From contig JAFUWY010000034.1 of NCBI GenBank assembly GCA_017477245.1, positions 40,515 through 104,514 on the forward strand: DNA of 64,000 nucleotides, written 5' to 3'. Shown piece after piece: positions 1 to 64,000 of this stretch (its first letter is position 1; each line of letters starts with the position of its first letter). Origin of the DNA: Bacteroidales bacterium. Its GTDB lineage: Bacteria; Bacteroidota; Bacteroidia; Bacteroidales; UBA932. A model generated the notes under the pieces. The model was not told where the DNA came from, did not search any database, and saw only the letters and a program-made list of their open reading frames with translations. Made by a program: the position numbers and the translations under genes.

Positions 1-834
1 ACCGTCAGCGCCAGGAGCAGCCTTCTCGTCGACCGTGGCAACGGTAGAAGAATACTGGACACCGCTGAACTTGCCGGCGACGAGCTTCTCACCCTGCTTG
101 TTGCGGTTGGTAGCGTAGACCGTATAGTTGACAGTCTTGACAGTGTAGGTAGCCGTGGCTCTCCAGATAGCATACGCAGAGACCGTGATAGGGAGCGTAG
201 CCTTGGTGATCTTCTTGCCGGTGTTGTAAGCCTTCATGATGTTCTCGGCGACCTGCTCGTCGAAACCGAGCTTGAAGTCGACGGAGTTCTTGTCGATCTC
301 GGCACCGGAAAGCACATCGTACTCGATCTCGCCTTCAAGGAGGAACTCGCTGTTGTTGAGATAGTACTCGCTACCGTCATGGGTGTAGGTAGAATAATGC
401 TCGTTGACCATGGCGACCTCCGTCGTTTTCTCGGTGGCATTTTCCTCGACCTCATAGTCGAAAGTATCGCCATCCTCACCGACCACGATGATCGCGTTGA
501 CGTCAGCATGACCGCCGGCGAGCACGTCAGGGATGGTAACGGAATAGTTGTAGGTCTTGGCAAGCTTCGGACCGACGACCGTAAGGGTCACATCGTGCTT
601 GGAGATACCCGTGCTGGACGGGGACTCGATGTTGACGGTGTTGTTGCCGCTGACGGTACCCTCAGAAGCATTCAGGGTGTAAGTTCCGCCATAAGCGGCA
701 CCGGTGTTCACGTTGAACACCTGGACATTGATGGTTGCGGTAGCACCGGCAACCGTAAAGGCAGTCTGAACCTTCTCAGGCTGGCAGGCGGCGAACACAG
801 CTACTAACGCAAAGAGCGAAAAAAACTTTTTCAT
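1..834 (-). CDS. Putative surface lipoprotein, C-terminus cut off by the window edge
   Basis: The reading frame opens at an ATG at 834 and stays open to base 1, giving 278 codons without a stop. It begins MKKFFSLFALVAVFAACQ, a lipoprotein signal with an FAAC lipobox, so Cys17 is the likely lipidated residue. The rest is rich in Thr, Val, Asn and Tyr with short alternating beta-type segments, as in extracellular beta-sandwich proteins. The PEK stretch just after the Cys, followed by an ATATINVQV-type strand, reminds me of Bacteroides lipoproteins carrying DUF3869, but I cannot confirm this. No catalytic motif is visible. It has its own well-formed promoter and an 85-110 base leader containing a small hairpin. 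Function unknown. Confidence 0.75.
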   Translation of the reverse strand, partial: MKKFFSLFALVAVFAACQPEKVQTAFTVAGATATINVQVFNVNTGAAYGGTYTLNASEGTVSGNNTVNIESPSSTGISKHDVTLTVVGPKLAKTYNYSVTIPDVLAGGHADVNAIIVVGEDGDTFDYEVEENATEKTTEVAMVNEHYSTYTHDGSEYYLNNSEFLLEGEIEYDVLSGAEIDKNSVDFKLGFDEQVAENIMKAYNTGKKITKATLPITVSAYAIWRATATYTVKTVNYTVYATNRNKQGEKLVAGKFSGVQYSSTVATVDEKAAPGADG

Positions 835-879
835 TTCTTTAAAATAAATATTAAACATTAAACTTTCTTTCTTACCTGT

Positions 880-904
880 TTGCCGTATACCCCTTCTACG
901 GCAA
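880..904 (-). other. Leader hairpin upstream of the first lipoprotein gene
   Basis: TTGCCGTA (880-887) and TACGGCAA (897-904) form a perfect 8-bp stem with a 9-base loop, between the promoter and the start codon at 834. It would sit in the 5' untranslated region. It could affect mRNA stability or be an attenuator; no known riboswitch class is recognised. Confidence 0.4.
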
Positions 905-920
905 TCTACTTTACAGTCGA

Positions 921-952
921 CAAAGTTAGGACAGAAAAATATAAAAACCAAA
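921..952 (-). promoter_or_regulatory. Bacteroidota promoter for the lipoprotein at 834
   Basis: Read on the minus strand: TTTG (952-949), 20 bases, then TAACTTTG (928-921). This is an exact match to the Bacteroidota -33 TTTG / -7 TAnnTTTG architecture with the usual spacing. Confidence 0.7.
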
Positions 953-972
953 TTTTTTAATAATTTTATCGC

Positions 973-2202
973 CTACTTCCCCAGCTGGCTATTAATATAA
1001 TAGGGGTTGTAATAGTTCTTGCTCATGATGTTGTCCGAAGACTCCGTCCGGAACTCCCTGTAGTACTGCTGTTCGTTGTTGGCATTGTACCCGATCCCCA
1101 TCTGGCCGGAGGTCGTCACACGGGGGATGTAGCCATGTCGCTTCATGCGGTACGGCGGCAATGCGACCTGGACGCGGAACCCGCCGTTGGTGTGCGGAGA
1201 ATGGTAGACCACGCCGTCGTAGACCACTACGCCCTTCTCGGCGTAGAAGCCGATCGAACAGCGGCGGAAATGGCGGATCATCTCGAACTTGAGGCCGTAG
1301 TCATAGGCCAGGAAGCGCTGCGCGCGGAGCGTGAACTGAGTCTGGAGGAAGGGATTGTAGTAGTTTCCGGCAAAGTTCCAGGCAAAAAAGGTACGCTCCT
1401 GGTAATAATCCCTGAATTTGAAGCCGTTCCACTGGGCAGGCCGCAGGATGCCCAACTGGGTATCGACCCAGAACCGCTCGTTGCGGAACCAATGCGCGGC
1501 TTCGAGCGCGACACCGTAGCGGTCGCCGCTGAAGAAACCGACGGACAGTTTGCCGAGGATGTTGAGATGCCAGGGATCGCGGAAGCGCTGGGACAAGGTG
1601 ATGAACCCAGGGTGGACCTTCTTGACGGCCGTCTCGAAGAAATCCGTATAGACGGGCACGATCAGCTGGTAGGACAGGCGCGAACCGGGCCACAGCGACA
1701 CTTCGAGGGTCGGCTTGATCTCCCAGAGCGTCTGGTAGACCTGGTTGATAATCAGGTTTTTGAGCGAAAGCGCCGGATAGAGCGTCAGGTCCACCTTCCC
1801 GAACGAATCGTTCCGTTTGGGAGCTTTCCGGACAGCATCCCACGAGGCATCCAGGCGTTTGGTGGTATTCCACCGGCCGGAAGCAGGATCATACGTGATG
1901 GTCACCTCCGGCACCTTGTAGGACGTGCCGATCAGCTTGACGGGCTTGGTCCAGTCCAGGCCGGCCCCCTCCAGGATCTGCACGGCACGGGCGAAGCCTT
2001 CCGCGGGAATCTTGTAGTAATCGTTCTCAACCGTGAAGACCGTGAACTCCGGCGTCTCGGCCACCCGGACGTTGGCGAACCCTGCGTCGGCAAGGCGCCG
2101 CGCCGTGCTGTCGGCGCGGGTCAGGGATTGCGCCTCCGCAGCAAGGCAGGTCAGCATCAGGACCGGGACGAGGAACGGAATCAGTCTGGTTTTCATGGGC
2201 AT
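973..2202 (-). CDS. Exported beta-barrel-like protein, possibly YjbH/GfcD-related
   Basis: 409 residues with a clear signal peptide (MKTRLIPFLVPVLMLTCL, ending near AEAQS). The start may be the second Met, at 2196, which directly precedes the basic residues. After a 100-residue N-terminal domain the protein is dense in Tyr, Phe, Trp and Arg in alternating strands, typical of an outer-membrane beta-barrel. The arrangement resembles YjbH/GfcD-type exopolysaccharide-associated outer-membrane proteins, but this is a general impression and not a motif match. It lies 20 bp downstream of the TapB-like gene and probably shares its transcript, although a TAACTTTG box at 2224-2217 could also drive it alone. 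Confidence 0.65.
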   Translation of the reverse strand: MPMKTRLIPFLVPVLMLTCLAAEAQSLTRADSTARRLADAGFANVRVAETPEFTVFTVENDYYKIPAEGFARAVQILEGAGLDWTKPVKLIGTSYKVPEVTITYDPASGRWNTTKRLDASWDAVRKAPKRNDSFGKVDLTLYPALSLKNLIINQVYQTLWEIKPTLEVSLWPGSRLSYQLIVPVYTDFFETAVKKVHPGFITLSQRFRDPWHLNILGKLSVGFFSGDRYGVALEAAHWFRNERFWVDTQLGILRPAQWNGFKFRDYYQERTFFAWNFAGNYYNPFLQTQFTLRAQRFLAYDYGLKFEMIRHFRRCSIGFYAEKGVVVYDGVVYHSPHTNGGFRVQVALPPYRMKRHGYIPRVTTSGQMGIGYNANNEQQYYREFRTESSDNIMSKNYYNPYYINSQLGK

Positions 2203-2221
2203 ATTCCTTTGGCCTGCAAAG

Positions 2222-2920
2222 TTAGAACTTTTTCAGGACTTCCGTCGTCTCCAGCCGGAGATTCCTGTCGTAGGTATCGTGGCGGACGTAGCCGACTCCA
2301 GGCACGTACCAACTGTCGGAGACGGTGTCCCGGTGGCGGCCCGGGCCCCGTTCGACCTTGTGTTCGCGCACGACCAGGCAGTCGAACGTCCCTGCCGGCA
2401 CGGTCAGCCGCTCAGCGCGCAGCACCTTGCGTTCGGTGACGTCGATCCGATATTTCATCCCGAGCGCGTCGACGACGCAATGCGCCTCGGGCAGGTCGTC
2501 GCCCGGACGCATGTCCTGCGGCAGCAGCGCATGCGTCCCCGACGAGGTCAGGCCCGACTGCGAAAGATAATTCCCCAGGACCGCCTTCAGCGAGGCGCCC
2601 AGGTCCATCCGGACCGTGCCGTCCGCGTCGACGGATACTTCCATCGGGGCGGGACCGCCGTACATTGCGGCGCCGGAAGGACGGCCCAGGACGAAAGAAT
2701 ACCCGACCCGGCGGCCGTCGCCGGTCTGGCGGACCTCTTCGATGGTCATGGTGGTGGTCCGCCGCAGCCGGCCCGAGCCGGCATCATACCGTTCGTAATA
2801 GAGCGTCTTCCCCTGCTGCATGCAGAAATACGGCTCCCCGGCTGTCGCCGGCAGGCCGGACAGGCACAGGAGGAGGCCCAGGAAGAAGATGCGGAATGCT
2901 TTCACAGGATAAAGATGCAT
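2222..2920 (-). CDS. Exported TapB/DUF3108-like protein
   Basis: 232 residues. The N-terminus (FRIFFLGLLLCLSGLPATAG) is a signal peptide. The mature part starts with the pattern Y-F-x-Q-x-G-K-T-L-Y-Y-E-R-Y-D, then hydrophobic strands alternating with charged turns. That matches the opening of TapB/DUF3108-like periplasmic proteins of Bacteroidota, which are beta-rich and have no assigned enzymatic role. It is the first gene of a probable two-gene unit with the beta-barrel-like protein downstream, and is divergent from ridA, sharing a 68-bp intergenic region. Assignment to the family is by sequence pattern only. Confidence 0.6.
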   Translation of the reverse strand: MHLYPVKAFRIFFLGLLLCLSGLPATAGEPYFCMQQGKTLYYERYDAGSGRLRRTTTMTIEEVRQTGDGRRVGYSFVLGRPSGAAMYGGPAPMEVSVDADGTVRMDLGASLKAVLGNYLSQSGLTSSGTHALLPQDMRPGDDLPEAHCVVDALGMKYRIDVTERKVLRAERLTVPAGTFDCLVVREHKVERGPGRHRDTVSDSWYVPGVGYVRHDTYDRNLRLETTEVLKKF

Positions 2921-2960
2921 TTTTCCGGCTTTCCGTCCAACGGAATAGCCGGCTTTTTCG

Positions 2961-2968
2961 TATCTTCG
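2961..2968 (+). promoter_or_regulatory. Candidate -7 box for ridA
   Basis: TATCTTCG fits TAnnTTnG and lies 20 bases before the ridA ATG. No convincing -33 TTTG is seen. Confidence 0.4.
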
Positions 2969-2988
2969 CGTGTCAAACAGAAAACGAG

Positions 2989-3399
2989 ATGAAACGAATC
3001 ATTGCCACACCCGCCGCACCCAAAGCCGTCGGCCCCTATTCCCAGGCCATTGAACTCAATGGCACGCTCTACGTGTCCGGACAACTCCCCGTCGACCCGG
3101 CCAACGGACAGATGCCCGAAGGCGTCGAGGCGCAGACCCGCCAGTCGCTCAAGAACATCGGCGCCATCCTGACGGCCGCCGGACTGGAGTATTCCGATAT
3201 CGCCAAGACGACGGTCCTTCTCAAGGACATCGCCGATTTCGGCGCCATGAACGCCGTCTACGCGGAGTTCTTCCCCACCGACAAGCCCGCACGCATGTGC
3301 TACCAGGTGGCCGCTCTGCCGATGGGCGCGCTCGTGGAGATCGACGCGATCGCCGGCTCCGGCAGCGACGACTACATCCCCGACCTCGGCGGCGAATAG
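2989..3399 (+). CDS. ridA: RidA family reactive intermediate/imine deaminase
   Basis: 136 residues, the usual RidA length. RidA (YjgF/YER057c/UK114) hydrolyses reactive enamines/imines, such as 2-aminoacrylate, released by PLP enzymes in the cytosol. Visible family features are AVGPYSQA near the N-terminus, the G-x-L-Y-V-S-G-Q strand, the R-Q-S-L-K-N helix, and the C-terminal PARMCYQVAALP segment containing the substrate-binding Arg, followed by the A-L-V-E-I-D-A strand. The frame is open far upstream, but the ATG at 2989 gives the conserved MKRIIATPAAPKAVGPYS start and is chosen. It is followed by the RAYT element, with no shared operon evident. Confidence 0.95.
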   Translation: MKRIIATPAAPKAVGPYSQAIELNGTLYVSGQLPVDPANGQMPEGVEAQTRQSLKNIGAILTAAGLEYSDIAKTTVLLKDIADFGAMNAVYAEFFPTDKPARMCYQVAALPMGALVEIDAIAGSGSDDYIPDLGGE

Positions 3400-3423
3400 G
3401 CCCGGCCCGCGGCATTCCGTTTG

Positions 3424-3457
3424 CGTCCACAATTCCCGCCAGTTTTATGGACGGGAA
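3424..3457 (+). repeat. Left copy of a 34-bp direct repeat flanking the RAYT element
   Basis: CGTCCACAA (3424-3432) and TATGGACGGGAA (3446-3457) recur at 5120-5128 and 5142-5153 with the same 22-base offset; the 13 bases between them differ. Each copy holds GTCCA...TGGAC arms able to pair. In the left copy TTCCCG/CGGGAA can also pair internally. Confidence 0.75.
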
Positions 3458-3470
3458 CGCTAAATTGCCT

Positions 3471-3508
3471 CTTCCATCCATGAATCAAGGTATTTTCATG
3501 GATGGAAG
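3471..3508. repeat. Perfect 14-bp inverted repeat, REP-like
   Basis: CTTCCATCCATGAA (3471-3484) pairs exactly with TTCATGGATGGAAG (3495-3508), leaving a 10-base loop. The ATGGATGG core resembles the ATGGACGG core of the flanking direct repeats, so it looks like a divergent member of the same repeat family. It is followed by ACTTTTTTC, so it could also act as a plus-strand terminator after ridA. Confidence 0.65.
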
Positions 3509-3519
3509 ACTTTTTTCAT

Positions 3520-3555
3520 GATACGGATTTCCTTTTTTCGCAGGAAATCCGTATC
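3520..3555. repeat. Perfect 13-bp inverted repeat upstream of the SANT/RAYT pair
   Basis: GATACGGATTTCC (3520-3532) pairs with GGAAATCCGTATC (3543-3555) around a T-rich 10-base loop. It is the third palindrome in a row in this gene-free stretch (3400-3601) and lies 46 bases before the next start codon. Confidence 0.6.
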
Positions 3556-3601
3556 CTTGTATCCGAGTGAGGCCTGAAGTCAAACTATTTAAAATTTCAA
3601 C

Positions 3602-4174
3602 ATGGGACCTACTGACAACATCCCCCCTGCCCCTCCCGCCTGGGAGACCCGCCTGCGCGAGCTGCTCGGCTCGCACCGCTCGATGGCCTGCGAGGCCGTC
3701 GAAGACCTCATGCACGATGCCTTCCTGGAAATCGGCCGTATCCTGGCCGGCGAAGAAGGCTCACCCCACCCCCAACTTCCCGCCGGGAAGTATTTCTGCG
3801 GATTGTCCTCCGCCACCCTGACCCGGATCCGCCAGCACTTCGAACAGGAAGACCTCGGTGAGTGGCTGGCCTCCGGAGCGGACGGATCCAAGACCCGCCT
3901 GCTGCACGAATTCATGGACCTGGACAGGCTGCGTCGCGAAGATTTCCGGGCCCGCTTCCCGCGGGCGTTCCAGAAGTGGTCGCCCGAAGAGGATGCCTGG
4001 CTGCTGGAGGAGTTCGGGAAATCGCGGACGCAGGATGGCAGGATCCGGTGGGACGAACTCTCCGACAAGTGCCACCGGAACACCAACGCCCTTAAGATCA
4101 GGCTCGAACGGCTGGGCGTCGACCTCGGCAGCGAGGCCGGACGGCCGCGCTATCTCCCCAGTTCCAGGCCATGA
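3602..4174 (+). CDS. SANT/Myb-like DNA-binding protein coupled to the RAYT
   Basis: 190 residues, no signal peptide. Residues about 125-172 (KWSPEEDAWLLEEF ... IRWDELS ... NTNALKIRLERLG) form a SANT/Myb-type helix-turn-helix with the spaced aromatic residues of that fold. Residues 1-120 are acidic, mostly helical, and unlike anything I recognise. The ATG at 3602 is the only sensible start and follows a palindrome-rich leader. Its TGA stop overlaps the ATG of the downstream transposase by 4 bases (ATGA), so the two are almost certainly translationally coupled. The natural inference is that it binds the flanking repeats or helps or restrains the transposase; that is not shown by sequence alone. 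It could equally be a passenger regulator. Confidence 0.7.
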   Translation: MGPTDNIPPAPPAWETRLRELLGSHRSMACEAVEDLMHDAFLEIGRILAGEEGSPHPQLPAGKYFCGLSSATLTRIRQHFEQEDLGEWLASGADGSKTRLLHEFMDLDRLRREDFRARFPRAFQKWSPEEDAWLLEEFGKSRTQDGRIRWDELSDKCHRNTNALKIRLERLGVDLGSEAGRPRYLPSSRP

Positions 4175-5184
4175 CCGGCGAATCCGCGCGTGAGGATGCC
4201 TTCGTCCGCAACGGGCCTTACTGGCACCTCTACACGTCCGGGGAGCAGATGGAGATCATTTTCCCCGGCGAAGGAGCTTTCCGGTTCGGGATCACGCTGC
4301 TCGGCATCTGCCTGGCAGCGTTCCCCGCCTGCCGGATCCTGACATTCGCCCTGATGAGCAACCATATCCACGTGCTCCTGGCCGGTCCGGAGGCAGATGT
4401 ACGTGCCTTGTTCGCGCTGTTCCGAAAGAGGTTGGCCAGATACCTTTCCGGGCAAGGGGCCTTTGCGCCCCTCCGGCGGTTCGAGGCCAGCCTGTTCCGT
4501 GTTCCGGACCTCCAGGCACTCCGGAACGAGATCATCTATATCAACCGCAACGGCTACGTGGTCCATCCGGAGTGCACGCCTTATTCCTACCCATGGTCAC
4601 TCGCGCCGGCGTTCTTCAATCCCTGGATGTCCCTGCTCCCTACCACGCCTTTCTCTGCGCTGACCGTACAGGAACGGCGCACACTCTGCCGGTGCCGGGA
4701 AGCCGTACTGCCGAAGCACTACCGCGTATTCCAGGGGGCCCTCTTCCCTGTCAGTTTCTGTGCCGTCACGGAAGCCGAGTCCTGTTTCCGGGATGCCCAC
4801 CAGTATTTCCGGCGCCTCAGCCGGGATCACGAAGCCCATTCCGAAGTAGCCCGAAGATTGGGAGACAGCTCTTTCATGACAGACGAGGAGATGTTCGGTG
4901 CCGCCTGTGCGCTCAGCGCCCGCGAGGCCGGCTGTGCCAGACCCTCACAAATCCCCTCCCGGGCGAAACTGGAAATCGCGCGCAAACTGCACTTCGACTA
5001 CCATGCCACCAACGGACAACTCCGCCGGATCCTCAAACTTCCATCCCACCTTCTGGAAGAGATGTTTCCGACTGCGCGCAAGCCCTTTCCCGCTGGACAA
5101 AAGCAGGCGGAGCCAATCACGTCCACAAAACAGGACAAAAATATGGACGGGAATCCGGATTTCCGGTTCCCGTCCATAAAATAG
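4171..5184 (+). CDS. REP-associated tyrosine transposase (RAYT), Y1/HUH family
   Basis: 337 residues. The N-terminal 145 residues match the Y1 transposase (IS200/TnpA-REP) fold: SNHIHVLL supplies the metal-binding HUH pair (His65, His67), and EIIYINRNGY corresponds to the family pattern YIHxNPVR, with Tyr123 the expected nucleophile, followed by YSYPWS. The NP after the Tyr is replaced by RN. Residues 150-300 are an extra C-terminal region with a helix-turn-helix-looking segment (LEIARKLHFDYHATNGQLRRIL), longer than minimal IS200 TnpA. RAYTs nick and rejoin single-stranded REP hairpins, and are usually single-copy and domesticated. The last 18 or so codons run into the right-hand palindrome, and the stop TAG falls just after it. 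Overlaps the SANT protein by 4 bases. Confidence 0.85.
   Translation: MTGESAREDAFVRNGPYWHLYTSGEQMEIIFPGEGAFRFGITLLGICLAAFPACRILTFALMSNHIHVLLAGPEADVRALFALFRKRLARYLSGQGAFAPLRRFEASLFRVPDLQALRNEIIYINRNGYVVHPECTPYSYPWSLAPAFFNPWMSLLPTTPFSALTVQERRTLCRCREAVLPKHYRVFQGALFPVSFCAVTEAESCFRDAHQYFRRLSRDHEAHSEVARRLGDSSFMTDEEMFGAACALSAREAGCARPSQIPSRAKLEIARKLHFDYHATNGQLRRILKLPSHLLEEMFPTARKPFPAGQKQAEPITSTKQDKNMDGNPDFRFPSIK
5120..5177 (+). repeat. Right copy of the RAYT-flanking repeat, with an 11-bp palindrome
   Basis: CGTCCACAA (5120-5128) and TATGGACGGGAA (5142-5153) repeat the left end. ATGGACGGGAA (5143-5153) then pairs perfectly with TTCCCGTCCAT (5167-5177), and inside the loop CCGGA and TCCGG can pair too. 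A further degenerate copy, ATGGATGGGG, starts at 5194. The repeat overlaps the 3' end of the transposase gene. The remaining 100 bases to the next gene (5185-5291) show nothing else. Confidence 0.75.
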
Positions 5185-5291
5185 CCACTCAATATGGATG
5201 GGGAGGCTGCGTCCGACCACTCGGTCAAACTGCCGCGGTTGGGAGTGTTCACCAAAGCCAGGTCAGGCTGGTACTGCAGTGCGCCTGCCGG

Positions 5292-7769
5292 CTACTCCAC
5301 CGTGAGGGTGATCTCGGCGGACTTCAGCAGCGGCGCCGTGAAGCGGACCGTGACCGGACCGGAGGTCGGTGCCGGGCCGCCGTAGGCCGGCTGGGGCGCG
5401 CCGGGACGGCCCCGGAAGGCCGGGACCGGCGATGCGCCGCCGCGCACATACGCCAGCAGACGGCCCTGGAAGGCGCGCTGGACATTGTCGGTGTAATCGC
5501 CCATGTCGCTGTTGTCGGATCCTTCCAGCCCCAGCAGGTGGGCAGGTCCCTCGATGGTGCAGGTGATCTGGTTGTCCGCCAGCGGCACGAAGTTGCCGTT
5601 GTCGTCCACGACCTCCACGATGAGATGGGAGACATCACCCTTGGCCAGCGCCGTGCGGTCCGCACGGACACGCAGGGCATACGGGCGCAGGCTGGTCTTG
5701 ATCTCGTACGAAGACACCTCCTTGCCGGACGCATCGTAGCCGACGGCCCGCAGGGTCCCGGCGGAGTAAGGGACATCCCAGCCGATGATGCCGCTCTCCT
5801 TGTTGTAGGGCTGCTTCTCCCCGACCTGCCGTCCGTTCAGGAACAGGGCGGCGCTGGCGGCATTGGTGTAGCAGACCACGCGGACGGTCTGTCCGTCCTC
5901 GTAGTTCCAGGTGTCGCGGGCATCCGTGCTGTCACCCGCGCCGCGGCCTCCCTGCCGGAAGGCTGGCTTGAGGTAGGTGCCGATGTAGCAGACCGGCTTC
6001 TCGCTCCAGAGCGAGGCGAAGAAGTGTCCCCGGGGCTTGGGGAAGCTGCCGAAATCCATCAGGCCCGTGTGGAAACCGCGGGAAGGCCAGGCATTGGATT
6101 CGCCCAGGTAGTCCGTGCCGGTCCAGATGAACTGGCCGAAGATGAAATCATTGTCGCGGACCGCCGTCCAGGCGGCGTAGTTGCCGCTGTTCTCGGAGCC
6201 GTAGATAATGCGGTCCGGGTAGGTGGCGTGGTCCGCGGCGTAGCGGGACTCGGTATAGTTGTATCCCACCACGTCCACGGCCTCCGGATAGGCGGTCTGG
6301 TTGGACATGGCCACGCCGGCGAGGGCGCCGGTCACCGGGCGCGAAGTGTCCACGGAGCGGACCACGGCGGAGAGGCGCTTGGCGATCTCCCCGATGCGCT
6401 CGGCATTCGGCGCCTTCGGGTTGTAGCCGCCGTAGGCCGGCTGCTTGAAGTCATTGTTTCCGCCGTCCAGGATCGGATGGGAATACGGGTCGTTGGGATA
6501 GTCCACCTCGTTGCCGATGCTCCAGAGGAAGATGCTGGGGTGGTTGCGGTCGCGCCGGACCATGTCCCGCACGTCCGTCTCGCCCCACTCCGCGAAGAAG
6601 TCATAGGTGCCGTCCATCGCCGGCGTGCCGACATTCCAGCCCTCCACCCACTTGCGCTTGGGATACTCCCACTCGTCGAAGGCTTCGTCCATGACCAGCA
6701 GGCCGATCCGGTCGCAGATGTCGTAGAAGACCGGGGTCTGCGGATTGTGCGACGTGCGGATGGCATTGGCGCCGATCTCGTCCTTGAGGGCGCGCAGGCG
6801 GCGCTCCCAGACCTCTTCCGGCACGGCGGCACCGAGCACGCCCGCATCATGGTGCAGGCAGACGCCCTTGACCTTCATCCAATTGCCGTTGAGCGCGAAG
6901 CCCTTGTCCGGATCGAAGGTCAGGGTACGCAGGCCCACCTGCGTCTGCGTGCGGTCCAGCACCTGCCGGCCTTCCACGATCTCGGCTTCCAGCGTATACA
7001 GATAGGGATCGTCCAGGGACCAGCGGTGCGGGCGGGACAACTTGAGGTCGACGGTCTGGCTGGCCGCGGCGCGGACGGTGGACTTGGCCACCACGGCGCC
7101 CTCGGCGCTGCGCAGCGTCAGGCGCAGCTGCGCCCGGCGGGCGCCCAGGCCCTCGATCGCGGCGTCGACGGCAACGACCGCCTGCTTGTCCGTCAGGCTC
7201 TTGGCCTGGTAGCCCACGCCCCACTGGGCGAAATGCACGTCACCGGCCTGCACCAGCCACACGTCGCGGTAGATGCCGGAGCCCGTATAGAAACGCGAAT
7301 CCGCGATGCGGCTGTGATCCACGCGGACGGCCAGGACATTCTCGCCGTCCCGGTTGAGCCAAGGAGTCAGGTCATACATGAAGGAGATGTAGCCGTTCGG
7401 CCTCTCGCCCAGGAGGTGGCCGTTGAGCCACACGCTGCTGCGGTTATAGACACCCTCGAAATAAAGGTAGGCCTGCGCGGCCGAGACCTGCTTGCCGTCA
7501 AAGGTCTTGCGGTACCAGCCGATGCCGGCGGGCAGGTAGCCCGTGCCGCTGGCATTGTCCGGGGAGAGGCGTCCCTTGACGGACCAGTCATGCGGGAGCA
7601 CGACCTGCTGCCAGCGCGCATCGTCGAATCCGGCCTCCACGGCCTCCGGGGTATCGCCCAGGTGGAAGCGCCACCCCTCGTTGAAACGGGCGGCGTCACC
7701 GAAAGAGACCTGGGCGGAAACCGATGCGGCAGCCAGGATCCCTAACACAAAAAGACAAATCTTTTTCAT
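5292..7769 (-). CDS. GH2 family beta-galactosidase-like glycoside hydrolase
   Basis: 825 residues with a signal peptide (MKKICLFVLGILAAASVSAQ), so exported to the periplasm or surface. Order: GH2 sugar-binding domain with LPHDWSV and GIGWYRK (about 22-195), immunoglobulin-like domain (200-290), TIM barrel (295-590), then C-terminal beta domains (600-825). The expected acid/base is Glu421 in SIGNE and the nucleophile Glu526 in YGSEN. IRTSHNPQT is the usual barrel signature. Such enzymes remove terminal beta-galactose, or sometimes beta-glucuronate or other sugars, from side chains; substrate cannot be told from sequence. It is divergent from the GH51 gene, with 90 bases between them, which fits joint use on arabinogalactan or rhamnogalacturonan side chains. 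Confidence 0.88.
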   Translation of the reverse strand: MKKICLFVLGILAAASVSAQVSFGDAARFNEGWRFHLGDTPEAVEAGFDDARWQQVVLPHDWSVKGRLSPDNASGTGYLPAGIGWYRKTFDGKQVSAAQAYLYFEGVYNRSSVWLNGHLLGERPNGYISFMYDLTPWLNRDGENVLAVRVDHSRIADSRFYTGSGIYRDVWLVQAGDVHFAQWGVGYQAKSLTDKQAVVAVDAAIEGLGARRAQLRLTLRSAEGAVVAKSTVRAAASQTVDLKLSRPHRWSLDDPYLYTLEAEIVEGRQVLDRTQTQVGLRTLTFDPDKGFALNGNWMKVKGVCLHHDAGVLGAAVPEEVWERRLRALKDEIGANAIRTSHNPQTPVFYDICDRIGLLVMDEAFDEWEYPKRKWVEGWNVGTPAMDGTYDFFAEWGETDVRDMVRRDRNHPSIFLWSIGNEVDYPNDPYSHPILDGGNNDFKQPAYGGYNPKAPNAERIGEIAKRLSAVVRSVDTSRPVTGALAGVAMSNQTAYPEAVDVVGYNYTESRYAADHATYPDRIIYGSENSGNYAAWTAVRDNDFIFGQFIWTGTDYLGESNAWPSRGFHTGLMDFGSFPKPRGHFFASLWSEKPVCYIGTYLKPAFRQGGRGAGDSTDARDTWNYEDGQTVRVVCYTNAASAALFLNGRQVGEKQPYNKESGIIGWDVPYSAGTLRAVGYDASGKEVSSYEIKTSLRPYALRVRADRTALAKGDVSHLIVEVVDDNGNFVPLADNQITCTIEGPAHLLGLEGSDNSDMGDYTDNVQRAFQGRLLAYVRGGASPVPAFRGRPGAPQPAYGGPAPTSGPVTVRFTAPLLKSAEITLTVE

Positions 7770-7798
7770 ATACGGATAGATTGGTTGTTCTCGTTTTT

Positions 7799-7806
7799 CA
7801 AAGGTA
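7799..7806 (-). promoter_or_regulatory. -7 box for the GH2 gene
   Basis: TACCTTTG on the minus strand, 29 bases before the ATG at 7769, matches TAnnTTTG. On the plus strand TATCTTCA (7819-7826) may serve the divergent GH51 gene. Confidence 0.45.
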
Positions 7807-7859
7807 CGGATTTTTTGCTATCTTCACGCAACCAACTCTAACACGAATAACACGATTCT

Positions 7860-9902
7860 ATGACACGATCCAGACTCTGCGCCGCTGTCGCCGCCCTGAC
7901 ATGCACCGCCGGCGCCCTTCTGGCCGGCCCCGTCGACATCAACGTGGGCAAGCCCGGCGCACCCATCCAGCCGACCATGTACGGCATCTTCTTCGAGGAC
8001 ATCAACTTCGCCGCGGACGGCGGCCTCTATGCCGAGCTGGTCAAGAACCGCTCGTTCGAATTCCCGCAGGACGCGCTCCAGGGCTGGAAGGCCTTCGGCC
8101 GCGTGGAAGTGCGCGACGACGGCCCCTTCGACCGCAATCCCCACTACGTCCGCCTGTATGAACCCGGCCACCGCCACAAGTGGACCGGCCTCGACAACGA
8201 AGGCTTCTTCGGCATCGGCCTCAAGGAAGGCGAGACCTACCGCTTCAGCGTCTGGGCCCGCGTCCCGCAGGGCGGGCGGGCCGTGCTCCGCGTCGAGTTC
8301 ATCAACACCGCCTCGATGGGCGAGCAGCAGTTCTTCACCCAGGAGCGCGTCACCGTGGATTCCCGCGACTGGAAGCAGTATGAGGTCGTGATGAAGGCCG
8401 CGAAGACCGATCCCAAGGCCACCCTGCGCATCTTCCTGGAGAGCCGGGACGTCTCCGTGGACCTGGAGCACGTCTCCCTGTTCCCGACCGACACCTGGAA
8501 GGGCCACCGCAACGGCATGCGCAAGGACCTCGCCCAGGCCCTCGCCGACCTGCACCCCGGCATCTTCCGCTTCCCGGGCGGCTGCATCGTCGAGGGCGCC
8601 GACCTGGACACCCGCTACAACTGGAAGAATACCGTCGGCCCCGTCGAGAACCGTCCCCTCAACGAGAACCGCTGGGAATACACCTTCCCGCACCGCTTCT
8701 TCCCGGACTACTTCCAGAGCTACGGCCTCGGTTTCTTCGAGTTCTTCCAGCTCAGCGAGGAGATCGGCGCGGAGCCGCTGCCGATCCTGAGCTGCGGTCT
8801 CGCGTGCCAGTTCCAGAATGATTCCCCCGACGCCCACGTGCCCGTGGCCGAACTGCAGCCCTATATCCAGGACGCCCTGGACCTGATCGAGTTCGCCAAC
8901 GGCGGCACGGACACGAAATGGGGCGCGCTCCGCGCTGAGATGGGCCATCCCGCCCCGTTCAACCTCAAGTTCATCGGCATCGGCAACGAGCAGTGGGGCC
9001 CCGAATACCCCGAGCACCTGGAGCCTTTCGTCAAGGCCATCCGCGCCGCGCATCCTGAGATCAGGATCGTCGGCTCGTCCGGCCCCAACTCCGAGGGCGA
9101 CCAGTTCGACTACCTCTGGCCGGAGATGCGCCGGCTGGGCGCAGACCTCGTGGACGAGCATTTCTACCGTCCCTACGAGTGGTTCCTCAGCCAGGGCGCC
9201 CGCTATGACAACTACGACCGCAAGGGTCCGAAGGTCTTTGCCGGCGAGTACGCCTGCCACGCCCGCGGCCGCAAGCTCAACCACTTCTACGCCTCGCTGC
9301 TCGAGGCGGCCTTCATGACCGGCCTGGAGCGCAACGCCGATATCGTCCACATGGCCACCTACGCTCCCCTCTTCGCCCACGTCGAGGGGTGGCAGTGGCG
9401 TCCGGACCTGATCTGGTACGACAATCTCCGCTCCTTCCGCACCGCCAGCTGGCACGTCCAGCAGCTCTACTCCGAGTTCAAGGGGCAGAACGTCCTCAAG
9501 ACCACGATGGACGGCGCCTCCGTGTCCGGCGCCGAAGGCCAGGACGGCATCTTCGCCAGCTCCGTGATGGACGGCGGCAAGGTCTACGTCAAGGTGGTCA
9601 ACACCGCCGCCGAACCCCGGACGGTCCGCCTCAACTTCACCGGTCTCAGGAAGGGACAGGCCATCGAGCCCGTCGAGCGCATCCGCTTCACCTCGGACAA
9701 GCTCTACGAAGACAATTCCATCGAACTTCCCGACCAGTACAAGCCGGTACGCGGCACCTTCACCGGCCGTCCCGTGACGGCGGCCGAGCGTGCCCAGGCC
9801 GCCGGCCAGAAGCCGACCCGCGCCCAGCTCCGCTCCCTGGACCGCAGCGTGGACGTCAACCTGGCTCCCTACTGCTTCGACATCTACGTCTTCGAACTGT
9901 AA
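7860..9902 (+). CDS. GH51 alpha-L-arabinofuranosidase
   Basis: 680 residues. A hydrophobic signal (AAVAALTCTAGALLAG) precedes the conserved family opening I-Q-P-T-M-Y-G-I-F-F-E-D-I-N-F-A-A-D-G-G-L-Y-A-E-L. Residues 70-210 hold a carbohydrate-binding-like beta-sandwich, then the TIM barrel. Glu377 in GIGNEQWG is the acid/base and Glu463 in FAGEYACH the nucleophile. The C-terminal 150 residues form the usual beta-sandwich. GH51 enzymes release terminal alpha-L-arabinofuranose from arabinan, arabinoxylan and rhamnogalacturonan side chains. Transcribed away from the GH2 gene and ends at a hairpin pair shared with the convergent aminotransferase. Confidence 0.93.
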   Translation: MTRSRLCAAVAALTCTAGALLAGPVDINVGKPGAPIQPTMYGIFFEDINFAADGGLYAELVKNRSFEFPQDALQGWKAFGRVEVRDDGPFDRNPHYVRLYEPGHRHKWTGLDNEGFFGIGLKEGETYRFSVWARVPQGGRAVLRVEFINTASMGEQQFFTQERVTVDSRDWKQYEVVMKAAKTDPKATLRIFLESRDVSVDLEHVSLFPTDTWKGHRNGMRKDLAQALADLHPGIFRFPGGCIVEGADLDTRYNWKNTVGPVENRPLNENRWEYTFPHRFFPDYFQSYGLGFFEFFQLSEEIGAEPLPILSCGLACQFQNDSPDAHVPVAELQPYIQDALDLIEFANGGTDTKWGALRAEMGHPAPFNLKFIGIGNEQWGPEYPEHLEPFVKAIRAAHPEIRIVGSSGPNSEGDQFDYLWPEMRRLGADLVDEHFYRPYEWFLSQGARYDNYDRKGPKVFAGEYACHARGRKLNHFYASLLEAAFMTGLERNADIVHMATYAPLFAHVEGWQWRPDLIWYDNLRSFRTASWHVQQLYSEFKGQNVLKTTMDGASVSGAEGQDGIFASSVMDGGKVYVKVVNTAAEPRTVRLNFTGLRKGQAIEPVERIRFTSDKLYEDNSIELPDQYKPVRGTFTGRPVTAAERAQAAGQKPTRAQLRSLDRSVDVNLAPYCFDIYVFEL

Positions 9903-9927
9903 GAGTCCGGAGACATACTGACAACAA

Positions 9928-9995
9928 GGCGCCGGCCCCCTCGGGGACCGGCGCCGCACTACTACTAACCTTCTCAGGGGACTCTGCCCCTTTTA
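9928..9995. terminator. Double hairpin between convergent genes
   Basis: GGCGCCGG (9928-9935) and CCGGCGCC (9948-9955) pair around an inner CCCC/GGGG stem. A second small stem, GGGG (9977-9980) with CCCC (9987-9990), is followed by TTTTATT, giving a plus-strand terminator for the GH51 gene that reaches the stop codon of the opposing aminotransferase. Confidence 0.6.
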
Positions 9996-11195
9996 TTGGC
10001 GTCCCGGATAGGCCTCAAGGGCTTTCTGCAGCACGGTGAGGGCCCGGGCCAGGTCTTCCTTGCAGAGCACATAGGCGATGCGCACCTCCTGGCGTCCCTC
10101 CCCCGGCTCCGTATAGAAGCCGGCGCCGGGCGCCATCATCACGGTCGCACCTTCGTACTGGAAGTCGCGCAGGCACCAGATGCAGAACTTCTCGGCATCG
10201 TCCACGGGGAGCTTGGCCATCGTGTAGAACGCGCCCATCGGGATCGGCGAATACACGCCCGGTATCTTGTTGAGCCCGTCGATCAGGAAGTTGCGCCGCT
10301 CCAGGTACTCTTCGTAGACATTGTGGAGATACTCCTTCTGCACGCCGATCGACGCCTCGGCGACGATCTGGCCGAGCAGCGGCGGCGACAGGCGGGCCTG
10401 GCAGAACTTCATCACGGCGTCGCGCACTTTGCGGTTCTTGGTGCAGAGGCAGCCGATGCGGATACCGCACTCGGAATAGCGCTTGGACACGGAGTCGAAC
10501 AGGACGACGTTCTCCTCGATCCCCTCCATGTGGAAGGCCGAGATGTACGGCATGCCGGTATAGATGAACTCGCGGTAGACCTCGTCGCTGAAGAGGAACA
10601 GGTTGTGCTTCTTCACGATGTCCCGCAGACGCTGCATTTCCTTGCGCGTGTAGAGGTAGCCCGTCGGATTGTTGGGATTGCAGATCAGGATGGCCTTGGT
10701 GCGCGGCGTGATCTGCTCCTCGAAAGCCTCGACCGAGGGCAGGCGGAAGCCGTCCTCGATGCAAGTCTTGACGCTCTTGACCACGGCGCCCACCGAGATG
10801 GCGAAAGCCATGTAGTTGGCATAGAACGGATCCGTGACGATCACCTCATCCCCCGGCCCCAGGCAGGCCAGGAAGGCGAACAACACCGCCTCCGAACCGC
10901 CGGTCGTGATGATGATCTCTTCCGGCGACAGGTAGATGCCATACTCGGCATAGTACTGCACCATCTTGGTTCGCAGGGACAGATAGCCGTCGGAAGGGCT
11001 GTATTCCAGGATCTTGCGGTCTACGGCCTTCAGGGCATCCAGGCCGCACTGCGGCGTGGGGATGTCCGGCTGTCCGATGTTGAGGTGATAGACATGCACG
11101 CCGTTGCGCTTGGCTGCGTCGGCGAAGGGAGCCAGCTTCCGGATCGGGGAAGAAGGCATGTTCTGGGCCCGTTGGGAGATATCCATAACTTTCAA
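9993..11195 (-). CDS. Class I/II PLP-dependent aminotransferase (aspartate-aminotransferase type)
   Basis: 400 residues, soluble. Fold-type I aminotransferase signatures are in order: LNIGQPDIPTP near residue 40, YSPSDGYLSLR, the TTGGSEA turn that binds the PLP phosphate, CNPNNPTGYLYT, FSDEVYREF with the pyridine-binding Asp, and DSVSKRYSECGIRIG containing the Schiff-base Lys. The likely reaction is amino transfer between 2-oxoglutarate and an amino acid such as aspartate, alanine or an aromatic, in the cytosol. Exact specificity is open. It lies 24 bases downstream of the VKOR-DsbA gene on the same strand, so it may be the last gene of that transcript. Confidence 0.9.
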   Translation of the reverse strand: MKVMDISQRAQNMPSSPIRKLAPFADAAKRNGVHVYHLNIGQPDIPTPQCGLDALKAVDRKILEYSPSDGYLSLRTKMVQYYAEYGIYLSPEEIIITTGGSEAVLFAFLACLGPGDEVIVTDPFYANYMAFAISVGAVVKSVKTCIEDGFRLPSVEAFEEQITPRTKAILICNPNNPTGYLYTRKEMQRLRDIVKKHNLFLFSDEVYREFIYTGMPYISAFHMEGIEENVVLFDSVSKRYSECGIRIGCLCTKNRKVRDAVMKFCQARLSPPLLGQIVAEASIGVQKEYLHNVYEEYLERRNFLIDGLNKIPGVYSPIPMGAFYTMAKLPVDDAEKFCIWCLRDFQYEGATVMMAPGAGFYTEPGEGRQEVRIAYVLCKEDLARALTVLQKALEAYPGRQ

Positions 11196-11219
11196 ATGTC
11201 CGCAAATATAAACAAAAAC

Positions 11220-12428
11220 TCATTCTGCCACAACGGGCAGGCCGAATTCCGTGCCGATCAGCTGCAGCAGCGCCTCCGCATCGTCCACTTCCGGGACCAG
11301 CCAGCGCTGTCCGCAGACCAGCCTGGGGACACCGCTCTTCTCCTGCGTGGAGGTGCGGCCGAACAGTTCGTAGGCCCGCCGCAGCGTGGCATCGATCCGA
11401 GCGTCCGCGACGGCAGTCTCGAATCCGTCCCCGAGCAGCTCGCGGGCTCGCGCCTGCGCTTCGTCCGGACCGGCCGGGGTGCGACCGCCGTCCTCCCCCA
11501 GCAGGGCGTCCCAGAAAGCGGCATACCGCTCCGGAGCGGCATACCAGACGGCAAGGGCCAGCCGCGTGAGTTCGCAGGAACCGGCGAAACGGTCCGTGCC
11601 CGATGCCGGGATATACGGGTTGCACGCACTGCTGAGCGGAACCGGGCACAGGCGGATCCGGACCTGTCCATCCGTCTTGTCCAACAGTTCCGGGAGCACA
11701 CGGTGCAGCCGGCGGCAGTGACTGCACTGGAAATCAAACAGCAGCGTAATCTCCGCCGGTGCATCCGTCGGGCCGAGGACCGGGAGTTCCGCATCCGAAA
11801 AGACCGGCAGTTCAGCCCCGGTCCTGCCGCTGTCGTAGACCGTCTCCGGGACGGTCCGCGCCTGCACGAAGGCGAACAAGGCCGCAGCCGCAAGGCCAGC
11901 GGCAAAGGGCCACGCCGGGCGGCACCCCGCTTTCCGGGCACGCAGGAGGATCAGCACCGTCAGCACGCACCCGGCCAGGTGCAGCGCCGTGCAATACGGG
12001 CAGAACAGGTGCAGGACCCCTGCCTGCAGCCAGCAGAACCAGAGGGCGGCGCCCACGATGCAGCCGCCCAGCAGCGGCATCAGGCGCCAGAGCCACTGGT
12101 CCAGCGACCGGTCTTCCGCCCGGTTCCCGCCCAGGAAGAGCAGGCATGCCATCAGAAGGAGGTACAAGGTGGTAGAGACCAGGCTGACCGGGACGCCGCC
12201 GAGCACATAGGCCCAGGGACTGCCCATCACGCCGTCGCAGCCGCTGCCTGCGCCGCAGCCTGCCATCGGCGCCGCCGTCAACGCATGCACGAGCATCCAG
12301 ACGGAGAGCGCCAGGCAGGCTGCACACAGGAGCAGCGCCGCGGTCTTGAAGCGACGCAGGCCTTCCACGGTCCTAATAGCGGTTGGGGGCGCCCGGCGTC
12401 GGCTGGGCCGTCGCGACGGGCGTACCAA
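11220..12428 (-). CDS. VKOR-DsbA fusion, disulfide-bond formation
   Basis: 402 residues from the ATG at 12428. Residues 27-195 are a vitamin K epoxide reductase domain: several membrane helices, the loop Cys pair at 58 and 64 (GCGAGSGCDG) and the active CPYC (Cys143-Cys146) at a helix edge. Residues 205-402 are a thioredoxin/DsbA-like domain with the active CSHC at 235-238 (FDFQCSHC). Together they would oxidise cysteines in exported proteins and pass electrons to membrane quinone. The ATG start overlaps the GH54 gene by 56 bases and adds an odd Arg-rich leader; a GTG at 12368 would give a protein beginning VEGLRRFKTAALLL, without overlap, and may be the true start. It sits between the GH54 and aminotransferase genes on the same strand. 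Confidence 0.85.
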   Translation of the reverse strand: MVRPSRRPSRRRAPPTAIRTVEGLRRFKTAALLLCAACLALSVWMLVHALTAAPMAGCGAGSGCDGVMGSPWAYVLGGVPVSLVSTTLYLLLMACLLFLGGNRAEDRSLDQWLWRLMPLLGGCIVGAALWFCWLQAGVLHLFCPYCTALHLAGCVLTVLILLRARKAGCRPAWPFAAGLAAAALFAFVQARTVPETVYDSGRTGAELPVFSDAELPVLGPTDAPAEITLLFDFQCSHCRRLHRVLPELLDKTDGQVRIRLCPVPLSSACNPYIPASGTDRFAGSCELTRLALAVWYAAPERYAAFWDALLGEDGGRTPAGPDEAQARARELLGDGFETAVADARIDATLRRAYELFGRTSTQEKSGVPRLVCGQRWLVPEVDDAEALLQLIGTEFGLPVVAE

Positions 12429-15400
12429 GAGCGAAGGCTGCCTTCAACGGTGCGGACAGGCTTACGCCCGTGCCGCTGACCGGATCGGCCGCCTTGTGGG
12501 CCTTGCGAAGCGGGGCCTGGAGCACCAACTTGTTCTGCTGCTGGGCCGGCGGCAGGCGCCAGCCGCGCGGGATGATCACCTCGGCGACCACGGCTTTCTC
12601 ATCACCCACCAGCACTTCCTGGCCGGGGATGAAACCCTGGGCCGTGCCGACGGCGATCGTACGCGTGCCGGGACCGGCTGCGGCGGACAGGACGGTGGCG
12701 CCGGCAGAACCGACCTCGGTCACCTGGACGGTCTGGGCTTCCGCGCCCTTCCCGATCACCAGGGATGCACCGGGACGGATCCACTGGACGTTCGCCAGCT
12801 TGATATTGTCCGCACCGGCCGCGACAGGCAGGGACATGTTCATGGTCCGCTGGACCTGGAAATCCTTCTTGTTGTCATCCGCATCGGCTCCGTCCGGGAA
12901 ACGGCCGGCGCTCGTGGACGCGACGACGACAGGGCCGAAGCCACCCCGACGGCCGGCAGACGGCGTGGGTGCGAAGTTGCCCGGCTCATTGGCGCCGGAA
13001 TCAGCCTGGTAACCTTCGGACAGCCAGGGATCCACGAGCAGGCCGAAGTTCAAGGCGTCGACTACGTGGCCGCGCGCGTCACGCAGCAGGATGCTGCCGC
13101 CGGCGTCGGACAGGGCCGGACCGCCGAATACCAGGTCAGGCGTACCGTCAAAGGCACCCGGCGCGAGGAAACCACCGCCGGTGACCGGGGCATCGATGGG
13201 ATGGGCGGAGGAGAGCGGGCTGTCCAGGACGATCTCGTAGCAGAGCGCCAGCACCGGCTCGTTGCTGTAGTGCGGATGCTTCGTCGCAGGCTCGAAGGTG
13301 ATGCCCGTACCGTTCACGCTGAACGGCATGTTGGAGGCATGGGCGAACCTGAGCGGTTCGGCGATGTCCAGGCCCGTGCCCGGGTCCTCGTCCGGACGGA
13401 GCGGTCCGCCGAAGGTGTTGCGCACGGAGGGCGTACCGACCTTGGTGACGGTCACGGTCTCGATGCCGTGGCCCTGGCTGTCGATATCCAGGCGGATCTT
13501 GTCGCCGACGGAGATATTGGCGGTCGAAGAGACCTTGATGTTGGTATCGCCGGGTTTGGCGTCCATGGACAACCAGGCCTGCGTGCCGGGTTTGCCGACC
13601 TCCTTCACGGTCACGACCTCATACTTCTCGAGGTTCAGCGACACGGCCGGGCGCTCGGCGCCGTAGCCGATGGCCATCTTCTGGCCGGCCTCGAAACCGG
13701 CCGTGGACGCGACCGGGATGTTGGTGGAGCCGACGGGGATCTCGATGCCGTGGCCGCCGGGAAGGGGCTGCCAAACCGTAGTGGGGGCGCCGGGAACGGG
13801 GCCCTGGCGACGGCCGCCCTGGCCGGGCAAGGCCTGCGGAAGCGGGTCGGACACACTCTTGACGGTGTGTTTCTCCCCATCCACGAGGATCTCATCGCCC
13901 TCACGGAAACCTTCCACGCTGCGGACATAGATCGAACGGTCACCCTTGGCGGCGTCCACCGCCAGGCCGGAATTGGCCATGCCGAGCACGTAGAACGCCT
14001 TCGGGGCCAGCTTGGTCCCGGACGGGATGCGTATCTCGGAGAAGGCCGGAATGTGCGTCGCATGGTGGCGGACCGTCCAGCCGGAGAGATCCGCCTCGCG
14101 GTCGGAGGCATTGTAGAGCTCGATGAAGCCGTCGGTGATGCTGAATTCATTGATCTTGACGGCAGGGGTGCTGCGCACCTTGAGCCGACCGGTCTCCCGG
14201 AGGGTCCCGCCGGCATCCTTCCAGGCCGCCACGGCGGTGAGGTCTCCGTTGAAGGAGGCCGATCCGGCGGTCACGTCGAACTCGGCCACGACCGTCTGGC
14301 CGGGGGCCACGGCGTAAGGCACCCGCATCTGGGGACCGCCCTCGGCGCTGGCCTTCCAGCCGCGCGGGGTCTTCAGCGAGAGGACAAGCCCCTCGACGGG
14401 GGCGTCGGTCGTATTGACGAAGCGGACCACCGTCTTGCGGGTCTGGCCCGGCTCGAAGCTCTGCACGTTGGACGGACGGCCGTCCTCCAGCGAAGGGAAC
14501 ACCTCCACGGTGGCCACGCGGTAGCGGGCGGCCACGACGTTCGCCTGGATCTCCTGGTTCACCGCCTGGGTCGGGAACGTGCCGGCCGCCGTCATCGCCC
14601 CTTCGTAGAAGGTGCCGGCGGAGCCGTTGCTGTTGTCGCCGCCGTTGCCCAGCAGGATGGCGCCCTGCTTGCGCATCGGGTCATAGCTGTTGCGGGGATT
14701 CTGGATGCGGCCGCCGTCGTAGTAGACCTTCAGCTCGCCTTCCTGGGCATTGCCGCCCATGGAGCGCCAGTGGTGCGGCTCGCCGTCGGCCATGGCCGTG
14801 ACGAAACGCCAGTCGACGGAGTTCAGTCCGCGGCAGTATTTGTCGTTCGGGTCGGGGTTCACGCAGCCCACGAGGTTGTTCTCCTGGTCGGTCATGATCC
14901 AGGGACCGTCCCCCTCGCCATAGTACCAGCCGCGGGAGTTGCCGAAATAGGTCGTCTCCATCGTGCCGTCACCGTCGTCGCGGCTGTCGGTCTCGGCATT
15001 GCCGTAGTCGAAGCAGCAGCCGGAATTGTAGTGCTGCCCGCTGAAGACCCAGTACTGGCCTTCAGCCTGGTCGTCGACCGCCGTGCCGAGCGGGTCGTTG
15101 AGCCGCAGGCCCATGCCCGGGGCGATGAACAGGCCGTAGACCTTGTGTCCCATGAGCGTGACCGGCGCCCAATCCATGAGCGGGACATTGTTGTAGCCGC
15201 CCATCGCGGGGCCGCTGAAACCGCCCCGCGGGGCCTGGTACAGGTGGTTGCCCTTGCCGGACTGGTCGTACAGGACCGTGATCCAGCAGTAGGTATCCTT
15301 GCAGAAGGCATCCTGCGCCGCCGCGTCGGCATACCCGCCGGGGTCGCCGGCGGTAGCACGCACGACCCCGATATCCAAGGTTTTGCCGTCAGACTGGCGC

Positions 15401-15606
15401 ATGATCTGGTAGAGCGGGCCGTCATACGACGCCAGCAGGGCGCGCGTCGTACTGTGGGCCGTCACGCAGGGCGTACCGCCGCGTGCGTAGACATCGCAGG
15501 GTCCTTCCGGGCGCGGAAGCGCCTTCGATCCCGCCAACTGGTTGCAGGCAATCACGGCCCCCAGCAACAGCAGGCCGGCAACTGCCCCGAACATCACTTT
15601 CTTCAT
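12373..15606 (-). CDS. GH54-type arabinofuranosidase lipoprotein with lamin-tail and repeated beta modules
   Basis: 1077 residues from the ATG at 15606; an upstream ATG at 15663 is rejected because the signal begins here. Lipoprotein signal with lipobox VIAC (Cys21), so surface-anchored. Residues 30-370 match the catalytic domain of alpha-L-arabinofuranosidase B (GH54), including CCFDYGNAE with the expected nucleophile Glu205. Residues 375-478 form an NEW3-like beta-sandwich (GQT...APGQTVVAEFDV). Residues 482-550 and about 820-925 are the two halves of a lamin-tail domain (INEFSITDGFIELYNASD, then VVDALNFG...EGYQADSG). Between and after them are five related strands of the pattern G-x-x-x-I-x-V-x-S-x-x-x-F-x-x-G-D-x-I at about 553, 624, 684, 927 and 976. 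It ends PTPGAPNRY. It should release arabinose from arabinan or arabinoxylan. Confidence 0.85.
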   Translation of the reverse strand: MKKVMFGAVAGLLLLGAVIACNQLAGSKALPRPEGPCDVYARGGTPCVTAHSTTRALLASYDGPLYQIMRQSDGKTLDIGVVRATAGDPGGYADAAAQDAFCKDTYCWITVLYDQSGKGNHLYQAPRGGFSGPAMGGYNNVPLMDWAPVTLMGHKVYGLFIAPGMGLRLNDPLGTAVDDQAEGQYWVFSGQHYNSGCCFDYGNAETDSRDDGDGTMETTYFGNSRGWYYGEGDGPWIMTDQENNLVGCVNPDPNDKYCRGLNSVDWRFVTAMADGEPHHWRSMGGNAQEGELKVYYDGGRIQNPRNSYDPMRKQGAILLGNGGDNSNGSAGTFYEGAMTAAGTFPTQAVNQEIQANVVAARYRVATVEVFPSLEDGRPSNVQSFEPGQTRKTVVRFVNTTDAPVEGLVLSLKTPRGWKASAEGGPQMRVPYAVAPGQTVVAEFDVTAGSASFNGDLTAVAAWKDAGGTLRETGRLKVRSTPAVKINEFSITDGFIELYNASDREADLSGWTVRHHATHIPAFSEIRIPSGTKLAPKAFYVLGMANSGLAVDAAKGDRSIYVRSVEGFREGDEILVDGEKHTVKSVSDPLPQALPGQGGRRQGPVPGAPTTVWQPLPGGHGIEIPVGSTNIPVASTAGFEAGQKMAIGYGAERPAVSLNLEKYEVVTVKEVGKPGTQAWLSMDAKPGDTNIKVSSTANISVGDKIRLDIDSQGHGIETVTVTKVGTPSVRNTFGGPLRPDEDPGTGLDIAEPLRFAHASNMPFSVNGTGITFEPATKHPHYSNEPVLALCYEIVLDSPLSSAHPIDAPVTGGGFLAPGAFDGTPDLVFGGPALSDAGGSILLRDARGHVVDALNFGLLVDPWLSEGYQADSGANEPGNFAPTPSAGRRGGFGPVVVASTSAGRFPDGADADDNKKDFQVQRTMNMSLPVAAGADNIKLANVQWIRPGASLVIGKGAEAQTVQVTEVGSAGATVLSAAAGPGTRTIAVGTAQGFIPGQEVLVGDEKAVVAEVIIPRGWRLPPAQQQNKLVLQAPLRKAHKAADPVSGTGVSLSAPLKAAFALGTPVATAQPTPGAPNRY

Positions 15607-15632
15607 AAAGCTAAATAATTGGTTATCGACTC

Positions 15633-15640
15633 TAAAGATA
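15633..15640 (-). promoter_or_regulatory. Candidate -7 box for the GH54 gene
   Basis: TATCTTTA on the minus strand, 26 bases upstream of the ATG at 15606; a one-base variant of TAnnTTTG. Confidence 0.35.
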
Positions 15641-15670
15641 ACAATTTTAGCGCAAAAGACCACCGGAAAA

Positions 15671-15703
15671 AAGAAAAATCCCGCAGACTTCCGTCCGCGG
15701 GAT
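15671..15703 (-). terminator. Rho-independent terminator after the GH28 gene
   Basis: On the minus strand ATCCCGC and GCGGGAT (15703-15697 with 15684-15678), extended by an inner GAC/GTC pairing, form a stem followed by TTTTTCTTTTTT. It separates the SGNH-GH28 unit from the GH54 gene. Confidence 0.8.
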
Positions 15704-15732
15704 CGATGGCTGGCTGCCAGGAAGGGAATTCC

Positions 15733-17163
15733 CTACTCCCAGACGAAGCCCTCGACGTCGTCGAGGAAGATCTTCTCACGCTCGTCCGGCTGCATCAGCT
15801 CCATGGTCACGTTCTTGAACTTGATGTTGCGCGCGTGCTGCATGGACAGGCCCCAGGCCGGCTGGATGCCGTGCGCGGAAGGCTCCGGGTAGCCGCTGTT
15901 GCGGCCGAAGAAGAAGGAATTGGCACCCCGCTGCAGGCGGACATCCTCCTTGGTGAGCCCGCCCTTGTACTGGATGTGGATGTCCCTGAGGGTCACGTTC
16001 TCGACCGGATTGCCCGGCAGGCCGACGATCAGCAGCGCGTAGCGCGTGTCGCAGTTGGTCACCACGACATCCGAGATCTCGATGTTGTGGGCCTTGGAAG
16101 CGGGAAGCTCCTTGGGGCCGCGCATGCGGTCGCCGATGCGGATGTAGATCGGGGAATTCCAGATGTCGTCCATGCGCAGGTGGCGGACCTTGATGTTCTC
16201 GATCAGGGCTCCGTCCACGGTCTCCAGGGCGAGGCCGCGGCAGCGCTTGAAGGTGATGTTCTCGATGCGGATGTTCTTGAAACCGCCGTTGCTCTCGGTA
16301 CCGAACTTGACGCGGCCGGTGGGGCCGTCGCGGTCCGGGGCGGCGGTGATGGACGTGCCGTAGGTGCCGTAGTAGACGGTGCCCGGGTCATAGCCGGACA
16401 CGGTGCAGTTCTTGATCAGCACGTTCTCCGTGGCCTTCGGATAACCCAGGCCGTAGGAGCTCTTGAGCACGATGCCGTCGTCGTTGAGCGAGTTGACGAC
16501 GCAGTTGGTGATCTTGACGTTGGCGCAGCAGTCGATGTCGAATGCGTCGCGGTTGGTGTCGCACAGCACATTGTCGATCACGAGGTTGTCCACGCCCGTG
16601 AGCAGCAGGGAGAAGTGGCCGCTATTGAGCAGGCTGATGCCCTTGATGGTCACGTTCTTGCACTCCTTGAGGGCGATGGCCTTGTTGGCCTCGGCGATGG
16701 GGCCCTGGCGGCCCAGGCCGCGGGAGAGGGCATCCGTGCCGTCAATCAGGCCCTTGCCCTCAAACTTGAGGTTCTTCAGACCGATGCCCCAGATCAGGGA
16801 ATTCTTCCAGTGGCTGTGGCCGAAATCCTGGTACATGTCCCACTCGTTGGGCTCGGCGATGTCATAGCCCTGCTCGGCCGTGGGCTTCGCCGCCTTGATG
16901 ACGGCGCCCTCGTCCAAGCGAAGGGTGATGTTGTCCTTGAGACGGATCGAATAGCTGCTGTAGACGCCCTTCGGGAAATAGATCACGCCGCCGCCCTTGG
17001 CGGCCGCAGCCTCGATGGCGGCGTTGATGGCGGGCGAATCGATCTTCACACCGTCTCCGGCGGCGCCGAAGTCACGCACGTTGTACACCTTGGCCTGCAG
17101 GCCCAGTGCGGCGGCCAGCAGGAGTGTCACGGTCAATAATTTCTTCATCATATCAGTAGACAT
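15733..17163 (-). CDS. GH28 polygalacturonase/rhamnogalacturonase-like hydrolase
   Basis: 476 residues with a signal peptide (KKLLTVTLLLAAALGLQA). Right-handed parallel beta-helix architecture: NVRDFGAAGDGVKIDS at the N-terminus is typical of pectin-acting helices, followed by many short N-x-I-I/V-x-x-x repeats. Catalytic candidates are Asp206 in NRDAFDID (family NTD) and Asp228-Asp229 in NDDGI. The canonical GHG is not present: the equivalent place reads GTVYYGT, so the enzyme belongs to a divergent subgroup. It would cleave internal or terminal galacturonosyl linkages in polygalacturonan or rhamnogalacturonan. Start is at 17163 or, more likely, MMKK at 17151, avoiding overlap with the SGNH gene upstream in the same operon. 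Confidence 0.85.
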   Translation of the reverse strand: MSTDMMKKLLTVTLLLAAALGLQAKVYNVRDFGAAGDGVKIDSPAINAAIEAAAAKGGGVIYFPKGVYSSYSIRLKDNITLRLDEGAVIKAAKPTAEQGYDIAEPNEWDMYQDFGHSHWKNSLIWGIGLKNLKFEGKGLIDGTDALSRGLGRQGPIAEANKAIALKECKNVTIKGISLLNSGHFSLLLTGVDNLVIDNVLCDTNRDAFDIDCCANVKITNCVVNSLNDDGIVLKSSYGLGYPKATENVLIKNCTVSGYDPGTVYYGTYGTSITAAPDRDGPTGRVKFGTESNGGFKNIRIENITFKRCRGLALETVDGALIENIKVRHLRMDDIWNSPIYIRIGDRMRGPKELPASKAHNIEISDVVVTNCDTRYALLIVGLPGNPVENVTLRDIHIQYKGGLTKEDVRLQRGANSFFFGRNSGYPEPSAHGIQPAWGLSMQHARNIKFKNVTMELMQPDEREKIFLDDVEGFVWE

Positions 17164-18202
17164 TGGTTTTGGTATTGTTCTCGGGTGCGGGGATGCCGCG
17201 GACGGCCCAGAGCTTCGCGGCGCCGTCCAGGACGGTGAAGCCGCGCTTCTCCAGCGCGGGAACCAGCGTCTCCAGGGATTTCACGGCCGCCTCGTCGCGG
17301 GCGGGCACACGCAGGATGTCACCGTCCCGGACCGTGTCCAGCACGTCCGCGGGCAGGGGTGCGGCATCCTCGGCGTAGTCCATCTCGACGGCCACGTACT
17401 TCGGGAAGCGGGCCGGGTAGCCCAGCAGCTGGTAAGCGATGGCCCAGGCCATGCGGAGCTGCCCGGGGGTATTGGGATGGAGCCGGTCGGTATCGGCGTT
17501 GCGGAAATAGCGCGTGTGCTCGTCCAGCATCGGATACAGGCCGCTGATGCTGGCCAGGTCGATCACCGGGACCGCCCAGACCGTGGCGATCTCCCTGACG
17601 GCCTGGATGTAGTCGTCGATGAAGTAGCCGTTGTCGTTGGCGAAGGACTCCGGCGGCTGGATGTTCTTGTCGTTGAACTTGGCATAGCCGCGGTGGATCG
17701 GGGTCAGGAAGATGACCTGCTTGTCCGGATAGTGGGTCTTGAGCCAGCGGAGCGTGGTGTTGGCCCGGCCGCGGAACGTCGCGTCGTCGTAGACCAGCTC
17801 GCGGTGCTTGCGCTCCACCTCCTCGGGTCCGTCATCGATGGTCTTCTCCATGGAATAGGTGTACCACTCCCCCAGCGGGATGTTGCCGTTGAAGTCGTTG
17901 GTGCCGATGAACACGAGGATGGCGTCCACCTCCTGGCCGTGCTCGCGCTCCAGGCGCTCGCCCTGGCCGACGATCTGGTTCATCCTGTGGCCGCTGATGC
18001 CGTAGACGTACGGCTGGATGCCGAGGATGTCGATGAGGTTGTTCCAGTAGATGTTGTTGGTGCTGCCGATCTGGCGGGCATCGGTGATCGAATCTCCCAG
18101 GAAAGCCACCCGGGCGCCCTCCCATTGGCTGCGCAGCAGCGGCTGTGCGGACAGGACGCCGCAGGACAGCAGGAGAGACAGGTAAACAAGGATTCTTTTC
18201 AT
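17153..18202 (-). CDS. Exported SGNH/GDSL hydrolase, probable carbohydrate esterase
   Basis: 349 residues from the ATG at 18202. An in-frame ATG at 18217 touches the -7 box and is rejected. Signal peptide MKRILVYLSLLLSCGVLSAQ. SGNH blocks: FLGDSIT with Ser38, the Gly block YGISGHRM, the Asn block IGTND at 99-103, and DRLHP with Asp239 and His242. These place the Ser-Asp-His triad as in acetylxylan or rhamnogalacturonan acetylesterases, which remove O-acetyl groups. The 100-residue tail after the last block is unusual and resembles no domain I know. It is followed directly by the GH28 gene (overlap or touch), so deacetylation and depolymerisation of pectin are probably co-expressed. Confidence 0.85.
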   Translation of the reverse strand: MKRILVYLSLLLSCGVLSAQPLLRSQWEGARVAFLGDSITDARQIGSTNNIYWNNLIDILGIQPYVYGISGHRMNQIVGQGERLEREHGQEVDAILVFIGTNDFNGNIPLGEWYTYSMEKTIDDGPEEVERKHRELVYDDATFRGRANTTLRWLKTHYPDKQVIFLTPIHRGYAKFNDKNIQPPESFANDNGYFIDDYIQAVREIATVWAVPVIDLASISGLYPMLDEHTRYFRNADTDRLHPNTPGQLRMAWAIAYQLLGYPARFPKYVAVEMDYAEDAAPLPADVLDTVRDGDILRVPARDEAAVKSLETLVPALEKRGFTVLDGAAKLWAVRGIPAPENNTKTNVY

Positions 18203-18218
18203 GGTATGCGTGGTCATG

Positions 18219-18226
18219 CAAATGTA
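18219..18226 (-). promoter_or_regulatory. -7 box for the SGNH-GH28 unit
   Basis: TACATTTG on the minus strand, 16 bases before the chosen ATG at 18202; it excludes the ATG at 18217 unless the message is leaderless. Confidence 0.5.
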
Positions 18227-18248
18227 CGAATAAAAACCGGCTTTGCCA

Positions 18249-20870
18249 TCACTCCCCCGACACCACGTGGATGTCCCGCTGCGGGAACGGGATCTGGATG
18301 CCGTTCTCGTTGAGGGCGTTGTAGATGACCTCCTTGGCCCGGTCGATGTAGCCGATCCGCTCCGGGACCAGCACGTTCTGCTTGACAGCGACCTCCACGG
18401 CGCTGTCGCCGAACTCGTTGAACACGACGTAGATGCCCTTGCGCGGCTCCACGATGTCCCGGCCGTAGGCATCCTTGGTCCGCAGGACCTGCATCGCTTC
18501 CTCGAGGATCTCGCGCACCCGCTGCACGTCCGTGCCATAGGCCACGCCCACGACGATCTTGATGAATTCGTAGGAATTGTTGCGCGTCAGGTTCGTGAAA
18601 TTCTTGGCGAAGAGCGACGCATTGAGGAAGGACATGGTCGCTCCCTCGAGCGTCTCGATCTGCGTGCTCTGGTAGTTGATCGAGGAGACGCGTCCGCGGA
18701 CGCCGTCGCACTCGATCCAGTCTCCGACGCGCAGGCGTCCGGACATCAGCTGGATGCCGTAGATGAAGTTGTTGAGCACGTCCTTCATGGCGAGACCGAT
18801 ACCGGCCGACAGACCGCCGGCCACCAGCGAGAGCGAGCCGGTCGGGATCCGGAGCATCAGCACCACGATCACCACGTAGGCGAACCAGACCACCACGCTG
18901 ACGATGCTGTTGCCCAGCGACAGGTTGATCTCGTTGCTGCGCACGACCTTGCGCCCCGTCTTGTTCAGGAAGGTCTTGTAGCTCAGCGCCACATAGATCC
19001 CCCGGGCCACATAGTTGATGTAGCGGAACACGAAGAACAGTCCCAGGACCATCACGATGCGGTAGCAGGATATCTTGAGGATCTCGCCGCCCTCGGCGTT
19101 GGTCAGGTTGACGAACGAGGTCGTGAAGATGTCCTCGTAGAGGTCGGAGAAATCAAAGATGTTCAGCGCCATCCGGACGCAGAACGGGATCGCCATCAGG
19201 GTCAGCACCGGGATCAGCATCATGCGGACCAGGTCGTAGAACCAGGTGGCGGGCAGCAGGAGCTTGTCCCGCTCCGGTCCGGTCACGTAGGTGACGGACT
19301 TGCGGTACTCGTCCACCCGCTGCTTCATGCGGTTGTCGCGGTAGAGGTTCAGCTGCGTGTAGATGGCCACGATGGTCTCGATGCAGGCCAGCTGGAAGAA
19401 CCACCAGAGCAGCACGAGCAGGGCCAGGAAGATATAGCCCATGAAGGACATGGCCAGGGCCACGACGATGACGGCGAACGAGATCCATCCGACGACCTGG
19501 TCGCTCTGCCTCAGCAGCGGGCAGACCCGCAGGCACACCAGCAGCTGCCAGACGGCGAAGAGCAGCAGGAGCGGCGGGAACAGGATGTTCATCATCGCGT
19601 TGGGCATGAAGATCATCCGGAAACCGAACACCAGCAGGGACAGCGCCATCATCGGCAGGTACATGCGGATGCCCAGCCACAGCTGCCCGGGCTCCAGGCG
19701 CAGCAGCAGCGACAGCAGGATGGCCGCCACCAGCCACGAGTAGGTCAGCACCAGGGACGAGGAGGCCCTCGCCACGTAGCTGCCGCCCGGATTGATCATC
19801 ATCAGGACGGCGAAGATGACGATGCCGCCCAGCAGCGACAGCACGTACCGGCGCTGGAGGTATCCGGGCTTGCGCAGGCCCTTGAAGAACCTGGGGAGCA
19901 GGAAGATCACGGCCGCCGCGACCGCGATGCTCGCCAGCAGTACGGACAGGAAGAGCAGGATGAAGCGGAAGAAGACCCGCCCGCCCCACTGGCTCTGCTG
20001 CTCCTCCCCGGCCAGGTCGTCCGCGGCCTCCACGCGGCTGGTGACCGCATAGCGGTCCTGCATGCCCGTCACGGCCTGGCTCCAGTAGCGCTTGAAATTG
20101 TTCAGGATCGAGGAATACGGCGTCTGTCCCTCGACGAAGATCCGGTTCTGGAGGATCTTGTAGCGCTTCTGCGCGTAGTCATAGGACTCCTTGAGCCGGA
20201 GATAGACATTCTCATAATGGGTGCTGTCCTCCACGATGTAGTCCTTGTTGGCGGAATACATCTTCAGGAGCGTCGTGGCGAAGAAGATGCAGGAATCGCG
20301 CTCCAGCTGTCCGTGCTCGTCCAGGACGAAGGCGTCGTCCTCGAGCGCCTCGGCGTCCTCGGCCGTCAGGCCCAACTGCCGCTCCAGCTCCAGGATGTCC
20401 ACCTTGATGCTGTCGTTGCGGTAGCGCAGGCTGTCCGGCAGGTCCGCGATCTCCTGCAGCTGCGGCGGCAGGCGCCGCAACGACTCGATCAAGCGGGAAT
20501 AGCGGTCGATCTCGATATCCAGCTGGCCCACGATCCGGTCGTAGGGCATGCGGTTGCGGTTGAAGTCGTTGTATTCGTCGGTCACGGACTCCAGCGCGTA
20601 GGTCAGGTCGAAGGTGTACTCCTGCTTCTGCGAATAGAGCATCAGGGCCAGCTCGTTGCACTTCTTCATGATGGAGATCATCTGGTCGTGCTGGCGGCCG
20701 TGCTGCTCGGCCAGGCGCCCCTGCGAGGCGAAGATCTTGTCATAATCCATCTGCAGCTCGGTCCGCAGGGCATGCAGGGTCGAGGCGAGGTTACGCTCCC
20801 CCAGCACGGCCGCAAGCGGCAGGGTCAGCAGGAGCACGGACAGCAGGACGAGGATCCTTTTCTTTTTCAT
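18249..20870 (-). CDS. Large MscS-family mechanosensitive channel
   Basis: 873 residues from the ATG at 20870, which opens a signal peptide (KKKRILVLLSVLLLTLPLAAVLG); the ORF runs further upstream without support. Residues 25-260 are an acidic, coiled-coil-prone periplasmic domain. About eleven hydrophobic segments follow (from near 315 to 770), and the C-terminal MscS pore helix and beta domain read GLSAGIGLAMKDVLNNFIYG and VGDWIECDGVRGRVSSI, then STQIETLEGATMSFLNA. This architecture is that of the large MscK/YbiO-type channels, which open under membrane tension to release solutes on osmotic downshift. Divergent from the GH97 gene, and not obviously linked to the pectin genes. Confidence 0.9.
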   Translation of the reverse strand: MKKKRILVLLSVLLLTLPLAAVLGERNLASTLHALRTELQMDYDKIFASQGRLAEQHGRQHDQMISIMKKCNELALMLYSQKQEYTFDLTYALESVTDEYNDFNRNRMPYDRIVGQLDIEIDRYSRLIESLRRLPPQLQEIADLPDSLRYRNDSIKVDILELERQLGLTAEDAEALEDDAFVLDEHGQLERDSCIFFATTLLKMYSANKDYIVEDSTHYENVYLRLKESYDYAQKRYKILQNRIFVEGQTPYSSILNNFKRYWSQAVTGMQDRYAVTSRVEAADDLAGEEQQSQWGGRVFFRFILLFLSVLLASIAVAAAVIFLLPRFFKGLRKPGYLQRRYVLSLLGGIVIFAVLMMINPGGSYVARASSSLVLTYSWLVAAILLSLLLRLEPGQLWLGIRMYLPMMALSLLVFGFRMIFMPNAMMNILFPPLLLLFAVWQLLVCLRVCPLLRQSDQVVGWISFAVIVVALAMSFMGYIFLALLVLLWWFFQLACIETIVAIYTQLNLYRDNRMKQRVDEYRKSVTYVTGPERDKLLLPATWFYDLVRMMLIPVLTLMAIPFCVRMALNIFDFSDLYEDIFTTSFVNLTNAEGGEILKISCYRIVMVLGLFFVFRYINYVARGIYVALSYKTFLNKTGRKVVRSNEINLSLGNSIVSVVVWFAYVVIVVLMLRIPTGSLSLVAGGLSAGIGLAMKDVLNNFIYGIQLMSGRLRVGDWIECDGVRGRVSSINYQSTQIETLEGATMSFLNASLFAKNFTNLTRNNSYEFIKIVVGVAYGTDVQRVREILEEAMQVLRTKDAYGRDIVEPRKGIYVVFNEFGDSAVEVAVKQNVLVPERIGYIDRAKEVIYNALNENGIQIPFPQRDIHVVSGE

Positions 20871-20911
20871 TCTTTTTTTGTTAAGCGTCCTTCCATTCTT
20901 TCTACAATCAG

Positions 20912-20929
20912 CAAATTTAAGTAAATTCG
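20912..20929. promoter_or_regulatory. Back-to-back promoters for MscS and GH97 genes
   Basis: Minus strand TAAATTTG (20919-20912) precedes the MscS gene. Plus strand TAAATTCG (20922-20929) precedes GH97 by 23 bases. The two -7 boxes lie 2 bases apart, so their polymerases would compete. Confidence 0.45.
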
Positions 20930-20952
20930 CTCGAAATATAAATACCCGCGCC

Positions 20953-22872
20953 ATGAATCTCCCCGCACTTTTGCTCGCCCTCCTGCCGGTGCTCAGCGGC
21001 CCGGACGGCAGGCTCCAGGTCCATTTCTCCGAAGACGGAGGGGCCCTTCGCTACAGCATCGCCTATGACGGCCGCACCCTCGTGGAGCCGTCGCGGCTCG
21101 GTCTGCAGACCAACGATGCGGACTACACCCGCCTGGAGGCAGTCTCCTCGGAAACGCAGCAGACCCGCGATACCTACGTCCTGGACCGCATCAAGGTCTC
21201 CCGGGTCGACCACCCGGCCGTGCGCGCCGTGCTGCACTGCAAGAATCCCCAGGGCCGGCCGCTGGACATCGAATGGCACCTGACCGCCAACGACGCGGCC
21301 TTCCGCTACCTGATCCCGAAAGACACCGAAACGGGAAGCGTACGGGTGCTCCGGGAGGCCAGCGCCTTCCGGTTCCCGGAGGGAACGACGGGATTCCTCA
21401 CGCCGCAGAGCGACGCGATGATCGGCTGGAAGCGCAGCAAGCCCAGCTACGAAGAGTTCTACAGGCTCGACGTCCCCCTCTCCGAGCGCTCCCAGTACGG
21501 ACACGGGTTCACCTTCCCCTGTCTTTTCCGCGTGGGAGACGACGGATGGGTGCTGGTCAGCGAGACCGGGGTGGACAGCCGCTACTGCGCCTCGCACCTG
21601 TCGGATTACGACCCGGCCGAGGGCTACTCCCTGGCCTTCCCGATGCCGGAGGAGAACAACGGCAACGGCACCGTGGAGCCGGCTTTCGCCCTGCCGGGCG
21701 CCACGCCCTGGCGCACCCTCACCGTCGGCAGCGGGCTCGCCCCGATCGTGGAGACCACCATCCCGTTCGACGTCGTCACCCCGCGCTACGAGACCTCGCG
21801 CGGTTACCGCTACGGCAAGAGTTCCTGGAGCTGGATCGTCTGGCAGGACGCCAGCATGAACCGCGCCGACCAGGTCGCCTTCATCGACCTGGCCGCGGCG
21901 ATGGGCTGGCCCTACATCCTGATCGACGCGGGCTGGGACAAGGAATTCGGCCACGCCGGCATGGAGGACCTGGTCCGGTATGCCCGCGGCAAGGGCGTAG
22001 ACGTGTTCCTGTGGTACTCCTCCAGCGGCTGGTGGAACGACATCGTCCAGAGCCCCACGGACATCATGTGCGATCCGCTCGCACGCAAGCCGGAGATGCG
22101 CTGGCTGGAGCGGATCGGGGTCAAGGGCATCAAGGTGGACTTCTTCGGAGGAGACAAGCAGGAGACGATGCGGCTGTACGAGGCGATCCTGAGCGATGCC
22201 GACGACCACGGCCTGATGTGCATCTTCCACGGCGCCACCCTCCCGCGCGGCTGGGAACGGATGTACCCCAACTACGTCGGCAGCGAGGCCGTGCTGGCCT
22301 CGGAGAACCTGGTCTTCGGGCAGGTCCACTGCGACCTGGAGTCGCAGAACGCCGCCCTGCACCCCTTCCTGCGCAATACCGTCGGGAGCATGGAATTCGG
22401 CGGCGTGTTCCTCAACAGGCGGCTGGACCGCCGCAACGGTGAGCCCGGGCGCGGCGGCCGCGTCAGCGGCACCCTACGCCGCACCACGGACGCCGCCGAG
22501 CTCGCCATCGCCGTGCTGTACCAGAACCCGATCCAGAATTTCGCCCTCACCCCGAACAACCTCACCGACGCCCCGGCAGAGGCCATCGCCTTCCTGCGCG
22601 AGGTGCCGACCACCTGGGACGAGACCCGGCTGGTGGACGGCTATCCGGGCCGCGACATCGTGCTGGCCCGGCGCCACGGCGCCGCCTGGTACGTGGCCGC
22701 CGTCAACGCCGGCGACGAGCCGCTGGCCGTGGACGTGCGCGCGCTCGAAGCGCGCTTCGGCGGCACGGCGCGCGTCCTCAGCACGGGCAAGGACGGCCTG
22801 CAGGCCGGACCGGCCACGAAAAAACCGCTCCGTCTCCCGAAGGACGACGGAGCGGTCATCATCATCAGATAG
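20953..22872 (+). CDS. GH97 family glycosidase, retaining alpha-galactosidase type
   Basis: 639 residues from the ATG at 20953, with a short signal peptide. GH97 architecture: N-terminal beta-sandwich (17-265), TIM barrel from about 280 (RYGKSSWSWIVWQDASMN; YILIDAGWDKEF), then a C-terminal beta domain. GIKVDFFGGDKQETM puts Asp396 at the nucleophile position used by retaining GH97 alpha-galactosidases, and Glu444 in YVGSEAVLASEN is a candidate acid/base. Inverting GH97 alpha-glucosidases such as SusB use Glu residues here instead, so alpha-galactosidase is the better guess. TIPFDVVTPRYE is a family landmark. It would act on alpha-galactosides in the periplasm. Confidence 0.88.
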   Translation: MNLPALLLALLPVLSGPDGRLQVHFSEDGGALRYSIAYDGRTLVEPSRLGLQTNDADYTRLEAVSSETQQTRDTYVLDRIKVSRVDHPAVRAVLHCKNPQGRPLDIEWHLTANDAAFRYLIPKDTETGSVRVLREASAFRFPEGTTGFLTPQSDAMIGWKRSKPSYEEFYRLDVPLSERSQYGHGFTFPCLFRVGDDGWVLVSETGVDSRYCASHLSDYDPAEGYSLAFPMPEENNGNGTVEPAFALPGATPWRTLTVGSGLAPIVETTIPFDVVTPRYETSRGYRYGKSSWSWIVWQDASMNRADQVAFIDLAAAMGWPYILIDAGWDKEFGHAGMEDLVRYARGKGVDVFLWYSSSGWWNDIVQSPTDIMCDPLARKPEMRWLERIGVKGIKVDFFGGDKQETMRLYEAILSDADDHGLMCIFHGATLPRGWERMYPNYVGSEAVLASENLVFGQVHCDLESQNAALHPFLRNTVGSMEFGGVFLNRRLDRRNGEPGRGGRVSGTLRRTTDAAELAIAVLYQNPIQNFALTPNNLTDAPAEAIAFLREVPTTWDETRLVDGYPGRDIVLARRHGAAWYVAAVNAGDEPLAVDVRALEARFGGTARVLSTGKDGLQAGPATKKPLRLPKDDGAVIIIR

Positions 22873-22887
22873 GCCGTCAGGCAGGGC

Positions 22888-22915
22888 CTTGCGTCTTGCG
22901 TCTTGCGTCTTGCGT
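22888..22915 (+). repeat. Tandem repeat, four copies of CTTGCGT
   Basis: Four exact head-to-tail copies of a 7-base unit (22888, 22895, 22902, 22909) directly after the GH97 stop. Copy number of such units commonly varies between strains. Confidence 0.85.
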
Positions 22916-22916
22916 C

Positions 22917-22940
22917 ATCCGCCGGCCCCGACCGGCGGAT
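22917..22940. terminator. Hairpin between convergent GH97 and DUF4861 genes
   Basis: ATCCGCCGG (22917-22925) pairs perfectly with CCGGCGGAT (22932-22940) around CCCCGA, touching the DUF4861 stop at 22941. It is preceded by CGTC and followed by CTATTTC, like the hairpin at 62059-62079, and may be a dispersed repeat reused as a terminator. Confidence 0.6.
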
Positions 22941-23807
22941 CTATTTCCGCATATAGGCGGCGAACTTCTCCGCCGAATTCAGCTGGTCCTCCTTGATGGA
23001 CGCGGCCACGACCTGCGTCTCGATCCGGGAAGCCGGCTTGGAGATGATCCGGACCATGTCGGCGGTCTGCTCGGGAGCCAGGAACTTCCTGGGCTTGAAC
23101 CACATGCCGCCGCCCAGCTCGCACGGGTTCTGCGACACGTCGGCCGGATGGATCCCCCAGACGGAAATATACTTCTTGCCGAACTCCACGGTCTCGCCCT
23201 TGTGGTAGTTGACACCGGTCAGGAACTGGACCTTGCGGCCGCCCAGCTCGGTGGCGACCACCTTCGCGACGCGGCTGTTGTCCTTCATCTCCACGCGGAT
23301 GGAGATGTCGACGGGCTCGCCCTTGTACATCACCCCGTAGGCGATCATCTCGGCGTAGGAGCCGCCCTTGAGTTGGCCGACGCGGGCCGTGCGGCCCTTT
23401 GTGGCCACGAGCTTGACTTCCTTCTCGCCGTCCCAGAGGGCGATGCCGCCCAGGCCGACGGTCTTGCCGACCAGATACTCGTCGCAACCGGCACCTTCCT
23501 CGGCCATCTGCTTCGCCGTAGGATACCAGTGGTACTTCAGGAGCTCCATCTGGGCGCCGCTCTTGGAGTAGACGTCGATGGCGCCGCTGTCATTGAAATA
23601 GATACGCAGGGCGCACATGGAATTCTCGACGGCCGCGCCGTGGTGGCCGACGAAGTTGTACTGCACCGCCTGCTCCGAAACGATCTCCTTGACCTGGAGG
23701 CTGTCGGAGCGCCAGAAGAGGCTGGTCGCGGTCTGCGCTCCGCCTTGCGCGCAGGAGAATAACAGCGGGAGGGCAGCCAGGGCTGCGAGGTATAATTTTT
23801 GTTTCAT
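22941..23807 (-). CDS. DUF4861-type exported lipoprotein
   Basis: 288 residues from MKQKLYLAALAALPLLFSCAQ at 23807; the lipobox LFSC makes Cys19 the likely lipidated residue. The body is beta-rich and matches my recollection of DUF4861 proteins of Bacteroidota, with landmarks GCDEYLVGKTVGLGGIALW, YAEMIAYGVMYKGEPVDIS, and GIHPADVSQNPCELGGGMW. The domain is a beta-sandwich often found next to pectin or ulvan degradation genes and rhamnose catabolism; a role on unsaturated uronyl or rhamnosyl oligosaccharides has been suggested, but is not certain. Divergent from rhaB with only 62 bases between starts, which supports co-regulation with rhamnose use. Confidence 0.7.
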   Translation of the reverse strand: MKQKLYLAALAALPLLFSCAQGGAQTATSLFWRSDSLQVKEIVSEQAVQYNFVGHHGAAVENSMCALRIYFNDSGAIDVYSKSGAQMELLKYHWYPTAKQMAEEGAGCDEYLVGKTVGLGGIALWDGEKEVKLVATKGRTARVGQLKGGSYAEMIAYGVMYKGEPVDISIRVEMKDNSRVAKVVATELGGRKVQFLTGVNYHKGETVEFGKKYISVWGIHPADVSQNPCELGGGMWFKPRKFLAPEQTADMVRIISKPASRIETQVVAASIKEDQLNSAEKFAAYMRK

Positions 23808-23812
23808 AGGTA

Positions 23813-23840
23813 CAAATATAAAGATTTTTACGTACATTTG
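23813..23840. promoter_or_regulatory. Divergent promoters of DUF4861 gene and rhaBAT
   Basis: TATATTTG on the minus strand (23820-23813) faces the DUF4861 gene, and TACATTTG on the plus strand (23833-23840) lies 29 bases before rhaB. Both match TAnnTTTG. No obvious operator palindrome is visible between them. Confidence 0.55.
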
Positions 23841-23869
23841 TGAATAGCACTTTTTAACTTACGACCAAT

Positions 23870-25288
23870 ATGTCTACCAGAAACTACCTTGCAGTCGATC
23901 TCGGCGCCACCAGCGGCCGCACCATCGTTGCCACCTACGACGGCCAGAAGGTCGAAATGCACGAACTCACCCGGTTCAAGAACCCCCAGATCCCCCTCGG
24001 CGGGCATCTTTTCTGGGACCTCCCCGCACTGTACAACGAAATCATCATCGCCCTGCGCAAGAGCGTTGAAGAAGGGATCAGGATCGAGACCATCGGCATC
24101 GACACCTGGGGCTGCGACTTCGCTTTCTTCGGCAAGGACGGCCAGCTGCTGAGCCTGCCGTACTGCTACCGTGACTCCCATACCGACGGAGCCATCGAGC
24201 GCTACATGAAGATGCACGACAAGCGCGAGGTCTACGACAAGACCGGCATCCAGTTCATGGAGTTCAACTCCCTCTTCCAGCTGGACACCCTGCGCCACAA
24301 CGGCTGCACCGCCCTGGAGAACGCCGACAAGATCCTCTTCATCCCGGACGCCCTCATCTACATGCTCACGGGCCAGGCTATCTGCGAATACACCGTCGCC
24401 TCCACCTCCCAGTTGCTCAACCCCGTCACCGGCGACCTCGACAAGGACCTGCTGATGAGCATCGGCCTGAAGCGCGAGCAGTTCGGCCCGATGACCCAGC
24501 CCGGCACCGTGGTCGGTCCGCTGACCAAGCAGGTGCAGGAAGCCACCGGCATCGGCCCTGACGTCAAGGTCGTGGCCATCGCCGCGCACGACACCGCCTC
24601 CGCCGTGGCCGCCGTGCCCGCCAAGGATCCCGAGTACGCCTACCTCAGCTGCGGCACCTGGTCCCTGATGGGCATCGAGTCCCCCACCCCGATCATCACC
24701 GACGAGAGCTTCAAGCAGAACTTCACCAACGAAGGCGGCATCGACGGCACGACCCGTTTCCTCAAGAACATCTGCGGCCTCTGGCTCTTCGAGCAGTGCC
24801 GTCCCGAGTTCAAGGACGTCCCCAAGGAGATCGGTCCGCTGACCGCCCTCTGCGAGACCACCCGCTTCGGCTCCATCATCAACCCGGACGACCCTGCGTT
24901 CGCCCACCCGGTCTCGATGTGCAAGGCCATCGACGAATATTGCGAGCGCACCGGCCAGATCGCCCCGCGCACCCCGGCCGAGTACATCCGCTGCATCTAC
25001 AAATCCCTGGCGCACCGCTACACCGCCATCATCAGCATCCTGCAGGGCATGTCCCCCAACCCGATCAAGTGCCTGCACGTGATCGGCGGCGGCTCGCAGA
25101 ACAAGCACCTCATGCAGATGACCGCCGACGAGCTCCAGATGCCCGTGATCTGCGGCCCGACCGAAGGCACCGCCCTCGGCAACGTCCTGCTCCAGATAAA
25201 GGCCCAGGGCCTCGTGGGATCCCTCCCGGAGATGCGCAAGATCGTCGCCAACTCGGTCGAACTGAAAGTCTACAATCCTACTAAATAA
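23870..25288 (+). CDS. rhaB: L-rhamnulokinase
   Basis: 472 residues. FGGY carbohydrate kinase fold: the phosphate-binding AVDLGATSGR at 8-17, the IDTWGCDFAFF segment, YRDSHTDGAIERY, and the C-terminal ATP-binding loop HVIGGGSQNKHLMQM near 400. These match rhamnulokinase (RhaB), which phosphorylates L-rhamnulose to L-rhamnulose-1-phosphate in the cytosol. It is followed by rhaA after 25 bases and rhaT after a further 13, in one operon. The aldolase RhaD and a RhaS/RhaR-type regulator are absent here. Confidence 0.95.
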   Translation: MSTRNYLAVDLGATSGRTIVATYDGQKVEMHELTRFKNPQIPLGGHLFWDLPALYNEIIIALRKSVEEGIRIETIGIDTWGCDFAFFGKDGQLLSLPYCYRDSHTDGAIERYMKMHDKREVYDKTGIQFMEFNSLFQLDTLRHNGCTALENADKILFIPDALIYMLTGQAICEYTVASTSQLLNPVTGDLDKDLLMSIGLKREQFGPMTQPGTVVGPLTKQVQEATGIGPDVKVVAIAAHDTASAVAAVPAKDPEYAYLSCGTWSLMGIESPTPIITDESFKQNFTNEGGIDGTTRFLKNICGLWLFEQCRPEFKDVPKEIGPLTALCETTRFGSIINPDDPAFAHPVSMCKAIDEYCERTGQIAPRTPAEYIRCIYKSLAHRYTAIISILQGMSPNPIKCLHVIGGGSQNKHLMQMTADELQMPVICGPTEGTALGNVLLQIKAQGLVGSLPEMRKIVANSVELKVYNPTK

Positions 25289-25313
25289 CAACAAAAACCA
25301 ATTTCTCTACACA

Positions 25314-26567
25314 ATGAACGAACAGCAAATCCTCAAGGCGTACGAGATCGCCAAAGAGCGCTATGCCGCCATCGGCGTAGACACCGACAAAGCCATCGCT
25401 GAACTCGAGAAGCAGCAAATCTCCCTGCATTGCTGGCAGACCGACGACGTGATCGGGTTCGAGAGCAAGGACGGTCTTTCCGGCGGTATCCAGACGACCG
25501 GCAACTATCCCGGACGCGCCCGCAACATCGACGAAGTCCGCAAGGACCTCGAGTTCGTGAAGACCCTTCTCGCCGGCAACCACCGCATCAACCTCCACGA
25601 GATCTACGGTGACTTCGGCGGCAAGTTCGTCGACCGCGACCAGGTGGGCATCGAGCATTTCCAGAGCTGGATCGACTGGGCCAAGGCCAACAACTTCAAG
25701 TTGGACTTCAACTCCACTTCCTTCGGCCACCCGAAGAGCGGCGACCTCTCCCTTGCGAATCCCGATCCCGCCATCCGCGAATTCTGGATCGAGCATACCA
25801 AGCGCTGCCGCCGCATCGCCGACGCGATGGGCAAGGCCCAGAACGACCCTTGTATCATGAACATCTGGGTCCACGACGGATCCAAGGACCAGACCGTCTA
25901 CCGCAAGCGCTACCGCGAAATCCTCGCCGCTTCCCTGGATGAGATCCTCAAGGAGGACCTGCCCGGCATGAAGAGCTGCGTCGAGGCCAAACTCTTCGGC
26001 ATCGGCCTGGAGAGCTACACCGTCGGCTCCATGGACTTCTTCGAGGGCTACTGCGCTACCCGCAAGGTCATGTACACCCTCGACACCGGCCACTACGAGC
26101 CCACCGAGAACATCGCCGACAAGATTTCCGCCCTGCTGCTCTATGTGCCTGAGCTGATGCTCCACGTCTCCCGTCCGATCCGCTGGGATTCCGACCACGT
26201 GACCATCATGAACGACCCGACCCTTGATTTCTTCAAAGAGCTGGTCCGCGCAGACGGCCTGCACCGCGCCCACGTCGGCCTCGACTACTTCGACGCCTCC
26301 ATCAACCGCATCGGTGCCTACATCATCGGTACCCGCGCCACGCAGAAGTGCATCCTGAGCGCCCTGCTCGAGCCGCTCGCCAAGCTGCGTGAGTACGAGG
26401 ATGCCGGCAAGGGCTTCCAGCGTCTGGCCCTGCTCGAGGAGGCCAAGACCCTGCCGTTCGGCGCCGTGTACGATTACTTCAACTGCAAGAACAACGTCCC
26501 CGTGGGTGAGGAGTTCATCGGCTGCATCGAGCAGTACGAGAAGGACGTCACCTCCAAGCGTTGCTAA
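25314..26567 (+). CDS. rhaA: L-rhamnose isomerase
   Basis: 417 residues, nearly the length of the E. coli enzyme. It isomerises L-rhamnose to L-rhamnulose in a metal-dependent TIM barrel. Recognisable segments are ISLHCWQTDDV, LDFNSTSFGHPKSGDLSLANPD, NIWVHDGSKD, and LDTGHYEPTE with metal-binding acidic and His residues, and WDSDHVTIMND. Between rhaB and rhaT on the same transcript. Confidence 0.95.
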   Translation: MNEQQILKAYEIAKERYAAIGVDTDKAIAELEKQQISLHCWQTDDVIGFESKDGLSGGIQTTGNYPGRARNIDEVRKDLEFVKTLLAGNHRINLHEIYGDFGGKFVDRDQVGIEHFQSWIDWAKANNFKLDFNSTSFGHPKSGDLSLANPDPAIREFWIEHTKRCRRIADAMGKAQNDPCIMNIWVHDGSKDQTVYRKRYREILAASLDEILKEDLPGMKSCVEAKLFGIGLESYTVGSMDFFEGYCATRKVMYTLDTGHYEPTENIADKISALLLYVPELMLHVSRPIRWDSDHVTIMNDPTLDFFKELVRADGLHRAHVGLDYFDASINRIGAYIIGTRATQKCILSALLEPLAKLREYEDAGKGFQRLALLEEAKTLPFGAVYDYFNCKNNVPVGEEFIGCIEQYEKDVTSKRC

Positions 26568-26580
26568 TCCCTGCTGAAGT

Positions 26581-27609
26581 ATGGGTTCCTCCATTTTTCT
26601 GGGCCTGCTGATCATCGCGATCGGGTCGTTCTGCCAGTCTAGCTGCTACGTCCCGATCAACAAGATCAAGCAGTGGAGCTGGGAGAGCTACTGGCTCATC
26701 CAGGGCGTCTTCGCCTGGCTGGTCTTCCCCTTCCTGGGGGCGCTCCTCTCCCTGTCCGGGACGGGCGGCAGCTTCGGTGACCTGCTCGGCATGATGAATG
26801 CCGACCCGAAGAACACCTGGCTGACCATCCTCTTCGGCGCCCTGTGGGGTGTCGGCGGCCTGACCTTCGGCCTGTCGATGCGCTATCTCGGCGTGGCCCT
26901 CGGCCAGAGCATCGCCCTCGGGCTCTGCTCCGGTCTCGGCGCCATCCTCGGTCCGGTCTTCACCGGCCAGGCCCACACGCTGACCTCCGCCATCTGGATC
27001 GGCGTGGTCGTCACGATCATCGGCATCGCCATCATCGGCATCGCCGGTGCGATGAAGGCCAACGCCCTCCCCGAGGAGGAGAAGAAGAAGGCCGTCAAGG
27101 ACTTCAACTTCCCCAAGGGCATCGTGATCGCCGTCCTGTGCGGCTTCATGAGCGCGTGCTTCAACATCGGCCTGAACTTCGGCAAGGACCTCTTCCTCGA
27201 GGGCACCAAGCCGATCTTCCAGTCGCTGCCTGCCACGATGCTCGTGACCTTCGGCGGATTCCTCACCAACGCCTGCTACTGCCTCTACCAGAACAGCAAG
27301 AACAAGACCTTCGGTGACTACAAGCAGGGGGCCCTCTGGGGCAACAACCTCCTGTTCTGCTGCCTCGCCGGCCTGCTCTGGTACAGCCAGTTCTTCGGCC
27401 TGAGCCTCGGCAAGGGATTCCTGACCGACTTCCCGGTGCTGCTGACCTTCAGCTGGTGCATCCTGATGTCGCTCAACGTCATCTTCTCCAACGTCTGGGG
27501 CATCATCCTCAAGGAGTGGAAGGGCTGCTCGAAGAAGACCATCGCCGTGCTGCTCTGCGGCCTGGCGGTCCTCATCTTCAGCATCTTCCTCCCGCAGCTC
27601 ATCGGCTAA
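26581..27609 (+). CDS. rhaT: L-rhamnose/proton symporter
   Basis: 342 residues, about ten membrane helices, with the RhaT family opening G-x-x-x-x-x-x-Q-S-S-C-Y-V-P-I-N-K and W-S-W-E-S-Y-W. It matches RhaT of the drug/metabolite-like transporter group, importing L-rhamnose across the inner membrane with protons. It starts 13 bases after rhaA and ends at a strong terminator. Its presence shows that free rhamnose, released by periplasmic enzymes, is the imported form. Confidence 0.95.
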   Translation: MGSSIFLGLLIIAIGSFCQSSCYVPINKIKQWSWESYWLIQGVFAWLVFPFLGALLSLSGTGGSFGDLLGMMNADPKNTWLTILFGALWGVGGLTFGLSMRYLGVALGQSIALGLCSGLGAILGPVFTGQAHTLTSAIWIGVVVTIIGIAIIGIAGAMKANALPEEEKKKAVKDFNFPKGIVIAVLCGFMSACFNIGLNFGKDLFLEGTKPIFQSLPATMLVTFGGFLTNACYCLYQNSKNKTFGDYKQGALWGNNLLFCCLAGLLWYSQFFGLSLGKGFLTDFPVLLTFSWCILMSLNVIFSNVWGIILKEWKGCSKKTIAVLLCGLAVLIFSIFLPQLIG

Positions 27610-27633
27610 GGGAGATCCTACCGACATGCATGA

Positions 27634-27665
27634 TTACGGCGGCCCGGCGGGTCGCCGTAATTTGT
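27634..27665 (+). terminator. Terminator of the rhaBAT operon
   Basis: TTACGGCG (27634-27641) pairs with CGCCGTAA (27653-27660), extended by GCCC/GGGT around a GGC loop, and is followed by TTTG. Confidence 0.8.
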
Positions 27666-27676
27666 ATAAAAATACC

Positions 27677-27684
27677 TATCTTTG
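27677..27684 (+). promoter_or_regulatory. -7 box for the PL1 gene
   Basis: TATCTTTG, an exact TAnnTTTG match 24 bases before the ATG at 27709, directly after the rhaBAT terminator. It indicates that the lyase gene has its own promoter. Confidence 0.55.
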
Positions 27685-27708
27685 GACAAAACCAATCAAC
27701 CCGGATCC

Positions 27709-28959
27709 ATGAAAAGATTCCTCCTCCCCCTCCTGGCGGCCTGCCTGGCCGCCGGATGCGCCTCCGAACCGGCTGAGCCCCTCGCCTTCCCCGGGGCCGA
27801 AGGGTTCGGCAAATACACCACCGGCGGCCGCGGCGGCCGGGTGATGATCGTCACCAACCTCAACGACCACGGTCCGGGGAGCCTCCGCGAGGCCGTCGAG
27901 GCCAGCGGGCCGCGCATCGTCGTGTTCGAGGTGGACGGCGACATCCACCTGGAGACACCCCTGCGCATCGAGAACGACGACATCACCATCGCCGGCCAGA
28001 GCGCACCGGGCGACGGCATCTGCCTGTGCGACTGCCAGTTCACGATCGACGCCAGCAACGTCATCGTGCGCTACATCCGCTGCCGGCTCGGCGACAAGGT
28101 CGCCCATGATTCCGACGCCGTGGGCGGCGGACGCTATGGCCAGAAGAACGTCATCCTCGACCACATCAGCGCCTCCTGGTCCATCGACGAGTGCCTGTCC
28201 ATCTACAAGACCGAGAACCTCACGGTGCAGTGGTGCCTGATTGCCAACAGCCTGCGTGCGTCCAAGCATACCAAGGGGCAGCACGGTTTCGGCGGCATCT
28301 GGGGCGGCCTCAACGCCACCTTCCACCACAACCTGCTGGCCAATCACTCCAGCCGCAACCCGCGATTCTCCTCCGTCGAGGGCACGGAGAACGTAGACTA
28401 CCGCGGCAACGTCGTCTATAACTGGGGCTTCATGCCGGCCTACGGCGGCGGCCGCGGCGGCAAGATCAACTTCTGCTACAACTACTACAAGCCGGGGCCC
28501 GGCACCGACCATCCCGACCACATCCTCAACGTCTCGGATGACGGCACGAGCCGCTACTACGTCGAGGGCAACTTCGTGGACGGGCAGCCCGCGGTCACCG
28601 CGGACAACCGCCTGGCCGTCAAGGGCAAGAACCCGGAGGTCGCCGTCGTGGACACGGAGTTCCCCCGCATGGATTTCCCGCTGGAGAGCAAGCCCGCCGA
28701 CCTGCTGGCAGCCGTGCTGAAGGGCGTGGGCTGCAGCCACCGGCGCGATTCCTTCGATACCCAGGTCATCGAGCAGGTCCGCACGGGCACGGCCCCCTGG
28801 GGCGACCGCGGCTTCGTCAACACCCCCGAAGAATGCGGCGGCTACCCCGTCCTCGCCCACAAGGAGCCCCTGCCCGACCTCAACAGAAACGGCATCCCGG
28901 ACAAGCTGGAACGCCGTTACTCTGACATCGAAGACTACCTGAACTCCCTGGTCCGCTAG
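27709..28959 (+). CDS. Pectate lyase-like lipoprotein, PL1 family
   Basis: 416 residues from MKRFLLPLLAACLAAGCAS; lipobox AAGC with Cys at 17. Beta-helix protein with the PL1 opening AFPGAEGFGKYTTGGRGGRV and VTNLNDHGPGSLREAVEASGPR, then TIAGQSAPGDGI, RYIRCRLGD, and IDHISASWSIDE-like segments. This is the pattern of Bacteroidota PL1 (PL1_2-type) pectate lyases, which cleave polygalacturonan by beta-elimination, leaving a 4,5-unsaturated uronyl end. An EF-hand-like or dockerin-like tail, DLNRNGIPDKLE, is at the C-terminus. Lies just after rhaBAT but has its own promoter. Confidence 0.87.
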   Translation: MKRFLLPLLAACLAAGCASEPAEPLAFPGAEGFGKYTTGGRGGRVMIVTNLNDHGPGSLREAVEASGPRIVVFEVDGDIHLETPLRIENDDITIAGQSAPGDGICLCDCQFTIDASNVIVRYIRCRLGDKVAHDSDAVGGGRYGQKNVILDHISASWSIDECLSIYKTENLTVQWCLIANSLRASKHTKGQHGFGGIWGGLNATFHHNLLANHSSRNPRFSSVEGTENVDYRGNVVYNWGFMPAYGGGRGGKINFCYNYYKPGPGTDHPDHILNVSDDGTSRYYVEGNFVDGQPAVTADNRLAVKGKNPEVAVVDTEFPRMDFPLESKPADLLAAVLKGVGCSHRRDSFDTQVIEQVRTGTAPWGDRGFVNTPEECGGYPVLAHKEPLPDLNRNGIPDKLERRYSDIEDYLNSLVR

Positions 28960-29098
28960 GTCCCCTACAGCAAACAGCTACCCCCTCCGACTCGGCTTCC
29001 ATCCTCGCTTCCCGCTGGCGCGGGAACCGGATCCGGCGCAACGGATCCTGCTGCGGCTGAGCCTTCGTCGGAGGGGGTAGCTGTTTGCTACAGGGGAC
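28960..29098. repeat. Large inverted-repeat element A
   Basis: Arms 28960-28991 and 29067-29098, each 32 bases, are almost perfect reverse complements (two mismatches inside), sharing the core AGCAAACAGCTACCCCCTCC. The 75-base interior holds nested short repeats (GGATCC units at 29024 and 29044). It begins one base after the PL1 stop. RNA or single-stranded DNA of this stretch would form a long cruciform. The remaining gene-free bases up to 29171 carry a Bacteroidales-typical GGAGCGAAGCGACAGAGG stretch and nothing coding. Confidence 0.8.
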
Positions 29099-29171
29099 TC
29101 GGAGCGAAGCGACAGAGGGGGTATCGGGGGAACCCTCCCCCGTCATTCCGACAGGAATTAAGTCGATGCCG

Positions 29172-31256
29172 TCAAGGCATCGGCTTCAATCCTTCCCAAC
29201 GGACATTCCAGGTGCCGTCCTTCGGGAAACCGGGATTCTCGACCTCGCAACCGTCCCAGCCAGCGCACATCAGCGCGACAGCGGTCAGCAGGCCGCCGTT
29301 GCCCGGCAGGTAGCAGCGCAGGCGGGCATCCTGGTAGTTGTGGCCGTTGGGCAGGTAGGTATTGGTACGCTGGTCCATCAGGATGGCGTTGACGGCCTTC
29401 TCGGGCTCACCCACGCGCACGGCGTTCATGCAGGTGGTCGGGAAATCCCAACCCCAGGTCTCGTCCCAGTTCCAGTTGTCGTAGACCCAGTCGAAGGTAT
29501 TCTTCATGAGCTCCGGCTCCATCTGCGGGGTCTGCGGGAGCACGCCCAGCGCGGCCAGCACGGCCATGTGGTCGGAGTACATGCGGATGTCCTCGTAGGT
29601 ATCCGGCTCGCTCTCGGCGGCCAGGTACAGGCCGTCCTTGGAGGCCAGGTGCGAAAGCTTGGCGATGATCTCGTCCCACTTCGCATCGCGCGGCAGGCCC
29701 TTGCGCTCGCGCCAGAGCTGTGCGGTGCTCAGGCCGAAGTGCCAGTAGGACAGCTCGTAGGGCGGGTTGACCGTCTTGGCGGCCTTGAGCGTCTCCTGGG
29801 CAGCGATGCAGCCCTTGAGGATGTAGCGGTCGTTCTCCGCATCGTAGGTCACGAAATCCGCCATGAACTCCGCCGTCTCCTGGATCAGGTCGAAATACTG
29901 GTCGATCACGGCCTGCGAAGGGTTGGCGCGGTAGAGCAGCTCCGCGAGGTAGATCAGGTGCGGCTGCTGCCAGATCAGGAAGGAGCCGGTGTTGGAGGGG
30001 GCCTCCATGCCGGACGGGTCCGTCATCTTCATCCAGCGGACACCCTTGAATCCCTGGCGCTCCGCGATGGAACGGGCCACGGGCTCCACCTTGCCGTACC
30101 ACGGCAGGGTGCGTGCGATCAGGTCCTCATGTCCCCAGAGCGGGAAATGCGCCTGGTGCCACCAGATCATCTCCATGTGGAACTTGCCGTACCAGGAATT
30201 GTACGTGAGGCCGGTCTCCTGCGGCGGCGTGTCGCTGGCGCAGTTGACGGCGAGCAGGTACTGGCTCAGCACGACGCGGCGCTCCAGCTCGGAAGCGCGG
30301 GGATCGGTACAGCGGCTGAAGTCCACGACGCCGCCCTCCTGCCAGAACTTCCGCCAGTAGGAGGATGACGCGGTGCGGGAAGCGGCGGCAGTCTCGGCCG
30401 TAAGGTCGGGCCGCTGCTCGCTGAAGAGTGCCGTGAAGTTCAGGGCCTTGCCCTCCGCGATGAGGCGAGCCTCGTTGGGGGCGACCATCTCGATACGGCC
30501 GTTGTCGTAGGACACCTTGATGTAGTACACCGTGTCATCCAGGGTATGGCGCAGGATGGCCACGCCCTCGCCCTGCTCCACGATCTCGGTGCTGTGCAGC
30601 TCGTCCTTGGTCCAGTCGCAGGCGTCGTCGGAGTGCCCGCCGGTCGGATACGGCATCCGGAAACGGATGGCGGCCGGCTCCTCGGACTGCACCGACACGG
30701 CCACGAGGTCCCGGTCGGGATCGCAGGAGGTCAGCACGTCGTAGCGCTCGCCATCAGCCAGGAACGAGGAGCGGATCACGCCGTTCCACATGTCCAGGGT
30801 CTGGTCGATGCCGGTCAACCCGTCCTCTTCGATGTCGGCGAAGCCGATCACGCCGAGATGCAGGCGGTGGGGGTTGATGCGGTACCAGTTGGAGGCATCC
30901 TGCCCGCGACCCTCGCGGATCTGGCAGGCGTACAGCTCCTCATGGCCCCGGCCGAAATCATACGGAAGCAGGGTCTCCTCGAACTTCAGTTCATCGGGAT
31001 TGGCGAAAGAGTGCCAGCCCCACTGGGACTGCGTCCCGAGGGGAACGCCCTTGCTGTAGCGCTCCGGGAAGGTCTGCAGGCCGGTCACGTCGGCCGTGAA
31101 GGCGAAGCGGCCGTTGCCGACGGACAGCGATGCGAGCGGGTCCAGCGCGGTGATGTGGGGGTTGTTGCGCGCCACCAGCGCCGCACGGTCGATCTTGCCG
31201 CCGCTGCACGCGGCCAGCGTCAGGGCAATCGTCAGGAGAAGGGTTAAACGTTTCAT
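29172..31256 (-). CDS. Six-hairpin glycosidase-like lipoprotein
   Basis: 694 residues; signal MKRLTLLLTIALTLAACSG with a lipobox, so surface- or periplasm-anchored. The N-terminal 270 residues are beta-rich; from about 300 on, alternating helices with W/Y-rich motifs (YNSWYGKFHMEMIWWHQAHF, SFLIWQQPHLIYLAELLYR, NWNWDETWGWDFP) suggest an (alpha/alpha)6 barrel as in GH65/GH95-like or related families. The GH family is not assigned. Expected role: hydrolysis of an oligosaccharide from pectin or mucin-like glycans. A short hairpin CGATGCC/GGCATCG sits at its stop codon. Convergent with the PL1 gene; upstream of it lies nrdG. Confidence 0.7.
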   Translation of the reverse strand: MKRLTLLLTIALTLAACSGGKIDRAALVARNNPHITALDPLASLSVGNGRFAFTADVTGLQTFPERYSKGVPLGTQSQWGWHSFANPDELKFEETLLPYDFGRGHEELYACQIREGRGQDASNWYRINPHRLHLGVIGFADIEEDGLTGIDQTLDMWNGVIRSSFLADGERYDVLTSCDPDRDLVAVSVQSEEPAAIRFRMPYPTGGHSDDACDWTKDELHSTEIVEQGEGVAILRHTLDDTVYYIKVSYDNGRIEMVAPNEARLIAEGKALNFTALFSEQRPDLTAETAAASRTASSSYWRKFWQEGGVVDFSRCTDPRASELERRVVLSQYLLAVNCASDTPPQETGLTYNSWYGKFHMEMIWWHQAHFPLWGHEDLIARTLPWYGKVEPVARSIAERQGFKGVRWMKMTDPSGMEAPSNTGSFLIWQQPHLIYLAELLYRANPSQAVIDQYFDLIQETAEFMADFVTYDAENDRYILKGCIAAQETLKAAKTVNPPYELSYWHFGLSTAQLWRERKGLPRDAKWDEIIAKLSHLASKDGLYLAAESEPDTYEDIRMYSDHMAVLAALGVLPQTPQMEPELMKNTFDWVYDNWNWDETWGWDFPTTCMNAVRVGEPEKAVNAILMDQRTNTYLPNGHNYQDARLRCYLPGNGGLLTAVALMCAGWDGCEVENPGFPKDGTWNVRWEGLKPMP

Positions 31257-31269
31257 AAGAAGGGTTGGG

Positions 31270-31740
31270 TTAACGGTTGGTGTCTATGCCTTTGTGCCAG
31301 AAGCGCGGCGTGATGTCCTCGCCATGGTAATACATCCGCTGGTTGGTGGTCCGCTCGTTGAGCGGGCCGTATTCAGCGATGTAGGGGCCGACCTTGACGT
31401 AGTCGAAAGCGGCGTAGATCTCCGGCTCGACCTCGGGCCGGCCTGAGTAGACGGCCCGCTCGATGCCGGGATGGTGCTCGCGCAGGTGCGCGGCGATGCG
31501 CAGCAGCGCATCCTTGTCGCGCCCCTCGCCGAGGAGCAGGAAACAGTTGACGCCGAAATTGGCTGCGATCAGCCGGTCTACGACCTCCGGGGTCAGTTCT
31601 TCCCCGATGTCGTCCTTCAGGAACGGAGAGTGGCATCCTATGCAGGAACCCCGGCAGTTGGAAATCTCAACTGCCAGGGTTACCCTGCCCGGAACCTCCT
31701 CAAGGACGATATCCGTGAGTTCCGGGACGTACTTAATCAT
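31270..31740 (-). CDS. nrdG: Anaerobic ribonucleotide reductase-activating protein
   Basis: 156 residues. Radical SAM protein that uses a 4Fe-4S cluster and S-adenosylmethionine to generate the glycyl radical on NrdD. The cluster ligands are the CRGSCIGC motif (Cys29, Cys33, Cys36). Its start overlaps the end of nrdD by 8 bases, so translation is coupled. The pair supplies dNTPs without oxygen. Confidence 0.95.
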   Translation of the reverse strand: MIKYVPELTDIVLEEVPGRVTLAVEISNCRGSCIGCHSPFLKDDIGEELTPEVVDRLIAANFGVNCFLLLGEGRDKDALLRIAAHLREHHPGIERAVYSGRPEVEPEIYAAFDYVKVGPYIAEYGPLNERTTNQRMYYHGEDITPRFWHKGIDTNR

Positions 31741-33922
31741 TCTTCGGCGTATAGTACCGGTGCTCGGCCTCGATCTGGCGCGGCTCCGCGAAGGAGGATA
31801 CCCGCTTGAGGTAGCCGATGACGCGGGTCAGGTAGTCGAGGTTGGTGCTGCCGCACTTCGGACACTTCGTCAGGGTGTCCTTGCTGATGTAGCCGCAGTC
31901 GTTGCAGACCGTGTTGCGGCAGTTGAAGGTAAAGTAGTTGGTGCCGTAGTGGGCCGCCGTGTTGAGCAGGCTCCGGTACTGCTCCTTGGAGAGGTGCTCC
32001 GCGATGTTCATGTGCAGGGCGGAACCGCCGTCAAGGTACTTGACGAAATCCTCGCCGTGGAGCTTGAACTTGTCGATCATCGACACCTCGACATCCTCCG
32101 GGTTGTAGAAGTAGGAGCTGTAGAGGTTGTGCTTCTCCGAGACGAAGTAGCCGTCCTTCTTGTCCCACTTGTAGTTCTTGGCGGCGAGGTTCTCGGCCGG
32201 CACGAACTCGGTGTTGAACATGGCGTCCTTGGTGCGGTCCTTGCGGTTGGCGATGTTGATGGTCTCGAGGATCGTGTTGACGAACTCGCCGTACTCGGGA
32301 TTCGGGGAGACCTTCAGGCCCAGGAACTCGGCGGCCTCGGTCAGGCCGTTGACGCCCACGGTCAGGTACTGCTTCTTCATGTCGATGAAGCCGGCCTTGT
32401 AGACGTCGAGCATGTCCGCCTTGAGGAAGTCCTTGATGATCTCGTTGAAGGCGATCTGGTACTTGTGCACGCGCTCGGTCATCTCGCGGATGTCCTTGTC
32501 GATGTAGTTGTTGTAGAGGTCTTCCTTGTCGTAGAAATGCGACATCGGGTTGAGCGGCTTGCCGGCCTCGAGGTTGACGCCGCGGCGCTCCAGGAAGTAG
32601 CGGCGCACAGAGTCCTGGATCAGGCGGTTGAGGTTGATCGTCATCACGGACTTGGAACCCGTGGCCACGGATGCGGTGCCCATCGAGTACTGGTGGGTGG
32701 TGTGGTTGTGGCCGTCCTCCTTCTGGATCTCGTTGCGCAGGCGGCAGCAGCTGGACAGGGAATCCGGGCTGTTGGAGATGTAGCAGAAGAAGCTGTGGCC
32801 CTTGGCCCACATCTCGGCGGTGAAGTCGGCGTAGTCCTTGTCCATGTAGTCGTCGCCGCCGTCGGTGAGCAGCGCCATGGTCTCGACCGGGAAGGTCAGG
32901 ATGTAGTGGTTGCGCTCCTCGTTGAACCAGTTCATGAAGTGCTTCTGGAGCCAGTCGAGGGTCTCCCACTTCGGCGCACTGCCGTCCGGGAAGCGGAAAT
33001 CGCCGAACACGCCCTCGAAGTAGGGCTTGTCGAAGTAGCTGATGTTCCAGAACACGGTCTGGTAGCCGCGGTTGCCGGCCGGCATGTTCATCGAGTGGAC
33101 GACCTGCTGGAAGCAGTTGTCGATGACCTTGACCAGGGTCCGGCGCTTGGCGTTCATCTCCACCACGTCGTCCAGGCGGGTGAGGTAGTCCTCGCCGTAG
33201 TCCTTGCGGATGAAGTAGTCCAGGTACATCAGGAACTCCGGCGTGGCCACGGCGCCCATGAACTGCGAGGACACCGAGTACACGAGGTTGATGAACTCGC
33301 CGCAGAAGGACTTGAGGTCGGTCGGGGCGATGGACACGCCGCCGAGCTCGCGCAGGCCGCTCACGAGGAAGGGGTACATCGTGATGGCGACGCAGTACGG
33401 GAAGCCCGGGGTGCCGCTCTCATCGTGCTTGTAGAGGATGTGCGACTCAAGGTCCTTGATGTACTGGTCGGAGAGGGCCCGGCCATACAGGGCCTTGATC
33501 TTGTCCTGCATGATGTAGCGGTTCTGCTTGATGTTGTTCTCCTTGTAGAGTTCGTTGCCCAGCGTCACGATGTTCTTGCGCGTGACGTTGGCGTTGGCGT
33601 CGAACTTGGACCCCGTCGCGGCGTTGGAGGCCTTGATGTAGTCCTTGATGAAGTCCCGCTTCTTGCGCAGGTCCAGGTCGGCGTCGAACTTCTCGATGTA
33701 GGCCAGGGCCACGCGCTTGTTGACGGACATCAGCGACTCCTCGACCTGGCGGCGGATCTCTGCGCTCGTGATGCCCTCATAGACATAAAGGTTGTTGATG
33801 ATCGAGACGACGATGGCGTCGTCACAGTACTCACCGGCTGTTTTGTAGGCCTCGTGGATGCCACGGGCCAGCTTGGCTTTGTCGTACTCTTCAAAAGAGC
33901 CGTTGGTTTTACGTACGTCCAT
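31733..33922 (-). CDS. nrdD: Anaerobic ribonucleoside-triphosphate reductase
   Basis: 729 residues. Class III reductase. An ATP-cone (RKTNGSFEEYDKAKLARGI) fills the first 90 residues and is the allosteric site. The C-terminus holds a zinc site built by CRNTVCNDCGY and KCPKCGS (two CxxC pairs), and the glycyl-radical loop RVIGYLKR near residue 710. It reduces NTPs to dNTPs under anaerobiosis and is activated by NrdG, encoded just downstream. No nrdAB is seen in the window. Probable -7 box TAAATTTG at 33998-33991. Confidence 0.95.
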   Translation of the reverse strand: MDVRKTNGSFEEYDKAKLARGIHEAYKTAGEYCDDAIVVSIINNLYVYEGITSAEIRRQVEESLMSVNKRVALAYIEKFDADLDLRKKRDFIKDYIKASNAATGSKFDANANVTRKNIVTLGNELYKENNIKQNRYIMQDKIKALYGRALSDQYIKDLESHILYKHDESGTPGFPYCVAITMYPFLVSGLRELGGVSIAPTDLKSFCGEFINLVYSVSSQFMGAVATPEFLMYLDYFIRKDYGEDYLTRLDDVVEMNAKRRTLVKVIDNCFQQVVHSMNMPAGNRGYQTVFWNISYFDKPYFEGVFGDFRFPDGSAPKWETLDWLQKHFMNWFNEERNHYILTFPVETMALLTDGGDDYMDKDYADFTAEMWAKGHSFFCYISNSPDSLSSCCRLRNEIQKEDGHNHTTHQYSMGTASVATGSKSVMTINLNRLIQDSVRRYFLERRGVNLEAGKPLNPMSHFYDKEDLYNNYIDKDIREMTERVHKYQIAFNEIIKDFLKADMLDVYKAGFIDMKKQYLTVGVNGLTEAAEFLGLKVSPNPEYGEFVNTILETINIANRKDRTKDAMFNTEFVPAENLAAKNYKWDKKDGYFVSEKHNLYSSYFYNPEDVEVSMIDKFKLHGEDFVKYLDGGSALHMNIAEHLSKEQYRSLLNTAAHYGTNYFTFNCRNTVCNDCGYISKDTLTKCPKCGSTNLDYLTRVIGYLKRVSSFAEPRQIEAEHRYYTPKND

Positions 33923-33990
33923 TATATATGTTGATTTTCGATTGTCCTATGTGGTCCGGAGAGCGGGCATTCCGACTGTAGTCCGGATGA

Positions 33991-33998
33991 CAAATTTA
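33991..33998 (-). promoter_or_regulatory. -7 box for nrdD-nrdG
   Basis: TAAATTTG on the minus strand, 68 bases upstream of the nrdD ATG. The leader is long enough for regulation, but no riboswitch or NrdR-box pair is evident. Confidence 0.45.
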
Positions 33999-34027
33999 GC
34001 CCTTATCCCCGGCAAAAAACCGGAACC

Positions 34028-35293
34028 TCAACTGATTTTATCAACAGAGTTATGAACAACGAAGCAGGCATACGCCAGGACCACGACGAAGCAGCCCAGC
34101 GGGACCAGGTAGGAGGCGTTCACGCCGAACAGGTCGGAGATCCGGCCCTGGAGCGGCGTCAGCAGCGCGCCGCCCAGGATGGCCATGATCAGCCCGCTGG
34201 CCCCGATCTTGGCATCCGCGCCCACGTCCGTGAGGGCGATGCCGTAGATGGTCGGGAACATCAGACTCATGAAGAAGCTCACGCCGACCAGTGCGCCCAC
34301 GCACAGCCAGCCCGACCCCTTGCACAGGACGACCAGCGCACAGAGCACGATGTCCGCGACCGCGGCCCACAGAAGCAGCCTGGAAGGCCGGAACCACTTC
34401 ATCAGCCAGGTGAACAGGAAGCGCGCGGCGCTGAAGCAGATGATCGAGACCAGGTAGATGGTGGCGGCCCGGGCTTCGAGGATGCCGAGCTCCTGCATCA
34501 CCAGGCGGATGGTGAAGCTCCACACGCCGATCTGCGCCCCGATATAGAAGAACTGCGCCACCACGCCCCACTTGTAGGTCTTGTTGGACAGCAGCCGCCG
34601 GAAGGTCTCCTTCAGGCTGTCCGCCGCCCCGTCGTCACGCCCCTCGGGCATCCGGACCAGCAGCATCACCACCATGATGGCAAGCAGCACGAAGCCCAGG
34701 GTCATGTAGGTGCCGGTGACGGCCCCGAGTTCGTGGGCCTGCAGCGCCTCCAGCTTCTCCGGGCTCATCGCCGCCCGCTCGGCGGCCGAGGCCGAGGAGA
34801 GCTCGCCCAGGATGAAATACTGGCTGAGCAGGATCCCGGTGATGGAGCCGAGCGGGTTGAAGGACTGGGCGATGTTGAGCCGACGCGTCGCCGTCTGCGG
34901 CGCGCCCATGCTCAGGATGTAGGGATTGGCGGTCGTCTCCAGGATGGAGCAGCCGCCTGCCATGATGTAGATGGCGGCCAGGTAGAAGGCATACGAAGCC
35001 GTCTTGGAGGCCGGGAAGAAGAGGATGGCCCCGGCCGCATAGAGACAAAGCCCCAGGATCACCCCGCTCTTGTAGGAATACTTCCGGATGTACAGCGCCG
35101 CGGGAAGGGCGAAGCAGAAGTAGGAGCCGTAGAAGGCGAACTGGATGAGCGAGGTCTGGGCGTCGCTCATCGACATGATGCGCTTGAAGGCGCTGAGCAG
35201 GGTGTCCGTCATGTTGTTGGCGAGTCCCCAGAGCAGGAACAGCACCGTCACCAGGCAGAACGGAAGCAGGTACTTTTTCTCTATGGTCTTCAT
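34028..35293 (-). CDS. fucP: L-fucose/proton symporter, FucP-type MFS transporter
   Basis: 421 residues, about twelve membrane helices. The opening LLWGLANNMTDTLLSAFKRIM and the GGCSILETTANPYI segment (with a membrane-embedded Glu) are characteristic of FucP, as is FNPLGSITGI. Imports L-fucose with protons across the inner membrane. It starts 3 bases after the fucI stop, giving a tight fucI-fucP operon. Other MFS substrates such as glucose or galactose cannot be excluded, but the neighbour strongly favours fucose. Confidence 0.9.
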   Translation of the reverse strand: MKTIEKKYLLPFCLVTVLFLLWGLANNMTDTLLSAFKRIMSMSDAQTSLIQFAFYGSYFCFALPAALYIRKYSYKSGVILGLCLYAAGAILFFPASKTASYAFYLAAIYIMAGGCSILETTANPYILSMGAPQTATRRLNIAQSFNPLGSITGILLSQYFILGELSSASAAERAAMSPEKLEALQAHELGAVTGTYMTLGFVLLAIMVVMLLVRMPEGRDDGAADSLKETFRRLLSNKTYKWGVVAQFFYIGAQIGVWSFTIRLVMQELGILEARAATIYLVSIICFSAARFLFTWLMKWFRPSRLLLWAAVADIVLCALVVLCKGSGWLCVGALVGVSFFMSLMFPTIYGIALTDVGADAKIGASGLIMAILGGALLTPLQGRISDLFGVNASYLVPLGCFVVVLAYACFVVHNSVDKIS

Positions 35294-35296
35294 ATC

Positions 35297-37114
35297 CTAT
35301 TTGTACAAGGGTCCAAAGTTGGCGCACGCCCGGAAGTCCGCCCCCTCCTTGTCCATGCCGAAGGCATTCCAGGCGGCGGGACGGAAGATCTCGTCGTCCG
35401 GGATGTTGTGCATGCACACCGGGATGCGGAGGATCGAGGCGAGGGTGAGCAGGTCGGCGCCGATGTGGCCGTAGGCGATGGCGCCGTGGTTGGCCCCCCA
35501 GTTGTTCATCACGCTGTACACGTCCTTGAAGCAGTCCCGGGACGGATCCAGGCGCGGCACGAACCAGGTGGTCGGCCAGGTCGGGTCGGTGCGCTTGTCC
35601 AGGATGTCGTGCATATGCTTGGGGAGCTCGGCCGTCCAGCCTTCAGCGATCTGCAGGACCGGGCCGAGGCCGTCCACGATATTGAGGCGCAGCATCGTCA
35701 TCGGCATGCCGCCGCGCGTGACGAAGTGGGCGGAATAGCCGCCGCCGCGGAAATAGTCGCGGTCGGCCGGCATCCAGTTCGTGGCGGCCAGGCACGCCTC
35801 GACGTCCGCCTCCGTCATCTCCCAGGGAGCCTTGATCGTAGGATTCCCCTCCTCGTCGGACATCGCGCCCGTGGCGTCGAGCGTCGTGGCGCCGGAGTTG
35901 ATCAGGTGGATGAATCCGCCCGCAGCGATCCCGGTCGGCGCCTCGCCCGTCACGCGCCGGACGGCCTCCGGGCTCCAGTAGGTGCGCACGTCGCTGAACA
36001 TGACGCCGCGGCCCGTGAGCAGGTGCCCGAAGAGCATCGACAGGCCGTTCAGGGCATCATTCTCGGTGGCGAGGATATAAGGCTCGCGGATACCGTTCCA
36101 GTCGAACGAGGAGCACATCAGCGACTCGGGGAAATCGAAGTTCGGCTTGTAGTCGGTCCACTGGCGCTGGCCCTGCACGCCGCCGGCGATGGCGTTGTGG
36201 CCCAGGGCCTCCTCCTTGTAGCCCATCTCCAGGAGCTTGGGATTGCCGCACATCAGGTCGCGGATGATCATCATGTTCTTGACCGTGAATTCCCAGTCGG
36301 CATCCTTCTCGGCGCGGGTCTTGCCCTTGCCCTTGCCGTTGAACGAGGTCATCGGGGTGCCCGGGAAGAGGGGCCGGTCCTCGTTGTAGTCGTGGCCCTC
36401 CTGGGGCTTGCAGTACCGGTCGACCCAGGCCATGGCCTTCTCGAATTCCTCATGGTCGTAGATGCCGAAGTCCACGCGGCGGAGGATCTCCACCAGCGAG
36501 ACATACTCGGTCCGCATGCCTAGATACTTCTGCAGGAAGTCGGCGTTCACGATCGAGCCGGCGATGCCCATGCAGGTGCCGCCCATCGAGAGGTAGCTGC
36601 GGCCGCGCATCGTGGCGACGGCCTGCGCGGTGCGGGCGAAACGCAGGATCTTGAGGGCCACGTCGGCCGGGATGGTATTGTCGTCGAGGTCCTGGACGTC
36701 CTCTCCGTAGATGCCGAAGGCCGGCAGGCCTTTCTGCGCGTGCGCCGCCAGGACGGCGGCCAGGTACACGGCGCCGGGACGCTCCGTGCCGTTGAAGCCC
36801 CAGACGGCCTTGGGCCAGTGGGGATTCATGTCCATGGTCTCGGAGCCGTAGCACCAGCAGGAGGTCACGGTGATGGTGCTGCCCACGCCTTCGCGCTCGA
36901 ACTTCTCCGCGCACGCGGCGGATTCGGCCACGCGGCCGATGGTGGTGTCGGCGATGACGCACTCCACCGGGGAGCCGTCGCCGTTGCAAAGGTTGCAGCT
37001 GATCAGGTCGGCGACTGCATGCGCAAGCGCCATGGTCTTCTCTTCCAGGCTTTCGCGGACGCCGCCCTGGCGCCCGTCAATGGTTGGCCTAATGCCGATT
37101 TTGGGGTATTTCAT
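35297..37114 (-). CDS. fucI: L-fucose isomerase
   Basis: 605 residues, similar to the E. coli enzyme. Isomerises L-fucose to L-fuculose (and D-arabinose to D-ribulose) with a Mn2+ cofactor in the cytosol. Recognisable segments: [20 protein letters not shown] at the N-terminus, [54 protein letters not shown], and [15 protein letters not shown] related family is L-arabinose isomerase, but the N-terminus and length point to FucI. Its companion fucP is downstream; a fuculokinase and a fuculose-phosphate aldolase are missing from the window. Confidence 0.95.
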
Positions 37115-37139
37115 GGGTTTTGGGATATGTGGTTTTCGT

Positions 37140-37155
37140 GACTATAAAGATAGTC
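37140..37155. promoter_or_regulatory. fucI promoter within a small palindrome
   Basis: GACTAT-AAAG-ATAGTC is a 6-bp inverted repeat; on the minus strand it contains TATCTTTA (37152-37145), a near-match -7 box 30 bases before the fucI start. A repressor could bind directly over the promoter; this is inference. Confidence 0.35.
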
Positions 37156-37191
37156 AATCGCCCGGGAAATCCCAAAAGAAAATGCGCGGAA

Positions 37192-38643
37192 TCAGGCGGC
37201 CGCTCCGGTCAGCCGCGTCTTCATCCAGCGGCCGCGCAGGATACGCACGGCGAAGATGACGCCCTTGACGCTAAGCTCGATGGCCATCGCGTACCAGTAT
37301 CCCTCCAGGCCGAAGCGCGGGATGAGCACCAGCGCCAGCCCGAGGCGGATCACCCACATGCTGAGCAGGTTGATGGCGGAAGGCACGAGCGTGTCCCCGG
37401 CGCCCACGCAGCAACCGTACGCCACGATGCTGACGCCGTACAGCAGCTCGGCCCAGGCCTCGATCCGCAGGCACTTCGCGCCCAGCGCGATCACCTCCGG
37501 ATCCTGGCTCAGCAGGCCCATGACCTGCGGGGCGAAGGCCCACATCAGCACGGCCAGGAACGTCATCATGGCGGCGCCGGAGCCGATGGTCATCCAGGCG
37601 AAGCGGCGCGCCGTGTCCGGGCGCCGCGCACCCAGGCTCTGCCCCACCAGCGTCGTCGCGGCGTCCTGCATGCCGTATCCCGGCAGGTAGCAGAACCCTT
37701 CGGCGATGATGGCGAAGGAGTTGGCGGCGATGGCGATCGTGCCGAGCGGGGCCACGAGCACCGTCGCGGCGATATAGGCGCCGCGCGAGACGAGGTTCTG
37801 GATCCATAGCGGCCAGCAGATGCCGAACGCCTGCCTGAACGTATCCTTCTGCGGCTCGCTGAAGAATTCGGCCTGCCGCTGCTCCGTGCGCAGCGTCCGG
37901 AAGTTGCCCCAGAGCCGCCGCGCGGGCTGCAGCCAGCTGGCCTGCTGCCGCAGCTCCTCGCTGCGGGTGGAGGCGTAGACCAGCAGGAACGCGCCGGCAC
38001 ACGCGGTCGCGAGGCCGGTGCCGATGGCCGCGCCCTTCACGCCCAGGCCGAGGGCGAAGATGAAAATGTAGTTGAATACGACATCCAGCACGCACATCGC
38101 CAGGCTCGTGATGCTCGGCACCTTCATGTTGCCGCTCGCGATCAGCGAAGCCTCGCAATAGATCGTCACCTGCATCAGCGGCAGGAAGAGCGCATAGATC
38201 AGGAAATAGGAGGACGCGTCCGAGAGGATCTCCGGCGATCCGCCCAGCCAGCGCGGGAGCGCGCCGTGGATGGAGACGCCCAGCAAGGCCAGCAGGAGGC
38301 TGACCGCCACCGTGCTGTACAGCCCCTGGCGGAAGATCCGCCGCGCCCCGGCGAAATCCTTGGCGCCGCACCGGTGCGCGATCTGGACGCTGAAACCGGA
38401 ACTGTTGGCGTAGCAGAAGCTGCCGAAGATCCAGGTGGAGGTGCTCACCAGGCCGATGGCGGCGGCGGGCCCGGAGCCGAGCCGCCCGACCATGGCCGCG
38501 TCGATGTAGCTCATCAGGCACATCGACAGCTGCGCGAGGATGGCGGGCAGCGCAAGCAGGAGGGTGAGCGTAAACTGCTCACCCCCACTCATCGGCGCCC
38601 CGCTGCGGAGCTTGCCGAGAAGGATGTCCTTGCGTCCGGCCAT
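37192..38643 (-). CDS. MATE family efflux transporter
   Basis: 483 residues with about twelve membrane helices in two homologous halves. The openings LLLALPAILAQLSMCLMSYIDAAMVGRLG and the later GYGMQDAATTLVGQSLGA are typical of the MatE fold. Such carriers expel cationic drugs, or sometimes endogenous metabolites, using sodium or proton gradients. Substrate unknown. Single gene with its own promoter. Confidence 0.92.
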   Translation of the reverse strand: MAGRKDILLGKLRSGAPMSGGEQFTLTLLLALPAILAQLSMCLMSYIDAAMVGRLGSGPAAAIGLVSTSTWIFGSFCYANSSGFSVQIAHRCGAKDFAGARRIFRQGLYSTVAVSLLLALLGVSIHGALPRWLGGSPEILSDASSYFLIYALFLPLMQVTIYCEASLIASGNMKVPSITSLAMCVLDVVFNYIFIFALGLGVKGAAIGTGLATACAGAFLLVYASTRSEELRQQASWLQPARRLWGNFRTLRTEQRQAEFFSEPQKDTFRQAFGICWPLWIQNLVSRGAYIAATVLVAPLGTIAIAANSFAIIAEGFCYLPGYGMQDAATTLVGQSLGARRPDTARRFAWMTIGSGAAMMTFLAVLMWAFAPQVMGLLSQDPEVIALGAKCLRIEAWAELLYGVSIVAYGCCVGAGDTLVPSAINLLSMWVIRLGLALVLIPRFGLEGYWYAMAIELSVKGVIFAVRILRGRWMKTRLTGAAA

Positions 38644-38654
38644 GATTGCGGACG

Positions 38655-38662
38655 CAAAGATA
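38655..38662 (-). promoter_or_regulatory. -7 box for the MATE transporter gene
   Basis: TATCTTTG on the minus strand, 11 bases before the ATG at 38643; exact TAnnTTTG match giving a very short leader. Confidence 0.5.
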
Positions 38663-38680
38663 GGAAAAACTTGGGAAAAA

Positions 38681-39238
38681 CTACTGGCGGGCCAGCGACA
38701 GCGGGAGGGTCGCGCCGGAAATCGGCTTGACGACCAGCGAATCGGCGTCCAGCTTCTCGACGAAGTAGAGCAGCGTGCAGGTGGACTTCGGGTCGGCGGC
38801 GTCGGCGGCCGTGAAGGCCAGCTGCTCGCCGTCCAGCGACCAGTCCTGCAGCGTGAGCGACTCGATGCCGGTGATCTGGGCGGAGCCGTCCTCGGCCAGG
38901 ACCAGGCCGACCTCGACCGGTCCGGAGCAGTCGCGCCAGATGCCCGGGATCAGGCGGTAGGCGGACGGTGTCGTGATGTCGAGCTGCACGGCCCGGAACG
39001 TCTCCCCGTCGGGGAGCACTTCGTAGGCGATGCGGACGACATCGCCGGGCAGCACGCCGGGCACCAGCATCGGATCCGTGCCCAAGGTGCTCAGGGAGAC
39101 GGATTCGCCATCCGGTGTCTCGACCGTCACGGAATGGATGGTGGCATCGATGACTTGTCCTTCAACGACCGGAAGGGCATTCCGGCGGCATCCTGCGATA
39201 AGCGCCAGCACGGCGACGAGAACGGCAAACCTCTTCAT
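38681..39238 (-). CDS. Lipocalin-like lipoprotein
   Basis: 185 residues from MKRFAVLVAVLALIAGCRR at 39238 (lipobox IAGC, Cys17). Start chosen because of the signal; the ORF extends upstream without one. First part: VVEGQVIDATIHSVTVET, a small OB/SH3-like strand set. Second part from about residue 95 (GIWRDC...GLVLAEDGSAQITGIESL...WSLDGEQLAFTAAD) resembles the lipocalin-type domain of Bacteroidota lipoproteins in which a W is followed by a strand pair and ADSLVVK. Role in the envelope unknown. Confidence 0.65.
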   Translation of the reverse strand: MKRFAVLVAVLALIAGCRRNALPVVEGQVIDATIHSVTVETPDGESVSLSTLGTDPMLVPGVLPGDVVRIAYEVLPDGETFRAVQLDITTPSAYRLIPGIWRDCSGPVEVGLVLAEDGSAQITGIESLTLQDWSLDGEQLAFTAADAADPKSTCTLLYFVEKLDADSLVVKPISGATLPLSLARQ

Positions 39239-39264
39239 AATGTGCAATTTTACGACTGGTCTCA

Positions 39265-39272
39265 CAAAGATA
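39265..39272 (-). promoter_or_regulatory. -7 box for the lipocalin-like gene
   Basis: TATCTTTG on the minus strand, 26 bases upstream of the ATG at 39238; separates this gene from the GNAT-like gene upstream. Confidence 0.5.
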
Positions 39273-39284
39273 GCAAAATATTCT

Positions 39285-40406
39285 TCAAATCTTCTTGCTG
39301 TATGCACGCCGCCGCATGAACGGCTCGGTTTCGTACTGCTCGAACAAGGACTGGACCTTGAAATTCTCTTCCAATTGCGGATTGAGGATCATCTTGTCGA
39401 TTCCGAACTTCAGGGCATTCTCGTGGATATGCTTGAACATAAGCACATTGGCACCCTTACCCTGGTATTCCGGCAGCACGCCGATCATCAGCGCCTCCAG
39501 TGTGTCATTGCGGCGCAGGGCGCGCAGGATGTGCACGAAACCCAGCGGGAACAGCCGGCCGCGGGCTTTCTTGACGGCCTTGGCGAGGGACGGAACGCAG
39601 AAAGTGAAACCGACGGGGCGGTCGTCCTTGTCCAGGCAGACGGACACGAACTCCGGGCGCAGGATCGGCACGTAGGTCTTGAGATAACGGTCTATCTGCT
39701 TGTCCGTGAGTGGCGTGAACTGGAAGAGCGGAGCGAAGGTCTCGTTGTACATGTGGAAGATGGCGAGGCCGTAGCGGTCTGCCAGCTCCTTCGTGCTCCT
39801 GGCCTGGAAGACATGCAGGCCGTAGCGTTGCTCGATCAGGCCGGCGAACTGGAACATCGGCGGCAGCTGGTCCGTGACCTTGGCGATGCGCTGGGTCCAG
39901 TCGACATCCTTCGAGAAGCCCAGTTCCTGCAGCAGCCTGTCATAGTAGGGATAGTTATACAGGCAGGTGAACGGGCTGAGGTGCTCGAATCCTTCGACGA
40001 GGAGGCCCTCCTTGTCCATGTCGGTGAAGCCCCAGGGGCCCTTGACCTTGGTGCAGCCCCGCGCCTGGCCCCAGGCGACGACGGCATCGAGCAGGGCCTT
40101 CAGGACTTCCTTGTCCTCGATGAAATCCAGCCAGCCGAAACGGACGATCTCCTCGCCCCAGTCCCGGTTTGCGTGATGGTTGATGATGGCGGCCACGCGT
40201 CCGACGACTTCCCCTCCCCTTACCGCGAGATAGCACTCGGACTCGCAGTAGTCATAGGCTCCGTTCTTCTTCGGGTCGAACGTATCGAATTCGTCCCCGC
40301 GCAGGGCGGGGACCCAGTTATCACAGTCCTTGTACAATTTCTCGGGAAAATCGACGAATCGCTTGAGGTTCTGTCGGTTGCGAACGGTCTTGATCTCTAC
40401 AGACAT
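39285..40406 (-). CDS. GNAT-like N-acyltransferase, cytoplasmic
   Basis: 373 residues, no signal. It has a two-part look: residues 1-210 (DFPEKLYKDCDNWVPALRGDEFDTFDPKKN at the start) and a C-terminal acyl-CoA N-acyltransferase half, with RRNDTLEALMIGVLPEYQGKGANVLMFKHI giving the acetyl-CoA-binding Q/R-x-x-G-x-G/A pattern. Proteins of this kind (YghO-like) are conserved in Bacteroidota, with unknown substrate. Divergent from the acyl ligase/ACP pair with 77 bases between starts. That neighbour could supply an acyl-ACP donor; this is inference. Confidence 0.75.
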   Translation of the reverse strand: MSVEIKTVRNRQNLKRFVDFPEKLYKDCDNWVPALRGDEFDTFDPKKNGAYDYCESECYLAVRGGEVVGRVAAIINHHANRDWGEEIVRFGWLDFIEDKEVLKALLDAVVAWGQARGCTKVKGPWGFTDMDKEGLLVEGFEHLSPFTCLYNYPYYDRLLQELGFSKDVDWTQRIAKVTDQLPPMFQFAGLIEQRYGLHVFQARSTKELADRYGLAIFHMYNETFAPLFQFTPLTDKQIDRYLKTYVPILRPEFVSVCLDKDDRPVGFTFCVPSLAKAVKKARGRLFPLGFVHILRALRRNDTLEALMIGVLPEYQGKGANVLMFKHIHENALKFGIDKMILNPQLEENFKVQSLFEQYETEPFMRRRAYSKKI

Positions 40407-40429
40407 GAAAATCCAGTTTTAGTACATGA

Positions 40430-40457
40430 CAAATATAATTTATTTTTCTTAAATTTG
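40430..40457. promoter_or_regulatory. Divergent promoters, GNAT gene and acyl-ligase/ACP operon
   Basis: TATATTTG on the minus strand (40437-40430) and TAAATTTG on the plus strand (40450-40457), both exact TAnnTTTG matches, 12 bases apart. Confidence 0.55.
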
Positions 40458-40483
40458 GTCCGTTTTACCAAAACCCGAACCCT

Positions 40484-41977
40484 ATGTCTCACTATTTCTA
40501 TGACATGATTCCGGCCGGTGAACTGGCGCAACTGCACTATATTCCGACCGTTCCCGAGTATCTGGCCTGGATCGTCTCCAAATGGGCGGACCGCCCCGCC
40601 CTCTCCGACACCGTCAACACGTACACCTACGCCCAGATGGGCAGCCGCATCGCGCGCCGGCGCTCCCTGCTGAAAGAGGCAGGCCTGCAGCCGGGCGACC
40701 ACGTGGCCATTTTCGACAAGAATTCCATCGACGCCGTCGAGAGCTTCCTCGCCGTCACCTCCGCCGGGATGGTCGCCATCCAGCTGCCGGCACAGCTCCC
40801 CGCGCCTGCCGTCATCGGCTGCTGCGCGAAATTCTCCGCCAAGGCGCTCATCGTCCGCGACGAGTTCCGCGACGCCGTGGCCGGCGCCCCCTGCCCGCTC
40901 CTTTCCGCCTCCGCGCTCGGCGAGGCCGAGACGCCTGCGGCCACGGTGGACAAGGACGCCCCGGCCGCCATCTTCTTCACGGGCGGCACCACCGGCGCCC
41001 CCAAGGGCGCGGTCCTGCCGCACCGGGCCCTGATGCGCGGCACCTTCAACGGATGCTTCGCCCCGGGCAGCCAGCTCTCCGGGCACGTGACCATCGGTTT
41101 CCTGCCCCTGAGCCATGTGTTCGGCCTCATCTGCGGGACGCTTTCCAAGCTGATGTGCGGCGCCCTCTGGTATGCCGCCGAAGACATGAAGGCGACCATC
41201 GGCAAGTTGCCCGTCATCCGCCCGACCGTGCTCGTGCTCGTGCCCGGGCTCGTCGAGGTGCTCGTCGGCCTGACCAAGATGTACGGCCCGCAGTTCCTCG
41301 GCGGACGCCTCACGACCATCATCTCCGGCGCCGCCAACGTGCCGGCGAAGCTGATCGAGGAATTCAAGCAGTTCGGCATCAAGGTCCTCGCCGGCTACGG
41401 CATGACCGAAGGCGCCAACCTGACCTCCGGCAACGCCGAGTCCCTCGAGCGCCCGACCTCCGTCGGCAAGGTCTACCCCGAGCAGGAGATCAAGCTCGTG
41501 GACGGCGAAATCTGGATCCACGGAGACAACGTCTTCCTCGGCTACTACGGCGACCCGGAGCAGACGGCCGCCACCCTCACGCCGGACGGCTGGCTCAAGA
41601 CCGGCGACCTGGGCCGTTTCGACGAGGACGGCTACCTCTATATCGTGGGCCGCATCAAGAACCTGATCGTCCTGCCCAGCGGCGAGAACATCTCCCCCGA
41701 GAGCATCGAGGAGCCCTTCTACAAATGCCCCGCCCTGCGCGACTGCCTCGTCAAGGAGGTCCAGGAGGACGGCAAGCCCGTGCTCGCCGTCGAGATCCTG
41801 CCGCGCGCCGAGGCCTTCGAGGGCAAGACGCCCGAGGAAGTGGAAGCCTTCTTCAAGCAGCTCGCCGAGCAGGTCAACGCCACCCTCCCCTCCACGCACC
41901 GCGTCTCGAAGGTGATCGTCCGCAAGGAAGATTTCAAGCGCACCGGTTCCCTCAAAGTATCACGCAAAGACAACTAG
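40484..41977 (+). CDS. Adenylate-forming acyl-CoA/acyl-ACP ligase
   Basis: 497 residues of the ANL superfamily. Phosphate-binding motif FTGGTTGAPKG at 165-175, aromatic and adenine-binding GYGMTEG, ATP-binding TGDLGRFDEDGYLYIVGR, and the C-terminal catalytic Lys in TGSLKVSR. Such enzymes activate a carboxylic acid with ATP to an acyl adenylate and pass it to CoA or an ACP. The gene stops 4 bases before a dedicated ACP, which makes acyl-ACP loading the more likely role. The substrate, such as a fatty or aryl acid, is unknown. No condensation domains are nearby. Confidence 0.85.
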   Translation: MSHYFYDMIPAGELAQLHYIPTVPEYLAWIVSKWADRPALSDTVNTYTYAQMGSRIARRRSLLKEAGLQPGDHVAIFDKNSIDAVESFLAVTSAGMVAIQLPAQLPAPAVIGCCAKFSAKALIVRDEFRDAVAGAPCPLLSASALGEAETPAATVDKDAPAAIFFTGGTTGAPKGAVLPHRALMRGTFNGCFAPGSQLSGHVTIGFLPLSHVFGLICGTLSKLMCGALWYAAEDMKATIGKLPVIRPTVLVLVPGLVEVLVGLTKMYGPQFLGGRLTTIISGAANVPAKLIEEFKQFGIKVLAGYGMTEGANLTSGNAESLERPTSVGKVYPEQEIKLVDGEIWIHGDNVFLGYYGDPEQTAATLTPDGWLKTGDLGRFDEDGYLYIVGRIKNLIVLPSGENISPESIEEPFYKCPALRDCLVKEVQEDGKPVLAVEILPRAEAFEGKTPEEVEAFFKQLAEQVNATLPSTHRVSKVIVRKEDFKRTGSLKVSRKDN

Positions 41978-41981
41978 CCCC

Positions 41982-42218
41982 ATGACACAGGAAGAAATCT
42001 ACGCCAAGCTCCAGGACATCCTCAAGACCGTCAAGCCCAAGATGGATCCGTCCCGGATCACCATGGATGCCACCCTGACGACCGACCTCGGCATCGACTC
42101 CCTGTCGATGCTGCTGCTCTCGCTCGCCATCGAGCACGAGTTCGGATTCCAGTTCCAGACCCAGGAACCGTTCAAGACGGTCCGCGAAGTGGTCGACTAC
42201 ATTGGCAAAGCCATCTAG
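41982..42218 (+). CDS. Acyl carrier protein
   Basis: 78 residues, an all-helical ACP. The phosphopantetheine attachment Ser is at 40 in DLGIDSLSML. It is distinct from a housekeeping acpP because it is directly linked (4-base gap) to an acyl ligase and not to fab genes. It would carry the acyl group to an unknown acceptor enzyme. Ends at an 18-bp-stem bidirectional terminator. Confidence 0.92.
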   Translation: MTQEEIYAKLQDILKTVKPKMDPSRITMDATLTTDLGIDSLSMLLLSLAIEHEFGFQFQTQEPFKTVREVVDYIGKAI

Positions 42219-42240
42219 GCCCACACTGACTATCAACTAT

Positions 42241-42284
42241 TTACAAAATAACCTTCGGTCATTTTGCCGAAGGTTATTTTGTAA
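42241..42284. terminator. 18-bp perfect bidirectional terminator
   Basis: TTACAAAATAACCTTCGG (42241-42258) pairs exactly with its complement at 42267-42284; loop TCATTTTG. The A/T-rich ends give a U-tract in both directions, serving the ACP gene and the convergent GH2. Confidence 0.85.
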
Positions 42285-44660
42285 TCACTTGATTATCAAC
42301 AGCAGCTCCGCGTCGGGTAGTCCATCCGCCGAGGCGGTCACCCGCAGGTGGCCCGCCTCGCGCCCGGCCTGTACGACAGCCTGGGCTCGGCCCAGGAAGG
42401 TCGGTTTGTCCGCGCGCAGCTGTGCGCCGCCGTCGGCCGTGTCACCGTTGTCCATGCACAGGAAGCGGCCGGAGCCGGTCACGCGCACGCGCACAGGACG
42501 GTCGGTATCCGGCACGACGAGGCCCTGCGCATCCACCAGCTCGATATCGATATAGGAGAGGTCCTGGCCGTCGGCCGTCAGGTCGCTGCGGTCGGCGCGC
42601 AGGCGCAGGGCCACCGGTTCGCCGGCAGTCCGGAGTTCATCCGTCGCCACCAGGGTATCGCCGTCGTAGGCCTTCGCCACGACGGAACCCGGTTTGTACG
42701 GCGTATGCCAGACCACCGTATTGTTCGGATAGTCCTCCGTGCGGCGCATACCGAGGGATACCCCGCCCACGAAGAGCTCCACGCGCTCGCAGTTCGTGAA
42801 CACGTCGACCTGCATCATCTGGGGATTGTCATGACGCGGGAAATTCCAGTGCGAGACCAGCAGCGGCCAGGTCCACATGTCCTTGCCGCGGTCCAGCGGA
42901 GCCGAAGCATCCCGGACCGCAATCTTCACGACCGGCTCGTCCTTCCAGACCGCCCGGAAGAAGGCCGCCTGCGGTTTCTCCTGCATCATCATGTCATAGA
43001 TGCCCGTCGGCCATCCCTTGCTGGGCCAGCCGGAGGACTCTCCCCAGTAGTCGATGGCCGCCCACATGAAACACCCGAAGATGAAATCCCGGGAAGCATA
43101 GTCGTACCAGGGATTCCGTTCGATGTACTCGCGCATCTGCCCGCGCCCGGCGGAATAGTACGGGAAGACCTCGGAGCCGTAGATGATCCGGTCCGGGAAC
43201 TGCGCATGGTCCTCGTCGTAGAAAGGCTCCTGGTAGTTGTAACCCACGACTTCCACGGAGGCGTTGAAACCGTTCTTGTTGTAGGTGCGGTTGTAATCCG
43301 GCGAAGTGGTCACGGCCACCTTGCGGGTCGGGTCCAGCCGCTCGCATTCTGCGCGCAGCGCCTGCAACCGGGCGGTGCCGGCCCCCGTCCGGTCGCCTTG
43401 CTCCCGGGTCTCGTTGCCTACGCTCCATAGCACCACCGACGGGTGGTTGCGGTCACGGAGGACCATGGAGGCCAGGTCCCTGGCCCACCAGTCATCATAC
43501 CACTGCTCATAGTAACCGCTCTTCCATTTATCGAAAGATTCGTCGATCACCAGCATCCCGAGGCGGTCGCAGGCGTCCAGGAACTCCCGTGCCGGCGGAT
43601 TGTGGCTGCAACGGATGGCGTTGAACCCCGTCGCCTTCATCAGGGCGACGCGGCGTTCGTGGGCACGGTCCGGGATCGCCGCACCGAGCGAGCCGGCGTC
43701 CTGGTGGATGTCTCCGCCCTTCATCTTCACGCTACGCCCGTTCAGGAAGAAGCCCTTGTCGGGATCGAAGCGGATGTCGCGGATGCCGAACGGCGTCTCG
43801 TACCGGTCCACGACCGCCCCGCCCCGGCGCACGGTCGAGACCAGCGTATACAGCTGCGGGGCGTCGATATCCCAGAGCGCGGGTGCCTGCAGGGTGAACT
43901 CCTGCGGCAGCACGGCCTGCGCGCCTGCGGCCAGCGGCGCCTTGACCGTCGCCTTCGCGACCACACGCCCGGCGGGGTCGCGGAGTTCGCTGGTCAGCGA
44001 GACCTGCGCGGCCTTCACCCCGTCATTGACCACGGTCGTTTCCACGCGGACCTCCGCCCGGTCCGAACCGGCTGCCGGCGTGGTCACATAAGTGCCCCAC
44101 AGCCCGATATGGACGGGATCGGTCACGTTGAGCCAGACATGGCGGTAGATACCGCTTCCGGAGTACCAGCGGGAACTCGGGCAATCCGTATGATCCACCT
44201 TGACGGCCACCACGTTGTCCTGTCCGGGCAAGAGGTAATCCGTTATGTCATAAGCAAATGCCGTATAGCCATAGGGATGGAAGCCCACCTCCCGGCCGTT
44301 GACGTAGACCGTGGCGCGGTGATAGACCCCGTCGAACTCCAGGCTGACCCGCCGGCCCTTCCAGGCGGCGGGCACGGCAAAGGACTTGCGGTACCAGCCC
44401 AGACCGCCCTGCATGAAGCCCATCTGGGGTTTGCCCCCCTCCTGCGGGGACAGGTATGGAAGCGACAGGCTCCAATCATGGGGCAGTTGAACCGTGGTCC
44501 AGGACGCATCATCGAAGCCCGGGGCCTCGGCCCCGGCCGGAGCCGAGAGGGTGAATTTCCAGTCGAAATCAAAGCTTTGGTGCACGCGATCCGCAGCGCG
44601 GACCGTGCCGGCGTCCAGGCACAGCGCCAGCAGGGAGAGGACAAGGGGTCGTATTCTCAT
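42285..44660 (-). CDS. GH2 family beta-galactosidase-like glycoside hydrolase
   Basis: 791 residues with a signal peptide (LVLSLLALCLDAGTVRA). Same architecture as the GH2 at 5.3-7.8 kb: N-terminal sugar-binding domain (QLPHDWSL; GGLGWYRKSF), immunoglobulin domain, TIM barrel, then C-terminal beta domains. Acid/base Glu417 in SVGNE, nucleophile Glu497 in YGSE. The two GH2 proteins resemble each other in many motifs but are not near-identical, so an old duplication or separate recruitment is likely. Substrate unknown; beta-galactosidase is the default. -7 box TATTTTTG at 44692-44685 on the minus strand. Confidence 0.87.
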   Translation of the reverse strand: MRIRPLVLSLLALCLDAGTVRAADRVHQSFDFDWKFTLSAPAGAEAPGFDDASWTTVQLPHDWSLSLPYLSPQEGGKPQMGFMQGGLGWYRKSFAVPAAWKGRRVSLEFDGVYHRATVYVNGREVGFHPYGYTAFAYDITDYLLPGQDNVVAVKVDHTDCPSSRWYSGSGIYRHVWLNVTDPVHIGLWGTYVTTPAAGSDRAEVRVETTVVNDGVKAAQVSLTSELRDPAGRVVAKATVKAPLAAGAQAVLPQEFTLQAPALWDIDAPQLYTLVSTVRRGGAVVDRYETPFGIRDIRFDPDKGFFLNGRSVKMKGGDIHQDAGSLGAAIPDRAHERRVALMKATGFNAIRCSHNPPAREFLDACDRLGMLVIDESFDKWKSGYYEQWYDDWWARDLASMVLRDRNHPSVVLWSVGNETREQGDRTGAGTARLQALRAECERLDPTRKVAVTTSPDYNRTYNKNGFNASVEVVGYNYQEPFYDEDHAQFPDRIIYGSEVFPYYSAGRGQMREYIERNPWYDYASRDFIFGCFMWAAIDYWGESSGWPSKGWPTGIYDMMMQEKPQAAFFRAVWKDEPVVKIAVRDASAPLDRGKDMWTWPLLVSHWNFPRHDNPQMMQVDVFTNCERVELFVGGVSLGMRRTEDYPNNTVVWHTPYKPGSVVAKAYDGDTLVATDELRTAGEPVALRLRADRSDLTADGQDLSYIDIELVDAQGLVVPDTDRPVRVRVTGSGRFLCMDNGDTADGGAQLRADKPTFLGRAQAVVQAGREAGHLRVTASADGLPDAELLLIIK

Positions 44661-44717
44661 CAGATTACGGATTGGTTATCAGTACAAAAATAACAAAAAA
44701 ACATGACTTCCGATTGC

Positions 44718-44816
44718 CGTGAGACAGGCAGTGCCCTCCGGGAAGCATTTGCCCGGGTAGGGTCACCCGAACGGAGTGAGGGTGATTGCTTCCCGGAGGG
44801 CACTGCCTGCCTCACG
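44718..44816. repeat. Large inverted-repeat element B
   Basis: Arms 44718-44747 and 44787-44816: 30 bases, one mismatch (29 of 30 pair). A second stem, TCACCC (44763-44768) with GGGTGA (44780-44785), lies inside the 39-base interior, giving a nested cruciform. It lies in the 244-base gap between the divergent GH2 and purA genes, beyond both promoters. Confidence 0.8.
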
Positions 44817-44835
44817 CTGATTTCGGACAAGTAAA

Positions 44836-44867
44836 TTTGGGCAAGTCGGGAATAATCGCTATATTTA
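44836..44867 (+). promoter_or_regulatory. purA promoter
   Basis: TTTG (44836-44839), 20 bases, then TATATTTA (44860-44867); the -7 box deviates only in its last base. A second -7-like box TAAATTTG at 44832-44839 overlaps it. Confidence 0.5.
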
Positions 44868-44904
44868 TCGTTTGGAACAAACAATCGCATTAATTATTGT
44901 TGCA

Positions 44905-46170
44905 ATGAAGAAAATAGACGTCGTGCTCGGGCTCCAGTGGGGCGACGAAGGCAAAGGCAAGGTGGTCGATGTCCTGACCCCGAATTACAAAGTGATTGCA
45001 CGCTTCCAGGGCGGCCCCAACGCCGGCCATTCCCTGGTCTTCGACGGCGACGGATTCGTCCTCCACACCGTCCCCTCCGGCATTTTCCGCCAGGACTCCG
45101 TCAACGTGATCGGCAACGGCGTCGTCATCGACCCCGTGATCCTGATGGACGAGATCCGCGCCATCGAGCAGAAGGCCGGCGACATCACCGGCAAGCTGCT
45201 GATCTCCAAGCGCGCCCACCTGATCCTCCCCACGCACCGCATGCTCGACGCCGCGAGCGAAGCCGCCAAGGGCAAGGGCAAGATCGGCTCCACCCTCAAG
45301 GGCATCGGTCCGACCTACATGGACAAGACCGGCCGCAACGGCCTGCGCATCGGCGACATCCTGTCCCCGGAGTTCCAGGACCGCTACGACGCCCTCAAGC
45401 AGAAGCACTTCGGGCTGCTCTCGCAGTACGACTTCGAATATGACATCACCGAATACGAGAAGCAGTGGATGCAGGCCGTGGAGGCCCTGAAACGCTTCAC
45501 CTTCATCGAGAGCGAACTCGTCGTCAACGAATACCTCGACAACGATGTCCCCGTGCTCGCCGAAGGCGCCCAGGGCTCGATGCTCGACATCGACTTCGGC
45601 ACCTACCCGTTCGTGACCTCCTCCAACACCATGGCCGCCGGCGTCTGCACCGGCCTTGGCGTGGCCCCGAACCGCGTGGGCAAGGTCATGGGCATCTTCA
45701 AGGCCTACTGCACCCGCGTGGGCAGCGGCCCCTTCCCGACCGAGCTCTTCGACGAGACCGGCGAGAACCTCCGCAAGATCGGTCACGAATTCGGCGCCAC
45801 GACGGGCCGCCCGCGCCGCTGCGGCTGGCTCGACCTCGTCGCGCTGAAGTATGCCGTGATGATGAACGGCGTGAGCGAGCTCATCATGATGAAGGCCGAC
45901 GTGCTCAACTGCTTCAAGACCGTCAAGGTCTGCACTGCCTATGAGATCGCCGGCAAGCAGGTCAGCTACTTCCCCTTCGAGAGCGGCGAGCAGGTCACGC
46001 CCGTCTACAAGGAGTTCCCCGGCTGGGACTGCGACATCTGCGGCGTCCGCGAGTACCAGGATTTCCCGCAAGCGTTCAAGGACTACGTCGCCTTCATCGA
46101 GCAGGAGACCGGCTGCCCCGTCAAGATCATCTCCGTCGGCCCCGACCGCAAGGAGATCGTCCTGCGGTAG
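44905..46170 (+). CDS. purA: Adenylosuccinate synthetase
   Basis: 421 residues from the ATG at 44905 (an earlier in-frame ATG at 44872 would add an unlikely leader). Catalyses GTP-dependent joining of IMP and aspartate in AMP synthesis. The GTP-binding loop GLQWGDEGKGK occupies 9-19; GPNAGHSLV, HRMLDAASE, GSTLKGIGPTYMDKTGRNG, EGAQGSMLDIDFGTYPFVTSS, and TTGRPRRCGWLDLV follow as in all PurA proteins. Ends at a strong terminator, facing purB, the next enzyme in the pathway. Confidence 0.97.
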   Translation: MKKIDVVLGLQWGDEGKGKVVDVLTPNYKVIARFQGGPNAGHSLVFDGDGFVLHTVPSGIFRQDSVNVIGNGVVIDPVILMDEIRAIEQKAGDITGKLLISKRAHLILPTHRMLDAASEAAKGKGKIGSTLKGIGPTYMDKTGRNGLRIGDILSPEFQDRYDALKQKHFGLLSQYDFEYDITEYEKQWMQAVEALKRFTFIESELVVNEYLDNDVPVLAEGAQGSMLDIDFGTYPFVTSSNTMAAGVCTGLGVAPNRVGKVMGIFKAYCTRVGSGPFPTELFDETGENLRKIGHEFGATTGRPRRCGWLDLVALKYAVMMNGVSELIMMKADVLNCFKTVKVCTAYEIAGKQVSYFPFESGEQVTPVYKEFPGWDCDICGVREYQDFPQAFKDYVAFIEQETGCPVKIISVGPDRKEIVLR

Positions 46171-46186
46171 GAGTGGAATGTTACAT

Positions 46187-46218
46187 AAAAGGGCCCCGGA
46201 GCAGTCCGGGGCCCTTTT
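46187..46218. terminator. Bidirectional terminator between purA and purB
   Basis: AAAAGGGCCCCGGA (46187-46200) pairs perfectly with TCCGGGGCCCTTTT (46205-46218), with loop GCAG. The 14-bp stem carries U-tracts in both directions. Confidence 0.9.
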
Positions 46219-46239
46219 GCGTAGTCGGCAGTCCCTGTG

Positions 46240-47535
46240 CTACAGGATACCCACCCGACGGAAGATGTAGTCGACGTTCTTGAAGTAGTACTCCAGGGTG
46301 AAGCAGGCGGCGAGCTCCTCCTCGGAGAGCTGCCCCATCACCTTCTCGCTGCCCTTCAGGAGCGTCTGGTAGTCAAGTCCTTCCGACCAGGCCTTCATGG
46401 CGATGGGCTGGACGGTATCGTAGGCCTCCTCGCGGGACAGGCCCTTGCCGATCAGGGCGTTCATCACGCGCTGGGCGAAGATCACGCCGTTGGTGCGCCA
46501 GATGTTCTTGATCATGTTCTCCGGATAGACCGTCAGGTTCTCGAGGATCCCCTTGAAGCGGGTGAGCATGTAGTCGAGCAGTTCCGTGGCGTCCGGCAGG
46601 ATGATGCGCTCGGTGGAGGAGTGGGAGATGTCCCGTTCGTGCCACAGGGCGACGTTCTCGCAGGAAGCGGAGGCGTAGCCGCGCATCACGCGGGCGCAGC
46701 CGCAGATGTTCTCGCTGCTGATCGGGTTGCGCTTGTGCGGCATGGCGCTCGACCCCTTCTGGCCCTTGCGGAAAGCCTCCTCGGCCTCGCGGACCTCTGT
46801 CCGCTGGAGGTTGCGCACCTCGAAGGCCATCTGCTCCAGGGTGGAGGCGATGACGGCGAGCGTGGCGATGTAGAAGGCGTGGCGGTCGCGCTGCAGGACC
46901 TGCGTGGAGATGTCGGCGGAATGGATGCCGAGCTTGTCGCATACGTAGTCCTGGATGAACGGCGGGATGTTGGCGAAATTGCCCACGGCGCCGCTCATCT
47001 TGCCGGCCTCGACGCCGGCGGAGGCGTATTTGAAGCGGTCGATGTTGCGCTTCATCTCCTCGTACCAGAGCGCCCACTTGAGGCCGAAGCTCGTGATGTC
47101 GGCGTGGATGCCGTGCGTGCGGCCGATGCAGGGGGTGTCCTTGAACTCCAGGGCGCGCTTCTTCAGCACGGCGAGGAAGTCCTCCAGGTCCTTCAGGAGG
47201 ATGGCGTCCGCCTGCTTGAGCAGGTAGCCGTTGGCGGTGTCCACCACATCCGTGGAGGTCAGGCCGTAGTGGACCCACTTGCGCTCCTCGCCGAGGCTCT
47301 CGGAGACGGCGCGTGTGAAGGCCACCACGTCGTGGCGGGTCTGCTCCTCGATCTCCTGGATGCGCTTCACTTCGAAACGGGCATGGGCGCGGATCTTTTC
47401 CACATCCTCCGCCGGTATGACGCCCAGCTCGCTCCAGGCGGCGCAGGACAGGATCTCCACCTGCAGGTAGGCGTTGAACTTGTTCTCTTCGGTCCAGACG
47501 TCCCGCATCACCTTGCGGGAATAACGCTCGATCAT
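46240..47535 (-). CDS. purB: Adenylosuccinate lyase
   Basis: 431 residues. Splits adenylosuccinate to AMP and SAICAR to AICAR, so works in both branches of purine synthesis. Fumarase/aspartase-superfamily signature [12 protein letters not shown] is clear, with [20 protein letters not shown] and [13 protein letters not shown]. The start [14 protein letters not shown] is the conserved N-terminus. Follows purC by 8 bases on the same strand; the two form an operon. Confidence 0.96.
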
Positions 47536-47543
47536 AGGGCTCT

Positions 47544-48485
47544 CTATTTGTTAAGGAATGCGTTGATGTTCTTCTCGATGCGGGCGGCGGCGTCCTCCTC
47601 GGCGGCCGGGGAGAACTTCTCGCCCGTGATGTGCTCGTAGAGCTCGACATAGCGGTCGGTGATGCCCGCGACGACCTCGTCGGTCATCTCCGGCACCTGC
47701 TGTCCGGCCTGGCCCTGGAAGCCGCCGGCCATCAGCCACTCGCGCACGAACTCCTTGGAAAGCTGCTTCTGGCGCTCGCCGCGGGCGAGGCGCTCCTCGT
47801 ACCCTTCGGCGTAGAAATAGCGGGAAGAATCGGGCGTATGGATCTCGTCCATCAGGATGATGCGGCCGTCGCGCTTGCCGAATTCGTACTTGGTGTCCAC
47901 AAGGATCAGGCCCTTGCAGGCCGCGATCTCCGTGCCGCGCGCGAACAGGGCGCGGGTATACTGTTCCAACTGCTCGTAGTCCTCGCGGGACACGATGCCC
48001 TGGGCGATGATCTCTTCCTTGCTGATGTCCTCGTCGTGGCCCTCGGCCGCCTTGGTGGTCGGCGTGATGATGGGCTCGGGGAACTTCTGGTTCTCCACCA
48101 TCCCGTCGGGCAGGGCGACGCCGCAGAGGGTGCGCTTGCCGGATTTGTACTCACGCCAGGCGTGGCCCGTGAGGTAGCCGCGGATCACCATCTCGACCTT
48201 GAAGGGCTCGCAGCGCCAGCCGATCGTAGCCATCGGATCGACCTCGGCGACCTTCCAGTTCGGAATGATGTCGGCCGTGGCATCCAGGAATTTGGAGGCG
48301 ATCTGGTTGAGGACCTGGCCCTTGTAGGGAATGCCCTTCGGCAGGACGACGTCGAAGGCGGAGATGCGGTCGGTGGCGACCATGACGAGATAATCGGAGC
48401 CGATGCTGTAGACATCGCGGACCTTGCCGGTGTACTTGGCGACCTGTCCGGGGAAATGGAAATCGGTGCTGAGGATGGCTTTCAT
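47544..48485 (-). CDS. purC: SAICAR synthetase
   Basis: 313 residues from [14 protein letters not shown] at 48485. The ORF extends upstream over the divergent gene's start, without support. Joins CAIR and aspartate using ATP. Signatures: [45 protein letters not shown], and [10 protein letters not shown] with a catalytic Asp. Like other Bacteroidota, the protein is longer than the bacterial-typical 240 residues and resembles the eukaryotic/plant length class. First gene of purC-purB; candidate -7 box TAACTTCG at 48516-48509. Confidence 0.94.
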
Positions 48486-48524
48486 AACGGTATTTGAGAT
48501 TGTGGGCACGAAGTTACAAAATGT

Positions 48525-48556
48525 TTTGCATTTCTCTCGGTTTGACCGTAATTTTG
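48525..48556 (+). promoter_or_regulatory. Promoter of the radical SAM gene, probably leaderless
   Basis: TTTG (48525-48528), exactly 20 bases, then TAATTTTG (48549-48556). The ATG starts 5 bases after the -7 box, about where transcription should begin. Confidence 0.65.
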
Positions 48557-48561
48557 TCCGC

Positions 48562-49317
48562 ATGATTCGCGAAGAAACGGTATTCGGTCCGATCCGCAGC
48601 CGCCGGCTGGGATCCTCGCTCGGCATCAACCTGTTGCCGCGCCACGGCAAGGTCTGCACCTTCGACTGCATCTACTGCGAGTGCGGGTGGAACAAGGACG
48701 GGCGCGACGACCAGGTCCTGCCCACGGCCGCCGAGGTCCGCTCGGCCCTCGAGGACAAGCTGGCCGCCTGCATGCTCGAAGGCACGCCGATCGACTCGAT
48801 CACCTTCTCGGGCGACGGCGAGCCGACCCTCAACCCGGAATTCCCCCGCATCATCGAGGACACGCTCCGGCTGCGCGACACCTACTATCCGGACGCCAAG
48901 GTCTCGGTCCTGTCCAACGCCACGCGCGTCCATGTCCCCGAAATCGCCGCCGCGCTCCGCAAGGTCGACAACCCCATCCTCAAGATCGACGCGCCGACCG
49001 ATGCGCTGATCGCGAGAATCGACCACCCCGCCCCCGGCTACCGGCTGGAGCGGGTCCTGGAGGCCCTGCGCGGCTTCCACGGGGATTTCGTGCTCCAGAC
49101 CATGTTCCTGCGCAGCCCGGACTTCGACTCCTCCAGTCCCGAAGTGCTCGAAGGCTGGATGGACATCGTCCGGGACCTCCGCCCCCGCCAGGTCATGGTC
49201 TACACCATCGACCGCCCCACCCCTGCGCAGGGGCTGGAGAAATTCACGGCCGCGCAGATGCGCGCCCTGGTGCAGCCGCTGATCGACGAGGGATTCCGCA
49301 TCGACATCAAAGGTTGA
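48562..49317 (+). CDS. Radical SAM protein
   Basis: 251 residues from [10 protein letters not shown] at 48562; the ORF runs upstream into the purC promoter area, without support. Cluster ligands CTFDCIYC (Cys32, Cys36, Cys39), then a G-x-GEPT box ([12 protein letters not shown]). These are typical of the small radical SAM group related to YfkA/MJ0683-type or molybdenum/wybutosine-like enzymes. The opening [20 protein letters not shown] is conserved in many Bacteroidota, and often annotated only as radical SAM protein. No partner gene is obvious. Confidence 0.88.
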
Positions 49318-49390
49318 CGGCCCGGCTGGTTTTTTCGGATTTTTTCGCTTACTTTGTATAGTGAGCTAGAATATCCAATTAACCGCATAG

Positions 49391-54251
<4,861 letters not shown>

Positions 54252-54267
54252 CGCCGTCCCTTGCGAC

Positions 54268-54312
54268 AAGGAAGCGGGGTGCGGACCGATCGGTCCTGCA
54301 CCCCGCTTCCTT
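54268..54312. terminator. Bidirectional terminator with nested palindrome
   Basis: AAGGAAGCGGGGTGC (54268-54282) pairs with GCACCCCGCTTCCTT (54298-54312), 15 of 15; the loop itself holds the perfect palindrome GACCGATCGGTC (54284-54295). Serves the LacZ gene and the convergent HTH operon. Confidence 0.85.
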
Positions 54313-54332
54313 CATTTCAGGCATCCGGCCGC

Positions 54333-54539
54333 TTATTCGTCCGGGCGGTATTCGAGCAAGTCACCGGGCTGGCAGTCCAGTGCCTGACAGAGGGCTTCAA
54401 GCGTGGAGAAGCGGATGGCCTTGGCCTTGCCGGTCTTGAGGATCGAGAGGTTTGCAGCTGTGATCCCCACGCGCTGGGCGAGTTCCCCGGAGGACATCTT
54501 CCTCCGGGCGAGCATCACATCTACATTGATGACGATCAT
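54333..54539 (-). CDS. Small Cro/C1-type (XRE) HTH regulator
   Basis: 68 residues. The whole protein is one helix-turn-helix domain: VNVDVMLARRKMSSGELAQRVGITAANLSILKTGKAKAIRFSTLEALCQALDCQPGDLLEY, the typical XRE pattern, similar to the YozG-like small regulators. Third gene of an operon with the NfeD-like and flotillin-like genes: it begins 5 bases after the flotillin stop. Its link to a membrane-microdomain operon is unusual, and its target is unknown. Confidence 0.88.
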   Translation of the reverse strand: MIVINVDVMLARRKMSSGELAQRVGITAANLSILKTGKAKAIRFSTLEALCQALDCQPGDLLEYRPDE

Positions 54540-54544
54540 GGCCG

Positions 54545-55945
54545 CTACTCCTCCGCTTTGGGTTCCTCCGCCGGAGCCTCGGGCGTGCCCTTGAGATAGT
54601 TCGGCAGGCTCATGCCGGCCATCTTGAGCAGGTCCTCAAGCGGCGGGACGGAGCCCATCAGGCCGGACACGAAGTTGGCCGTGGCGGTCTTGCCGTTCTC
54701 GCCCTTGCCGCCGTCCCAGACGGTGACCTTGTCGATGTTGATGCCCTTGACGGCCTCGACCTGCGTCTTGACGAGTTCGGGCAGCTTGTCGGTGATCAGC
54801 ATCGTGATGGCCTGCTGGGCGTCGCCGCCGGCAGCCGCGACGAGCTGGCCGAAACCTTCCGCCTGCTTGGCGAGGATCTCGAGCGTACCGCGGGCCTGGG
54901 CGTCCATCTTGGCGAAGATGGCGTCGGCCTCACCCTTGGCGAGCCGGCGGGCGCGCTCGGCCTCGGCTTCCGCCTCGATGATGAGTTTCTCCTTCTCGAT
55001 CTGGGCGGCCACGACCACGTTGGCCTGCTGGGTGGCCTTCTCGCGCTCGGCGCGGGCGATTTCGGCGTCGCGCTCGCTCTTGTAGGCCTCCTCGAGGGCC
55101 TTGGCGGCCTGCACCTTCTCGGCCGCGACGGCCAGGCGCTCGGCCTCGGCCTGCTTCTCGCGGCGCTGGGCGTCGGACTGGGCGATGGCGATCTTGGAGC
55201 TGTTCTCTCCCTCGACGGCCTTGGCGTTGGCGAGGGCGGTATTGATACGGGTGTCGCGGCTGGTCTCGGCGATGCGGATGTCCTTGTCCCGGTCGGCTTC
55301 GGCCTTGCCGATCTCACCGTAGCGGTTCTGCTCGGCGACGCTCTTCTTGGCGTCGTTGATGGCCTTGGCGGCGGCTTCCTTGCCGAGGGCCTCGATGTAG
55401 CCGGACTCGTCGCGGATATCGGTCACGTTGACGTTGATGAGCTTCAGGCCGATCTTGCGGAGCTCCGCCTCGACGTTCTGGCTGACGGCGGCGAGGAACT
55501 TGTCGCGGTCGGCGTTGATCTCCTCGATGTCCATCGTGGCGATCACCAGACGCAGCTGGCCGAAGAGGATATCGGTGGCGATGCCCCGGATCTCGTCCTG
55601 CGAGAGTCCGAGCAGGCGCTCGGCGGCGTTGGTCATCACCTCGGGCTCGGTGGAGATACCGACGGTGAAGCGGCAGGGCACGTCCACGCGGATATTCTGC
55701 TTGGAGAGGGCGTTGGTGAGGTTGCACTCGATGGAGATCGGGTTGAGGTCCAGGAACTGGTAGCTCTGGAAGACAGGCCAGATGAAGGCGGCGCCGCCGT
55801 GGATACACTTGGCCGAGGCGTCGCGGCCGGTCTTACCGTAGATGACGAGCACCTTGTCGGAAGGGCAGCGCTTGTAGCGGGCGAGGATGGCCGTGAAGGT
55901 CACGAAGAGCACGCCCACGATGATGAGGATGACGTAGAGTTCCAT
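54545..55945 (-). CDS. Flotillin-like SPFH membrane protein
   Basis: 466 residues. One N-terminal membrane hairpin/helix (VILIIVGVLFVTFTAILARY), an SPFH domain (residues about 25-210) with ALSKQNIRVDVPCRFTVGIS, then a long Ala/Glu/Lys-rich coiled coil (215-370) with repeated EAEAERA units, and a C-terminal region. Matches YuaG/FloT flotillins that organise membrane microdomains. It lies directly downstream of an NfeD-like YuaF-type gene, as in many bacteria. The basis of the call is domain order plus neighbours. Confidence 0.92.
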   Translation of the reverse strand: MELYVILIIVGVLFVTFTAILARYKRCPSDKVLVIYGKTGRDASAKCIHGGAAFIWPVFQSYQFLDLNPISIECNLTNALSKQNIRVDVPCRFTVGISTEPEVMTNAAERLLGLSQDEIRGIATDILFGQLRLVIATMDIEEINADRDKFLAAVSQNVEAELRKIGLKLINVNVTDIRDESGYIEALGKEAAAKAINDAKKSVAEQNRYGEIGKAEADRDKDIRIAETSRDTRINTALANAKAVEGENSSKIAIAQSDAQRREKQAEAERLAVAAEKVQAAKALEEAYKSERDAEIARAEREKATQQANVVVAAQIEKEKLIIEAEAEAERARRLAKGEADAIFAKMDAQARGTLEILAKQAEGFGQLVAAAGGDAQQAITMLITDKLPELVKTQVEAVKGINIDKVTVWDGGKGENGKTATANFVSGLMGSVPPLEDLLKMAGMSLPNYLKGTPEAPAEEPKAEE

Positions 55946-55960
55946 ATTCGTAAGGGGTTG

Positions 55961-56617
55961 TTAGATGATGATTGAATTCAGTTCTTCGACGAGCAGGGTC
56001 GTGGGGCTGATCACCTCCACCACCCGGATGCGGGTGCCGGTCTTGAGGGCCGGGCCGTCCGTGAGGGCTTCATATTCCCGCACGGAATTGTTGATGGTGA
56101 TCTGGACCTTGCCCGCGCCGGCTCGCTCGCCCGGGATGGTCAGGTAGACCGAGCCCTGGCAGTCCACGGCGGACTTGTAGACGTTGATGGTGCCGGACTC
56201 CTGCATGCCGGTGAGCCACTTGAAGAGGAGCATCACGGCCGCGACCAGCAGGACGCCCACGAAGATGGCGACCAGCAGCCGCAGCGGCGTGGAGGGGATG
56301 CTGTCCTGCAGCAGGATGGCGGTCCACCCGAAGCCGAGCAGGAAATTGATCAGGTTGCGGAAAGTCAGCAGGTTCATGCCGCCGCCGGCGTGGGTGGCGT
56401 CATGGCCGGAGACATCGTGCGCGCCCGCATCGACGGCACCGTCGGCGATGTCGCCGGGCATGTCGGCGTCGAAGTCGGAGTTGATGTCGAAATCGCCGTC
56501 CCCGGCCGCGCCGAGGAAGGTCATCACCGTCTGGATGACGAAAACGAGGGAAGCCGACAGGGTCACGGCCCAGAGGACTTTCATCGCAGGTTCAAGGGAG
56601 GTCCACCATTCAGTCAT
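55961..56617 (-). CDS. NfeD/YuaF-like membrane protein
   Basis: 218 residues. One helix near residue 15-37, an acidic Asp/Gly/Ala-rich loop (40-75), two further membrane segments (about 85-130), then a C-terminal OB-fold domain (SAVDCQGSVYLTIPGERAGAGKVQITI ... TRIRVVEVISPTTLLVE). This is the YuaF arrangement, the usual partner of flotillin YuaG. Gene starts the three-gene unit, with 15 bases to the flotillin gene. Confidence 0.85.
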   Translation of the reverse strand: MTEWWTSLEPAMKVLWAVTLSASLVFVIQTVMTFLGAAGDGDFDINSDFDADMPGDIADGAVDAGAHDVSGHDATHAGGGMNLLTFRNLINFLLGFGWTAILLQDSIPSTPLRLLVAIFVGVLLVAAVMLLFKWLTGMQESGTINVYKSAVDCQGSVYLTIPGERAGAGKVQITINNSVREYEALTDGPALKTGTRIRVVEVISPTTLLVEELNSIII

Positions 56618-56640
56618 AATACAATCAGGTTTTGTTTCTG

Positions 56641-56648
56641 CAAATATA
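56641..56648 (-). promoter_or_regulatory. -7 box for the NfeD-flotillin-HTH operon
   Basis: TATATTTG on the minus strand, 23 bases before the ATG at 56617. The flanking 56649-56700 stretch is very A/T-rich with two copies of TTTTTATTGAAA, possibly an UP-like or bent region. Confidence 0.5.
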
Positions 56649-56748
56649 TAAATTTTTATTGAAAAACAATATATTTTTATTGAAATTTTGATTCTTTTTC
56701 AAACCGGCCCGGACATCTCATGGATTCACGCATTTATTTCGTATCTTT

Positions 56749-57570
56749 ATGTGCCAATTATCATTCGTTTTGAGACAGGGCTACTCCCAATATGATCCGG
56801 ACGGCCGGCTCTTCGTCGGCGCCGTCCCCCAGCTGATGGGGACGAAACTGAGCGGTATCATCGCCGGCGCCAGCGAAGGCGCCGCGCGCTTCGCGTGGAT
56901 GGAGGCGCTCTCGCTGGCCGGAGAACTCGAGGCCCTGCTCAACCGTTTCGATCCGGCGAGCGAGGTCAGCCTGCTGAATGCCGCCTGCGGGTCCGGCCCC
57001 CGGCCGGTCAGCCCCCGGCTGGAGGAGTTGCTGGCCGCCTGCGAGGACTACCGGTCGCGGACTTCCGGGTTGTTCGACATCACCCGGGACGCCGCAAGCA
57101 GCCTGACGGTTCAGGACGGCACGGCGGACCTGCACGGCGCCACGCTGGACTTCGGCGGGATCGGCAAGGGCTGGTTCCTGCGCGAATGCCGGCGGATCCT
57201 CGCCGACAGGGGCATCCGGGATGCTTTCCTGTGCTTCGGCAACAGTTCCATCCTCGCCATGGGATCCCACCCCCACGGCGACTGCTGGAAGGTCTCGGTG
57301 ATCGATCCCTTCACGGGCGACGCCGTGACGGAGCGCTCCCTGAAGGACGCTTCCCTCTCCGTCTCGGGCAACAGACCGGGCTACGAGGGACACATCATCG
57401 ACCCCCGGACGGGTGCCGGACTCCCGGGACGGCGGATCACCGTGGCGATGTGCCCGGACCCGGCAGACGCGGAGGCGCTCAGCACCTGCGCCATGCTGGC
57501 CACCGGCGAGGAGCTGGCGTCCATCACCCCCCGCTTTGAAGGGGCAGACGTAAAACAATACAATTATTGA
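56749..57570 (+). CDS. apbE: FAD:protein FMN transferase, ApbE family
   Basis: At most 273 residues. ApbE signatures: PQLMGTKLSG, DFGGIGKGW at 134-142, GHIIDPRTGAG near 214, and DAEALSTCAML near 240, holding Mg2+ and FAD. ApbE attaches FMN covalently to Thr in a [S/T]GAT motif of target proteins. The ATG at 56749 lies inside the -7 box (TATCTTTA at 56742-56749), so the real start is probably the TTG at 56770 or an ATG at 56836; no signal peptide is obvious, unlike many exported ApbE proteins. Just 9 bases before the oxidoreductase gene. A FMN-binding target with SGAT is encoded at 62080-62463. Confidence 0.88.
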   Translation: MCQLSFVLRQGYSQYDPDGRLFVGAVPQLMGTKLSGIIAGASEGAARFAWMEALSLAGELEALLNRFDPASEVSLLNAACGSGPRPVSPRLEELLAACEDYRSRTSGLFDITRDAASSLTVQDGTADLHGATLDFGGIGKGWFLRECRRILADRGIRDAFLCFGNSSILAMGSHPHGDCWKVSVIDPFTGDAVTERSLKDASLSVSGNRPGYEGHIIDPRTGAGLPGRRITVAMCPDPADAEALSTCAMLATGEELASITPRFEGADVKQYNY

Positions 57571-57578
57571 CCGTATAT

Positions 57579-58907
57579 ATGACAAACAACCGCAACGAGA
57601 GCATCGACATGGGTCTGCGGAACTTCATCAAGACCCTGGGCTGCATGACAGGCGGCACGGCCCTGCTGGCCACCACGCCATGGCTCACATCCTGCACCCC
57701 GGAAAAGCTCGAGGAAGCCGCCCGCGAACGCCGTGCCCGCATCGGCGTCATCGGCACGGGCTCGCGCGGGCAGTACCATATCCACAACCTCCTGAAGATC
57801 CAGATCGCCGAGATCGTCGCCCTGTGCGACATCTACCAGCCCAACCTGGATGCCGCCGCGAAGCTCGTGCCCGGCGCCAGGCTCTACAAGGACCACCGGA
57901 AACTGCTGGAGGACAAGGACATCGACGGTGTCATCATCGCCACGCCCCTGGGCACGCATGCGGCCCTGACCATCGACAGCCTCGAAGCCGGCAAGCACAC
58001 CTTCTGCGAAAAGGCCATGGCGCTGACCATGGACCAGTGCAAGGCCGTCTACGACAAATACCGGGACTCGGACCGGGTCCTGTTCTACTGCATGCAGCGG
58101 ATGTACGACGAGAAATACGTCAAGGCCTTCCAGATGATCCGCACCGGCCTGATCGGAGACATCGTCGGCATGCGCTGCCACTGGTTCCGCAACGCCGACT
58201 GGCGCCGCGAAGTCCCCTCCCCGGAGCTGGAGCGGCTCATCAACTGGCGCCTCTACCGCGAGAATTCCGCCGGCCTGATGACCGAGCTGGGCTCCCACCA
58301 GCTGGAGGTCTGCACGCTCGTGGCCGACAAGATGCCGACCCGCGTGGCCGGCTTCGGCGACATCGTCTACTGGAAGGATGGACGGGAGGTCTACGACACC
58401 GTCTCGCTGACCTACCAGTTCGGAGACGGTCGCAACATCGTCTACGAATCCTTGATTTCCAACAAGTTCAACGGCATGGAGGAGCAGATCCTCGGCAAGG
58501 CCGGCACGGTGGACCTCTCCAAGGGCGTCTACTACCTGGAGGAGGACGACCTCGTCTTCGGCGTCCGGCAGCTGCTCACGCAGGTGCGGGACGGCGTCTT
58601 CGCCGCCGTCCCGACCGCCGGTCCCAGCTGGCGGCCCGAGCTGCGCGACAAGTACGTCCCGCACGCCATCCTCAAGCAGGCGTCCGGCGCGGCGACCGGC
58701 CAGAACATGATCGGCGAGCAGAACGACGGCTCCGACATCATCCTCGAAGCCTTCTGCCAGTCCTGCATCACGGGCGAGCGGGCCAGGAACGTCGTCGAGG
58801 AGTGCTACAGCGCCACGATCCTGTGCCTGATGGGCAACCAAGCCATGGACGAGAAACGCGTGGTCAGCCTTCCCGAAGAATACATCATCCCTTATATGAA
58901 GTTCTGA
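57579..58907 (+). CDS. Gfo/Idh/MocA family oxidoreductase
   Basis: 442 residues from the ATG at 57579. Residues 10-40 (MGLRNFIKTLGCMTGGTALLATT) look like a Tat-type leader in which the twin Arg is replaced by Leu-Arg, ending near LTSC. Rossmann NAD(P)-binding GVIGTGSRG at 56-64, then ATPLGTHAALTIDSLEAGKHTFCEKAMALT, with the Lys of the family EKP-type motif. A later WFRNADWRREVPSPELERLINWRLYRENSAG region is common in Bacteroidota sugar-acting family members (GH109-like). Substrate unknown. In one operon with apbE upstream and the small membrane protein 2 bases downstream. Confidence 0.87.
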   Translation: MTNNRNESIDMGLRNFIKTLGCMTGGTALLATTPWLTSCTPEKLEEAARERRARIGVIGTGSRGQYHIHNLLKIQIAEIVALCDIYQPNLDAAAKLVPGARLYKDHRKLLEDKDIDGVIIATPLGTHAALTIDSLEAGKHTFCEKAMALTMDQCKAVYDKYRDSDRVLFYCMQRMYDEKYVKAFQMIRTGLIGDIVGMRCHWFRNADWRREVPSPELERLINWRLYRENSAGLMTELGSHQLEVCTLVADKMPTRVAGFGDIVYWKDGREVYDTVSLTYQFGDGRNIVYESLISNKFNGMEEQILGKAGTVDLSKGVYYLEEDDLVFGVRQLLTQVRDGVFAAVPTAGPSWRPELRDKYVPHAILKQASGAATGQNMIGEQNDGSDIILEAFCQSCITGERARNVVEECYSATILCLMGNQAMDEKRVVSLPEEYIIPYMKF

Positions 58908-58909
58908 GC

Positions 58910-59155
58910 ATGAAAGATATCGTCATCACCCGAAAAACCATCCGGCGCGAACTGTCCATCCTGGGAGGATGTTTCCTGTTCGCCGTCCTGTTCGACTTGT
59001 TCGCGATCATCAAGTTCGGCCGGCCGTTCGTCGAATTGCTCACGACCATCGGCTATGAGCTCGCCATCACCCTCGTCGTCTACCTGATTACGGTCCTCGT
59101 CCGGGCCCTCGTATGGGGCATCCGGGCGCTGTTTGTGCGGGGAAAGGGAAAATAA
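58910..59155 (+). CDS. Small two-helix membrane protein
   Basis: 81 residues, start ATG at 58910, 2 bases after the oxidoreductase stop. Two hydrophobic segments (about 18-35 and 47-75) and a basic C-terminus (VRGKGK). Nothing recognisable by family. Its tight placement suggests co-expression with apbE and the oxidoreductase. Confidence 0.6.
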   Translation: MKDIVITRKTIRRELSILGGCFLFAVLFDLFAIIKFGRPFVELLTTIGYELAITLVVYLITVLVRALVWGIRALFVRGKGK

Positions 59156-59169
59156 GCGATCTTTTTTCC

Positions 59170-59177
59170 TATCTTTG
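59170..59177 (+). promoter_or_regulatory. -7 box before the cobalamin riboswitch
   Basis: TATCTTTG, exact TAnnTTTG match, immediately upstream of the riboswitch; transcription would start near 59184. Confidence 0.6.
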
Positions 59178-59183
59178 CGTCCA

Positions 59184-59395
59184 GATCGCGGTGAGTCGCC
59201 CTGCGCGACTTGAAAAGGGAATCCGGTGCGAGACCGGAGCTGTGCCCGCAGCGGTAACATGACGTAGCATCAGAAGCCATTGCAAATCTGCGAGAAGGCC
59301 CTGATTTCATTCCACGTCGGCATCAGCCGACCGGCCAGGGGTTCCGGGACCGGAACCCCCGTCATGAAGCCCGAAGACCTGCCGCGACCGAGTCC
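59184..59395 (+). ncRNA. Cobalamin (adenosylcobalamin) riboswitch
   Basis: Recognisable class landmarks: AAAAGGGAAT-CCGGTGCGAGACCGG (a stem-loop), CTGTGCCCGCAGCGGTAA, a B12-box-like AGAAGCCATTGCAAATC, and CCGAAGACCTGCC at the 3' end. It sits between the promoter and the start of the BtuB-like gene (ATG 59439), with a G/C-rich stretch before the start that can act as expression platform. The ends are estimated within about 15 bases. Confidence 0.9.
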
Positions 59396-59438
59396 CACCG
59401 GAGGCCCGGGGCCAGGCCGCCACAACGACGCATCATTT

Positions 59439-61235
59439 ATGTTCTTAACCTCACTCCTTTTTGCGGCGGGTCTGCTGGTGGCAGAGACGCCGGACACCCT
59501 GCAGGCCGTCACCATCGTGGCGGACAAGGGCGTCGTCGTGTCCCGGACGGACACGGTTTCCATCCTCAAGCACAACACGGTATCCGAAGCGCTCCTGCGC
59601 CTGCCCGGACTCGCCCTGACCGACTACGGCGGGCTCTCCGGCCTGAAGGGCGTGAGCCTGCGCGGGCTCGGCACCGCCCATACCTCCATCTATCTGGACG
59701 GCGTGCGGGTCAGCAACTTCCAGAGCGGCCAGAACGACCTGGGCATGCTGCCGCTCGAGACGCTGGGCAGCGCCGTCGTCGATTATTCCCAGAACAGCCT
59801 GTCCTTCCGAACCGCGCGTCCGGTCTTCGGGGACAGCCCCTTCGCCGGCCGCGCCACCCTGCAGGCCGGCTCCTTCGGCACCTGGATGCCCTCCCTGCGC
59901 TTCGACGTCAAGGCCTCGGAGCGGGTGGCCGTCAGCGCCCACGCAGCCGGCATCTTCACGCGCGGGGACTTCCCGTACGGCGATGGGGATGCACGCCGCA
60001 GCGGCAACGACCTCCGGCAGCTCCGTGCCGGCTATGACGTCTTCGGCACCCTGGACCGCGGCGAATGGATGATCAAGTCCTACGTCAACGCCTCGGACCG
60101 CGGCACGCCCGGCTCGCTGAGCTGGCCGTCCACGGACCGCCAGACCGACAAGAACGCCGTCGTGCAGGGGACCCTGCGCAAGGCGTTCTCCGACCGCTAC
60201 ACGCTGAACCTCAGCGCCAAGGGCGGCTGGGACAATATCTTCTACAAGAGCGACTGGGGCAACAGCAACTACGAATTCACCGACCTGCAGCTCAACGCGT
60301 CGCACACCTTCCGGCTGACGGACTGGTGGGGGCTGTCGCTGGCCACCGACGTGGAGCGCGGCACGCTCCGGGCCACGGGCTACGACGCCGCGCGCACCGC
60401 GGCCATCGCAGCCCTGGGATCCGCCTTCCGCTTCGGCCGCTTCAAGGCGGACGTCGCAGTGGAGTACGACGGCACGTTCGACAAGGGCGCGGAAGCCCTG
60501 CACAGCGTCTCCCCCTCCTACAGCCTGCGCTACGAACTGTTCCGCGGATTCGAGCTCGCGCTCAACATGCGGCGCGCCTTCCGCGCCCCGACCTTCAACG
60601 AACTCTACTATCCCGGCTACGGCAACCCGGCCCTCAAGCCCGAGAACGCCCTGCTCGGGGACCTCGGCATCGACTGGCATGCCGCCCTGGGCGAGGCCTG
60701 GAAGATGGGCCTGAAGGTGGACGGCTTCTACCACGACCTCCAGGACAAGATCATCTCCGCGCCTTCCGCTGCGGATCCCTACCGCTGGCTTCCGTACAAC
60801 ATCGGCAAGGTGCAGGCCCGGGGCGTGGACGCGCAGGCGACCCTGCGCTACTCGGACGGGCGCTGGGAGGGCGGATTCTCCGCCCGCTACGCCCGTCAGT
60901 CCGCACTGGACAAGACGCCGGACAGCGTCACCTTCGGCCAGCAGATCCCCTACGTGGCCCGGAACACGGTCGTCCTGGCGGCCGACATCGCCCGGGGCGG
61001 CTGGCGCTTCGACGCGCTGTGGAACTGGCGCGGCGGGCGCTTCGACGCCACCGGCGCCATGCCGGACTGGAACTCCCTCGACCTGTCGATGCGGCAGGAT
61101 TTCCGCCTGGGCGGCCGCTGCGCGCTCGGTGTCTTCTTCTCGGTCAAGGACCTGCTGGACTGCCGTTACGAGCTCGTCCGGGACTATCCGATGCCCGGAC
61201 GGAGCGTCCTCGGAGGCATTGAATTCAAATTCTAG
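59439..61235 (+). CDS. btuB: TonB-dependent cobalamin receptor, BtuB-like
   Basis: 598 residues from MFLTSLLFAAGLLVAETP at 59439; upstream codons in the ORF lie in the riboswitch and are rejected. Plug domain (27-150: VTIVADKGVVVSRTDTVS, LRLPGLALTDYGGLSGLKGVSLRGLG, SIYLDGVRVSN), then a 22-strand barrel ending in F (IEFKF). Size fits vitamin B12 receptors (about 600). It is controlled by a cobalamin riboswitch, which strongly supports cobalamin as substrate. FecCD permease starts 5 bases after its stop. Confidence 0.92.
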   Translation: MFLTSLLFAAGLLVAETPDTLQAVTIVADKGVVVSRTDTVSILKHNTVSEALLRLPGLALTDYGGLSGLKGVSLRGLGTAHTSIYLDGVRVSNFQSGQNDLGMLPLETLGSAVVDYSQNSLSFRTARPVFGDSPFAGRATLQAGSFGTWMPSLRFDVKASERVAVSAHAAGIFTRGDFPYGDGDARRSGNDLRQLRAGYDVFGTLDRGEWMIKSYVNASDRGTPGSLSWPSTDRQTDKNAVVQGTLRKAFSDRYTLNLSAKGGWDNIFYKSDWGNSNYEFTDLQLNASHTFRLTDWWGLSLATDVERGTLRATGYDAARTAAIAALGSAFRFGRFKADVAVEYDGTFDKGAEALHSVSPSYSLRYELFRGFELALNMRRAFRAPTFNELYYPGYGNPALKPENALLGDLGIDWHAALGEAWKMGLKVDGFYHDLQDKIISAPSAADPYRWLPYNIGKVQARGVDAQATLRYSDGRWEGGFSARYARQSALDKTPDSVTFGQQIPYVARNTVVLAADIARGGWRFDALWNWRGGRFDATGAMPDWNSLDLSMRQDFRLGGRCALGVFFSVKDLLDCRYELVRDYPMPGRSVLGGIEFKF

Positions 61236-61240
61236 GCAAG

Positions 61241-62029
61241 ATGCTGCTGAGTCTCCTGTACGTCTTCCTGTCCGGCATCGCCCTGCCGGTGGGCGGCATC
61301 CAGATGCAATACCTGTGGCGCAACCAGCTCGGGGACGTCTACTCCCTCGGGCTGGGGTCCGCCGCGTGCCTGGGTGCAGCGGCGGCCACGATGACGGGAT
61401 GGTGCTCGCTCACCGTCGGATCCTTCGTCTGCACGCTCATCTGCACGCTGGTCTGCTTCTTCGTGACCCTGAAAGTCTCCACGCAGAACCTGATCACCTT
61501 CGGCATCATCTTCGGCACTTTCATCGGCTCGCTCGGCACCATCGTGGTGACGAACGCCCCGACGGGCGACCTGCTCAAGCAGTATTATCTCTGGGGGGCG
61601 GCCAATTTCAAGCTGGAAGGGGTGACGACCGGCGACATCCTCTTCTCGCTGGTGCTGTTCGGGATCGGGCTGGCCACGGCCCTCCTCACGCACCGCGACC
61701 TCACGCGGCATTTCAACGGGGAGATCGAGCTGCCCGCCTGGCGCAAGGCCGTGAGCCTGATGATGATCATGTTCCTGGTGACCTCGGCCGTGAGCATCTG
61801 CGGCACGATCGGATTCATCTCCCTGGGCGTGCCGAACCTCAGCCGCGTCATCTGCAAGAGCACGGACATCCGCAAGCACTACCTGCTCTCCAGCGCGATG
61901 GGGATCGGGCTGCTGCTCGTCACCTACCTGGTGGTGGAGTATGTGAACTTCGGAATCTACCTGCCCGTCAGCGCGACGATGGCCATCATCGCACTGCCCC
62001 TGACCGTCTTCCTGTTCACCAGGAAATAA
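61241..62029 (+). CDS. Short FecCD-type ABC permease, probable cobalamin uptake
   Basis: 262 residues, whereas FecCD/BtuC permeases are usually 330 or so. It starts directly in the family motif that normally begins near residue 70 (LSGIALPVGGIQMQYLWRNQLGDVYSLGLGSAA), so the first one or two helices appear to be absent. Upstream in-frame, a TGA at 61220-61222 excludes a longer N-terminus. The rest is intact (GTFIGSLGTIV, GAANFKLEGVTTGDI, AVSICGTIGFISLGVPNLSR). No ATPase or binding protein is beside it. Same transcript as btuB, so it probably takes B12 across the inner membrane with partners from elsewhere. Confidence 0.82.
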   Translation: MLLSLLYVFLSGIALPVGGIQMQYLWRNQLGDVYSLGLGSAACLGAAAATMTGWCSLTVGSFVCTLICTLVCFFVTLKVSTQNLITFGIIFGTFIGSLGTIVVTNAPTGDLLKQYYLWGAANFKLEGVTTGDILFSLVLFGIGLATALLTHRDLTRHFNGEIELPAWRKAVSLMMIMFLVTSAVSICGTIGFISLGVPNLSRVICKSTDIRKHYLLSSAMGIGLLLVTYLVVEYVNFGIYLPVSATMAIIALPLTVFLFTRK

Positions 62030-62055
62030 GTCCCGGCCGTCCGGGCCCAACCGAC

Positions 62056-62085
62056 GTCATTCCGGGCTTGACCCGGAATCTATTT
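62056..62085. repeat. REP-like hairpin, GTCATTCCGGG type
   Basis: ATTCCGGG (62059-62066) pairs with CCCGGAAT (62072-62079), within GTCATTCCGGGCTTGA...GGAATCTATTTC. It lies at the 3' end of both the permease (+) and the FMN-binding gene (-). Frame-translated it gives the well-known artefact VIPGLTRNLF. Confidence 0.7.
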
Positions 62086-62463
62086 CGCCTTCTTGGCGGC
62101 CTGCTTGAGGCCCAGGCGGATATTCTCGATGACAGCCTTCGAAGACCAGGTGGCGCCGCTGACGGCGTCCAGCTGCACTTCGGAGGCTTCCTTGACGGTC
62201 TTGCCCTTCAGGGCCGTGAAGATCGGGCTGTCCAGCACTTTCTGGAAATAGGCCGGGGTTTCGTTGTTCTTCAGGGCTTCGATCCGGTCGATCCGGCCGT
62301 CCACGACGTGGATCTCAAGCGGCGTCGTGCCGGCATAGCCCATCACCTCCTTGCCGAGTTTCTCGGTGTTCACGACAAAGGATTTCGGCTTCGGCGTCTT
62401 GCCGGCTGCCGCTGCATTCAGGCAGACGGACGCGGCAATAAGCAGGATAATCATACGTTTCAT
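62080..62463 (-). CDS. Small exported FMN-binding domain protein
   Basis: 127 residues from MKRMIILLIAASVCLNAAAA at 62463 (signal peptide); the ORF extends upstream in error. One FMN_bind domain: VDGRIDRIEALKNNETP and DAVSGATWSSKAVIENI. In SGAT (102-105) Thr105 is where ApbE would attach FMN. The protein would thus be a soluble periplasmic flavoprotein electron carrier, resembling the RnfG/NqrC domain alone. ApbE is encoded 5 kb away. Its ATG is 5 bases beyond the -7 box. Confidence 0.88.
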   Translation of the reverse strand: MKRMIILLIAASVCLNAAAAGKTPKPKSFVVNTEKLGKEVMGYAGTTPLEIHVVDGRIDRIEALKNNETPAYFQKVLDSPIFTALKGKTVKEASEVQLDAVSGATWSSKAVIENIRLGLKQAAKKAK

Positions 62464-62468
62464 GGCCA

Positions 62469-62476
62469 CAAAGATA
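62469..62476 (-). promoter_or_regulatory. -7 box for the FMN-binding gene
   Basis: TATCTTTG on the minus strand, ending 5 bases before the ATG at 62463; suggests a leaderless or near-leaderless transcript. Confidence 0.55.
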
Positions 62477-62530
62477 CGGAATCGCTTCCGTTTGCGCAAT
62501 CCCGATAAATGGGGATGGCCGGGGCCCGGC

Positions 62531-62561
62531 TTGCTTTTCTTGGGCGGAAACGGTAACTTTG
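62531..62561 (+). promoter_or_regulatory. Promoter of the CDF transporter gene
   Basis: TTG (62531-62533), 20 bases, then TAACTTTG (62554-62561). The ATG follows 6 bases after the -7 box, again nearly leaderless. Confidence 0.55.
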
Positions 62562-62567
62562 TGTGTT

Positions 62568-63470
62568 ATGGATGCCAGGGAGAAAGCCATTTACCGGACG
62601 ACGCTCGCAGGCAGCGCCGTCAACGTGGCGCTGACCGCCTTCAAGTTCATCGCCGGGCTCATCGCGCACAGCGCCGCGATGACGGCGGACGCCGTGCATT
62701 CGCTGTCCGACCTGCTGACCGACGCGGTCGTGCTCGCCTTCGTCCACATCAGCAGCAAGCCCGCGGACCGGGACCACGAATACGGGCACGGCAAGTTCGA
62801 GACCCTCGCCTCGTCGCTCGTCGGCGTGGCGCTGATGATCGTGGCCGGCGGCATCTTCTTCAGCGCCGGTTCGGCCCTGGTCGGCTGGTGCCGGGGCGCG
62901 GAGATCCCCAAGCCGGGCATGCTCGCCCTCTGGGCCGCGCTGCTCTCCATCCTGCTCAAGGAGATGACTTACCGGTTCACGGCCCGCCAGGCACGCAAGC
63001 TCAACTCCCCCGCCCTGGAGGCCAACGCCTGGCACCACCGCAGCGACGCCCTCTCCTCCATCGGCGCGCTGGCCGGCATCGGCGGCGCCATCCTGCTGGG
63101 CGACCGGTGGACCGTCCTGGATCCGCTGGCCTCGCTTGTCGTCGCCTTCTTCATCCTCCGCGTGGCCTGGCGGCTGCTCAAGCAGAACATCGGCGAACTG
63201 ACGGAAGCCTCGCTGCCCGAAGATGTCGAGTCGGAGATCCTGCAGGTCATCCGGCAGTTCCCGGACGTCTCCGACCCGCACAACCTGCGCACCCGCCGCA
63301 TCGGCACGCACTACGCCATCGAACTCCACATCCGGATGGACGGCAGCATCTCCCTGGTCGAAGCCCACGCCCGCACGCACCAGATCGAGCAGGAACTCAA
63401 GGCCCGCTTCGGCACGGACACGCACGTCACCGTGCACGTAGAGCCCGTCAAACCCTTTCCGAAATCCTGA
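62568..63470 (+). CDS. Cation diffusion facilitator metal exporter
   Basis: 300 residues. CDF/ZnT family: N-terminal helices with the metal-binding pattern HSLSD and LLTDAVVLAF, DHEYGHGKFETLASSLVGVAL, and NAWHHRSDALSS in helix 5, all the metal-coordinating Asp/His positions expected. C-terminal cytoplasmic domain from about 200 (ELTEASLPEDVESEIL ... IELHIRMDGSISLVEAH). Exports Zn2+, Fe2+ or a similar divalent ion in exchange for protons. Start ATG at 62568 follows a promoter by 6 bases. No partner gene. Confidence 0.92.
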   Translation: MDAREKAIYRTTLAGSAVNVALTAFKFIAGLIAHSAAMTADAVHSLSDLLTDAVVLAFVHISSKPADRDHEYGHGKFETLASSLVGVALMIVAGGIFFSAGSALVGWCRGAEIPKPGMLALWAALLSILLKEMTYRFTARQARKLNSPALEANAWHHRSDALSSIGALAGIGGAILLGDRWTVLDPLASLVVAFFILRVAWRLLKQNIGELTEASLPEDVESEILQVIRQFPDVSDPHNLRTRRIGTHYAIELHIRMDGSISLVEAHARTHQIEQELKARFGTDTHVTVHVEPVKPFPKS

Positions 63471-63494
63471 ATGTCGATTTTTTCTCAAAATCCC

Positions 63495-63524
63495 TTGCAG
63501 GTTCCAAAAAAAGCAGTACCTTTG
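63495..63524 (+). promoter_or_regulatory. Promoter of tRNA-Ala
   Basis: TTG (63495-63497), 19 bases, TACCTTTG (63517-63524): close match to the Bacteroidota consensus, about 18 bases before the tRNA 5' end. Confidence 0.65.
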
Positions 63525-63542
63525 TAATCCCAAACGGGAAAT

Positions 63543-63615
63543 GGGGTATTAGCTCAGTTGGTAGAGCGTTTGAATGGCATTCAAAAGGTCAGGAGTTCGA
63601 TTCTCCTATGCTCCA
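63543..63615 (+). tRNA. tRNA-Ala (anticodon GGC)
   Basis: 73 nt cloverleaf. Acceptor GGGGTAT pairs with ATGCTCC (one G-T and one T-G pair), the D-arm is AGCTCAGTTGGTAGAGC, the anticodon stem TTTGA/TCAAA encloses ATGGCAT with anticodon GGC (reads GCC, GCU), and the T-arm AGGAGTTCGATTCTCCT is complete. CCA is not encoded. Ends at a terminator. Confidence 0.95.
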
Positions 63616-63618
63616 CAG

Positions 63619-63652
63619 AAATCCCTCTCAGAATGGTCTGAGGGGGATTTTT
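63619..63652 (+). terminator. Terminator after tRNA-Ala
   Basis: AAATCCCTCTCAGA (63619-63632) pairs with TCTGAGGGGGATTT (63637-63650) around ATGG; a T-tract follows. Confidence 0.85.
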
Positions 63653-63731
63653 CGTATAGAATGTGACAAAAAGTGTGACAATTCTTCCGATTGAGTACCC
63701 CGAATAGATACTTGAAGATGTGTGTCTATAA

Positions 63732-64000
63732 TCAGAAAATGACAGGTACGGTTAAGATAACATTGACCGGAGTCCCATCAACCTTTCCCGGTTCCCAATT
63801 TTGGATTTGATTGACGACCTCGAGAACGTGCTTCTCATATGCACTGAGCTGCTTATCGAACGACTTGTAAAACTCTGAAGACGGGGTTTTCACTCTCGGA
63901 CCAACCAGATTCCCATTTTTGTCGATAACAAACTTGACCGAGAATTGATAGGGATTATCATCACTCTTTTCAGGATGGAATCTGCGAAGGAACTCCCGAA
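63732..64000 (-). CDS. TonB-like C-terminal domain protein, start beyond the window
   Basis: Reading the minus strand from the right edge gives 89 codons ending at a TGA at 63734-63732. The final 60 residues read KFVIDKNGNLVGPRVK, then a helix, VNQIQNWEPGKVDGTPVNVILTVPVIF: the TonB C-terminal pattern, with an Asp-x-x-G turn, a helix and W-x-P-G-x-x-x-G-x-x-V. Energy-transducer type proteins of this kind are common in Bacteroidota. By hand count the 63781-64000 stretch is about 45% G+C, clearly lower than the rest of the window, suggesting a different origin. The 116 bases between the tRNA and this gene (63616-63731) hold a terminator and a repeated TGTGACAA motif, and no gene. Confidence 0.75.
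   Translation of the reverse strand, partial: REFLRRFHPEKSDDNPYQFSVKFVIDKNGNLVGPRVKTPSSEFYKSFDKQLSAYEKHVLEVVNQIQNWEPGKVDGTPVNVILTVPVIF

Follow-up and report, generated by a model that had tools for sequence, protein, structure and literature searches.

Organization of the locus

The window, a 64,000-nt stretch from a Bacteroidales bacterium located on contig 38 of a 2,378,326-bp genome in 48 contigs, contains a pair of genes bracketed by short palindromes. The first gene (3602–4174, plus strand, 190 aa) was assigned to a SANT/Myb-like protein on the basis of the ORF call, the Myb_DNA-binding matches of its orthologues and their alignment, and the second (4171–5184, plus strand, 337 aa) to a RAYT/TnpA-REP-like Y1 HUH protein, with the residues HIH at 65–67, Tyr123 and a C-terminal region of about 190 residues. 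As stated in a preliminary description of this DNA, the two ORFs overlap by 4 nt, sharing ATGA in the ORF list of the window. The overlap is kept in six of the seven genomes carrying the pair (the window's own, G857, G688, G648, G727 and G662), and the two genes are separated by 11 nt in G777.

The gene pair is flanked by two REP doublets, neither of which was given a strand. The upstream doublet (3424–3502), assigned from a scan of positions and period together with the repeat and cores described below, consists of hairpins at 3426–3451 and 3477–3502, and the downstream doublet (5120–5198) of hairpins at 5122–5147 and 5173–5198. Read with the related loci, these four 26-bp hairpins form two pairs whose members start exactly 51 bp apart; those starting at 3426, 3477 and 5173 came from the scan, and that at 5122, where a C/A mismatch fails the pairing filter, was placed from the sequence and a 34-bp repeat. 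This repeat, CGTCCACAA-N13-TATGGACGGGAA, lies at 3424–3457 and 5120–5153, and ATGGAYGG cores or their complements occur at 3447, 3474, 3498, 5143, 5170 and 5194. The 34-bp repeat with identical spacing at both ends, which the preliminary description had reported, is thus real, but the arrangement is better read as two doublets of hairpins spaced by 51 bp than as a direct repeat accompanied by separate palindromes. The 3' end of the RAYT gene runs into the downstream repeat, and its stop codon lies within the doublet, so that the last residues of the protein are REP-encoded.

Between the upstream doublet and the SANT start lies a candidate promoter/operator region (3520–3555, no strand given), read from the sequence as a perfect 13-bp inverted repeat with a 10-nt loop beside a TATCCTTG box. 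The promoter-like region as a whole, rather than the inverted repeat itself, could be aligned in four of five relatives, with that of G777 being diverged.

The RAYT-like protein and its SANT/Myb-like partner

H65, H67 and Tyr123, corresponding to the HUH motif and the catalytic tyrosine, are invariant across the 32 family members that were aligned. Profile searches, proposed earlier for both proteins, gave matches for some of the relatives and orthologues, whereas the window's own copies either fell below the cut-offs or had no match. For Y1_Tnp (Pfam), the window protein gave E=0.18, below the cut-off, and 13 of the 32 members matched at E up to 0.1 (best 4.4e-6); for REP_Tyr_transpos (NCBIfam), the corresponding figures were E=0.032, again below the cut-off, and 21 members at E up to 0.1 (best 1.1e-9). 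When compared with PDB, the family profile matched the Y1 transposase 2xm3 (E=0.0042) over profile positions 51–92. The motif at the tyrosine is YxNRNG in 21 members, reading YINRNG in the window protein, which lacks the YxxxNP motif tabulated for class 2 (PMC6006769); among the 32, only the paralogue L008 has it. Proteins of the family are 286–337 aa long and share the C-terminal region of about 190 residues, the exception in both respects being the G648 copy, which is truncated in that assembly. The C-terminal region that had been flagged as unusual is therefore present, but it is a property of the whole aligned family and not of the SANT-linked pair. C-terminal domains are also known in other TnpA-Y1 subclasses (PMC6006769).

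RAYT matches are numerous within the genus. Nine were found in the window's own genome at E up to 2e-10, and 243 of 300 genomes in the same-genus sample, drawn from a larger group, had matches at 1e-8; the best 30 loci of this sample were retrieved. An order-wide search at E 1e-30 gave matches in 2 of 393 genomes, both of the same genus, and the plasmid and phage collections searched with RAYT gave none. The ratio pN/pS was 0.28–0.49 for RAYT (6 genes) and 0.37–0.65 for SANT (5 genes), with synonymous sites near saturation in both cases.

Myb_DNA-binding was matched by four of the seven SANT orthologue rows at E up to 1 (best 5e-6), and the window copy had no match in Pfam; the small protein is, to judge from its orthologues, Myb/SANT-like. 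A PDB search with the SANT profile gave nothing relevant. The SANT gene is located directly upstream of RAYT in 8 of 40 loci, which are all the loci with RAYT identity of at least 49.7%; as L013 and L024 gave identical matches and were counted as one, these eight loci represent seven genomes, the window's included. It was next to RAYT in none of the other 32 loci examined (L040 having only 156 nt upstream), and at the other RAYT loci no upstream ORF of at least 60 aa whose end is no more than 150 nt from the start of RAYT was related to another such ORF. The seven SANT-linked RAYTs form one clade with support of 98/95 in a 39-row tree, which carries a long-branch warning among the distant paralogues of the window's own genome. 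It had been suggested that SANT and Y1 genes failing to co-occur in relatives would speak against the pair; they are adjacent in all six close relatives retrieved, which belong to this clade, the G727 locus stopping inside SANT at a contig edge. In the family sample SANT was found in 1 of 199 genomes, namely the window's own, and the six SANT-bearing relatives appeared only in the larger genus sample. The copy number of SANT, counted in the window's own genome, is one. Our literature searches, which covered RAYTs/REPtrons in Bacteroidetes/Bacteroides and SANT/Myb together with Y1 or IS200 transposases, turned up no description of a SANT partner.

We also considered whether SANT-RAYT might be a defence system, a toxin-antitoxin pair or a phage gene pair, and rejected these assignments as no match supported them. 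PADLOC gave no match for the window proteins. The N-terminus of the G688 SANT protein matched PDC-S02 in PADLOC at E=5e-4, which was not taken as evidence of defence.

Spacing, types and dispersal of the hairpins

A 51-bp period is found in many loci of the family. At a lag of 51, at least three seven-mer matches were present in 19 of 31 loci, other lags reaching this level in a mean of 0.69 loci; nine of the 40 loci had been dropped by hand from this test as duplicates or near-copies, and some similar loci were kept. The window locus (two seven-mer matches, with three needed) fails the test, as do G857 and G777; the copies in the window are degenerate, and their 51-bp step is visible by hairpin position and not by seven-mers. 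L004 has a 51-bp unit in 14 and 7 copies on its two sides, and in L014 both flanks carry 51-bp arrays. The repeats differ in sequence between loci. For 14 of 29 representatives, the similarity between the two ends of the same element exceeded the 99th percentile for unrelated pairs. The representatives were obtained from the 40 loci by removing one duplicate and two with short flanks (leaving 37) and collapsing at 80%; the null consisted of pairs with RAYT identity under 48%, since orthologous pairs spoil it. In this comparison the window locus lies near the 98th percentile, and G857 and G648 fail.

The preliminary description had held that a lack of further copies of the repeat in the genome would count against a REP-type element, and in the window's genome the result does so. 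The pattern CGTCCACAA-gap 10–16-TATGGACGGGAA had exactly two matches in the 2,378,326 bp, both at the locus (reversed-pattern control, 0), and a search for dispersed copies with two patterns gave only three palindromes, on contigs 15, 19 and 42, which are likely to be due to chance. Since the repeat is confined to the locus, REP copying in this genome is probably dormant, or earlier copies have been lost. Contig 24 of the same genome carries one TCCTCA hairpin, possibly a relic of an older type.

The situation was examined in the relatives by stem type. At the locus the stems are of the TCCACA type in G688 and G727 and of the TCCTCA type in G662, G857 and G648, and G777 has a different, GTTACAG-type palindrome. 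TCCACA hairpins number 17 in G688 (5 at the locus and 12 on 10 other contigs) and 0 in G662; TCCTCA hairpins number 19 in G662 (5 at the locus and 14 elsewhere) and 0 in G688. Thus, of the two types tested, only the one present at the RAYT ends is dispersed in each of these genomes. The other five genomes contain 0 to 3 hairpins of either type, and the reversed control gave 0 except for 1 per strand in G688. Dispersal was therefore seen in two of the seven genomes; because both are incomplete drafts (G688, 81% complete with 6% contamination; G662, 78% and 3%), the counts are lower bounds and could include a contaminant contig.

Fourteen of the 19 dispersed sites retrieved from G688 and G662 are doublets or triplets, with steps of 51 bp except for one of 72. 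Stem position 4–23 is A-T in 20 of 22 scanned hairpins of G688 and T-A in 23 of 25 of G662, the exceptions in each genome being one unrelated palindrome and one hairpin with mixed arms; at the dispersed sites these counts follow in part from the stem-specific retrieval patterns, and the independent evidence is provided by the two-way whole-genome counts. Mixed-arm hairpins were found in L061 and L062 (G688) and L070 (G662). The 25-nt spacer between hairpins has an A-rich centre in 26 spacers, their orientation having been picked by A content, which flatters the consensus.

A gene which we take, by its look, to be of outer-membrane type has three hairpins within its reading frame in G688 (L061) and likewise in G662 (L076), in each case chiefly of the type of the species concerned, and the G777 orthologue of this gene (80–82% identical) has none. 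A step of 51 bp is divisible by three, which allows arrays in this gene to lengthen without loss of frame. At one shared site (L069, L080), a doublet in G662 corresponds to a single hairpin in the window's genome. No clean empty site was found: at the one site compared on both sides, the counterpart in G727 of a G662 doublet is REP-free, but the intergenic DNA has diverged and does not align. A second empty-site candidate matches on one side only.

Neighbourhood, interpretation and known systems

All seven genomes have the cassette close to one and the same gene (window 9993–11195), which shares approximately 86–94% nt identity between species. Genes matching the left side of the window are located on the other side of the cassette in the six genomes with enough flank, the G727 contig ending inside SANT. 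From their look, we presume the neighbouring genes to encode RidA-like, aminotransferase (window 9993–11195), beta-galactosidase-like and arabinofuranosidase-like proteins. Relative to its flanks, the cassette has one orientation in the window, G857, G727 and G777 and the opposite orientation in G662, G688 and G648, and in G648 the gene at window 7860–9902 is found on its opposite flank. Since the best end-to-end match in G662 and G688 is between inverted copies, flipping of the cassette by recombination between hairpin arrays would be a simple explanation.

Because the catalytic residues are invariant, a RAYT model matches many of the family members and, in two relatives, the hairpins are type-matched and dispersed mostly as doublets or triplets, we consider the locus to be quite probably a REPtron, i.e. 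an apparently domesticated, vertically kept gene for a RAYT-type HUH endonuclease with its own REP doublets and a clade-specific SANT/Myb-like partner. The earlier proposal of a REP-type element accompanied by an accessory DNA-binding protein is thereby supported, the two genes being adjacent in the window and six relatives and cognate hairpins being dispersed in two of them. RAYTs have been described as domesticated bacterial transposases that still copy REPs at low rates; they are said to occur in a single copy, to be inherited vertically and not to have been seen on plasmids (PMC8049555), a pattern which fits the shared neighbourhood and the lack of plasmid matches here. In such a REPtron, the palindromes would fold on single-stranded DNA, and the HUH protein would cut at the foot of a hairpin through Tyr123 and rejoin the strand elsewhere, whereby doublets (26-bp hairpin, 25-bp spacer, 26-bp hairpin) would be copied to new sites. 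The SANT protein may bind REP or promoter DNA, aiding recognition or the pairing of 51-bp-spaced hairpins, or controlling the operon.

Both of these roles, recognition helper and operon regulator, are live. One could envisage a two-part REP system in which SANT recognises the hairpin stem or the paired hairpins and RAYT cuts; REP identity (TCCACA, TCCTCA, TCCATR) would then switch between species with the 51-bp ruler fixed, and older REPs at shared sites would be rewritten to match the new type. We put this forward only tentatively. It is likewise conceivable, if somewhat doubtful, that SANT does nothing but autoregulate the operon of the REPtron and takes no part in REP recognition, a view that overlaps with the preferred one. 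Consistent with autoregulation are the promoter-like region, which is conserved in part, the 13-bp inverted repeat that the window has between doublet and SANT start, the weak similarity (E=1.9e-4) between the G688 orthologue and phrog_323 (transcriptional regulator D5-like), the lack of SANT at the 32 other RAYT loci examined, and G662, where REPs are dispersed even though the SANT frame is broken in that assembly. The last case either argues against an indispensable SANT role or reflects recent decay or an assembly error. Nothing decisive speaks against autoregulation, but the 4-nt overlap kept in six of the seven genomes fits paired production of the two proteins at least as well.

An autonomous IS200/IS605-like transposon that moves as a whole, with the hairpins as its ends and SANT as a passenger, seems unlikely. 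Hairpins do lie on both sides, and the cassette is inverted in three of the seven genomes and displaced across a gene in G648; against this stand the single SANT copy in the window's genome, the same neighbourhood in all seven genomes and the lack of RAYT matches in plasmids and phages, and a REPtron is a better fit for end arrays with as many as three hairpins and for hairpins away from the locus. The HUH-Y1 core and the end hairpins are shared with IS200/IS605, the difference being that we see no sign here of several copies or distant addresses. A reading of the hairpins as plain bidirectional terminators, or as palindromes that lie by chance next to a gene pair with which they have nothing to do, is highly improbable, for although 11 of the 19 sites retrieved from G688 and G662 lie wholly outside ORFs of at least 100 aa, where terminators would be, such hairpins would explain neither the 51-bp period, the species-matched type and dispersal, nor the triplets inside long ORFs.

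The locus thus read as a REPtron resembles the REPtrons/RAYTs (TnpA-REP) of, e.g., E. coli, Pseudomonas and Stenotrophomonas, in which a Y1 HUH gene is bracketed by palindromes whose dispersed copies are often doublets (PMC8049555, PMC6006769). It differs in the extra SANT/Myb gene, the long C-terminal region, the fixed 51-bp hairpin period and the small number of dispersed copies, and in that only 4 of 60 hairpins have GT[AG]G at 12 nt or less from a foot, the other 56 being without it. TnpA-Y1 subclass 2.6 likewise has no GT[AG]G foot, and in class 3 CnGA takes its place (PMC6006769). Subclass 2.6 (Bertels group 5) is similar in occurring in Bacteroidetes, in its NH[LIV]H motif and in its atypical flanking hairpins, which lack GT[AG]G and are also present at other places in the genome (PMC6006769). 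Its members, however, average 179 aa with YIH[QN]NP, compared with 286–337 aa and predominantly YxNRNG here, and its description mentions no partner gene (PMC6006769). Subclass 2.1, compared by description only, has a similarly large C-terminal extension, some members having HTH or DnaA-C-like ends, but subclasses 2.1 and 2.3 are described as having no REP-like sequences beside their genes (PMC6006769), in contrast to the hairpins found here. In the family studied here, hairpins and a long C-terminal region occur together, and one clade has SANT in addition.

In this one genus, a genome holds several RAYT genes that have diverged from one another. Many of them have end repeats of their own, and one clade has a putative DNA-binding partner gene. 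To our knowledge, REP recognition has been solved in only a few models. It has been worked out in, e.g., E. coli and Stenotrophomonas (PMC8266576). The matched hairpin types of two sister species, together with a spacing rule independent of sequence, would allow RAYTs and REPs to be swapped between species with or without SANT. The hairpins also resemble the CGTC-tagged REPs, which are short palindromes likewise found in Bacteroidetes and inside genes but have loops of 4–5 nt and, as described, no associated transposase (PMC3733652), whereas those of the present family have loops near 10 nt with a RAYT between them; CG precedes 27 of the 60 hairpins, giving CGTCC.

Other REP-like hairpins

A hairpin, ATTCGCCGG-loop-CCGGCGAAT, is present at L076:1511-1546 (a site in genome G662) and is common in the window's own genome (G000), where it was found at 42 places; 42 of the 45 matches in this genome to a query containing the L076 stretch lie on the hairpin. 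It constitutes a second REP-like family, much commoner than the REPs of the SANT-RAYT locus. A hairpin resembling it is located near position 22920 of the window.

Hairpins adjoining TCCTCA doublets at three fetched sites (L070, L071, and L072), with similar inner stems (CAAAA/TTTTG) and different outer bases (GTGCAC, GTACAC), suggest that there are more REP families of the same build.

Arrangement of the cassette and of RAYT-flanking arrays

In 3 of the 7 genomes (L054, L055, and L057), the SANT-RAYT cassette is flipped with respect to its flanks; it lies the opposite way in the window, L052, L053, and L056. A 13-bp perfect inverted repeat (window 3520-3555) is located at the presumed promoter of the operon. 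At locus L004, a RAYT gene lies between long arrays of 51-bp units (14 copies on one side, 7 on the other); long but more diverged arrays of 51-bp units flank the RAYT gene of L014 on both sides.

REPs within reading frames

Long ORFs at sites L061, L062, and L076 contain REP triplets that keep the frame open and encode repeated peptides, e.g. PSTKQAQFVDG. VIPAEEPES, another palindrome-derived peptide, is shared by L076 and L102.
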